Assembly: GCF_903644055.1 (NCBI RefSeq)
Contig: NZ_CAHJXD010000140.1
Location: 1-39,674, forward strand
Length of the DNA stretch: 39,674 bases
From: Sphingomonas bacterium
GTDB taxonomy: Bacteria > Pseudomonadota > Alphaproteobacteria > Sphingomonadales > Sphingomonadaceae
Reading direction: 5' to 3'
The position numbers were made by a program, and so were the translations under genes. Below are positions 1 through 39,674 of this stretch, piece after piece. Below the pieces are notes generated by a model. That model saw only the letters and a program-made list of their open reading frames with translations, searched no databases and was not told the origin of the DNA. How positions within the stretch are numbered: position 1 is the first letter of the stretch; each line of letters begins with the position of its first letter.

Positions 1-89
1 CTGGGAGAGGCGCTGCTCTGCGCGAGCGCGGGAGCCACCAGCCCCAGCCCGCTCGTGATCAACAGCGCCAGCTTGTAAGAAGTATGCAT
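1..89 (-). CDS. N-terminus of an exported protein, cut by the window edge
   Basis: Only the first 29 codons are inside the window. The translation starts MHTSYKLALLITSGLGL and ends its hydrophobic stretch with APALAQS, a clear Sec signal peptide with a likely signal peptidase I site after ALA. A strong Shine-Dalgarno (GGGAGG) sits seven bases upstream of the ATG at 89. The mature protein lies outside the window. In sphingomonad catabolic clusters an exported protein in this position is often a TonB-dependent receptor, but nothing visible here proves it. Confidence 0.7.
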   Translation of the reverse strand, partial: MHTSYKLALLITSGLGLVAPALAQSSASP

Positions 90-664
90 CTTATCCTCCC
101 CTTATCGCCGTCCGTTTTGCGGTTTTTGGCGCAGATTTTTTGCCTGGCACATCATGCATGCTCGGCGTTCGCCCCCATTCAGACTTGAGCACGATGTTGT
201 CAAACCAAAATGCGGTCGGCAGGTACGTAAAAATGGGGAACCTGTGCCAATTTCGCGGCCGCTTGTGCAGCCTTCATCCCGCTTCCGTCAGCAGGGCAGC
301 TTGATGTTTCGCCGGCGTGTCCATCGGAAATGATCATTATATGTCAATGACATAACGGTTTTTCGGCATGCTCGACGAACCCGTCCAACGCCTGCCATTA
401 TTGTGCCGATCGTTCACGACCAACCCGGCATCGGTTTGTACGGCTTAATTCGCATGTGGCCTGGCGGCAACAGAACGGCGCATTTGCACCGTTTAGCGGT
501 CAGCGGAAACCCGAGCGTTCGCGCTGCCAGCCCTCATTAATACGAAGCCGGAAATGGCGGCACTTCTCGCCTCGGACGAAATGTTGACTTGCTCTCGAAG
601 CGCTGCAAGTTCGGATCGATAAAGCATCGCGATCGTAGAGGTCGGCGATCCGCGCAGAAATCCG
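90..664. other. Divergent intergenic region of 575 bases
   Basis: It separates the exported-protein gene on the minus strand from the SDR gene on the plus strand, so it should hold promoters for both. I see no convincing gene in it. Base composition is less GC-rich than in the flanking genes, with T-rich runs near 113-140. The one clear structured signal is the inverted repeat at 340-354, listed separately. Confidence 0.5.
340..354. promoter_or_regulatory. Inverted repeat, candidate operator
   Basis: TATGTCA-A-TGACATA is a perfect 7-base inverted repeat around one central base, in the divergent intergenic region between the exported-protein gene and the SDR gene. Size and symmetry fit a dimeric repressor site, for example of the GntR or IclR type. 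No regulator gene lies next to it inside the window. Operator function is inferred from symmetry and location only. Confidence 0.45.
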
Positions 665-1630
665 GTGAAGGACCAAGCCTTGATCGAAGATCGCCGCCCC
701 ACCGCCGAAGATGTGGTCGCGCATCATGATCTGCGCGGGAAAACGGCGGTGGTCACCGGCGCGGGATCGGGGTTGGGCTCCGAAACCGCACGCGCGCTCG
801 CCTCGGCCGGCGCGGCGGTGGTTATGGCCGTGCGCGACGTCGAGCGTGGCGAAGCGTTGGCCGCCGAGATGCGGGCGGGGCTGTCCGGCACGCTCGACGT
901 CCTGGCGCTCGACCTGGCCGATCTCTCTTCGGTGCGGAAGGCGGCGGCCGTGCTCAACGATCGCTTCGCCGCCATCGACATGCTCGTCGCCAATGCCGGC
1001 GTCTCCAAGACGCCCGAACAATTCACGCCGGCGGGGATCGACGTGCGGTTCGCGACGAACCATCTCGGCCACTTTCTGCTGGCGCATCTGCTGCTCGACC
1101 GCCTGACCGCGGCGCGCGGACGCATCGTGGTGCTGAGTTCGGCCGGGCACAAGGGCCGCACGCTGGACTTCGACGACCTTGGGTGGAGGAGGCGGGAACG
1201 CAACGACGGGCTGGCTTATGGCGAGTCCAAGGCGGCGAACATCCTGTTCGCGACCGAAGCGTCGCGGCGCTGGGCCGGACGCGGCGTCACGGTCAATGCG
1301 GTGCTACCCGGATCGGTCTTCACCGGGCTGCAACGCTACCACAGCGAGGACCTCAAGCGGCAGATCGGCTTCATCCGCGAGGACGGCAGCGTGAACCCGG
1401 TGATGAAAAGCGTCGCTCAGGGCGCCGCGACGAGCGTCTGGGCGGCGGTCGCGCCGGAACTCGCCGGCAGGGGCGGGCTCATTCTCGAGGATTGCGGCCT
1501 GGCGACGGCCGCCGACGAGACCACCCATCCATGGTCCGGCTATGATCCGGCGATGCTCGACGAGGCGCAGGCCGCACGGCTGTGGGAGGCCTCGCTCGAG
1601 ATGGTCGGGATGGTGGGGAGCGACGCCTGA
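665..1630 (+). CDS. Short-chain dehydrogenase/reductase (retinol-dehydrogenase-like)
   Basis: A 321-residue NAD(P)-dependent oxidoreductase of the classical SDR type. Cofactor motif TGAGSGLG at residues 31-38, NAG at 110-112, catalytic serine near 158-159, and YGESK with Tyr185 and Lys189. An N-terminal extension of about 25 residues and the long C-terminal part resemble the retinol dehydrogenase/WWOX-like branch. The start is a GTG at 665. The frame is open only from 623 and has no better start codon, and there is no clear Shine-Dalgarno, so translation may be weak or leaderless. The gene stands alone on the plus strand. The substrate is unknown, presumably a secondary alcohol or ketone. Confidence 0.85.
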   Translation: MKDQALIEDRRPTAEDVVAHHDLRGKTAVVTGAGSGLGSETARALASAGAAVVMAVRDVERGEALAAEMRAGLSGTLDVLALDLADLSSVRKAAAVLNDRFAAIDMLVANAGVSKTPEQFTPAGIDVRFATNHLGHFLLAHLLLDRLTAARGRIVVLSSAGHKGRTLDFDDLGWRRRERNDGLAYGESKAANILFATEASRRWAGRGVTVNAVLPGSVFTGLQRYHSEDLKRQIGFIREDGSVNPVMKSVAQGAATSVWAAVAPELAGRGGLILEDCGLATAADETTHPWSGYDPAMLDEAQAARLWEASLEMVGMVGSDA

Positions 1631-1684
1631 GTTGCCGTCCTCGGCCTCGCTCTCCCCGATCTCCCGCAGCGCCTCAGCCGCCCC

Positions 1685-1698
1685 GCATCACGCGATGC
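1685..1698. terminator. Small hairpin between convergent genes
   Basis: GCATC-ACGC-GATGC forms a 5-bp stem in the 89-base gap between the SDR gene and the convergent DUF7064/7065-like gene. There is no T run, so a role in termination is only suggested by position. Confidence 0.2.
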
Positions 1699-1719
1699 TG
1701 TGAACGACGTCCGCCCGGG

Positions 1720-2754
1720 TCATCCCCCGGTCACGTTTTCGAACCGATCCGAGCGTTCGACCTGCCCATAAGCGGTCTGCCCGTCCCACACATATTTCGC
1801 GCCACCCTGATGGAGGTGGAAGCCCGGCATTTCGGGAACGAGGAGATGAAAGACGTTGAACTCGCTGGTGCCTTCGATGCGGGTCGTTCCGAGTTCCGAT
1901 TCGAGCTCGAACGAAAGATCGTCGCCGCGCGGCGTCAGATTCCGCAGGAAGGGCGGCTTCCCCTTGACGACGGCGGCGTAGACCTTGCCGTCCTGATACA
2001 GATAGGCGTCGTTGTAGGTGGTCCCGTCCTCGCGGGGAGGGTATGTGCAGAAGGCGAATCCGCGGCCGTCCGGAAACAGCGCCGCCTGCCAGGAATGCCC
2101 TCGAAACGCATCCAGCGGTCGTTCGCTCTGCCGGTGGATGCGATTTCCCGTCCCCCGGAACGAGCGGGACTGGCCGTCGATCGTCACCTCCCCTTCGGCG
2201 CGAAATAGCTGCTCGACACGCCAGCCGTAGCCCATGAGACCGGCATCGGTATATTGTTGCGGGGTCAGGCCGACCAGTTTCTCGGGCCGCAGGTCCTGCA
2301 CCCAGCCAGGTGCCGCCATGGTGAGTTCGACGTCCAGCTTCAGGCCCGTCCGACGCGAAGGATCCATCGTCTTGCCGATCATCGCCTCGGACGTCGTATC
2401 GACCGGCTGCCCCTCATAGGTCACGCGCCATTTCCGGAAGGGTTCGATGCACTGGAAGACGAGCCCGTTCGTACCGAGGATCGACGGTTTTCCGGTGGAA
2501 TCGAACGGCGAATGCGAAGTCCCGGGACCGCCGTCGACGATGGCGCGTCCGTCACGGCTGACGTAGTTCATCTGAAAGCCGTGATTTTCCCAGGTCGATC
2601 CTTTCGCCTCGATGCCGATCCGGGGAAAGCCGAACTCGCCTTCATCGTCATAGAGCCAGATCGACGCGCTTTCGCGGAACTCGGGGTCCGGCCGCTCGGG
2701 CAGCATATAGTCAAGGTCCGGCTCGAGACTGCCATGCCAGCTATCCGTCGTCAT
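1720..2754 (-). CDS. DUF7064/DUF7065-like protein of unknown function
   Basis: A 344-residue soluble protein. The frame extends upstream to 2895, but the ATG at 2754 has a good Shine-Dalgarno (GGAGG, about six bases away), and the upstream part would overlap the sulfotransferase gene, so 2754 is the start. There is no signal peptide or membrane segment. The sequence is rich in beta-strand patterns with many Trp and Tyr residues (for example SIWLYDDEGEFGFPRIGIEA near the N-terminus). It resembles the DUF7064/DUF7065 proteins of sphingomonads and actinomycetes, which are thought to share a lipocalin-like fold with AttH/CrtC proteins. I assign this from memory of the family, without a search. 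It lies 46 bases downstream of the sulfotransferase gene and is probably co-transcribed. No biochemical role can be stated. Confidence 0.75.
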   Translation of the reverse strand: MTTDSWHGSLEPDLDYMLPERPDPEFRESASIWLYDDEGEFGFPRIGIEAKGSTWENHGFQMNYVSRDGRAIVDGGPGTSHSPFDSTGKPSILGTNGLVFQCIEPFRKWRVTYEGQPVDTTSEAMIGKTMDPSRRTGLKLDVELTMAAPGWVQDLRPEKLVGLTPQQYTDAGLMGYGWRVEQLFRAEGEVTIDGQSRSFRGTGNRIHRQSERPLDAFRGHSWQAALFPDGRGFAFCTYPPREDGTTYNDAYLYQDGKVYAAVVKGKPPFLRNLTPRGDDLSFELESELGTTRIEGTSEFNVFHLLVPEMPGFHLHQGGAKYVWDGQTAYGQVERSDRFENVTGG

Positions 2755-2800
2755 CTTTACCCTCCAACCTAAATCGCATCGTATCGCAGCCCGTCCGCGA

Positions 2801-3955
2801 TCATGCCGCGGGTTGAACGGCACCCTGTTCGTGATCGTAGAAGCTGAAGCGCGAACGAAGCTCGGCCATGTCGAAACCCAGAGCGGCGGGATCATATTCG
2901 TACCGGCCGTGCTTGTCCGCAGGCGTGTTGTGCTGCCAGGCGATCATCCGCTCACGCGTGGTATCCGCCAGCGGTTCACCCAGAGAGTCATAAAGCCGTT
3001 CGATCACCGGCATCGGATCATGCCGGAATTCGCTGAACGCTATATCGAAGAAACGATCCTCGTTGCCGTTCTGCCGGAACGCGGCGATGCGATGCAGGCC
3101 CTGGTCGGTCCAATCGATGTTCATCTTGGAAATATAGCCGACGTCGAGCGAGTCGGTGAAGGGCCGGGACAGCTCGATGTAGAGATCGATCACCGAAGGC
3201 ATGACCTTGGTAATGTCGCGATGCGTCATCCAATAACGCGCATCGGGGAAGACTTCGTCCAATGCCTCGATGAACAATATGTGGGAGGGATTTTTCAACC
3301 GCCAGCGGTTCGGCGGGCAGCGCCATTGCAGCAGCTTCAGTATCCGCTTCACATAGCGATAGGTCGGCACCAGATCGGCGTCGTTATTCAACCAGTGGAC
3401 ATAGGCCGGAATTCGGAGCGAGGCCTGGAAGATCTGCGACTTGAAGTCGTAGCCCATATAATATTGGCATTCCGTCGGCGCGGTCGGCGAAATCGGCAGC
3501 ATCATCTTCAGGCGTGGCGCGAGCCCATCCATAAACGACATTCTGGCCGCCTGCTCGGCGATGCGCGGGTCGCTGTGCTCGGTTGCCGCCTCGGGCGGCG
3601 GGCAGGGCGCGCTGCTTTCCCAAGCCCTCAGGCTGCGGACGGCCGGATCCTCGGCCAGCATGCAATGGAACGCCGTCGAACCGGTACGCGGCAGACCAAG
3701 CCCGATCAGCGGCGCCACGATCTCCTCGGCCTCGATCTCGGGGTGGATCGCGTACCAATGCTCCACCTGGAGCCGCCATCCGAGCAGTTCGACGATCTGA
3801 TGTTCCGCGAAACCGCGCCCCTGCTCGTTGAGCCGCGCTTCGGCGTCGATCGACGACACGAGCCGCTCGAGGCCCTCGCGATAATCTTCCGATCCGAAAT
3901 CGTCATATCCGTTGGCGAGCCGCGCGCGCTCAAGGAGCGTAGATACCTTATCCAT
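2801..3955 (-). CDS. Sulfotransferase family protein (Sulfotransfer_3 type)
   Basis: A 384-residue protein of the PAPS-dependent sulfotransferase fold. The 5'-phosphosulfate loop is visible as GLPRTGSTAF at about residues 87-96. The 3'-phosphate-binding region follows in the middle of the protein, around KNPSHILF and the segment FPDARYWMTHRD. The start at 3955 is supported by GAGGA four to five bases upstream. It is the first gene of a two-gene operon with the DUF7064/7065-like protein. Members of this group are common in sphingomonad catabolic islands and often lack a known substrate. Some may act as CoA- or nucleotide-binding proteins and not as true sulfotransferases. A sulfate donor pathway is not visible in the window. 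Confidence 0.85.
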   Translation of the reverse strand: MDKVSTLLERARLANGYDDFGSEDYREGLERLVSSIDAEARLNEQGRGFAEHQIVELLGWRLQVEHWYAIHPEIEAEEIVAPLIGLGLPRTGSTAFHCMLAEDPAVRSLRAWESSAPCPPPEAATEHSDPRIAEQAARMSFMDGLAPRLKMMLPISPTAPTECQYYMGYDFKSQIFQASLRIPAYVHWLNNDADLVPTYRYVKRILKLLQWRCPPNRWRLKNPSHILFIEALDEVFPDARYWMTHRDITKVMPSVIDLYIELSRPFTDSLDVGYISKMNIDWTDQGLHRIAAFRQNGNEDRFFDIAFSEFRHDPMPVIERLYDSLGEPLADTTRERMIAWQHNTPADKHGRYEYDPAALGFDMAELRSRFSFYDHEQGAVQPAA

Positions 3956-4257
3956 CTATCCTCATCTCGTATGATTCTTCTGAACGCCTATGCTCGGCGC
4001 CAGCGTCAATTCCGGCAAGCCGTCCGTTGTCGTTTATCGCCCAGGTTCGAAAGGATCATTCGCCGGGCCCGTGGATGACGTTCGTTATGAGGCAGAGGCG
4101 CCTTCCTATTCCGCTGCTCATTCCCTTTTATCCCAAGTTAACCGATCCCCGTTTGATCTGACAGTGCCTCCGCCGAACCAGGGGCCATATCGCGTTGGCG
4201 ATAATGAATCCCGTTGGCGCCTCTCGATGACGGCGCATCCTGACAACATTCACGCGG
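3956..4257. other. Intergenic region upstream of the sulfotransferase operon
   Basis: About 300 bases between the sulfotransferase start and the end of the small exported-protein gene. It should contain the sulfotransferase promoter on the minus strand. The only structured element I see is the inverted repeat at 4188-4203. No gene is supported. Confidence 0.4.
4188..4203. promoter_or_regulatory. Short inverted repeat (hairpin or operator)
   Basis: TATCGC-GTTG-GCGATA is a perfect 6-base inverted repeat with a 4-base spacer. It lies about 55 bases beyond the stop codon of the small exported-protein gene (4258), so it could form a terminator hairpin for the amine oxidase operon, though no U-tract follows. 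It could also be an operator for the sulfotransferase operon 230 bases away. Confidence 0.3.
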
Positions 4258-4680
4258 CTATTGCCGGCATTGCGGCGGCCGCGCCGCGAGACGCGCATTC
4301 CAGGCCGCGAGCGCATCTTCGCCGCGCTTCGGGTCGGCGGCGACGACCTGCTCGATCGCGACTCCCAGCGCATTGCGCTCCGTCTCGAGCGAGGTGAAGA
4401 CGATGCGCTCGTCGGAGCAATCCTCGGCGAGAACCTCGACATCACCCCCGTCGCCCGTCGGGTGGGCGGCATCATGCGTGATCGCCGCGCGGGCATTGCG
4501 CCAGGCGCGATAGGCGGCGCCGAGGCGGAAGGAGGGCGATGGCGCGCGTTCGCCGCGCAACGCGATCGTATCGCTTGGGCTCGCGTCGACCGCCGCCAGC
4601 CCGCGCGCGAATTCCCGCCGGTCGACGATCGCGGCCGGGCGATCTGCCGCGGCCAGCAGCAGCAGGGCCGCGAGCGGCAT
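4258..4680 (-). CDS. Small exported protein of unknown function
   Basis: A 140-residue protein starting MPLAALLLLAAADRPA, which looks like a short signal peptide. The ATG at 4680 overlaps the cytochrome c stop codon as TGATG, which argues for translational coupling and for this start over an upstream in-frame one. The mature part has two cysteines (one near residue 88, one near the C-terminus) that could form a disulfide in the periplasm. It has no heme motif. I do not recognise a family. Its position, last in the amine oxidase-cytochrome c unit, suggests a structural or assembly role in that electron-transfer module. Confidence 0.65.
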   Translation of the reverse strand: MPLAALLLLAAADRPAAIVDRREFARGLAAVDASPSDTIALRGERAPSPSFRLGAAYRAWRNARAAITHDAAHPTGDGGDVEVLAEDCSDERIVFTSLETERNALGVAIEQVVAADPKRGEDALAAWNARLAARPPQCRQ

Positions 4681-5075
4681 CAATGGCCCGGCAATACCGT
4701 CGGCGTCTCGGCCGCCGAACCCTTGCGCGCGGCGGCGACCGTCGCGGTGGACACCGGGGCCGCATGATTGCTCCACGCCGAGCGGACGTAGCTGAGCACC
4801 GCCGCGACCTGCTCGTCCGTCAGATCGCTCGAGAAGCTCGGCATGCCACCGCGTCCCTTGAGCACCGTCCCGGCGACCACGTCCGCCGGCCCTTGCACGA
4901 AAGCGTCGCCATCGAGCGCGGGGAAGGCTCCCGGAATGCCCTTGCCGGTCGGCTGATGGCAGGCCGAGCAATTTTCGGCGAAGATCTGCGCGCCCTTGGG
5001 GCCCTGCGCGCGCGCGGCCGCGCCGCCGAAGCTCAATACGAGCGCCGCGAGCGCCAGCGTCCTGATCCCCGTCAT
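4680..5075 (-). CDS. Periplasmic c-type cytochrome, class I
   Basis: A 131-residue monoheme cytochrome. A signal peptide (MTGIRTLALAALVLSF...ARAQ) is followed by the heme motif CSACH at residues 36-40 and a likely axial methionine at 78 in GGMPSF. The start at 5075 has GGGGAGA about seven bases upstream. The gene begins 16 bases after the amine oxidase stop. This arrangement strongly suggests that the cytochrome is the electron acceptor of the exported flavoprotein. Known precedent: NicA2 nicotine oxidoreductase passes electrons to the neighbouring cytochrome CycN in Pseudomonas putida. The last 30 residues (Ala/Thr/Val-rich) extend beyond the usual core. Confidence 0.9.
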   Translation of the reverse strand: MTGIRTLALAALVLSFGGAAARAQGPKGAQIFAENCSACHQPTGKGIPGAFPALDGDAFVQGPADVVAGTVLKGRGGMPSFSSDLTDEQVAAVLSYVRSAWSNHAAPVSTATVAAARKGSAAETPTVLPGH

Positions 5076-5091
5076 CCTCTTCTCTCCCCGT

Positions 5092-6687
5092 TCAGGCGGC
5101 ATGGACGCGCTTGTGCAGCTTGCCGATCTGCTGCCAGGCGGACTCGATCCCGCCCTCCTGCCAGCCCGTGATGTAGCTCATATGCTCGCCCGCGAGGTAT
5201 AGCCGCCCGTCGGGTTCGCAGAGCGTCGGATAATATTGGGCGCGGCCTTCCTCGGTCCATTGCGCCCAGCCGCCCATGTTGAAGGGCACGCGGTGCCAGG
5301 CGATCGAGAAGGCGCTTTCGCAGCTCTCGGCATATTCGGGGAAGGTCTTTGCACCGCTCGCCAGCGCGAATTGCTTGCGCGCCTCCAGGCTCATCGCGCT
5401 GACCCTCGCCGCCGGCGCGCCATGCGGATAATAACCGAGCAGCACGCCCTTTTCGCCCAGCCAGTTGGACGACGGGAAGCTGATCGACTGGATCGCCGGA
5501 TCGTCGACATAATGATGGCCGCCGTAGATATTGTATTTTTCTTCCCAGAAGCGGGTCTTCATCTGCAATCCGATCTTGCAGACCAAAGCGTAGGCGACGC
5601 CGCCCATCGCCTCCTTGAACTTGGGCGAGCATTGCACGTCGATCGTCTTCAGGACCGAGAGCGGGATGGTGCAGACGCAATAATCGGCGGTGACCGAGCC
5701 CCGCTGGCCATCGGGCGTCAGGTACGAGACGGTGACCTTGTCGGCATCCTGCGCGATCTTCTCGACGATGTGGTTGAGCCGGATCGTGAGCTTGAGGTTG
5801 CGCACGAAGCCGGCGGGGAGCTGATCCATGCCGCCGACCGGCTCAAACATCGTGCGCTGCTGATCGAAGGAGGAGACCGATTTCAGCACGCGCCACGTCT
5901 GGGATTGCAGGATGTCGGTCAGCTTGTGCGGGGTGGATGGCTTGCCGGGGCCGGGATCGACCCCCGCGCCGGGATTGACGTCGAAGCCCCGTCCCTCGGT
6001 GCCGACATATTTCAGGTCGTCGGGGGTGAGATAGCCCTCGGAGCGCAAATAATCGAGAAAAAGCTCCTTGTCGCCGGGACCGAATTCCTGATCGAGCGAG
6101 CCCTGGCGGACGCATTTGGCGAGCATCTCGCTCGCACGGCCGCGCATGTCGGCGGCGACCTCCTGCTTGCGCACCGGCTTCGCGGCGAGCGGGCCCCTGC
6201 CCTTCTCGAAGTTGATGAAGCTATGGTCGTTGTCGTTGTTGAACAGCTCGAGCGGCACCTTGAACTTGCGCGCATAGCCGATGTAGCCCTGGTGCATGTA
6301 GGGAATGCGCCACGGGCCGGGGTTGATGTAATGCCCCTCGTCGAAGGTGCAGACCTGCGGCTCGCCGCCGAGCTCGGTAAGCTTGGTGCCGCGCCGCGCC
6401 GTGTAGGAGCGGCCGCCGACCCGATCGCGTCCTTCCAGCACGGTGACATCATAGCCCGCGTTGGAAAGCTCATAAGCGGAGGTCAGCCCCGCGACGCCGG
6501 TTCCGAGCACGATGACCTTCTTGCCCTTGCCCCCGCCGGCAAGCTTGGGCGGCTCCGCGCCGGCCGAGCCGATACCGAAGCCCAGCGCCTGCATGCCCGC
6601 CATCAACAGCGACGTGCCGCCCACCGCGCTCAACTGCTCCAGAAAGCTGCGGCGGCTCAAACCGCCAGCCAAGGCCGATGCCATCAT
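5092..6687 (-). CDS. Tat-exported flavin-dependent amine oxidase/dehydrogenase
   Basis: A 531-residue FAD protein of the flavin monoamine oxidase family. The twin-arginine signal is SRRSFLEQ at residues 11-18, followed by a hydrophobic stretch. The dinucleotide-binding motif GTGVAG is at 62-67, with acidic Glu85 ending the second strand and RVGGRSYT after it. The C-terminal FAD motif is LYLAGEHMSYITGWQEGG. The double ATG at 6687/6684 has a GGGGGGAG ribosome site; the frame continues upstream but without signal-peptide sense. It is followed by a cytochrome c gene, which suggests a periplasmic dehydrogenase that uses a cytochrome and not oxygen. The substrate may be an amine or a related C-N or C-C compound and is not predictable. 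The upstream TetR gene and a pair of inverted sites suggest repression. Confidence 0.88.
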   Translation of the reverse strand: MMASALAGGLSRRSFLEQLSAVGGTSLLMAGMQALGFGIGSAGAEPPKLAGGGKGKKVIVLGTGVAGLTSAYELSNAGYDVTVLEGRDRVGGRSYTARRGTKLTELGGEPQVCTFDEGHYINPGPWRIPYMHQGYIGYARKFKVPLELFNNDNDHSFINFEKGRGPLAAKPVRKQEVAADMRGRASEMLAKCVRQGSLDQEFGPGDKELFLDYLRSEGYLTPDDLKYVGTEGRGFDVNPGAGVDPGPGKPSTPHKLTDILQSQTWRVLKSVSSFDQQRTMFEPVGGMDQLPAGFVRNLKLTIRLNHIVEKIAQDADKVTVSYLTPDGQRGSVTADYCVCTIPLSVLKTIDVQCSPKFKEAMGGVAYALVCKIGLQMKTRFWEEKYNIYGGHHYVDDPAIQSISFPSSNWLGEKGVLLGYYPHGAPAARVSAMSLEARKQFALASGAKTFPEYAESCESAFSIAWHRVPFNMGGWAQWTEEGRAQYYPTLCEPDGRLYLAGEHMSYITGWQEGGIESAWQQIGKLHKRVHAA

Positions 6688-6731
6688 GTCGTGCGCTCCC
6701 CCCAACGCCGGCGATTCGCCGACCAGCCAGA

Positions 6732-6818
6732 GTAACCAAACTGAACCGGATGTATGTCGCGTTGCAGCAACAGTGTGGCTTAATTTGCGATTGGCTGGCG
6801 ACCGATCAGTTTGGTGAC
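6732..6818. promoter_or_regulatory. Pair of inverted operator-like sites upstream of the amine oxidase
   Basis: GTAACCAAACTGA at 6732-6744 and TCAGTTTGGTGAC at 6806-6818 are reverse complements at 12 of 13 positions, and similarity extends to 14 of 18. They lie between the TetR gene stop and the amine oxidase start. On the minus strand a TTGTCA box overlaps the distal copy. This fits two binding sites for a regulator, with the adjacent TetR protein as the obvious candidate. I did not see the motif in the gaps ahead of the TetR, aldehyde dehydrogenase or SDR genes. Confidence 0.55.
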
Positions 6819-6830
6819 AAGCTGATGGTT

Positions 6831-7577
6831 TCAGCGGCGCTGACACGCGGCATGCGCTGTCGCGCCGACATGGCTTAAACTCTTCGCGCGCGCGTCGCGG
6901 ATACCTAGCGTTATCAGCCTTGCTTCCGCGCACAGCAAGCGATCGATATGGGCGGACTCGTCCGAAACGCCCTGGTCCTTCATCGAAGCATGAAAGTTGG
7001 CGGTGGTGATTACGGTCGCCAGCCGCTCGAACCCCGTCAGCATCACGGTGGCGAGAAGCAGATTATCCGCGCTCGCATCCGCCGAAACGCTGTCCGTCTG
7101 CCGCAGCAGCAGATGGCTCAGCGGGTAGGAAACACGGTTTCGATAATCGACGAAGCGCTGGTCGCCGGCGTCGGCAAAGCTGTTGCGCAGGTGCAGGATG
7201 CGCGCATGCCGATGCCAGAACAGGTAATGGGCGCGGAGAAAATCGCGGCAATGCTCGTCCAGATGCTCATCCGGCCAGCGAATTCGCAGCCGATCGAGGA
7301 AGGCCTCGTCCGCCGCCTCCATCACCCTGTTCAGCGCGGCGAGCACCAGATCGCCCAGATCGGGGAAGTATAGGTAGAGCGTGGTCATGCCGACCGATGC
7401 TTCGCGCGCGACGCTGCTCAACGTGATCGGCGCATCCTGCTGCGGCTTATCGAGCAGGCACAATGCCGCCCTGAGGATGCGCTCGCGCGTCTCCAGCCCC
7501 TTGCGGCCGAGCCGCTGCCCGAGGAGGTTGTGGCTCACCTCCTGGGGACGGGGCTTCGGCAGGCTTTCGATCAGCAT
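6831..7577 (-). CDS. TetR/AcrR family transcriptional regulator
   Basis: A 248-residue regulator. The N-terminal helix-turn-helix lies at about residues 30-75, with the characteristic segments RERILRAALCLL, SSVAREASVGMTTLYLYFPDLGDL. The C-terminal two thirds would be the ligand-binding helical domain. The start at 7577 lacks a strong Shine-Dalgarno. The gene sits between the aldehyde dehydrogenase gene (36 bases upstream) and the amine oxidase gene (143 bases downstream) on the same strand, and probably controls one or both. Inverted sites in the downstream gap are candidate operators. Confidence 0.9.
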   Translation of the reverse strand: MLIESLPKPRPQEVSHNLLGQRLGRKGLETRERILRAALCLLDKPQQDAPITLSSVAREASVGMTTLYLYFPDLGDLVLAALNRVMEAADEAFLDRLRIRWPDEHLDEHCRDFLRAHYLFWHRHARILHLRNSFADAGDQRFVDYRNRVSYPLSHLLLRQTDSVSADASADNLLLATVMLTGFERLATVITTANFHASMKDQGVSDESAHIDRLLCAEARLITLGIRDARAKSLSHVGATAHAACQRR

Positions 7578-7613
7578 CCGGTCAGGTCATTCTGCATAAG
7601 CGGCGCGGCGCGA

Positions 7614-9080
7614 TCAGGCGGCGATGCCGATCGCCTTGGTCGCGAGATATTCGTGAAAGCCCTCGAGGCCCCATTCCTTGCCGATACCGGATTGCTTGTA
7701 GCCGCCGAACGGCAGATCGACATCGATCGGGAGACCGCCGTTGACGCCGATCGTTCCGCTGCGAATGCGCCGCGCGATCCTGAGCGCGCGTTCGGGATCG
7801 CCCGAGCGCACCGCGCCCGATAGGCCGTAATCACTGTCGTTGGCGATGCGGATCGCATCTTCGTCGTCCTCGAACGGGATCACCACCAGCACCGGCCCGA
7901 AAATCTCCTCGCGCGCGATCTCCATGTCGTTGGTGACGTCGACGAAGCAGGTCGGCTCGATGAAGAAGCCCTCGCCCTTGTCGGTCACCACATTCCCGCC
8001 GGCGAGCAACCGCGCGCCTTCGGCCTTGCCGCTCTCGATGTAGGACATCACCCGTTCGCGCTGCCGCGCCGAGATCAGCGGCCCCATCACATTGGCCGGG
8101 TCTTCCGGATCGCCCCACATGCTGGAATAGGCCGCATATGTGTGCTCCAGCACCGCGATCGCCTCCTCATAGCGGCTGCGCGGCACCAGCAGGCGGGTCA
8201 GCGTGGCGCAGCCCTGGCCGGCATGGAAGCAGACGATCGACTGCGCCACCGCCATCGCGAAATCGGGCGTGTCTTCCAGCACGATCGCCGCCGATTTGCC
8301 GCCAAGTTCGAGGAACACCCGCTTCAGCGTCGCCGCGCCTTTCTCCATGATCCGCTTGCCGACCCCGGTCGAGCCGGTGAAGCTAATCAGATCGACCCGT
8401 TTGTCGGTCACGAGCATCTCGCCGAGCAGAACCGGATCGCTGCCGGTGACGACGTTGATGACGCCGGCCGGAAAATCGATCTCGGCGGCGAGATCGCCGA
8501 AGATCGCGCTCATCAGCGGCGTGTCCGGCGCCGGCTTGATGATGACGGTGCAGCCGACCAGCAGCGCCGGGATCACCTTGCCGATCGTGATGTAAAGCGG
8601 CGCGTTCCAGGGCGTGATGACGCCGACGACGCCGATCGGCTCCTTCACCACGATCCGCGTGGTGTTCATGCCGAACAGCGTGCTGTGCCCCATTGGCTTT
8701 TCCCACTCGATCGAATCGAAGATGTCGAACAGCCGGTGGACGAAGCCGAGCGGACCATCGACCTGTGCCATCGCGGTCGCGCCCGGCGCCGATCCGACTT
8801 CATGCCGCGCGATATCCGCGAGCAGATCGCGATTGGCTTTCAGCCTCTCGACCAGCTTGGCCACGAGCCCGCGGCGCTTGTCATGATCGGTCGCCCAGTC
8901 GGTCTCGTCGAAGGCGCGGCGCGCGGCGGCGATCGCCTCGTCCATGTCCGCGGCCGAAGCATCGGCGGCGCGGGCGATGACTTCGCCCGTCCATGGCCCG
9001 ATATCCTCATAGGTGGCGCCGCCCGCCGCGTCGCGCAGCTTGCCGTCGATATAGAGCTTGCCGTCCGGAAGGGTCGCCAT
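7614..9080 (-). CDS. NAD(P)-dependent aldehyde dehydrogenase
   Basis: A 488-residue aldehyde dehydrogenase of normal length. It has Asn159 in ITPWNAP, the general base Glu258 in ELGGKS, the nucleophile Cys291 in HAGQGCATLTR, and the FTGSTGVGK cofactor segment near 234-242. Ribosome site AGAGGAAAG precedes the ATG at 9080. It oxidises an aldehyde to the acid. The amine oxidase encoded downstream would release an aldehyde in the periplasm, so this cytoplasmic enzyme could act on the product after uptake. That link is inferred from order only. It is preceded by an SDR gene 52 bases upstream, probably in one operon. Confidence 0.93.
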   Translation of the reverse strand: MATLPDGKLYIDGKLRDAAGGATYEDIGPWTGEVIARAADASAADMDEAIAAARRAFDETDWATDHDKRRGLVAKLVERLKANRDLLADIARHEVGSAPGATAMAQVDGPLGFVHRLFDIFDSIEWEKPMGHSTLFGMNTTRIVVKEPIGVVGVITPWNAPLYITIGKVIPALLVGCTVIIKPAPDTPLMSAIFGDLAAEIDFPAGVINVVTGSDPVLLGEMLVTDKRVDLISFTGSTGVGKRIMEKGAATLKRVFLELGGKSAAIVLEDTPDFAMAVAQSIVCFHAGQGCATLTRLLVPRSRYEEAIAVLEHTYAAYSSMWGDPEDPANVMGPLISARQRERVMSYIESGKAEGARLLAGGNVVTDKGEGFFIEPTCFVDVTNDMEIAREEIFGPVLVVIPFEDDEDAIRIANDSDYGLSGAVRSGDPERALRIARRIRSGTIGVNGGLPIDVDLPFGGYKQSGIGKEWGLEGFHEYLATKAIGIAA

Positions 9081-9132
9081 TGGTCTTTCCTCTGCTGCGT
9101 CGGCCCGCGTGGAAGAGGCCGGCGGAAATGGT

Positions 9133-9876
9133 TCAGTCGGGCACGCGGCTCCGGAATCGTACCACGCCGACGTTCACGTCGGGCGGCAGATCGAGCAGCA
9201 TGCGGAAAATCTGCGTCGTGGACTGATATTGGGAGACGCCGCGCGCCATCAAGTCCAGCCCTCGCTTCGCTGCCTCCTCGAAGAAACGGCCCATCGCCAT
9301 AGGGTCCATCTCGGGCACCGTGTCCGGCCCCATCATCGGGCCGGCGCGCACCGTCGTCACGCGGATGCCCTTGTTGGCGAGTTCGTGCTGAAGGTGCGTG
9401 CCGAACGTCTCGAGCCCGGCCTTGGTCGATTGGTAAAGCGTGAGATGCGGGAACGCCTCCTCGACCGATTCCGAACTGAGATTGATAATATGCCCGTCTC
9501 GATTCAGCATCGGGATCGCCGAGCGGGTGCACAGGATCGGGCCGGCCAGGTTGGTAAGCAGCATGCCCAGGATCTGCTCGTCGGTCGCCTCCTCCAGCAG
9601 GAAAGGCTTGAAGACCGCGGCGTTGTTGATGAGCGCGTCGATCCTGGGATGGTGCTCGGCGATCGCCGCGAAGGCGGCCCGCACCGAGTCAGGCGATGTC
9701 ACGTCGCATTCCACGGCCAGCGCCCCCGCGCCGATCCCGTCCGCCACCGCCTTCACCTTAGCCAGCGACCGACCGAGCAGCACCACCGTTTCACCCTCGC
9801 CCGCGAAGCGCTGCGCCAGCGTGCGGCCGAGGCCGCCGTTGGCGCCGGTGATCACGATAATCTTGCCCGGCATCAT
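9133..9876 (-). CDS. Short-chain dehydrogenase/reductase
   Basis: A 247-residue classical SDR: TGANGGLG at residues 10-17, NNAA at 84-87, serines at 134-135, and YQSTK with Tyr148 and Lys152. The frame is open far upstream, but the double ATG at 9876/9873 lies right before the cofactor strand and has GGGTGAGA before it, so this start is preferred. It is the first gene of the minus-strand block that continues with the aldehyde dehydrogenase. Its promoter must lie in the divergent region shared with the DUF35 gene. Substrate unknown. Confidence 0.88.
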   Translation of the reverse strand: MMPGKIIVITGANGGLGRTLAQRFAGEGETVVLLGRSLAKVKAVADGIGAGALAVECDVTSPDSVRAAFAAIAEHHPRIDALINNAAVFKPFLLEEATDEQILGMLLTNLAGPILCTRSAIPMLNRDGHIINLSSESVEEAFPHLTLYQSTKAGLETFGTHLQHELANKGIRVTTVRAGPMMGPDTVPEMDPMAMGRFFEEAAKRGLDLMARGVSQYQSTTQIFRMLLDLPPDVNVGVVRFRSRVPD

Positions 9877-10086
9877 TCTCACCCATCGACTGCGTACAGA
9901 CATGACGCCCCGGGCGCGATCCGGCAACGCCCCGACCATCGCCGCGACGATAACCGCCTGCCACGCGAGCGCCATAACGCTGGCACCCGCAACCGTCGCA
10001 ATCGTCCTGCGCGTGCCGTTCCCGTCAGGATCGCGGGGGCGGTTATTGGCGGGGGTGCTTGCAACGCCTTCACGAAGCCCCGAAAC

Positions 10087-10132
10087 CTTATGCGTGGCGG
10101 CGCTTCCGAATGGGTGCGGCGCCACGCGTAAG
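10087..10132 (+). promoter_or_regulatory. Long hairpin overlapping a ribosome binding site
   Basis: The arm at 10087-10103 (CTTATGCGTGGCGGCGC) pairs with 10116-10132 (GCGGCGCCACGCGTAAG) over 17 positions: 15 Watson-Crick pairs, one G-U and one mismatch, with a 12-base loop. The right arm contains the first bases of AAGGAG (10130-10135), the ribosome site of the 24-codon ORF at 10146. In RNA the stem would hide this site. In DNA it could be a large operator for the divergent SDR and DUF35 promoters. Confidence 0.5.
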
Positions 10133-10145
10133 GAGATGCCAGTCG

Positions 10146-10220
10146 ATGAACGCGCGCAGCCCCATCCCGGCCCGACCGGCGCATGCGCCGGATGCGGCGC
10201 CGCCGACCGGGCGGGACTGA
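10146..10220 (+). CDS. Possible 24-residue leader ORF upstream of the DUF35 gene
   Basis: ATG at 10146 lies ten bases after a good AAGGAG and the frame runs 24 codons to a TGA at 10218-10220, two bases before the ATG of the DUF35 gene. The peptide (MNARSPIPARPAHAP...) is Pro/Ala/Arg-rich and has no recognisable family. Close stop-start spacing would allow reinitiation at the DUF35 gene, which itself has only a weak ribosome site. Short ORFs arise easily in GC-rich DNA, so this is tentative. Confidence 0.35.
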   Translation: MNARSPIPARPAHAPDAAPPTGRD

Positions 10221-10222
10221 TC

Positions 10223-10627
10223 ATGGCGGCACCGCGGCCTCTTCCCCGGCTCGATCCGGACAACCGCTTCTTCTGGACGAGCGGCGAGGATGGTGTTCTT
10301 CGCCTCCTGCGCTGCGCAGCCTGCGATGCCTTCGTTCATCCGCCGCGTCCGCTTTGCCCGCACTGCCTGTCGGAGGATGTCGCCCCGGCGGCCATGCCGG
10401 GCACCGGGGTGATCTACAGCTACACCGTGAACCACCAGAAATGGCATCCGGGGCTCGACGTGCCCTATGTGATCGCGCGGGTCGCGATCGACGGGGCGGC
10501 CGATGTGTATCTGACCACCAACATCGTCGGATGCGATCCGCAAACGGTGGATATCGGCGACAAGGTGCGCGTGGTGTTCGAGCAGCAGGACGACGTCTGG
10601 TTCCCCCTGTTCGAGAAGGTGGCCTGA
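10223..10627 (+). CDS. DUF35 zinc-ribbon/OB-fold protein
   Basis: A 134-residue two-domain protein: a rubredoxin-like zinc ribbon with CAAC at residues 31-34 and CPHC at 45-48, then an OB-fold that starts near GTGVIYSYTVNHQ. The start MAAPRPLPRLDPDNRFFW matches the usual N-terminus of this family; an in-frame ATG at 10136 is too close to its Shine-Dalgarno. The gene is directly followed (one base gap) by a thiolase-fold gene. Known precedent: DUF35 proteins bind Cys-less thiolase homologues such as Ltp2 and enable retro-aldol cleavage, or assist SCP-x type thiolases and MaoC hydratases. This fits a partner subunit role. Confidence 0.88.
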   Translation: MAAPRPLPRLDPDNRFFWTSGEDGVLRLLRCAACDAFVHPPRPLCPHCLSEDVAPAAMPGTGVIYSYTVNHQKWHPGLDVPYVIARVAIDGAADVYLTTNIVGCDPQTVDIGDKVRVVFEQQDDVWFPLFEKVA

Positions 10628-10628
10628 C

Positions 10629-11789
10629 GTGAGCGGCGGCGATGCCTTCATCACGGGTATCGGCCAGAGCGAGATCGGGGTCCGTCTCGAACGGCATCCG
10701 CTGCTGCTCACCGTCGATGCGGTTCGGGAGGCGCTCGCCGAATCCGGCCTGACTCCCGCCGATATCGACGGGGTCTCGACCTATCCGGGGCGGATGACGG
10801 TGCCGTCGGGTTTCTCGCCGGTGGGCTCCGAGGATCTGGTCGATGCGCTGCGGCTGAAGGTCCGCTGGCTCAACGGGGGGTTCGAGATCAGTTCGCAGCT
10901 CGGCGCGGTGGTGGCGGCGGCGGGTGCCGTCGCGACCGGGCAGGCACGGCACGTAATCTGCTTTCGCACCGTCTACGAAGCGGCGGCGCTCGCACGGCCC
11001 GAGGAATATCCGCCGGCGCGGCCCGGGCGGGTGGATGGCTGGACGCAGTGGCTGATTCCATTCAACGCCTTCTCGGCGGCGAACTGGACCGCGCAATATG
11101 CCATGCGCCACATGAAGCATTACGGCCTCACCCGCGAGCAATTGGCCCAGATCGCGCTGACGGACCGCAAGCACGCCGCGCTCAATCCGCGCGCGTTGGT
11201 CCGCGAACCGTTGACGATGGACCAATATATGGAAGCGCGGATGATCTCTTCGCCCTTCTGCCTGTATGACTGCGATCGCTACACCGATGCCTCCACCGTA
11301 CTGATCGTCTCGGCCGGCGATGCGATCGGGGACGTCAAGTGCACGCCGATCCGGATCGCGGCGATGGCCTATGCGGTCGATCGGCATAGCTGGGACCAAG
11401 CCGAATGGATGGCCGCATATCCGACCGGCCGGCAGCTTTGGAAGAACACCGATTACACGCCCAAGGATGTCGATACCGTCCAGCTTTACGACGGTTTCAG
11501 CTTCCAGACGATCACATGGCTGGAGGGGCTGGGCTTCTGCGATGTGGGTGAGGGCGGCCGGTTCATCGAAGGCGGGCATCGCATCGCTCTCGATGGCGAA
11601 TTGCCGCTCAACACCTTCGGCGGGCAGATCGGTGCCGGGCGGCTGCACGGCTTCGGCTTCGCCCATGAGGCGGTGACGCAGTTGCGCGGTCTCGGCGGTG
11701 CCCGGCAGATTCCGGGCGATCCCCGGGTGGCGGTCGCGGCGTCGGGCGGTGGCCCGCTCGCTACCGCGCTGCTGTTGGCAAAGGATTGA
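10629..11789 (+). CDS. Thiolase-fold (SCP-x/Ltp-like) protein lacking both catalytic cysteines
   Basis: A 386-residue thiolase-superfamily protein of the lipid-transfer/SCP-x branch. It starts at GTG 10629, one base after the DUF35 stop. At the place of the nucleophilic Cys it has EISSQLG (residues 86-92), and at the C-terminal Cys site AASGGG. The true thiolase at 21389-22561 has NRHCAGG and MCAGGG there. YDGF (Tyr287) and LHG (His340) are retained. Ltp2-type retro-aldolases of steroid side-chain degradation also lack the Cys, use tyrosines, and need a DUF35 partner. An aldolase function is therefore plausible but not shown. In the Ltp2-like enzymes I recall, a Tyr precedes the HG motif; here the spot is Arg-Leu. 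Confidence 0.85.
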   Translation: MSGGDAFITGIGQSEIGVRLERHPLLLTVDAVREALAESGLTPADIDGVSTYPGRMTVPSGFSPVGSEDLVDALRLKVRWLNGGFEISSQLGAVVAAAGAVATGQARHVICFRTVYEAAALARPEEYPPARPGRVDGWTQWLIPFNAFSAANWTAQYAMRHMKHYGLTREQLAQIALTDRKHAALNPRALVREPLTMDQYMEARMISSPFCLYDCDRYTDASTVLIVSAGDAIGDVKCTPIRIAAMAYAVDRHSWDQAEWMAAYPTGRQLWKNTDYTPKDVDTVQLYDGFSFQTITWLEGLGFCDVGEGGRFIEGGHRIALDGELPLNTFGGQIGAGRLHGFGFAHEAVTQLRGLGGARQIPGDPRVAVAASGGGPLATALLLAKD

Positions 11790-11869
11790 GGGGTGCGGCG
11801 GTCAATCATCGCCGTCGCGCTCGACGCGACCGGGCCCGAGCGACGGCCGGGATCGTTGCATTCCCGAGG

Positions 11870-11886
11870 TCGATGATAGTCATCGA
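11870..11886. promoter_or_regulatory. Inverted repeat upstream of the amidohydrolase gene
   Basis: TCGATGA-TAG-TCATCGA is a perfect 7-base inverted repeat with a 3-base spacer, located 62 bases before the amidohydrolase ATG in the 159-base gap after the thiolase-fold gene. It is a reasonable candidate operator or small hairpin. Confidence 0.4.
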
Positions 11887-11948
11887 TAAAATCACACGCC
11901 ATGGCGCCCCGTTTGGCGGTATGGACATTGCAAGGACAGGAGGCGGCT

Positions 11949-13268
11949 ATGAAGATGGAAGAGATGGTGCTCATCAGCGTCGATGATCACATCACCGAAC
12001 CCGGCAACATGTATGAGCAGCATCTTTCAGGAGAAGCGCTCGCAACCGCGCCCAAGCTGCTCACGCTGCCGAACGGCACCAATTTGTGGGAATATCAGGG
12101 CAAGAAGATCCCGTCGGTAGGCCTCAACGCCGTCGTCGGCCGCCCGCCCGAGGAATATGGCATGGAGCCGACCTCGTTCGCGCAGCTCCGCGAGGGCTGT
12201 TACGATGTCCATGCACGCGTCAAGGACATGAACATCAACGGCATGGCGGCCTCGCTCAACTTCGCGAGCTATGCCGGGATCGATGGCGGCCTGTTCATCG
12301 GCGCCCCCGACAAGGGCCAGGCGCTCACGCATCTGCGCGCCTACAATGACTGGCATGTCGACGAATGGTGCGGCGCGTATCCCAGCCGCTTCATCCCCTG
12401 CGGCCTGCTGCCGCTGTGGGATATGGACGCCACCGTCGCCGAGCTGAAGCGCCTGGCCGACAAGGGCTGCTATGCCGTTTCCGTCAACGATAACCCCACG
12501 GCGCGTGGCCTGCCGAGCATCCACAACGCCTATTGGGATCCGATGTACAAGGCGGCCGCCGACAACGGCACCGTGCTGTGCCTCCACATCGGCCAGGGCA
12601 ATGCCTCGCCGCATCCCTCGATGGAGACCCCCATCGAGGCGTGGATCACCACGATGCCGATGGCCGTATCGCTGGGGGCGGCCGACTGGCTGAACCTCGC
12701 CGCGCTCCAGCAATATCCCTCGCTGCGGATCGCGCTTTCCGAATCGGGGATCGGCTGGATCCCGTACCTGATCGAACGCGCCGATTTCAGCCATGGCCAG
12801 CACAAGGCGTGGACCCATTCGGAGGCGATCTTCAAAGGCCGCAAGCCGAGCGACGTTTTCAAGCAGCACTTCCTGAGCTGCTTCATCGACGATGCGTTCG
12901 GCCTCAAGAATGTCGACGCCATCGGCATCGACAACATCGCCTATGAGTGCGATTATCCGCACTCCGATACGCTGTGGCCGCATGCCCCGGAACGGCTGTG
13001 GGAGACGATCGCGCATCTCAACGACGAACAGATCGACAAGATCACGCACCTCAATGCGATGCGCGATTTCCGGTTCGAGCCGTTCCAGCACCAGGCCAGA
13101 GAAGAGCTGACGGTCGCGGCGCTGCGTCGCAAGGCCGCAGAGGAAGGCGTGGATGTCTCGCTGAAATCGAGCGGGGGTGCGGCGCCGCTGGCGGAGGGCG
13201 AGCAGGCGCGTCCGGTTACTTCCGGCGACATCGTCAACATGTTCCGGGCGCACGCCGAGGCCGCTTAG
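11949..13268 (+). CDS. Amidohydrolase family protein (amidohydrolase 2, ACMSD-like)
   Basis: A 439-residue TIM-barrel metal-dependent hydrolase or decarboxylase. The first strand carries SVDDHITEP (His14), the form seen in this subgroup in place of HxH. Further metal or substrate residues are likely in LHIGQG, ALSESGIGW and ECDYPHSDT. The start at 11949 is set by GGAGG six bases upstream; in-frame codons before it have no ribosome site. The last 50 residues are a charged tail. Related enzymes decarboxylate aromatic acids or hydrolyse C-C or amide bonds. It follows the DUF35-thiolase pair on the same strand, after an inverted repeat, and ends at a strong hairpin. Confidence 0.88.
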   Translation: MKMEEMVLISVDDHITEPGNMYEQHLSGEALATAPKLLTLPNGTNLWEYQGKKIPSVGLNAVVGRPPEEYGMEPTSFAQLREGCYDVHARVKDMNINGMAASLNFASYAGIDGGLFIGAPDKGQALTHLRAYNDWHVDEWCGAYPSRFIPCGLLPLWDMDATVAELKRLADKGCYAVSVNDNPTARGLPSIHNAYWDPMYKAAADNGTVLCLHIGQGNASPHPSMETPIEAWITTMPMAVSLGAADWLNLAALQQYPSLRIALSESGIGWIPYLIERADFSHGQHKAWTHSEAIFKGRKPSDVFKQHFLSCFIDDAFGLKNVDAIGIDNIAYECDYPHSDTLWPHAPERLWETIAHLNDEQIDKITHLNAMRDFRFEPFQHQAREELTVAALRRKAAEEGVDVSLKSSGGAAPLAEGEQARPVTSGDIVNMFRAHAEAA

Positions 13269-13281
13269 AGCCTATCGTTGA

Positions 13282-13306
13282 GGTGGAAGCGCCATGCGCT
13301 TCCACC
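13282..13306. terminator. Hairpin between convergent amidohydrolase and thioesterase genes
   Basis: GGTGGAAGCGC-CAT-GCGCTTCCACC is a perfect 11-bp stem with a 3-base loop, inside the 59-base gap between two convergent genes. There is no T run on either side, so it would act as a bidirectional hairpin without a classic U-tract. Confidence 0.6.
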
Positions 13307-13327
13307 GAGACGAGAGAGGAAGCAAGG

Positions 13328-14173
13328 TCAGCGCCGCCGCAGGCTGATCTCCTGCGCCGACGAGGCAACCAGCCGCCCGCCCCGATCGAAGATCAGGCCG
13401 CGCGCAAGCCCGCGCCCGGCACCCGCCCAGGGGCTGTCGGTGCGGTGGAGCAGCCAATCGCCGACGTCGACGGGCGCGTGGAACCAGAGGTTATGGTTGA
13501 GCGATGCGACCGCAGCATCGCCACGCTGGCCGATGCTCGCCGTTCCCGCCAGCCAATAATCGGATGCGAAGGCGAGCAGGCATTCGTGCGCGAGCGGATC
13601 CGCGATCACCTGCGCCGAGGGCATGCGGAACCAGAAGTCCCGTGCGCGATCTTGGCTCGCGCCGAAGAAAGCCGCGTCGGGATCGATCAGCCGCAACTCG
13701 ACCGGAAAGCCCCGCTGCACGGCCTCGACCAGTGAAAGCGGCAGGCGATCGGCATTGACGGCGACGAAATCTCCCAGTCCGATCGCGGCCTCCGGCAGCG
13801 GCACGCCCGCGATGCCGTCCCGCTGGTGAATCTCGCCATCCTCCGGATCGTGAAACGAGCACAGCAGATCGAAGATCGGCCGTCCGCTTTGGCGCGCCAG
13901 CACGCGCCGCACCGCGAAATGGCGGCCGTCCCGAAGCCGCTCCACCGCATAATCAACCGGCTCGGCCACATTGCCGGGCCGCAGGAAAACCGCCGAGAGA
14001 TTGTGCGCGCGCCATTCGGGGACGGTCGCACGCGCGGCGGCCAGCGCCTGGCAGAGCGGCTGCCCGCCGAAGATGATACCGGCGCGATTGTCCTGATTAC
14101 GGATGCTGCGCAGCAAATCCGGACCGACGGGCTCCAGCGCCAGCAGTTCGGATGCGGTCAGTACGTCGGTCAT
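13328..14173 (-). CDS. tesB: Acyl-CoA thioesterase II (TesB family)
   Basis: A 281-residue double-hotdog thioesterase that hydrolyses acyl-CoA to acid and CoA. Visible are the family segment FGGQPLCQALAAA in the first hotdog, the Asp in ASDYWLAG that aligns with the catalytic Asp, and the C-terminal signature LNHNLWFHAPVDVGDWLL followed by RGLARGLIFDRGGRLVAS. Length is normal. It is transcribed divergently from the alpha/beta hydrolase-cupin pair. It could release CoA from pathway intermediates of the cluster; this is inferred from location. The gene symbol is by family only. Confidence 0.88.
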   Translation of the reverse strand: MTDVLTASELLALEPVGPDLLRSIRNQDNRAGIIFGGQPLCQALAAARATVPEWRAHNLSAVFLRPGNVAEPVDYAVERLRDGRHFAVRRVLARQSGRPIFDLLCSFHDPEDGEIHQRDGIAGVPLPEAAIGLGDFVAVNADRLPLSLVEAVQRGFPVELRLIDPDAAFFGASQDRARDFWFRMPSAQVIADPLAHECLLAFASDYWLAGTASIGQRGDAAVASLNHNLWFHAPVDVGDWLLHRTDSPWAGAGRGLARGLIFDRGGRLVASSAQEISLRRR

Positions 14174-14460
14174 CGCCGTGGGACACCGTCCGCTCCGCCG
14201 CCCCTGTCCTGGCCATCTCCGGAGAGCTTGTTGTTCGTAAACATCGTCATCCCGTCATCCGGCGCCTGTAAGAAAGGGGCTCGCTCCCATCGCCATGACG
14301 ATGCGGTACGCGCGCGACAACGCCCACAGCCATCGCTCCCACGATCTCGGCAAAGAACGGACGTGCCACGGTGCGATCGGCCCCGGTCGCGTTTGGCGGG
14401 GAAGGTGACAGACGTGGCGTGGACAGGCATCGCGGCTCGACCAACAACGGAAGAGTTCAA

Positions 14461-15312
14461 ATGGAGCGGGTGGAGTTCGAAGGCGCGGGCGTTACCATCG
14501 TCGGCGATGCCGTCGGGCCGGAAGGCGGCCTGCCCGTGCTGTTCCTCCACGGCGGCGGCCAGACCCGGCAGAGCTGGGGCAATGCGATCCGCGAAGCCGC
14601 GCGGCGGGGGTATCGGGCGATCACGCTCGATCTGCGCGGTCATGGCGAAAGCGGCTGGGCGCCCGATGGCGTTTACGCGCTGACGGCGTTCGCGGACGAT
14701 GTGCGGCAGGTGATCGAAACCTTGACCGCTCCGCCCGTGCTGGTGGGTGCATCGCTCGGCGGCCTTACCGCTCTGTTGATCGCGTCGGCGCCGCCGCCGG
14801 ACGTCGCCGGGCTCGTGCTGGTCGACGTAGCGACGCGGATCGAGGAGGAAGGCACGCGGGAGATCGGCGGCTTCATGGCCAGCGCGCCGAACGGCTTCGC
14901 TTCGCCCGAAGAGGCCGCCGACGCGGTTTCGGCCTACCTTCCGCACCGTCCGCGACCCAAGGATACGTCGGGGCTGATGCGCAACCTCCGCCTGCGCGAG
15001 GATGGCCGCTATCATTGGCATTGGGACCCGGCGTTCATGCGGCCCAGCCTGGACGCGCCACGGCCGGACCCGCGCCTGTTCGAGGATGCCGCCCGCAGGC
15101 TCAAGGTGCCGACCTTGCTGGTGCGGGGCGGCCGCAGCCGGGTGCTCAGCCGCGAAGGCGCGCAGGCCTTCGTCGATCTTGTTCCGCACGCGGAATGGGT
15201 GGACGTCGCGGGCGCCGATCACATGGTCGCCGGCGACGCCAACGACAGCTTCAACGATGCGGTATTCGCATTTCTCGGCAGGCATGGCGGCAAGGAGAGA
15301 GAGAATGGCTGA
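14461..15312 (+). CDS. Alpha/beta hydrolase with an unusual catalytic-acid site
   Basis: A 283-residue alpha/beta hydrolase: oxyanion segment HGGGQ at residues 30-34, nucleophile Ser98 in GASLGG, and His254 in GADHMV. The start at 14461 has GGAAGAG five bases upstream. The segment after strand seven reads LVRGGRSRVLS. Relatives usually have Asp in the place of the second Arg (GGRSD), so the usual catalytic acid seems to be replaced; another acidic residue may serve. The gene overlaps the cupin gene by eight bases, which points to coupled translation. Substrate unknown, perhaps an ester or a ring-cleavage product. Confidence 0.82.
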   Translation: MERVEFEGAGVTIVGDAVGPEGGLPVLFLHGGGQTRQSWGNAIREAARRGYRAITLDLRGHGESGWAPDGVYALTAFADDVRQVIETLTAPPVLVGASLGGLTALLIASAPPPDVAGLVLVDVATRIEEEGTREIGGFMASAPNGFASPEEAADAVSAYLPHRPRPKDTSGLMRNLRLREDGRYHWHWDPAFMRPSLDAPRPDPRLFEDAARRLKVPTLLVRGGRSRVLSREGAQAFVDLVPHAEWVDVAGADHMVAGDANDSFNDAVFAFLGRHGGKERENG

Positions 15313-15850
15313 TACGGCAATGACGCACGAGGGTTTCGGCATCTACCGTGCCAAGGACGCACCGGGGCTCTCGGAAGCGGGCTGCATGGCAATCGATCCG
15401 ATGACGCCGGTCCAGCGTGCGGGGGTGGAAAAGGCGATGGCGGCGGGATTGCTGGACGGCGATGACGTCCGGCTGCTGGTCAATATGCCGGGATTCAGCC
15501 TGACCCGCGTATGGTTCAAGAAGGATTATCCGCTGCCCTTGCACAGTCACGACGTCGATTGTCTCTACCATATCGTTGCCGGAAGCCTTCGCCTGGGCAC
15601 CGAAACGCTGGGTCCGGCCGACAGCTTCTTTCTTCCCGCCGGCGTTCCCTACACCTATCGGCCGGGGCCGGACGGCGTGGAACTGCTCGAATTCAGGCAT
15701 GAAATGCGGTTTACGTTCAAGAACCTCGCCAAGGGCGAAGCTTTCTGGACCAAGGCCGCCGAAGTCTGTTCGGCCAACCGCGAAGCATGGCGGGTCGCCG
15801 CGCGGCCGACCGATGCGATCACCGCATCCACCCCGGCAGAGCGTGAATGA
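15305..15850 (+). CDS. Cupin-domain protein
   Basis: A 181-residue protein with one cupin barrel in the middle: PLHSHDVDCLYHIVAGSLRLG supplies His-x-His metal ligands and a glycine-rich second half, and PADSFFLPAGVPYTYRP forms the second cupin motif. The ATG at 15305 lies inside the end of the hydrolase gene, with AAGGAG upstream. No signal peptide. Cupins beside hydrolases in catabolic operons may be dioxygenases, isomerases or decarboxylases; the sequence does not decide among these. Confidence 0.82.
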   Translation: MADTAMTHEGFGIYRAKDAPGLSEAGCMAIDPMTPVQRAGVEKAMAAGLLDGDDVRLLVNMPGFSLTRVWFKKDYPLPLHSHDVDCLYHIVAGSLRLGTETLGPADSFFLPAGVPYTYRPGPDGVELLEFRHEMRFTFKNLAKGEAFWTKAAEVCSANREAWRVAARPTDAITASTPAERE

Positions 15851-16200
15851 GGCACGACCGATCCTGATGGCGCGGGCCGCTTGAGACCTCGCTGACCACA
15901 GCGCTTTGCGCTCGACCAAGTTCGGCATCCGCGAGGGATATCGCGAGGTCGCCCGGCAATCACGGCGTAGTCCGACGCCCGGCCCGTTTCCGGACAGCCT
16001 TGCCCGGCCGAAACTCCATGCGCCCGTCAGTGCCGATTTCGGGTCTGGCACATTCGCCATTTAACACCACATGGCGATCACCCTATTGCGCAACGCAGCA
16101 AATGGGGCTTGACACATTATGCCTTGCTGTTAATAAGCCAGCTATTGAGTTTTCGACGACCAATCCTGGTGTCGAAAAGTGCTAATTTTGGAGGTTTCCG
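15851..16200. other. Intergenic region with a small hairpin and a promoter
   Basis: 350 bases between the cupin gene and the next small exported-protein gene. AGCGC-TTT-GCGCT at 15900-15912 is a small hairpin that may end the hydrolase-cupin transcript. The right half is AT-richer and contains the promoter at 16109-16136. I see no gene here. Confidence 0.5.
16109..16136 (+). promoter_or_regulatory. Candidate sigma-70 promoter of the small exported-protein gene
   Basis: TTGACA at 16109-16114, a 16-base spacer, then TAATAA at 16131-16136, followed about 64 bases later by the ATG at 16201. The -35 box is a perfect consensus, which is unusual in this window. Confidence 0.55.
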
Positions 16201-16461
16201 ATGCGCCGTCTGCTTTTGATCAGCCTTCTTGCCGTCGCAGCGCCCGCGTTTGCGGCAAATGAGCCAGTCGCCCACCGCGGCGATATGCTGCGCGACAGCA
16301 ACAATGCGCGGCTGGGTTCCATCGCCAGCGTTCGCAGCGACGGATCGGTCGGTCTGATCCTCAACTCTCGCATGGTGATCGTTCCCGCGAGTTCGCTGAG
16401 CGTCGTCGACGGAAAGCTGACGACCAAGCTCAGCAAGACCGAAATCGCCAGCAGCAACTGA
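16201..16461 (+). CDS. Small exported protein, sphingomonad-type conserved hypothetical
   Basis: An 86-residue protein. The N-terminal MRRLLLISLLAVAAPAFA is a clean signal peptide with an AFA cleavage site. The mature part is about 67 residues, beta-rich and without cysteine; it reads like a small barrel related to PRC-barrel segments (RLGSIASVRSDGSVGLI, then VPASSLSVVDGKLTTKL). Ribosome site GGAGG lies six bases before the ATG. It is a single-gene unit with a near-consensus promoter and a strong terminator, so expression may be high. Function unknown. Confidence 0.8.
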   Translation: MRRLLLISLLAVAAPAFAANEPVAHRGDMLRDSNNARLGSIASVRSDGSVGLILNSRMVIVPASSLSVVDGKLTTKLSKTEIASSN

Positions 16462-16480
16462 TACCAGCCCGCTACGCGAG

Positions 16481-16528
16481 AGGCCCGTGTCACCTTCCTC
16501 GATAGGGAGGGTGCTGCGGGCCTTTTTT
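16481..16528 (+). terminator. Rho-independent terminator
   Basis: AGGCCCG at 16481-16487 pairs with CGGGCCT at 16517-16523, and an inner stem (CACCTTCC with GGAGGGTG) extends it. Six T residues follow at 16523-16528. It lies 20 bases after the stop of the small exported-protein gene and is the clearest intrinsic terminator in the window. Confidence 0.85.
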
Positions 16529-16566
16529 CGTAACGGGCAAAACGGTTGGCCGCGGAGGTGGCGTGC

Positions 16567-16653
16567 CTAGAGGCTGTCCTGTTCAAGCGGAAACGTTACC
16601 CCGGCCTTGAGCCGGGGTGACGACAGTTGAACGGGCAACAGGACAGACTCTAG
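16567..16653. repeat. Palindromic dispersed repeat, copy A
   Basis: An 87-base near-palindrome. The outer 17-base arms (CTAGAGGCTGTCCTGTT at the left and its complement at the right) differ at one position. The core CGTTACCCCGGC-CTTGA-GCCGGGGTGACG forms a 12-bp stem with one G-U pair. The element ends inside the stop codon of the marR gene and lies between convergent genes. Copy B at 36622-36706 is the same element in reverse orientation. Confidence 0.8.
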
Positions 16654-17144
16654 CGGCTGACGACCAGCGGCGAGGGTACATCGATATCGTCATCGTCCAG
16701 GCTCGGCGTGCCCGCCGGTGGCGCTTGGACCATGTTGTCGACAAGCCTTTGGAGCAAATTCGAAAGCATCGCCCGCTCTTCCTCGGAAAAATTCTGTAGG
16801 CTGATCCGCTCTTCTTCTTCGCCGATCGCGCCCAGCGTCTTGAGGATCGGCGCCGCGCGCGGGGTTATGTAGAGGTGGTTGGCGCGGCGGTCGGCAGGGC
16901 TGGCGCGGCGTTCCACCACGCCGGAGGCCTCGAGCCGATCGATGATGCGCCCCGCCGTGACCGTGTTGATCTCCAACTGCGAGGCGACCTCGCTTTGGGT
17001 CGCGCCTTCCGAGACGGCGATCGTCGCGATCATGCGCCACTGCGCGCGGGTCAGGCCGACGGCGCGTGCACGCGCATCGAACCGCGTCCGTGTCATGCGC
17101 GCCAACCAGGAGATATTGAAGGGTATCGATGGCTCTGCGGCCAT
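16650..17144 (-). CDS. MarR family transcriptional regulator
   Basis: A 164-residue winged-helix regulator. Dimerisation helices frame the DNA-binding part, seen in GLTRAQWRMIATIAVSEGATQSEVASQLEINTVTAGRIIDRLEASGVVERRASPADRRANHLYIT, whose pieces are the recognition helix (about residues 59-76) and the wing (about 78-92, DRRANHLY). The start at 17144 has GGAGA six bases upstream. The TAG stop lies in the palindromic repeat. The C-terminal tail is acidic (DDDDID). Target genes are not evident; the next upstream gene, an alpha/beta hydrolase on the same strand, is 125 bases away. Confidence 0.9.
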   Translation of the reverse strand: MAAEPSIPFNISWLARMTRTRFDARARAVGLTRAQWRMIATIAVSEGATQSEVASQLEINTVTAGRIIDRLEASGVVERRASPADRRANHLYITPRAAPILKTLGAIGEEEERISLQNFSEEERAMLSNLLQRLVDNMVQAPPAGTPSLDDDDIDVPSPLVVSR

Positions 17145-17269
17145 ATCGTCTCCGCTTTGGCGTTATATTTTATCCTAGCTGCCACGACTGCGCTTGACCA
17201 GCAACCGGCAAGTCGCGATTCGTATAGCCGGCTACCGCCAAACCGATCTCGGTCCGGCTCCGCGGCCGA

Positions 17270-18127
17270 TCAGCCGGTAAAGGCCAGTAGCTGTGGCGCG
17301 AGCGCTGGCCAGCCTTCGAACAGGCCACGGCCTTCCGCGCGGGCGGCAGCGGACCGCCGGTTCCATTCGTCATCCGGCCATGGCGCGTCCACCAGTTGCA
17401 CGCCCGGAATCATCTCGGCCACCCAGTCGCTCGTCTGCCGCGTATGCGCCAGGTCGCTCCTGCCGTTGCGCATGAGCAGCACGGGCATCGTCAGCTTCGC
17501 GAAATCGGCGGCGGTCATCCCCGGCACCGGGGTGCTGTCGGTCGGTGTATAAAAAGAGGCCCACTGCTGCATCTTGGCGATAAAGGCATCGCAATCCTGC
17601 CGCAGGATGACGTCGCGATTGGCGGGATTGCGCGCGATCTGCTCGGCCCATGCGGGCGCGGCCGCCACGGCCGCCATCCCGCCCTGGCTGGCGGCGACCG
17701 CCGATTCGCCGCAATAGAACATGCCGAGCGTCATCAGCCCGATCACGCCCCCGCTGACCCACCACAACGCCAGATGCGAGACGCTTTCCGGATCGCGTGA
17801 AGCCGCGATCAGCGAGACACGGGAACCGGCGGAACCGCCCGCCAGCGTTACCCGGCCGAGACCGAGCGCGCGGATCAATCCAAGCAGCGTATCGGCATGG
17901 AGCCCGGATTCGCTTTCGGCATCGAAGCTGATGTCCGATGCTCCGCAATTCGGCCGATCCCATAACAGGACGCGTCTGCCGCCGGCGACGAGCGCCTCGG
18001 CGAGCTGCGGCAATCCGGGACTGTCCTTCGCGAACCGGCCTCCGGGGGTCAGCACGATGACCGGCGCGTCCGATGGACCGAGCAGTTCATACTCGATTTC
18101 AAGCCCTTCGATATTGGTCCGCGCCAT
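17270..18127 (-). CDS. Alpha/beta hydrolase fold protein
   Basis: A 285-residue protein. Nucleophile elbow AGGSAGS with Ser99, preceded by LTPGGRF (oxyanion region) and WDRPNCGASD typical of the C-C bond hydrolase/epoxide-hydrolase branch. The candidate acid is the Asp in NGRSDLAH. I see no clear catalytic His in the expected C-terminal place, where the sequence reads VDAPWPDDEW. The ATG at 18127 is chosen because AAGGAG lies seven bases upstream; an earlier in-frame ATG would place that site inside the gene. It follows the IclR gene by 26 bases and is probably co-transcribed with it. Confidence 0.82.
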   Translation of the reverse strand: MARTNIEGLEIEYELLGPSDAPVIVLTPGGRFAKDSPGLPQLAEALVAGGRRVLLWDRPNCGASDISFDAESESGLHADTLLGLIRALGLGRVTLAGGSAGSRVSLIAASRDPESVSHLALWWVSGGVIGLMTLGMFYCGESAVAASQGGMAAVAAAPAWAEQIARNPANRDVILRQDCDAFIAKMQQWASFYTPTDSTPVPGMTAADFAKLTMPVLLMRNGRSDLAHTRQTSDWVAEMIPGVQLVDAPWPDDEWNRRSAAARAEGRGLFEGWPALAPQLLAFTG

Positions 18128-18153
18128 CGCACTCTCCTTCAATGTCGTTTGTT

Positions 18154-18912
18154 TTACGAATCGTCACGTTGCGGGATCGGTGGCACCGCCGCCGTTGCCG
18201 CGCCGGAGAGTTCGCGGGCAGCCTGCAGCACCAGCATGCCGATTCGCTGATAGGCCTCGGGCGCGAGTCGGGAACGCGGGGCCGAGAGCACGACCGCTCC
18301 GATCGGACGATGATCCACTTCGAAAATGGGTGCGGCGATGTTGATCGAATTGCCGTCCGTTTCGGTTTCGTTGACGGCGAAGCCGTTCCGCAGCGTCTCC
18401 TCGAAACTGGCGGCGAGAATCGGATCAGCCGTTCCACCGAGCAATTCGGCCTGCCGAGCGGCCGTAAGGTAGGGCAGCACCGCCCGGCCCGTCGCACTTT
18501 CGCGCGTCAGCACGACCATGCCGATATAGGGCGCGGTTCGTAGCACCTCGCGGCTCTCGAGCACTTCGATCAGAACGAAACGGCCGACATCCGGAACGGA
18601 AAGCGCCACCGTCTCGCCCGTCTGGTCGCGCAGCTTCGTCAAGATCGGTAAGGCACGCTGGCGAAGGCCGCTGCGGGCATGCGCGACATGCGCGACCAGA
18701 TGGATATGCCCGGTTAGCTGCCAGCGCCTGGATGCGCCGGGGGCGGCATCGATCCAGCCTTCGTCGGCAAGCGTCAGGATCGCGCGCTGAACCGCGCTTT
18801 TGTCCTCCTCCATCGATCGCGCCAGTTCCGACACGCCGACCGGCTGCCGATTGGCGATCTGTTCCAACACCGCAAGCATGCGTGTTCCACTCTTGCTGCT
18901 CTTGACCGCCAT
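18154..18912 (-). CDS. IclR family transcriptional regulator
   Basis: A 252-residue regulator. N-terminal winged helix-turn-helix at about residues 10-65 (LAVLEQIANRQPVGVSELARSM, then KSAVQRAILTLADEGWI), and a C-terminal effector domain typical of IclR, ending with a segment like NSINIAAPIFEVDHRPIGAVVLSAP. The start is ATG 18912, with a TTG six bases earlier as the alternative. It is divergent from the dioxygenase gene, with 66 bases between the starts. Direct repeats in that gap are candidate operators, so it likely controls the dioxygenase and its own operon. Confidence 0.92.
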   Translation of the reverse strand: MAVKSSKSGTRMLAVLEQIANRQPVGVSELARSMEEDKSAVQRAILTLADEGWIDAAPGASRRWQLTGHIHLVAHVAHARSGLRQRALPILTKLRDQTGETVALSVPDVGRFVLIEVLESREVLRTAPYIGMVVLTRESATGRAVLPYLTAARQAELLGGTADPILAASFEETLRNGFAVNETETDGNSINIAAPIFEVDHRPIGAVVLSAPRSRLAPEAYQRIGMLVLQAARELSGAATAAVPPIPQRDDS

Positions 18913-18930
18913 AACCAATCCGCGTTAGCA

Positions 18931-18960
18931 TGTCACATATAGAGCGTCCATATCACATAT
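18931..18960. promoter_or_regulatory. Two direct repeats phased by 20 bp, candidate IclR operator
   Basis: TGTCACATAT at 18931-18940 and TATCACATAT at 18951-18960 match at 9 of 10 positions and are 20 bp apart, about two helical turns, so both face the same side of DNA. They lie in the 66-base gap between the divergent IclR and dioxygenase genes. The second copy is 18 bases before the dioxygenase start and would overlap its promoter region. Confidence 0.6.
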
Positions 18961-18978
18961 TGATACAAGGTATTAGAA

Positions 18979-19932
18979 ATGGCGATCAAGGTCAGCCCGC
19001 TTTCGGATGATGTCGCGTTCGGCGCCCGCATTTCCGGCGTCACCAGCGCGGTTCTTGGCGACGAACGGGTTCGCGATCAGATCAGGACGGTGTTCGAAGA
19101 TCGGGGCCTCATCCTGTTCGAAGGCGTCGAGCCATCGGGACGGATGCACGTCGATATCAGCAACGTGTTCGGCCAGCTCAAGGATCACCCCGTCCCCTCG
19201 GTCGCGCGCGTCGATCAGGAAACCATGCCGGGCGTGATCGACATGCCGCACTATCCGGAGCTCGGCGGTTTCGTGGAAATCGAGGGACAAACGCTCGCGT
19301 CCTGGCTGCCATGGCATTTCGATCATTGCTACAATAACGAGCTCAACCGCGCCGGCGTGTTGCGGGCGATCACCGTCGCGCCGGAGGGCGGGCTGACCCT
19401 GTTCGCCGATGGCGTGCAGCTCTACCGATCCTTGTCGCCCGAGCTTCGCGCCCGGATCGAAGGCTGCAACATTCTGTACACGCTCAATCTGGCGTTCGAT
19501 GATATGCGGTTCGGCCGGCCGCCCACGCTGCGCGTGCTGGACGTGCGCGAGAGCCAGAAAGAGGTGATCGACTACGCCAAGACCCTGCCGCGTGCGGTCC
19601 ATCCCGCGGTATGGACGCGTGCCGATGGCGAGAAAGTGCTCCACATCTCGCCATGGATGTCGGCCGGGATCGAAGGGCAGGAAGACGATGCGGGCGATGC
19701 GCTGCTGCATGCGATCTGCGACGAGATCGCCGAAAAGGTTCAGCCTTATGCCCACCGCTGGTCAACCAACGATATGCTGATCTGGGATAATTGGCGGATG
19801 CTTCATGCCGTTTCGGGCATGGATCCGAGCTACTCCCGCCGGATGCAGCGCACGACCATCAAGGGCGATTATGGCCTAGGCTATTTCGAGAATGGCGGCG
19901 TCGGCGACAAGATCCTCGAAATGACGGTCTGA
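18979..19932 (+). CDS. Fe(II)/alpha-ketoglutarate-dependent dioxygenase (TauD/TfdA family)
   Basis: A 317-residue dioxygenase that couples decarboxylation of 2-oxoglutarate to hydroxylation of a substrate. Iron ligands His113 and Asp115 in WHFDHCY and distal His276 in MLHAVSG; Arg291 in MQRTT is placed to bind the 2-oxoglutarate carboxylate. Relatives act on taurine, 2,4-D or other sulfonates and ethers. The substrate here is unknown. The start at 18979 has AAGG nine bases upstream. It is divergent from the IclR gene and its last codons form an inverted repeat with the end of the convergent cyclase gene. Confidence 0.92.
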   Translation: MAIKVSPLSDDVAFGARISGVTSAVLGDERVRDQIRTVFEDRGLILFEGVEPSGRMHVDISNVFGQLKDHPVPSVARVDQETMPGVIDMPHYPELGGFVEIEGQTLASWLPWHFDHCYNNELNRAGVLRAITVAPEGGLTLFADGVQLYRSLSPELRARIEGCNILYTLNLAFDDMRFGRPPTLRVLDVRESQKEVIDYAKTLPRAVHPAVWTRADGEKVLHISPWMSAGIEGQEDDAGDALLHAICDEIAEKVQPYAHRWSTNDMLIWDNWRMLHAVSGMDPSYSRRMQRTTIKGDYGLGYFENGGVGDKILEMTV

Positions 19933-19967
19933 CGAGCCGGCGAAGTCCTCCGACCTCTCAGACCGTC
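19923..19967. terminator. Inverted repeat formed by the ends of two convergent genes
   Basis: GACGGTCTGA at 19923-19932 and TCAGACCGTC at 19958-19967 are perfect 10-base complements separated by 25 bases. Each arm contains a stop codon: the TGA of the dioxygenase gene and the TGA of the cyclase gene. Both proteins therefore end in Thr-Val encoded by ACGGTC. In either transcript the arms could form a hairpin. There is no U-tract. Confidence 0.45.
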
Positions 19968-20953
19968 CCGACCGGCGTGGCCGGCGATCCCACCGCGCCG
20001 GGCAGGTTCAGCGGCGGTGCGGTCAGCAGGAAATGCGCCCGGCGATGCGTCGCGAGCCAGGGCGCGATGCCGCCGAACCACCATAGCTCGCCGAGATGGA
20101 TGCCGAGCTTGACGAGGCAATGCTCGTGGAGCGGATTGCGCGCCCGATCGGTGCAGCGCTCGGCGCCGGCGACCTTCTCGACCATCGGATTATCGGCACA
20201 GATCGCGGCAAGACCCGACCGGTCTATCCAGTCGAGCAGCGCCCGGTCGCTGCCGTCCAGTCCCGGACAGGCGGCCATCGCCGCAGGATCGACATGCTTG
20301 CCATCCCGCAGCAGCAGATCCGCATAGCCCGAATACAGGCAGAGGAAATCGCCCTCCTCCACCGCAGCGCCTTGGGCGGCCATCGCCGTCCTCAAGGCCT
20401 CATGGCCGACAAGCCCCGCCGGATTTCCCGCTGCGCGGATATCCACCAGCACACCGCGGCCCTGCACGCATGTCCGCGCCAGATTCTCGATCCCCAGCGC
20501 CTTCGCGTGCGGCGGCGTGCCCGCGCCCGGCTGCACGAAATCCGTGTCCGATCGATAGCCATTGTAGAAGATATGTTCGGCGACGCCGTCGGCGTCGGCG
20601 TCGAAGCTCACGCCATAATGGCTGAGCCCATCCCATTGCGACGAATATTGCAGGTCCATCGTCACGCGATCGTCGTTGATGATATCGGTGTTGCCGCCGC
20701 CGATCGTCCAATCATACATCGCCCGGCTATCGCTGCCGGTCGTCGCTGCCAGCGTGGGGGGATGGCGGCCGGGGAAAATCTGGCTTTTCGGGTGGTCGAG
20801 CGGCAGGCCGAGCAGAAACGCATGCCCCTCGCGCGCCTCGGCGATCGCCCTCAGGCGCACCTTCGGCGTCACCAGATTCATCCGGCCGATCTGGTCGTCC
20901 TCACCGAATGCGCCCCAGTTCGAGCCTTCGGGTCGTCGAAGCCAGCGTCCCAT
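19958..20953 (-). CDS. Cyclase family protein (kynurenine-formamidase-like fold)
   Basis: A 331-residue member of the long branch of the cyclase/formamidase family (PF04199). It has the N-terminal GEDDQIGRMNLVTP that is usual for this branch. The metal-binding region reads SSQWDGLSHYG; KynB-like enzymes have HxGxHxD-x3-H there, so the first His pair is replaced, as often seen in this branch. Later segments are VLVDIR and FLCLYSGY. The last gene of a thiolase-VOC-cyclase operon, it starts 18 bases after the VOC gene with no strong ribosome site, so translation may be coupled. Possible role: hydrolysis of a ring or lactone-like intermediate. Confidence 0.87.
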   Translation of the reverse strand: MGRWLRRPEGSNWGAFGEDDQIGRMNLVTPKVRLRAIAEAREGHAFLLGLPLDHPKSQIFPGRHPPTLAATTGSDSRAMYDWTIGGGNTDIINDDRVTMDLQYSSQWDGLSHYGVSFDADADGVAEHIFYNGYRSDTDFVQPGAGTPPHAKALGIENLARTCVQGRGVLVDIRAAGNPAGLVGHEALRTAMAAQGAAVEEGDFLCLYSGYADLLLRDGKHVDPAAMAACPGLDGSDRALLDWIDRSGLAAICADNPMVEKVAGAERCTDRARNPLHEHCLVKLGIHLGELWWFGGIAPWLATHRRAHFLLTAPPLNLPGAVGSPATPVGTV

Positions 20954-20971
20954 GCGGCCAGGGTATCCGGG

Positions 20972-21340
20972 TCAGCCCAATTTGCAGGCGCAGAGTTTGT
21001 TGCCGTCGAGATCGCGGAAATAGGCCATATAGAAGCCCGGTCCGCGCTCGCCCGGAGCGCCCTCGTCGGTCGCCCCCAAGTCCATCGCCTTGGCATAGAA
21101 GGCGTCGACCGCGGCGCGATCGGGCATGTCGAGCGCGATCATCGCGCCATTGCCGACCGTCGCGGCGCCGCGATCGAAAGGCTGCAAGACCCCGAGCACC
21201 AGCTTTCCGTCACGCGCGAACAGCGCGCCGCCGCGCGGGTGATCCATCATCTTGGTCGCCCCCTGGGTGCCGAGCAACGCGCTATAGAAAGGTATCGCCT
21301 TATCGAGATCATTCGAGCCGATGGTCGCATAGCTGATCAT
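20972..21340 (-). CDS. VOC (glyoxalase/bleomycin resistance/dioxygenase) family protein
   Basis: A 122-residue single-module vicinal-oxygen-chelate protein: ISYATIGSNDLDKAIPFYSALLG opens the first beta-alpha-beta motif and GFYMAYFRDLDGNKLCA closes the second. GAGGAG precedes the start. It lies 48 bases after the thiolase gene on the same strand. Members bind a metal and act as lyases, isomerases or binding proteins; the standard first metal His is absent from the first strand here (ATIGSND), so a catalytic metal site is uncertain. Confidence 0.88.
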   Translation of the reverse strand: MISYATIGSNDLDKAIPFYSALLGTQGATKMMDHPRGGALFARDGKLVLGVLQPFDRGAATVGNGAMIALDMPDRAAVDAFYAKAMDLGATDEGAPGERGPGFYMAYFRDLDGNKLCACKLG

Positions 21341-21388
21341 TGTCGAAGCTCCTCGTTGTCATGCAGCGCAGATGCGCGGAAAAGCGCG

Positions 21389-22561
21389 TCAAACTTCGAT
21401 CAGCACCGCGCCGGCCTGGCCGCCGCCCGCGCACATCGCCGCGATGCCCAGCCCGCCGCCCCTACGCTTGAGATCGTTGATGAGCGTGATGATCATGCGG
21501 CCGCCCGAAGCGGAGATCGGATGACCGATCGAGCAGCCGCTGCCCGAGACGTTCACCACCTCCTCGTCGAGGCCCATCGTCCGGCATGCGCCGAGCGGGA
21601 CCGCGGCGAACGCCTCGTTGATTTCCCACAGCTTGATGTCGCCGGCCTTATGGCCGGTCCGTCCCAGCAGCTTCTCGGCGACGAGCGGCACCGATACGCC
21701 CGTCCGCGCCGGATCGATGCCGAGCGACGTCCAGCCGAGGATCTTCGCGAGCACCTGCCGCCCCTCGCTTCCGGCGATTTCAGCGCTGGCCACGACCAGC
21801 GCGGCAGCGGCATCGTTCACGCCGCTCGAATTGCCCGCGGTGATCGAAAAGCCCTCGATTTCGGGATGCAGCACGGCGAGCGCCGCGAGCTTTTCCATCG
21901 AGGAACCGCGACGCGGATGCTCGTCGATCAGGAAATCACGCTCGGATCCGTCGGCGTCGCGCACGCGGACCGGCACGATCTCGTCGACGAAATGCCCCTT
22001 GTCGATCCCGGCGATCGCGCGCTCATGCGAACGCAGCGCCCAGGCATCGAGCTCCTCGCGGGTGAGGCCGACCTCCTTGGCCGCGTTCCAGCCGACCGTG
22101 ATCGACATGTCCTTGTTCGGCGCGTCCGGCCGATCCGGATGGGTCGCGGGGAACCACCAATCCTGCCATTCGCCGGTCCAGGGATCGCGCTGCTGCATCC
22201 GCGGCGTCATGGATGCGCTCTGCACCCCCCCGGCGACGATGACATGCTCCATCCCAGATGCGATCGCGCCGGCCGCGATGCCGACCGCCGAAAGCCCGCC
22301 GGCGCAATGCCGGTTCACCGCCATGCCCGCCGCTTGCATGATCCCGAGTTCCACCGCCGCATGACGCGCGATCGCCCCGCCGCCGGCCAGCGACTCGGCG
22401 AGCACGACGTCATCGATCCGCGCGGGATCGAAGCCCGAACGCTCGATCGCCGCGCGAACCACGATCGCGGCGAGCGTTTCGGGCGGCGTATTCGCCAGCG
22501 AACCCTTGCGCGCGGTGCCGACCGCGGTCCGCGCCGCGCTCACGATCACGGGGCTGGTCAT
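21389..22561 (-). CDS. Acetyl-CoA C-acyltransferase (thiolase)
   Basis: A 390-residue complete thiolase that cleaves or forms 3-ketoacyl-CoA. Nucleophile Cys86 in NRHCAGG, His347 in SIGHPISASGGRM and Cys377 in MCAGGGQAGA. NEAF is present in the usual place (WEINEAFAAVP). The ATG at 22561 is seven bases from AGGAG; a GTG at 22567 is too close to it. It is the first gene of the operon with the VOC and cyclase genes. With the TesB thioesterase it shows that CoA thioesters are handled by this region. It is likely the last step of a beta-oxidation-like sequence. Confidence 0.93.
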   Translation of the reverse strand: MTSPVIVSAARTAVGTARKGSLANTPPETLAAIVVRAAIERSGFDPARIDDVVLAESLAGGGAIARHAAVELGIMQAAGMAVNRHCAGGLSAVGIAAGAIASGMEHVIVAGGVQSASMTPRMQQRDPWTGEWQDWWFPATHPDRPDAPNKDMSITVGWNAAKEVGLTREELDAWALRSHERAIAGIDKGHFVDEIVPVRVRDADGSERDFLIDEHPRRGSSMEKLAALAVLHPEIEGFSITAGNSSGVNDAAAALVVASAEIAGSEGRQVLAKILGWTSLGIDPARTGVSVPLVAEKLLGRTGHKAGDIKLWEINEAFAAVPLGACRTMGLDEEVVNVSGSGCSIGHPISASGGRMIITLINDLKRRGGGLGIAAMCAGGGQAGAVLIEV

Positions 22562-22904
22562 CGTCACTCTCCTAGATTTTCGTGGACCCTACGCCTTTGT
22601 CGGCGATGTGGCACGTCGATCGGTGTGCGTTAAGCCCCCTCTCGATCATCGCCGGGGCGGCGTTCGCCTCAGGGACGATGGAAATCAGCTTTCACGCGCG
22701 CGAGCCTCGCTTTCTGTTGAGATCATCGTCGTGATGGGCAAGGTAAGCGGCAAGACGCGTGGTTACGGCGTTTCGGACGGGATAGGAGCGGGTCATGTCT
22801 GGCAGGGCGATCGCGATCATGGCGGCGAGTGAACGGGTCGAAGCTTTGCCGCGACCGCCCTCCGCCGCCCGGATCACGCACCGGCTGCCGAAGGCCTGAA
22901 TCCC
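22562..22904. other. Divergent intergenic region of 343 bases
   Basis: It lies between the thiolase operon (minus) and the dehydrogenase operon (plus) and should hold both promoters. An open minus-strand frame of 61 codons (22692-22877) starts with GTG, has no ribosome site and no recognisable content. I see no strong palindrome and no gene. Confidence 0.45.
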
Positions 22905-23843
22905 ATGGCGAAACCGGCACTGCTGTTGTGGACGCCCAACATGGGCGCGATGGTCGGTTCCGCACTGGAGGAACGGTTCGATCTGATCCGGCTATGGGAG
23001 GCGGAAGACGCGGACGCGGCGATCGATGCGCGCGCTGCGGACATCGTCGCCACGCTTACCATCAAGGAGCCCATCGGCGCCGCGCTGCTGGATCGGCTGC
23101 CGAACCTGCGCGTGATCGCAGTTCCCGGCGCGGGATATGAGGGCGTCGACGTCGCCGCCGCGCGGGCGCGGGGCATCGTCGTCGCGAATGCCGGGGATAC
23201 GCACAGCGGCGACGTGGCCGATCAGGCGGTCGCGCTCGCGCTGGCTTCGCTCCAGCGCCTGTTCGAGATGGACGCCTGGACACGCGCGGATCGCTGGCGG
23301 CGCGAAGGATTGCCGCCACGGCGGCGTTCTCTGGCGAGCGAGCGCTTCGGCATCGTCGGCCTTGGCTATATCGGCGCGGCCATCGCAACGCGGCTCGCGC
23401 CTTTCGGCGGGGATGTCGCCTGGTGGGCGCCACGCGACAAGGAGGCACCGTGGCCGCGTCTGCCCAGCCTTCTGGCGCTGGCGCAATGGTGCACCACGCT
23501 GATCGTCGCGGCGCGCGGCGATGCTACCGGGCTGATCGATGCCGATGTCATCGCGGCGGTCGGATCGGATGGCCTGATCGTCAATATCGCGCGCGGCGCG
23601 GTGATCGACGAGGATGCGCTGATCGCCGCGCTGAAGGAGGGACGTCTCGGCCGCGCGGCGCTGGACGTGTTCGCCGAGGAGCCGACGCCGCCGGCGCGCT
23701 GGGAGGGCGTGCCCAACGTCATCCTCGCGCCGCACGTCGGCGGCCTTACCAACGAGGCGATGGCGCGGCTGCGCGACGCGGCGATCCACAACCTCTTGAC
23801 CGCGCTGGATGGCGGGCCCGTCGTCAACGAGATTTTCGCATGA
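22905..23843 (+). CDS. D-isomer-specific 2-hydroxyacid dehydrogenase
   Basis: A 312-residue NAD(P)-dependent dehydrogenase that interconverts 2-keto acids and D-2-hydroxy acids. Cofactor motif GLGYIG at residues 152-157, catalytic Arg230 in NIARGAVIDE, Glu259 in AEEP and His277 in APHVGG, spaced as in the family. GAAGG about eleven bases upstream supports the start. It overlaps the next gene (cupin-like) by four bases, ATGA, in a three-gene operon. The specific substrate is not evident; glyoxylate/hydroxypyruvate-reductase-like enzymes belong to the same family. Confidence 0.92.
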   Translation: MAKPALLLWTPNMGAMVGSALEERFDLIRLWEAEDADAAIDARAADIVATLTIKEPIGAALLDRLPNLRVIAVPGAGYEGVDVAAARARGIVVANAGDTHSGDVADQAVALALASLQRLFEMDAWTRADRWRREGLPPRRRSLASERFGIVGLGYIGAAIATRLAPFGGDVAWWAPRDKEAPWPRLPSLLALAQWCTTLIVAARGDATGLIDADVIAAVGSDGLIVNIARGAVIDEDALIAALKEGRLGRAALDVFAEEPTPPARWEGVPNVILAPHVGGLTNEAMARLRDAAIHNLLTALDGGPVVNEIFA

Positions 23844-24166
23844 CCCGGATCAGCAGCGCGCCGCTCGGCGATGTCGGCACCAAGCTTCTGCACGAGGACG
23901 ATCGCGTGAAGATCTGGGAAATGCGGCTGGAGCCTGGGCAGGAAAGCGACGCCCATCAGCATCTGCTCGATCATATCATCGTGGTGATCGAGGGAGAGCG
24001 GATCGCGGGCATTCCCCATGAGCAGGCGACGGGCCGCTCGGCGCGCTATATCGAGGCGGACGTCAAGCCCGGCCAATGGTATCGCCAGAAACGCGGCGGC
24101 ATCGAGGTGGCGAAGAATATCGGCGGCACCCTGTTTCGCGAACTTCTGATCGAGCTAAAGGACTGA
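23840..24166 (+). CDS. Small cupin-like protein
   Basis: A 108-residue protein that starts at an ATG overlapping the dehydrogenase stop. The segment EPGQESDAHQHLLDHIIVVIEGERI resembles the first cupin motif with His residues for a metal, and VKPGQWYRQKRGGIEVAKNIG the second half. It has no signal peptide. Small one-barrel cupins of this type are often found in sphingomonad degradation clusters without assigned function. Confidence 0.75.
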   Translation: MTRISSAPLGDVGTKLLHEDDRVKIWEMRLEPGQESDAHQHLLDHIIVVIEGERIAGIPHEQATGRSARYIEADVKPGQWYRQKRGGIEVAKNIGGTLFRELLIELKD

Positions 24167-24170
24167 GCCG

Positions 24171-24836
24171 ATGGCGGATCGCACCTCCAGCAGCTTCGGC
24201 CATCTCGCGCTCCATTATCGCGAAGCTGAAGACGGGCCGCGCGCGGCGCGCCTGCTGGAAGCGCTCGGCTTCTCGCCGAGCTATTCGACCGAAGGCGCGG
24301 GCGGACGATTCTGGCATTTCGTGATCGATCCGCAAGCGGAGGGCGGGACGGATCGCATCCTCTACCTGATCCGCATGCCCGCGCCGCTTCGAGCGGTCTA
24401 TGACGCGATCGATGTGGGCCTGACGGGCTCCGCCGAAGTGGCGGCGCTGCGCGAGGCGCAGGCGAAGGATCCGGAACTCGGCTTCCACGCGGCGGTGCTG
24501 ATGCACTCGCTCGAAGAGCTGGAGGCGTTGGTGCAGCGCGTGGCGGCCATCGCCGCCGAGGATCCCGAGCTGGCGGGGCGGGTACGGCTGACGCTCAATC
24601 GCGCGCGTCCGGGCACGCCGGCGGTCGATGCGCGGATGGATGCCTCGCCGGTGTTCGCGCAGGCGACGCGGCATACCTACGGTCCCAACGGGGTGCAGGT
24701 GTTCGTCGAGACCGACCTGATCGCGGGCGGCCCGATGGGCGACAATTGGGTTTTCGAATTCGATTATGTATTCCCGGGCTATGAGGAAAACATCCTCAAC
24801 CGCCCGACCCCCAAGGCCCCGTTGGTCTCCGCCTGA
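24171..24836 (+). CDS. Conserved hypothetical protein, last gene of the dehydrogenase operon
   Basis: A 221-residue soluble protein that begins four bases after the cupin stop. It opens with SSFGHLALHYREAEDGPRAARLLEALGF, which recalls a VOC-type first motif, but the rest is not clearly a VOC repeat. Other notable segments are FHAAVLMHSLEELEALVQRV and GPMGDNWVFEFDYVFPGYEENI. No catalytic motif is recognised. Tight packing with the dehydrogenase and cupin genes suggests the same pathway. Confidence 0.7.
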   Translation: MADRTSSSFGHLALHYREAEDGPRAARLLEALGFSPSYSTEGAGGRFWHFVIDPQAEGGTDRILYLIRMPAPLRAVYDAIDVGLTGSAEVAALREAQAKDPELGFHAAVLMHSLEELEALVQRVAAIAAEDPELAGRVRLTLNRARPGTPAVDARMDASPVFAQATRHTYGPNGVQVFVETDLIAGGPMGDNWVFEFDYVFPGYEENILNRPTPKAPLVSA

Positions 24837-24891
24837 CGACCAGCGCCGGCAGGACAAGCGGATCAGATGCGCGGATGCCGATGCGGGATGA

Positions 24892-24966
24892 TGGTGCCCA
24901 GGGGCGGAGTCGAACCACCGACACGACGATTTTCAGTCGTCTGCTCTACCACTGAGCTACCCGGGC
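24892..24966 (-). tRNA. tRNA-Phe (anticodon GAA)
   Basis: The complement reads from GCCCGGGTAGCTC to the encoded CCA at 24892-24894. Acceptor stem GCCCGGG pairs with CCTGGGC (one G-T), the D arm is GCTC/GAGC, and the anticodon stem GACGA/TCGTC encloses loop CTGAAAA, giving GAA (24932-24934). The T arm contains GGTTCGACTCC. All elements of a normal tRNA are present. It separates the catabolic region from the core genes, with its 3' end on the catabolic side. Confidence 0.97.
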
Positions 24967-25003
24967 TTGGGCTCTTCGCAGAACCGAGCGGCGCCTATAG
25001 GGA

Positions 25004-25180
25004 CTAGCCCTCGTCCCTGTCCAGCCCATCCAGCGTTTCGGGATCGGCAGGCGGCCCGGGCAGGCGATGGCCTTCCGAAAGCCATTGCAGAAGGTCACGA
25101 TCCTTGCAGCCCTGGCCGCAGAAAGGGGCGTAAGCGGCGATGGCGGGCTTGCCGCAATTCGGGCAGCCTTCTCTAGGCAT
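25004..25180 (-). CDS. yacG: YacG-type small zinc protein (DNA gyrase inhibitor family)
   Basis: A 58-residue protein with four zinc-binding cysteines: CPNC near residues 6-9 and CGQGC at 21-25, then DLLQWLSEGHRLPG, the family pattern. The ATG at 25180 overlaps the end of the RNase E/G gene by eight bases and marks translational coupling. Members bind and inhibit DNA gyrase in Escherichia coli. Confidence 0.9.
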   Translation of the reverse strand: MPREGCPNCGKPAIAAYAPFCGQGCKDRDLLQWLSEGHRLPGPPADPETLDGLDRDEG

Positions 25181-26168
25181 GGTCGCGCTGGGCATGGCCC
25201 GCCGATATGGGACGCCCGGCTTCGGCCCGCAAGCGAAGCGCCGTCCCGGTGCGGCGGCGGAGTTCCTCCAGCCAGGCCGGATTTGCCTCCAGCCGATCGA
25301 TGACGACGGGTGCCGCCACCAGCTCGACGGAGCCTCGCCCGCCGGCGCGTTCGGCGCGGCGCAGCAGGCCGCGCGCGGCAAAACCGATGCGATCGGCGGC
25401 GATCCGCTCCATCAGCGAGGGGCGCGTGCGGCGGCGGACGATCTGAAGAAAGCCGAAGCCGTTGACCGCGGTGCGCTCGAACGGCTGCGGCAGCACCTGA
25501 TCCAGCGCCTCGGCGGCGGCGATGCGATCGGCACGCGCGGGGGTGGTCGGCAGATCGATGCCGATCGATCCGGCGAGATCGAAACGGCGGATCGTCTCCC
25601 CCGCCAGCTTCGCGCCCGCGACCGCGAGCGCCGCGGCGGCCCCGCCGCCATCGACATCGATCAGCACCATTGCCGGCGTCAGGCTGATGTGCAGCAGCGC
25701 CGATGGACGCGCGACGAGGCCGCTTGCCGCCTCCTCCAATAGCTCCGACCAGCCATGCTCCTCGAGCGTATCGGCGGCGGCGCGAAGCGGTTCGACGGCG
25801 AAGCCCGTGGCGACGATCTGCGCCAGCAGATCGGGGCCGGGCGCGGGCACGCCCTCCGCGAGTAAGCGCACGCGCATCGGCTTGGCGCGGTGCGCCTCGC
25901 CCAGCGCTTCGCGGATCACCTCCACCATCAGCTTGCAGCCCTCGGCAAGGCTAGGAGGAAGATCGAGGATCTCCGCCTCCAGGCCGTCGGCAAGCAGAAC
26001 CCTGCCCCGGCCGGTGGCATCGGCGCGCGCGCGCAGCCGCGCCTCGGCGATCGTACCGACCCGAGGGCCATCGCCTTCGGGCTCGATCCGCGCTTCGAGG
26101 ATGCGGCCGCGATCCACGAGCGCGGCGCGGGCCTCGCCGATGCCGGCCTCGTAGAGCCAGCGCGGCAT
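25173..26168 (-). CDS. Short RNase E/G family protein
   Basis: A 331-residue protein related to the catalytic core of RNase E/G, which cleaves single-stranded RNA. The two metal-binding aspartates appear as Asp171 in VLIDVDGGG and Asp205 in SIGIDLPTT, spaced as Asp303 and Asp346 of E. coli RNase E. It is much shorter than RNase G (about 489 residues): the N-terminal S1 part is reduced to an S1-like remnant at best, and the Zn-link CxxC is missing. Such short forms between maf and yacG are usual in sphingomonads. The start is one base after the maf stop. Whether it is a true nuclease is open. Confidence 0.85.
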   Translation of the reverse strand: MPRWLYEAGIGEARAALVDRGRILEARIEPEGDGPRVGTIAEARLRARADATGRGRVLLADGLEAEILDLPPSLAEGCKLMVEVIREALGEAHRAKPMRVRLLAEGVPAPGPDLLAQIVATGFAVEPLRAAADTLEEHGWSELLEEAASGLVARPSALLHISLTPAMVLIDVDGGGAAAALAVAGAKLAGETIRRFDLAGSIGIDLPTTPARADRIAAAEALDQVLPQPFERTAVNGFGFLQIVRRRTRPSLMERIAADRIGFAARGLLRRAERAGGRGSVELVAAPVVIDRLEANPAWLEELRRRTGTALRLRAEAGRPISAGHAQRDHA

Positions 26169-26169
26169 T

Positions 26170-26811
26170 TCAGCCGTGCGGCAACGACAGGCCGGCGGCG
26201 ATCAGCAGCGCGCGGGTTTCGAACAAAGGCAGTCCGACGACGCCGGAATGGCTTCCCGAAAGCGCGCGGACGAAGCCTTCCGCAGCACCCTGGATCGCGT
26301 AGCCGCCCGCCTTGCCGATGCCTTCGCCGCTTACCGCATAGCGCTCGATCGTCGCGGCGGTGAGCGGGCCGAAGATGACGATGCTGATCGAAAGGCGGTG
26401 CCGCGCGACGCCGCCCGCATCGATCACGGTGAGCGCGGTCAGCACGCGATGGCGGCGCCCGGACAGCAGTTTCAGGCAAGCGCGGACCGCATCGGCGTCG
26501 GCCGCCTTGGGCAGGATACGGCGCCCCGCGGCGACCACCGTATCCGCAGCGAGCACGATCGCGCCGGCATGGCGGGCGGCGACCACGGCGGCCTTTTCGG
26601 CGGCAAGCCTGCGGGCATGTTCGGCGGGCAATTCGGCGCCTCCTGGCGCTTCGTCGATCTCGGCGGGGTCTATCGCATCGGGGACGATGCCGATTCGCGC
26701 CAGCAGATCGAGACGGCGCGGGCTGGCCGAGGCCAGCACCAGCCGAGGTGTCGGTGCCCGTTCCGGATTCCGGCCAGCACCGGGACGATCATCGCCCGCG
26801 GCGCTGGTCAC
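26170..26811 (-). CDS. maf: Maf family nucleotide pyrophosphatase
   Basis: A 213-residue Maf-like protein that hydrolyses noncanonical or canonical nucleoside triphosphates (dTTP/UTP type in many members). Characteristic LASASPRR near residues 26-33, AADTVV in the middle and [10 protein letters not shown] near 166-175. The start is GTG at 26811 and overlaps the infA stop by four bases. The extra 22 residues before [10 protein letters not shown] may be partly untranslated, but no other start fits better. Confidence 0.92.
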
Positions 26812-27026
26812 TTGAAGCGGTAGGTGATCCGGCCCTTGGTCAGATCATAGGGCGTGAGCTCGCACAGCACCTCATCGCCGACGAGCACGCGGATGCGGTT
26901 CTTGCGCATCTTGCCGGCGGTATGGCCGAGGATCTCATGATCATTCTCGAGCCGCACGCGGAACATCGCATTGGGCAGAAGCTCGACCACCTGGCCGCGC
27001 ATTTCGAGCAGTTCTTCCTTGGCCAA
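26808..27026 (-). CDS. infA: Translation initiation factor IF-1
   Basis: A 72-residue OB-fold protein of normal IF-1 length and sequence: [15 protein letters not shown] at the start, [21 protein letters not shown] in the middle, and the end [12 protein letters not shown]. It binds the 30S A site during initiation. First gene of the run infA-maf-RNase E/G-yacG, all with touching or overlapping ends. Confidence 0.98.
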
Positions 27027-27185
27027 ACAATGCCTCAGTCTGTTTCGGAGGATGGGAAATCGGCGCCGCCCTTAGCCGCTGAAGGCTGAAAAGGGAAGCG
27101 AGCCGCGCCCCGGAGATGGGGAGGCCAGGCCCGGTTTGCCAGCGGCGATTGCGCGAAAGCTGCAAACGCCCTTATAGGCACAGCG

Positions 27186-27857
27186 ATGGTTCGCTTTTCG
27201 TTCTGTGGTGTCGAGCTCGCCTTGTTGCCGTCCGGCGCGCTGTTCTGGCCGGCGCGGGCGGCGCTGCTGGTCGCCGATCTGCACTTCGAGAAAGCGAGCT
27301 GGTATGCCGGCGGCGGGCAGATGTTGCCGCCCTACGATACGATCGCGACGCTCGCCGCGCTGGAGGCGGAGGTCGCAGCGACGCAGGCGCGCGAAATCTG
27401 GTGCCTGGGCGACAGTTTTCACGACAGCGACGGCTGCGATCGATTGCCGCCGCACGCTCAAGCGACGCTCCGCGAGCTGACCGCCGCGACCGCCTGGACA
27501 TGGATCAGCGGCAATCACGACGCGGCGGCGCGCGGCCTTGCCGACCATTGCGGCGGGCGCGTTATCGAGGAAGCCGAGGTCTGCGGGCTGTTGCTGCGCC
27601 ATCAGGCCGACCCGCGCGAGACGCGGCCCGAGCTTTCGGGCCACTTCCACCCCAAGCTGCGACTCCGCCACAAGGGGCGGCAGGTCGCACGGCGCTGTTT
27701 CGTGGCGAGCGGCACCAAGCTGATCCTGCCCGCCTTTGGCACGCTCACCGGCGGGCTCGACGCCTGCGATCCGGCGATCCGCAACGCGATCGGCGCGCCC
27801 GCGCAGGCGCTGGTGCCGCTCGCCGACCGGCTGTTGCGCTTCCCGCTCGCGGCTTAA
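27186..27857 (+). CDS. pdeM: PdeM-type metallophosphoesterase (ligase-associated)
   Basis: A 223-residue calcineurin-like phosphoesterase: DLHFEK (Asp31, His33), GDSFHD (about 75-80), GNHD (109-112), a later His in LRHQ, and GHFHP (152-156) give the full dimetal site. This pattern and length fit the ligase-associated DNA damage response nuclease PdeM, which in other bacteria neighbours a helicase/ligase cluster. No such partner is next to it here. It is divergent from infA. Confidence 0.88.
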   Translation: MVRFSFCGVELALLPSGALFWPARAALLVADLHFEKASWYAGGGQMLPPYDTIATLAALEAEVAATQAREIWCLGDSFHDSDGCDRLPPHAQATLRELTAATAWTWISGNHDAAARGLADHCGGRVIEEAEVCGLLLRHQADPRETRPELSGHFHPKLRLRHKGRQVARRCFVASGTKLILPAFGTLTGGLDACDPAIRNAIGAPAQALVPLADRLLRFPLAA

Positions 27858-27970
27858 GGCTGTCTGTTTAAGCTGAACGTCACCCCAGCGAAAGCTGGGG
27901 TCTCCCAAAACGGGGCCGCGGTTTCTGGACGAGATGTCGGCTTCCGCCGGCATGACGGAACAGGAAAGGG
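27858..27970. repeat. Palindromic dispersed repeat, copy C (divergent)
   Basis: It lies between convergent pdeM and msrA. The left part (from GGCTGTCTGTTTAAGCTGA) is similar to the left arm of copy A, and the stem ACCCCAGC-GAAA-GCTGGGGT at 27882-27901 replaces its CCCCGGC stem, with a GAAA tetraloop. A second half (27931-27970) has CGGCTTCCGCCGG and ends with CGGAACAGGAAAGGG. It probably also serves as bidirectional terminator. Confidence 0.6.
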
Positions 27971-27971
27971 A

Positions 27972-28670
27972 CTAGCCCCGCACCAGCACCGGCCTTTCGC
28001 GCCACAGTTGCGGGTAGAGCTTCTTGAGCGCGGCCAACTTGGGAAGATCGTTGTAGCGGATATAGCCCGCATCGGGGTGCAGGGTCAGATAATCCTGATG
28101 ATAGCCCTCGGCGGCGTAGAAGGGCTGCGCGGGCTCGATCCGCGTGACGATCGGCCGCTTCCAGAGACGCGCCTGTCTGAGCTGGCTGAGATAGGCCTGC
28201 GCGACCCTGGCCTGCGCGGCGTTCTGCGGGAACAGCGCCGAGCGATACTGCGTCCCGCTGTCCGGCCCCTGCGCGTTGAGCTGGGTGGGATCGGCGACGA
28301 CCGAGAAATAGACGCGCAGCAGATCGGCATAGCTGACGACGCGCGGATCGAAGGTGACGCGGACCGACTCGGCGTGGCCGGTGTCCCCGTCCGAGACGCG
28401 ATCATAGTGGGCATTGCCCGCCGCGCCGCCGGTGAAGCCCGAAACCGCGCCGGTCACGCCCTTCACATGCTGGAACACGCCCTGCACGCCCCAGAAGCAG
28501 CCGCCGGCGAATATGGCGGTTTCGGATGGCGCGTTCGAAGCTACGGATACCAAGGGCGCGGGCGCGTTGACCGCAGTCTCGGCCGAGAGCGAGGAGGCGC
28601 CGCCCACCAGGGCATAGCCGACCCCCAAAGCAGCAACGCCGGTGAGCAGACGAAAGGCGACATTGGACAT
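27972..28670 (-). CDS. msrA: Peptide methionine sulfoxide reductase A, exported
   Basis: A 232-residue MsrA that reduces methionine-S-sulfoxide. Nucleophile Cys58 in GCFWG, followed by GVTGAVSGFTGG, HAESVRVTFDP and DSGTQYRSALF. An N-terminal hydrophobic segment with SLSAETA at its end looks like a signal peptide or anchor, so the enzyme likely works in the periplasm. GGAG precedes the ATG at 28670. The C-terminal part (YAAEGYHQDYL) has no clear resolving Cys. Confidence 0.95.
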   Translation of the reverse strand: MSNVAFRLLTGVAALGVGYALVGGASSLSAETAVNAPAPLVSVASNAPSETAIFAGGCFWGVQGVFQHVKGVTGAVSGFTGGAAGNAHYDRVSDGDTGHAESVRVTFDPRVVSYADLLRVYFSVVADPTQLNAQGPDSGTQYRSALFPQNAAQARVAQAYLSQLRQARLWKRPIVTRIEPAQPFYAAEGYHQDYLTLHPDAGYIRYNDLPKLAALKKLYPQLWRERPVLVRG

Positions 28671-28722
28671 CGGACAGAGCTCCAGGATTCGCCCCTGTAT
28701 ATAGGAGGTCGCGCGGCGCCTG

Positions 28723-31736
<3,014 letters not shown>

Positions 31737-31799
31737 CGCTGCCGCCCATGGCGCGGTCCGGTCGATCAGGCAATGGCGGCTGCCGTTGCCGATACCGTT

Positions 31800-32291
31800 C
31801 TACATCGCGGGCATCGCGTTGAGCATCGAGATATGCTCCTGCACCACGGGCACGATCTTGCCGGCGGTCGCCTTCAGCGCGGGCTTGTCGCCGGTCGTGG
31901 CGTAATCCTGCTGGGTTTCGAGCGCCATCTGATGCGCGGTCTTCTGCTGGCTGACGTACAGCATGTCACGATCCATTCCCTTCGCCGCCGTAAGCTTAGC
32001 GATCATCATCTTCTGGTCGGCGGACAGCATCGGCGGCTTGGGCGTGATGCCGGACTTGATCGCGGCGGCCTTCACCATGCTGGTGCTCTTGCCATGATCG
32101 GTCACCATCATGTCGGCGAAACCGCGTACCTTGGCATTCTTGGTCGATTGCAGCACCAAAGTCGCAGATTTTTTCTCGAAGAGATCGCTGGCCCCCGCCT
32201 TCATCAGATATTCGGAGGTCGGCAGCGCATTGGCGACGCCCGCGATGGAAGCCGAGGCGGCGAGCGCGAGGGCGATATGTGTGCGGATCAT
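31800..32291 (-). CDS. DUF4142-like exported protein
   Basis: A 163-residue protein with the signal peptide MIRTHIALALAASASIAGVANA. The mature part is alpha-helical: SEYLMKAGASDLFEKKSATLVLQ, VRGFADMMVTDHGKSTSMVKAAA, and QQDYATTGDKPALKATAGKIVPVVQEHI. This is the pattern of DUF4142 (ferritin-like helical bundle). AGGAAAGG lies upstream of the ATG at 32291. Function unknown, sometimes linked to stress. It is divergent from the metallo-beta-lactamase-fold gene and is followed by pabB. Confidence 0.88.
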   Translation of the reverse strand: MIRTHIALALAASASIAGVANALPTSEYLMKAGASDLFEKKSATLVLQSTKNAKVRGFADMMVTDHGKSTSMVKAAAIKSGITPKPPMLSADQKMMIAKLTAAKGMDRDMLYVSQQKTAHQMALETQQDYATTGDKPALKATAGKIVPVVQEHISMLNAMPAM

Positions 32292-32389
32292 GGTAAACCT
32301 TTCCTGTTGGCGCGCGAAGAACGTCTTTGCGATCAAATGGTTCGCGCCAATCGCTTGCCCTCCGCCCCGGTGCACGCCATCTCTCCGCC

Positions 32390-33055
32390 ATGACCACCGA
32401 ACCTCCGCTGCGCGCCGCCATCATCCCGGTCACGCCGTTGCAGCAGAATTGCAGCCTGATCTGGTGCACCCGGACGATGAAAGGCGCGTTCGTCGATGCC
32501 GGCGGCGATCTCGATCGGCTCAAGGCGGCGGCCGAGCAGGCCGGCGTGACGATCGAGAAACTGCTCGTGACGCATGGCCATATCGATCATTGCGGCGGCA
32601 CCGGCATCCTGGCGCGCGAACTAGGCGTGCCGATCGAGGGGCCGCAGGAGGAGGATCGCTTCTGGATTTCTCGTCTCGGCGATGACGGCCGCAACTATGG
32701 GATTGCGGGCGAATCGTTCGAGCCCGATCGCTGGCTGGAAAATGGCGATCGGGTGACGGTGGGCGAACTCGTGCTCGATGTCCTCCACTGCCCCGGCCAT
32801 ACGCCCGGCCACGTCGTCTTCCACCATGCGCCGTCCAAGCTGGCGATCGTCGGCGACGTGCTGTTCCAGGGATCGATCGGCCGCACCGATTTTCCGCGCG
32901 GCAATCATGCCGATCTGATCGAGGCGATCACCGGCAAGCTCTGGCCGCTGGGCGGCGATACCGCCTTCATCTGCGGCCACGGCCCGATGTCGACCTTCGC
33001 GCACGAGCGGCAGGGCAACCCCTTCGTGGCCGACCGGGTGCTGGCGCGCGCCTAG
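32390..33055 (+). CDS. Metallo-beta-lactamase-fold hydrolase (YcbL/glyoxalase II-like)
   Basis: A 221-residue MBL-fold enzyme: THGHIDH at residues 61-67, His137 in PGHTPGH, Asp156 in VGDVLF and a last His in CGHGPMS. The pattern and length fit YcbL-like proteins, related to hydroxyacylglutathione hydrolase but without its C-terminal domain. The start at 32390 is chosen to match the usual N-terminus; there is no ribosome site and the frame is open upstream. Its stop overlaps the stop of the convergent MAPEG gene. Confidence 0.9.
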   Translation: MTTEPPLRAAIIPVTPLQQNCSLIWCTRTMKGAFVDAGGDLDRLKAAAEQAGVTIEKLLVTHGHIDHCGGTGILARELGVPIEGPQEEDRFWISRLGDDGRNYGIAGESFEPDRWLENGDRVTVGELVLDVLHCPGHTPGHVVFHHAPSKLAIVGDVLFQGSIGRTDFPRGNHADLIEAITGKLWPLGGDTAFICGHGPMSTFAHERQGNPFVADRVLARA

Positions 33056-33447
33056 CGCGGGCTGAGATAGACCAGCGCGATCGCGTAGCCCGAAAGCCCG
33101 ATCAGCACCGCCCAGGTGACGAGCGCGCCGCCCGCACGAAACGGATTGGGCGCCGGGCGCTCCATCCCGAACGGGTGCGCCACGCGCGCGACGAGATAGA
33201 CGATCGCGACGATCCACAGCCATTGCATCGGCCCGCGCGCATATTCGATCAGCCCGAGCAGGATCAGGAAGAAGGGGGTATATTCGACGAAATTGGCGTG
33301 CGCGCGCATCCGCGCGAGCATCAGCGGATGGCTGCCGTCGCCGATGTCCACCTTGCCCTTGATCCGCACCTGCGCGCAGCGGAAGGCGAGCCAGACGTTA
33401 AGAAGGGTTGCGGCCGCGGCCATGGTGAGCGTGATCGGCAGCGTCAT
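33052..33447 (-). CDS. MAPEG family membrane protein
   Basis: A 131-residue protein with about four hydrophobic segments (about residues 3-22, 54-72, 77-90, 107-128). The motif RMRAHANFVEYTPFFLILLGL is the signature of MAPEG, the family of membrane-associated glutathione and eicosanoid proteins. The function in bacteria is often glutathione transferase-like, not proved. Its TAG stop shares the tetranucleotide CTAG (33052-33055) with the convergent hydrolase stop. Confidence 0.9.
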   Translation of the reverse strand: MTLPITLTMAAAATLLNVWLAFRCAQVRIKGKVDIGDGSHPLMLARMRAHANFVEYTPFFLILLGLIEYARGPMQWLWIVAIVYLVARVAHPFGMERPAPNPFRAGGALVTWAVLIGLSGYAIALVYLSPR

Positions 33448-33496
33448 TCGGGCGTCCTCATCCTGTCATGCTCCTGTGCCACAGGGTGGAGTGCGC

Positions 33497-33524
33497 TTGC
33501 AACGCGGGCGAACTTCGGTATAGG
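33497..33524 (+). promoter_or_regulatory. Candidate promoter of the rpmF-plsX-fabH operon
   Basis: TTGCAA at 33497-33502, 16 bases, then TATAGG at 33519-33524, in the 187-base gap before rpmF. It is the best match to a sigma-70 promoter in this gap. Confidence 0.4.
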
Positions 33525-33634
33525 CGGCGATCGTTCGCGACGGCCCGGCCAGCGCACTTTCCGGATGACCTTCGGTGAGCGGCGTCAGGCATGGGTTCGT
33601 CGCGTATTTTCTTGCAGCAGATACAGGTGCCGAA

Positions 33635-33814
33635 ATGGCCGTCCCAAAGAGAAAAACCTCGCCCTCGCGGCGGAACATGCGCCGCAGCCACCATGCGCTG
33701 GAAGTCGCGGCATTTCAGGAATGCCCGAACTGCGGCGAGCTGAAACGCCCGCACAATCTCTGCGGCCATTGCGGCCACTATAACGGGCGCGAGATCCTCC
33801 CGGTCGAGGCCTGA
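33635..33814 (+). CDS. rpmF: Ribosomal protein L32
   Basis: A 59-residue protein with the L32 start [21 protein letters not shown] and a zinc-finger-like C-terminal part (CPNC and CGHC). It belongs to the large ribosomal subunit. The start ATG at 33635 is set by homology; frame is open earlier. As in most proteobacteria it is followed by plsX and fabH, tying ribosome and lipid synthesis. Confidence 0.97.
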
Positions 33815-33842
33815 GCCGATCGGTGCCTGAGACGTGGGTGCG

Positions 33843-34889
33843 ATGAACGGGCCGCGTCTCGCGATCGATGCGATGGGCGGGGATAACGGGCCCGCGGCGC
33901 CCGTCGCCGGCGTGGCGCTCGCAGTCTCCCGCGATCCCTCGCTGCGCTTCCTGCTATTCGGCGACAAAGCGGCGGTCGCGGCCGAGGTCGCCCGGCATCC
34001 CGCCCTCAGCGGCCATGTCGAGATCGTCCATGCGGCCGAAGCGATCACCGGCGACGACAAGCCCAGTCAGGCGATTCGCCGTGCGCGCACCACATCGATG
34101 GGCCTGGCGATCCAGGCGGTGAAGGAGGGTCGCGCCGATGCCGCGGTTTCGGCGGGCAATACCGGCGCGCTGATGGCGATGTCCAAGCTCGCGCTGCGCA
34201 CGGTCAAGGGGATCGACCGGCCGGCGCTCGCGGCGCTGCTGCCGACGCTGGGCGAGCATGATCTCGTGATGCTCGATCTCGGCGCCAATACCGAATGCGA
34301 TGCGGCGAACCTCGTCCAGTTCGCGGTGATGGGTGCCGCCTATGCGCGGATCGTCCATGGCATCGCGCGGCCCCGCGTCCGCCTGCTCAACATCGGCACC
34401 GAGGAATTGAAGGGCACCGACGAGCTCAAGCAGGCCGCCGCCGCCTTGCGCGAAGCGCAGCATCTGCCGCTGGCGTTCGACGGCTTCATCGAAAGCGATC
34501 GCTTGGGCCGCGCGGAAGCCGACGTGATCGTCTCGGACGGTTTTTCGGGCAATATCGCGCTCAAGACGATGGAGGGCACCGCGCGCTTCGTCACCGATCT
34601 GCTGCGCCGCGCCTTCACCAGCTCGTTCCGATCCAAGGCGGGCTTCCTGCTGTCGAAGCCGGCGGTCCATCTGCTGCGCGTCCAGCTCGATCCCAACAAT
34701 CATAACGGCGCGGTCTTTCTGGGGCTCAACGGCGTCGTCGTGAAGAGCCATGGCAGCGCCAGCGCCAAGGGCATAGCCAATGCGATCGAGGTGGCGGGCA
34801 AGCTCGCGCGGCAGGGCATCGTCAGCCGCATCGTCGAGGATCTGCGCAAGATTCCCGCAAGCCCGATCGAGAGCGCGGCACACGCGTGA
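33843..34889 (+). CDS. plsX: Phosphate acyltransferase PlsX
   Basis: A 348-residue protein that makes acyl-phosphate from acyl-ACP for phospholipid synthesis. N-terminal [13 protein letters not shown] and internal [29 protein letters not shown], and [12 protein letters not shown] are family marks. ATG 33843 is preferred; a GTG at 33834 is in frame. It follows rpmF by 28 bases and its stop overlaps the fabH start (GTGA). Confidence 0.97.
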
Positions 34890-35881
34890 GCGAGGTATCG
34901 GGCAGCATCGCGACCGCGACCGCGCGGCGGGCGATCATTCTCGGCACCGGCTCCGCGCTCCCGGCGCGGCGGGTGAGCAATGCCGAGCTCGCCGAAACCG
35001 TCGACACCTCCGACGAATGGATCGTCGAGCGGACCGGCATCCGCGCGCGCCATATCGCGGGCGAAGGGGAGACGACCGCCACCCTGGGCGCCGAAGCCGC
35101 GCGCCTCGCGCTGGAGGCGGCGGGGATCGAGGCCGCCGAGATCGGCCTGATCATTCTCGCCACCGCGACCCCCGACCAGACCTTCCCCGCCTCCGCCACC
35201 AAGGTGCAGGATTTGCTCGGCATTCGCGATTGCGTCGCGTTCGATGTCGCCGCGGTCTGCTCGGGCTTCCTATACGCGCTTTCGGTCGCCGAGAGCATGA
35301 TCCGGGGCGGCACGGCGGACAAGGCGCTGGTGATCGGATCAGAGACCTTCAGCCGCATCCTCGACTGGGAGGATCGCACCACCTGCGTATTGTTCGGCGA
35401 CGGCGCGGGCGCGGTGGTGCTCGGCGCCGAGGAGCGGAGCGATCGCGGCGTGCTTTCGGTCGCGCTGCACGCCGACGGGCGGCACAACCAATTGCTCTAT
35501 GTGGATGGCGGCCCGTCGACCACGGGCACGGTCGGCAAGCTCCGGATGAAGGGGAAAGAGGTGTTCCGCCACGCGGTGGTCAACCTCGCCGCCGTGCTGA
35601 CCGAGGCAATCGAAAAGGCGGGGCTGGAGCTGGCCGAGGTCGATTGGGTGGTGCCGCACCAGGCCAACCGCCGGATCCTCGACGCGACCGCGCGCAAGCT
35701 CGGCCTCGCGCCCGAAAAGGTGATCGTCACGGTCGACGAACATGCCAATACCTCGGCCGCATCGGTGCCGCTCGCCTTCGACGCCGCGGTGCGCGACGGA
35801 CGGATCAAGCGCGGCGATCTGATCGTGTTCGAGGCGATGGGCGGCGGCTTCACCTGGGGGGCGGCGGTCGTGCGTTTCTAG
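34886..35881 (+). CDS. fabH: Beta-ketoacyl-ACP synthase III
   Basis: A 331-residue KAS III that starts fatty acid synthesis by joining acetyl-CoA and malonyl-ACP. Catalytic triad Cys125 in AAVCSGF, His258 in VPHQANRRI and Asn288 in [12 protein letters not shown] start at 34886, overlapping the plsX stop by four bases. Length and C-terminus ([14 protein letters not shown]) are typical. Confidence 0.97.
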
Positions 35882-35936
35882 GCTCTTGTTGCCGCCAGCC
35901 TGCCTGGGTTAGGAATATGGTCGGATAGGGGAAATA

Positions 35937-36236
35937 ATGACCGACTCGGGAACTTTGACGCGCGCCGATCTGGCGGAGGTGCTGCACGGCGAGATCGGGC
36001 TTTCGCGCGCCGCCTGCGCCGATATCGTGGAGCGCACGCTGGCGCACATGTGCCACGCCATGTCGACGGGCCACAATGTCAAGATTTCGGGTTTCGGCAC
36101 CTTCGTGCTGCGCGACAAGGCGCAGCGGATCGGCCGCAACCCCAAGACCGGCCAGGAAGTGCCGATCGCTCCGCGCCGCGTGCTGACCTTCCGCGCCAGC
36201 CAATCGATGCGCGACCGCATCGTCCAGGCCGGCTGA
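35937..36236 (+). CDS. ihfA: Integration host factor alpha subunit
   Basis: A 99-residue HU/IHF-family DNA-bending protein. The core [28 protein letters not shown] carries the beta-arm with the Arg-Asn-Pro tip that inserts into DNA. The acidic/alpha N-terminal part is [37 protein letters not shown] lies before the ATG. Its place after fabH and before a merR gene supports the alpha subunit. Confidence 0.95.
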
Positions 36237-36247
36237 GGCAGAAGCAT

Positions 36248-36604
36248 ATGGCGCCGCCGGAGAAAGCCGAGGGCGCGTTTTGGACGATCAGCGAAGTCGC
36301 CGGCGAACTCGGACTGCCGCAGCATATCCTGCGCTATTGGGAGACGCGCTTCCCGCAATTGAAGCCGCTGCAACGCGCGGGCAACCGCCGCTACTATCGG
36401 CCCGCCGACGTCGCCCTGGTCAGGCGCATCCAGCAATTGCTCGCCAGGGAAGGCTATACCGTGCGCGGCGTGCAGAAATTGCTCGCCGAGGATGACCGCA
36501 AGGCGGTCCCCGTGCCTGCCCTCCAAGACCGCGACGGCACGATCAAGGCGATCCGCGACGGGCTGGCGCTGGCGCTGGTCGAGGATGCGCGGCTGACGCT
36601 TTAG
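36248..36604 (+). CDS. MerR family regulator, short form
   Basis: A 118-residue protein that consists almost only of the MerR winged helix: [54 protein letters not shown], then a short helix. There is no effector domain with metal-binding cysteines. It starts 11 bases after ihfA. Such short MerR proteins after ihfA are conserved in alphaproteobacteria; targets are not known to me. Confidence 0.92.
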
Positions 36605-36621
36605 GCTCCGATCCAGCAAGG

Positions 36622-36706
36622 CTAGAGTCTGTCCTGTTGGCGTTGAACTCTCGTCACCCCGGCTCAAGGCCGGGGTGACGTTTCAGCTTGAGCAAGACAG
36701 CCTCTA
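36622..36706. repeat. Palindromic dispersed repeat, copy B
   Basis: An 85-base element, nearly identical to the reverse complement of copy A at 16567-16653. Central stem CGTCACCCCGGC-TCAAG-GCCGGGGTGACG (36652-36680) is a perfect 12-bp stem. Outer arms are CTAGAGTCTGTCCTGTT and GACAGCCTCTA. It lies between the convergent merR and sixA genes. Confidence 0.8.
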
Positions 36707-36730
36707 ATGGGAGTAAGACACCATCCAGCT

Positions 36731-37270
36731 CTATGGCTGATCGGGCCCGAACGCGGGATCGAGATCGCGCGGGCGGACGAAGCGGCGCAGCCGGCCCGCT
36801 CCCGGCGTCACATCGGCCCAGTGGGGCGAATCCAGATCGATCTGCGCGACGCTGGCGGTGGGATATTTCTCCTCGACCGCGCTGCGATCGCCATCGGCTT
36901 GTGCGGGCACGAGCATCAGCACCAATTCTTCCAGCCCCGGATTGTGCCCGACCAGCAGGAGATCGTCGGCTTCGTCGGGCACCTCGTGGATCAGATCGAG
37001 CAGTTCATCGGCGGTGGCGAGGTAGATGCGCCTTTCCCAGGCGGGCTCGATCCCCGGCCCATAGCCGGCCGACACCTCCTCCAAAGTCTCGGCGACACGC
37101 ACCGCGGGCGAGGCGATGACGCGATCGAAGTGCGTGCCGCCCTCGCGGAGATGCTTGCCGATCGCGCGCGCGGCGCGGCGGCCCTTGGTGTTGAGCCGCC
37201 GATCGAAATCGCGCGCGACGAGGCCATCGTCGCCCGATTTCGCGTGTCGCAGCAATGTCAGCCGTTTCAT
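36731..37270 (-). CDS. sixA: SixA-type histidine phosphatase
   Basis: A 179-residue phosphoglycerate-mutase-like phosphatase of the SixA branch: LLRHAKS with catalytic His9, RVIASPAVRVAETL in the middle and VGHNPGLEEL with the second His. Related enzymes dephosphorylate phosphohistidine in signalling proteins. ATG 37270 overlaps the helicase stop by four bases (ATGA), so both are likely translated from one transcript. Confidence 0.92.
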   Translation of the reverse strand: MKRLTLLRHAKSGDDGLVARDFDRRLNTKGRRAARAIGKHLREGGTHFDRVIASPAVRVAETLEEVSAGYGPGIEPAWERRIYLATADELLDLIHEVPDEADDLLLVGHNPGLEELVLMLVPAQADGDRSAVEEKYPTASVAQIDLDSPHWADVTPGAGRLRRFVRPRDLDPAFGPDQP

Positions 37271-39674
37271 CCCCGCCCCATCACCACGTCGTTTCCCGCC
37301 TGATGCCCTAAAGCGGACGGGCACGAAAGCCGCTCCGCGACTCGGGATACCGCTTCTTCGAGAGAAACGCGTGACACGCGAACGCCGGGCGGGAAGGCAT
37401 CGAGCAGGCGCGATGGCGTCGCGGCGGAAAGCAGCACGAACGATCCGCGATCGCCGGCGCGGCGGATCAGCCGCCCGAAGCCCTGCGCGAGCTTCGCCTT
37501 GACCAGCCTTTCGTCATAGGCGCTGCCCCCGCCCGCCGCCCGGCGCGCGGCATGCAGAACGGTGGGACGCGGCCACGGCACGCCCTCCAGGATTACCAGC
37601 CGCAGCGAATCGCCCGGCACATCGACACCGTCGCGCAAGGCATCGGTGCCGAGCAGCGATGCGCGCGGATCGTCGCGGAAGATATCGACCAAGGTGCCGG
37701 TGTCGATCGGATCGACATGTTGCGCGTAGAGCGGCAGCCCGGCGCGCGCGAGGCGATCGGCGATCCGCGCATGGACCGCCTTGAGCCGCTGGATCGCGGT
37801 GAACAGCCCGAGCGCGCCGCCGCCCGCCGCCTCGATCAGCCGCGCATAGCCACCCGCCAGCGCGGGGAGATCGCCGCGCCGGATATCGGTAACGATCAGC
37901 ACCTCGGCCTGGCTCGCATAATCGAACGGGCTCGGCACCGAGAAGCGCATCGGTTCGCGATCGAGATGGACAGCACCGCTGCGCGCCTCCGCGACCTGCC
38001 AGTCGCCGCCGTTGGTCAGCGTCGCCGAGGTGACGATCAGCCCGTGCGCGGGCTTGAGCACGACCTCCGCGAGCGGGCGCGTCGGATCGAGCCAGCGGCG
38101 GTGCAGCCCGACGTCATATTCGCGCCCTTCGACGCGATCGACCGCCAGCCAATCGACGAAATCGGGATCGGTCGGCCCGCCCAGCCGCGTGAGCAACGCC
38201 ACCCACGCACCGAGCAATTGGGTGCGATGCGCGAGCCCGTAGATCGCGCCATCGACGCGCGCGCGCGCCGCGCTGTCGAGCCAGTCGGGCGCATCCTCCA
38301 GCACCGCCTGCAGCCGCTGGCGCAGCCGCGCGAGCGGGCGGACGAGCGATTCGAGCGCCTCGGTGGCGGTGGCGGCGGCCTCGATCAGCGGTGCCTCCAG
38401 CTCGGAGGCGTGAGTTTCGAGGCCGTAGCCCGCGTCGGCGGCGCTGGCGCGCGCGTAGACCGCGGTGCGCACCGCCGCGAGCAGCTTTTCGATCGGGCCG
38501 AGCGGCAGCTCCTCGACCAGCCTGCCCAGCCAGCCGTCGCCGGGAAGCAGCAGCGCGGCATCGCGCGCCTGCTCGATCGCGCGCGCGCCCTCCTCGTCAT
38601 AGGAGGCGACGTCGAGCAGGCGCGCGGCGAGCCCGCGCCGCCGCCCGCGCGCCTTGCTTTCCGGGCCGATGATCCAGCGGCGCAGCTCGATCGCCTCCTG
38701 CCCGCTCAGCACCGCCGCGAAGGTCGAGTCGGCGGCGTCGAAGACGTGATGGCCCTCGTCGAAGATCAGGCGGGCCAGCGACTCTCCGGTCTCGGCGCGG
38801 CGCGCGGCGGCGGTCATCACCAGGGCATGGTTGGCGATCACCAGATCGGCGGCTTCGGACGCGCGCGCCGATCGCTCGATGAAGCAGCGGCGATAGTGCG
38901 GGCAGCCCGCGTGGATGCACTCGCCGCGCCGATCGGTCAGCGCGGTCGCGCCCGCGCGGCGGAACAGCGTGGGCAGCCAGCCGGGGAGATCACCGCCGAC
39001 CATATCGCCGTCGCGGCTGTAGGCGGCCCAGCGCGCCACCAGTTGCGCGAGGATCGCCGCGCGCCCCTGGAAGCCGCCCTGCAACGCATCCTCGAGGTTG
39101 AGCAGGCAGAGATAATTCTCGCGCCCCTTGCGGACGACGACCTTTTCGCGGCGCTGCGCGGAATCGGGGAAGACGCGCGCGCTTTCGGCGGCGAGCTGGC
39201 GTTGCAGCGCCTTGGTGTAGGTCGAGATCCACACCGCCCCCTGCGCGCGATCCGCCCACAGCGCCGCCGGCGCGAGATAGCCGAGCGTCTTGCCGATCCC
39301 CGTCCCCGCCTCGGCGAGCAGCATGTGCGGCTGGCCGGTGACGACACGCGGATCGAACGCGCGCGCGGCGGCGGCGGTATAATCGCGCTGGCCCTGGCGG
39401 GTTTCCGCGCCCGCCCCGGTCAGTCCCTCGAGCGCGCCGACCGCATGCTCGGGATCGAGCCGGATCGGCAGCGGCGCGGGGCGCGGAGGCGCATCCTCCC
39501 ATTGCGGCAGCTTGGAAAAGAGCCACGCTTCGGCCTGCGGCGGGCGCGGAATGCGCGGCGCGACGAGGCTCGCCCACGGCCAGCGCATCCGGCCGAGCGT
39601 CTGTGCCGAGGTCCAGCCGCCGCCGCGCTCGGGCCAGCCCGGATGCCCGAGCGTCGCCAGCATGGCGCCTGCCG
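37267..39674 (-). CDS. ATP-dependent DNA helicase, DinG/XPD type, truncated by the window edge
   Basis: At least 798 residues are visible. Walker A GTGIGKT at 120-126 and the Walker B box DEGH at 302-305 (counting from the ATG at 39663). Four cysteines at about 186, 249, 254 and 260 match the iron-sulfur cluster of XPD/DinG. The end has segments like FGRLIRRAGDRGSFVLL (motif VI). Codons upstream of 39663 remain open to the window edge, and homologues I know have a longer N-terminus, so the real start is probably outside. It may act in DNA repair. The downstream sixA gene overlaps its stop. Confidence 0.92.
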   Translation of the reverse strand, partial: AGAMLATLGHPGWPERGGGWTSAQTLGRMRWPWASLVAPRIPRPPQAEAWLFSKLPQWEDAPPRPAPLPIRLDPEHAVGALEGLTGAGAETRQGQRDYTAAAARAFDPRVVTGQPHMLLAEAGTGIGKTLGYLAPAALWADRAQGAVWISTYTKALQRQLAAESARVFPDSAQRREKVVVRKGRENYLCLLNLEDALQGGFQGRAAILAQLVARWAAYSRDGDMVGGDLPGWLPTLFRRAGATALTDRRGECIHAGCPHYRRCFIERSARASEAADLVIANHALVMTAAARRAETGESLARLIFDEGHHVFDAADSTFAAVLSGQEAIELRRWIIGPESKARGRRRGLAARLLDVASYDEEGARAIEQARDAALLLPGDGWLGRLVEELPLGPIEKLLAAVRTAVYARASAADAGYGLETHASELEAPLIEAAATATEALESLVRPLARLRQRLQAVLEDAPDWLDSAARARVDGAIYGLAHRTQLLGAWVALLTRLGGPTDPDFVDWLAVDRVEGREYDVGLHRRWLDPTRPLAEVVLKPAHGLIVTSATLTNGGDWQVAEARSGAVHLDREPMRFSVPSPFDYASQAEVLIVTDIRRGDLPALAGGYARLIEAAGGGALGLFTAIQRLKAVHARIADRLARAGLPLYAQHVDPIDTGTLVDIFRDDPRASLLGTDALRDGVDVPGDSLRLVILEGVPWPRPTVLHAARRAAGGGSAYDERLVKAKLAQGFGRLIRRAGDRGSFVLLSAATPSRLLDAFPPGVRVSRVSLEEAVSRVAERLSCPSALGHQAGNDVVMGRG

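Follow-up and report, generated by a model that had tools for sequence, protein, structure and literature searches.

A flavin amine oxidoreductase gene of the L-amino acid oxidase branch, its adjacent cytochrome c gene and a narrowly distributed third gene in a Sphingomonas bacterium

Three adjacent genes in a 39,674-nucleotide stretch of DNA from a Sphingomonas bacterium (the window; the host genome is a 2.4 Mb draft in 297 contigs) encode a flavin amine oxidoreductase (AO) related to L-amino acid oxidases (LAAOs), a c-type cytochrome and a small protein of no known family. We consider it probable that the trio forms a periplasmic alpha-amino-acid dehydrogenase module; judged from sequence, a cytochrome-linked redox function is plausible. 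Modules of this kind have been published before (PMC5053998; PMC12224317). Of the trio only the third gene is new, and a function together with the pair is proposed for it. The genes and their surroundings are as follows.

2801-3955: Sulfotransfer_3 protein, 302 bases downstream of the third gene
Downstream of the trio, with the Sulfotransfer_3 protein: DUF7064 protein
4258..4680, minus strand: third gene, 140 residues; probably an exported product, outside known families, with two conserved cysteines
4680..5075, minus strand: monohaem class I-like cytochrome c with a Sec-like leader; CSACH at residues 36-40 (bases 4970-4956)
5092..6687, minus strand: flavin amine oxidoreductase (AO), Rhodococcus opacus LAAO-like, with a Tat-type N-terminus (PF01593, 2.6e-54; 2jae, 1e-83)
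6831..7577, minus strand: possible TetR-type regulator, 143 bases upstream of AO (TetR_C_38 and TetR_N, both under the Pfam cut-off)
7614-9080, minus strand: aldehyde dehydrogenase, upstream of AO
9133-9969, minus strand: short-chain dehydrogenase/reductase (SDR), upstream of AO

A thiolase-like gene is among the further neighbours in the window, and the TetR-type gene is a possible module member, as a candidate only. An earlier reading made from the sequence alone (the sequence-only reading) had placed the three genes within 4258-6687, and we found them there, on the minus strand at 6687-5092, at 5075-4680 after 16 bases (5091-5076) and at 4680-4258. It had also described their products as a flavin amine oxidase with a Tat signal, a monohaem cytochrome c and a translationally coupled small protein of no known family, and these descriptions stood. 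The AO protein (531 residues) carries the motif SRRSFL near its N-terminus followed by a hydrophobic stretch, which we judged by eye to be a Tat-type signal. The cytochrome (131 residues) has a Sec-like leader and one CSACH motif, and matches Cytochrome_CBB3 and Cytochrom_C. The stop codon of the cytochrome gene and the start codon of the third gene share one base (TGATG), so translational coupling may fairly be supposed.

The sequence-only reading had taken NicA2 of Pseudomonas putida as its model and had proposed an oxygen-independent periplasmic dehydrogenase. The genomic comparisons below support its pairing of an exported AO with a cytochrome and make its redox interpretation probable. 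Among 60 solved sequences (E≤1e-10), the best relative of the window AO was the LAAO of R. opacus (2jae), which aligned over residues 51-528 with 285 bits. Snake and ancestral LAAOs and similar enzymes came next with 114-133 bits. Entries 7u6l and 7e7h, which we take to be Pnao, gave 63 bits over residues 48-109, a region that comprises the dinucleotide-binding stretch only. Because R. opacus LAAO matches over the whole length and these entries over that stretch, NicA2 and Pnao appear to be fair analogues of the mechanism and not the nearest relatives found. A structure model of AO was poor (pLDDT 52.9) and was set aside.

We compared the surroundings of 86 AO copies: the one in the window, 52 found among 98 genomes (its own and those of relatives), 18 from a search across the class, six from Caulobacteraceae on five contigs, and nine from plasmids, namely from nine of the 37 records that matched. 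The class-wide number is a lower bound, the first three candidates per genome having been scored; 19 of 385 genomes matched at E≤1e-40. Pieces with fewer than 1,100 aligned bases were left out (for example G095:C172, G051:C13:11-604, G533:C379 and a split match in G029). Neighbouring cytochrome c genes were recognised by similarity to that of the window and in one case by annotation.

A cytochrome c gene adjoined 47 of the 86 copies. It was present beside all 14 copies with at least 50% identity to the window AO and beside 39 of 40 with at least 40% identity. With a cut at 345 bits, picked after the table had been seen, the counts were 47/53 at or above and 0/33 below. The sequence-only reading had named homologues that mostly lack the cytochrome as a case against it; this is not what we found near the window, and it is what we found far from it. 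In the host genome five of six AO copies had the cytochrome, and 628 bases separate the sixth from the end of its contig. On the AO tree the cytochrome label requires five changes, compared with 27.7 in shuffles; 50 rows carried the label, three of them on the strength of a haem motif only. These three, L084, L089 and L090, were labelled by CxxCH and are part of the 50 rows of the tree, outside the count of 47. L090 looks like a real cytochrome, and L084 and L089 look like chance occurrences of the motif. Most rows without a cytochrome belonged to distant branches or were tandem copies from a single other family.

Is the AO then an ordinary, H2O2-forming amino acid oxidase, with a cytochrome that serves another purpose and a linkage that is historical? 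The R. opacus and snake LAAOs are oxidases, and 39 of the 86 copies have no recognised adjacent cytochrome, from which it follows that the enzyme type needs none. In addition, a lysine near flavin N5 supports the reaction with O2 in oxidases, and this lysine is kept in 86/86 copies. According to the available text of PMC12224317, most dehydrogenases keep it too, and an adjacent cytochrome c (CytC) gene is the stronger predictor of dehydrogenase function. Against the oxidase explanation, the linkage is complete in two large clades of the AO tree, that of the window (14/14) and another (29/29). It also spans several bacterial groups and both gene orders, the cytochrome gene preceding AO in Deinococcus proteolyticus. 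We regard the oxidase explanation as very unlikely.

The likely substrate class was approached through an alignment of the 86 AO copies with the matching part of R. opacus LAAO. All 86 share R127 (chain position 83), K371, W464 and W509, and position 420 is Tyr in 77 (as in the window), Phe in eight and Asn in one. R127 and Y420 align with an Arg and a Tyr of R. opacus LAAO which, as the structure paper on that enzyme reportedly describes, hold the substrate carboxylate. Since LAAO is the nearest solved relative and the aligned carboxylate-site Arg is invariant, an alpha-amino acid is our best guess of the substrate class and appears the more likely one from these alignments.

The same redox module could instead resemble NicA2 and Pnao in its substrate, act on an amine without an alpha-carboxylate, be it an aromatic amine, a polyamine or an alkaloid, and feed the neighbouring aldehyde dehydrogenase and SDR. 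Both of these genes lie upstream of AO on the same strand, and a Tat signal combined with a cytochrome is the arrangement of NicA2 and Pnao (PMC12224317, available text). The window neighbours, that is the aldehyde dehydrogenase, the SDR and the thiolase-like gene, would also fit another amine, which speaks against the amino acid reading. However, the AO sequence groups with LAAOs and keeps the Arg in 86/86 copies, and the aldehyde dehydrogenase, SDR, TetR-type and sulfotransferase-like genes of the window had no close match beside five Caulobacteraceae AO copies. A search at five of the six loci with the third gene, which covered the TetR-type, aldehyde dehydrogenase and sulfotransferase genes, found none of them. 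A substrate without the carboxylate is therefore unlikely in our judgement, and we favour an alpha-amino acid.

For the favoured dehydrogenase module we propose the following course of events. AO would be exported by the Tat system together with its FAD. Once in the periplasm it would convert an alpha-amino acid, or another compound that contains this group, into the imino acid by oxidation at the C-N bond, and the electrons would pass to the cytochrome c encoded next to it and on to the respiratory chain instead of forming H2O2. The imino acid would hydrolyse to the 2-oxo acid and ammonia, a step that a neighbouring RidA-type protein with a leader may help elsewhere in the AO family. In one subclade the third protein would assist the pair in the same compartment, by way of docking, assembly or protection. 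Export of the AO family by Tat is in keeping with a relative from Metabacillus, whose gene order is AO-RidA-TatA-TatC, without cytochrome (plasmid-record annotation).

RidA-type genes recurred near AO. Of the 47 cytochrome-positive copies, 20 had such a gene within 6 kb, and in 16 of these it was on the same strand and no more than 1.2 kb away; among the 39 cytochrome-free copies 11 had one within 6 kb. For TonB-dependent receptors the counts were 16/47 and 7/39. As both gene types also occur near cytochrome-free copies, neither marks AO-cytochrome pairs. Two RidA-type proteins that we checked matched PF01042 with 54 and 63 bits (cut-off 27), and both have a hydrophobic leader. By annotation, the order AO-cytochrome-RidA is present on plasmids of Microvirga, Comamonas, Ketogulonicigenium and Sulfitobacter, and AO-cytochrome with RidA not adjacent on those of Mesorhizobium and Rhizobium tropici. 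Within 6 kb of the window AO we detected no RidA-type match and no TonB-dependent receptor. Elsewhere in the same genome a RidA-type gene stands beside a paralogous AO-cytochrome pair (locus L053; order AO-cytochrome-RidA-type, by similarity only).

The third open reading frame (ORF) had no match in Pfam, NCBIfam or PHROGs, nor did the six members of its alignment A4 at E≤0.1, and a simple codon-based gene picker preferred the antisense frame 4261-4767. Nevertheless, Caulobacter sp. S45 (locus L096) encodes a homologue with 48% identity over 128 residues (E 2e-23). The gene for it lies directly behind an AO-cytochrome pair whose products are 74% (AO) and 61% (cytochrome) identical to those of the window. 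Over 139 codons the two third genes differ at 58, 50 and 84 first, second and third codon positions (chi-square p 5e-5), with dN 0.56 and dS 1.46; the gene is under purifying selection in this comparison. A profile search found the gene in five of 219 Caulobacteraceae genomes, among them S45 and G818. The S45 homologue and these five genomes rule out a chance ORF, and on this evidence the third ORF is a real, narrowly distributed gene. Narrow it is: the ORF matched itself alone in its own genome below E 0.01, and one of 397 genomes of the family, namely its own. Among the 98 related genomes nine matched at E≤0.01, of which the own match was the only strong one, the rest being 5e-4 or weaker and most of them holding internal stops. 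Class-wide, three of 385 genomes matched at E≤0.001, two of them weakly, and the plasmid records gave no match.

The sequence-only reading had suggested that the third gene may be a new component and that the three-gene order should be sought across genomes. We found AO-cytochrome-third gene in five genomes (the window, S45, G832, G824 and G866), that is in five of the six that hold the third gene, which keeps the suggestion alive as a proposal. The AO match of G824 holds one stop, and the G866 contig starts in the last AO codons, followed by the cytochrome gene, the third gene, a cytochrome remnant and a RidA-type gene. The sixth genome, G818, has the third gene next to one for a glutathione S-transferase and carries its AO-cytochrome pair on a different contig. 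G817, G819 and G820 have a window-type AO and gave no third-gene match. Nine genomes thus have a window-type AO; one of them shows just the last AO codons, and three came to light by way of the third gene. Of the nine, six hold the third gene and five hold it behind the pair. Behind the third gene of S45, and at this one locus only, are a gene for a penicillin-amidase-type enzyme (PF01804) and a second AO-cytochrome pair; such neighbours would suit release of an amino acid or amine from amides.

The protein itself is probably exported, judging by its leader, which in the window is short and without Lys or Arg. Two cysteines are invariant in six sequences. A model built from two sequences is a helical bundle of six helices (pLDDT 78.5, pTM 0.75) that had no PDB match at E≤0.001; the best VIA-align Z, 6.4, is in the usual range for helical models. 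TALE-repeat chains came up in a profile search of PDB sequences (up to 3e-15). We judged them an artefact because no stretch passes alone and one 28-residue stretch is summed over the repeats. The idea that the third protein replaces RidA was weakened by locus L168, which holds the cytochrome, the third gene and a RidA-type gene together.

Two views of the third gene have to be weighed. It may be a passenger, a small secreted protein outside the redox reaction that is co-transcribed with the pair by chance in a few genomes. The gene is not behind the pair in four of the nine genomes with a window-type AO, the G818 copy keeps company with a glutathione S-transferase gene, and the protein has no family or fold match, all of which would be expected of a passenger. 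In contrast, the position directly behind the pair in five of six genomes, the purifying selection relative to S45 and the two invariant cysteines are not. The same applies to the AO tree, in which the window AO groups with those of S45 and G818: all three genomes hold the third gene, and the three nearest to this group are without it. We give the passenger view an even chance. Tentatively, and with somewhat less confidence, we suggest that the third protein could serve a cytochrome c-coupled amino-acid dehydrogenase as its dedicated adaptor or subunit, for instance by docking the flavoenzyme to its cytochrome. The enzyme of this subclade would then have three components and move between Caulobacteraceae and the lineage of the window. 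We have met no description of such a partner for any flavin amine oxidoreductase in the literature examined.

The distribution of AO bears on such movement. The window AO shares 74% identity with that of S45, compared with 61% for the best same-genus copy found. A mis-binned contig was rejected as the cause: the helicase gene of the window is 74-88% identical to those of six same-genus genomes, compared with 50-57% for seven Caulobacteraceae genomes, and the tetranucleotide profile correlates at 0.968 with the other contigs of the genome, compared with 0.57-0.86 for seven Caulobacteraceae loci. Since no same-genus copy found is as close to the window AO as those of Caulobacteraceae, exchange between Caulobacteraceae and the group of the window is likely on these identities. 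An old paralogue that was lost elsewhere is the less simple alternative.

If our reading of the module is right, the rule that Tat signal and cytochrome mark amine dehydrogenases extends to the LAAO branch, where AO-cytochrome pairs are recurrent in Alphaproteobacteria and also occur in Comamonas and Deinococcus. Many of the bacterial genes that bear the name "L-amino acid oxidase" would then encode respiratory dehydrogenases, perhaps including the auxin-related one of Gluconacetobacter. The third protein offers a concrete candidate for a new accessory of AO-cytochrome pairs.

Among known systems, R. opacus LAAO (2jae) is the best solved relative, and its aligned Arg, Lys, Trp, Trp and Tyr are kept in the window AO. 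Unlike the dehydrogenase proposed here, it is an oxidase by name, and to our knowledge it has no cytochrome partner. The closest gene arrangement is the lao-cccA-ridA cluster of Gluconacetobacter diazotrophicus PAL5, described in the available text of PMC5053998. As in the window, an R. opacus LAAO-like Tat enzyme (533 residues, 34% identity to R. opacus LAAO) is followed by a cytochrome c gene, and lao and cccA are part of one transcription unit (PMC5053998). A Tn5 insertion in lao abolished auxin formation from tryptophan, and cytochrome-maturation mutants, cited there, made 5% auxin; a part of the cytochrome in electron transfer was proposed there and not measured (PMC5053998). Similar gene orders were noted in Caulobacter crescentus and Xanthomonas (PMC5053998). 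In contrast to the window, whose third gene is unrelated, the third gene of Gluconacetobacter is ridA. With no RidA-type match within 6 kb of AO, the window is a variant of the cluster and not a member of it. In Chlamydomonas, too, amino acids are oxidised outside the cell by an enzyme that has a RidA-type partner (LAO1 and the RIDA-type LAO2); this system is eukaryotic, forms H2O2 and works without cytochrome (PMC10805672, available text).

The NicA2-CycN-Pnao system of P. putida S16 and other CytC-using flavin amine oxidase (FAO) dehydrogenases share with the window the FAO domain, the Tat signal and the adjacent gene for a Sec-exported cytochrome c, and the electron path proposed for them is the one we propose here (PMC12224317, available text). 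In that work, which includes kinetics, a Tat signal with an adjacent CytC predicts an amine dehydrogenase, and enzymes with a Tat signal only are mostly fast with O2 (PMC12224317). For NicA2 the rate with O2 is given as only 28 M-1 s-1 (PMC12272882). Those enzymes were found via top NicA2 BLAST matches, whereas the window AO appears nearer to R. opacus LAAO; the main text, as far as available, contains no mention of LAAO, Rhodococcus or Caulobacter (PMC12224317). The literature searched, mostly outside subscription journals and without supplements, yielded no kinetics of a cytochrome-coupled LAAO-type enzyme. The window has the FAO domain, the Tat-type signal (by eye) and the adjacent cytochrome c gene by which CytC-using FAO dehydrogenases are recognised in print, and its AO has the whole-length similarity (residues 51-528) and the carboxylate-site Arg and Tyr of an R. 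opacus-type LAAO.

The flavin amine oxidoreductase (AO), the cytochrome c and the third gene, which encodes the small, probably exported protein, stand together in Caulobacter sp. S45 (L096), all on a single strand and followed by further genes in this order:

L096, 7215-11893, single strand throughout: AO, cytochrome, third gene, penicillin-amidase-type enzyme (PF01804), second AO, second cytochrome

The genes around AO in the window look like a catabolic region. A long open frame further along, for which a Pfam search returned no match, is possibly antisense.

window, 7614-13268: genes in the vicinity of AO, for an aldehyde dehydrogenase, an SDR, a thiolase-like protein and an amidohydrolase
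window, 20096-22633: the long open frame (845 codons)

Two further loci carry the third gene. At L168 a cytochrome c remnant separates it from a RidA-type gene, an arrangement that resembles a pared-down second AO-cytochrome-RidA unit; at L148 no AO lies close by.

L168, 1164-1369: cytochrome c remnant (50% over 44 residues)
L148, 1492-2586: third-gene homologue with an adjoining glutathione S-transferase gene

AO copies also occur in tandem arrays, in which no cytochrome was recognised; the arrays come from two genomes, both of one other family of the same order. The cytochrome is likewise absent from the row on a Metabacillus plasmid (L142).

L080, 4947-13291: tandem array of five AO paralogues
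L081, 5477-12189: tandem array of four AO paralogues
L142, 4977-8240: AO, Rid-type hydrolase, tatA, tatC

The Metabacillus row is a Gram-positive version that carries its own export genes.
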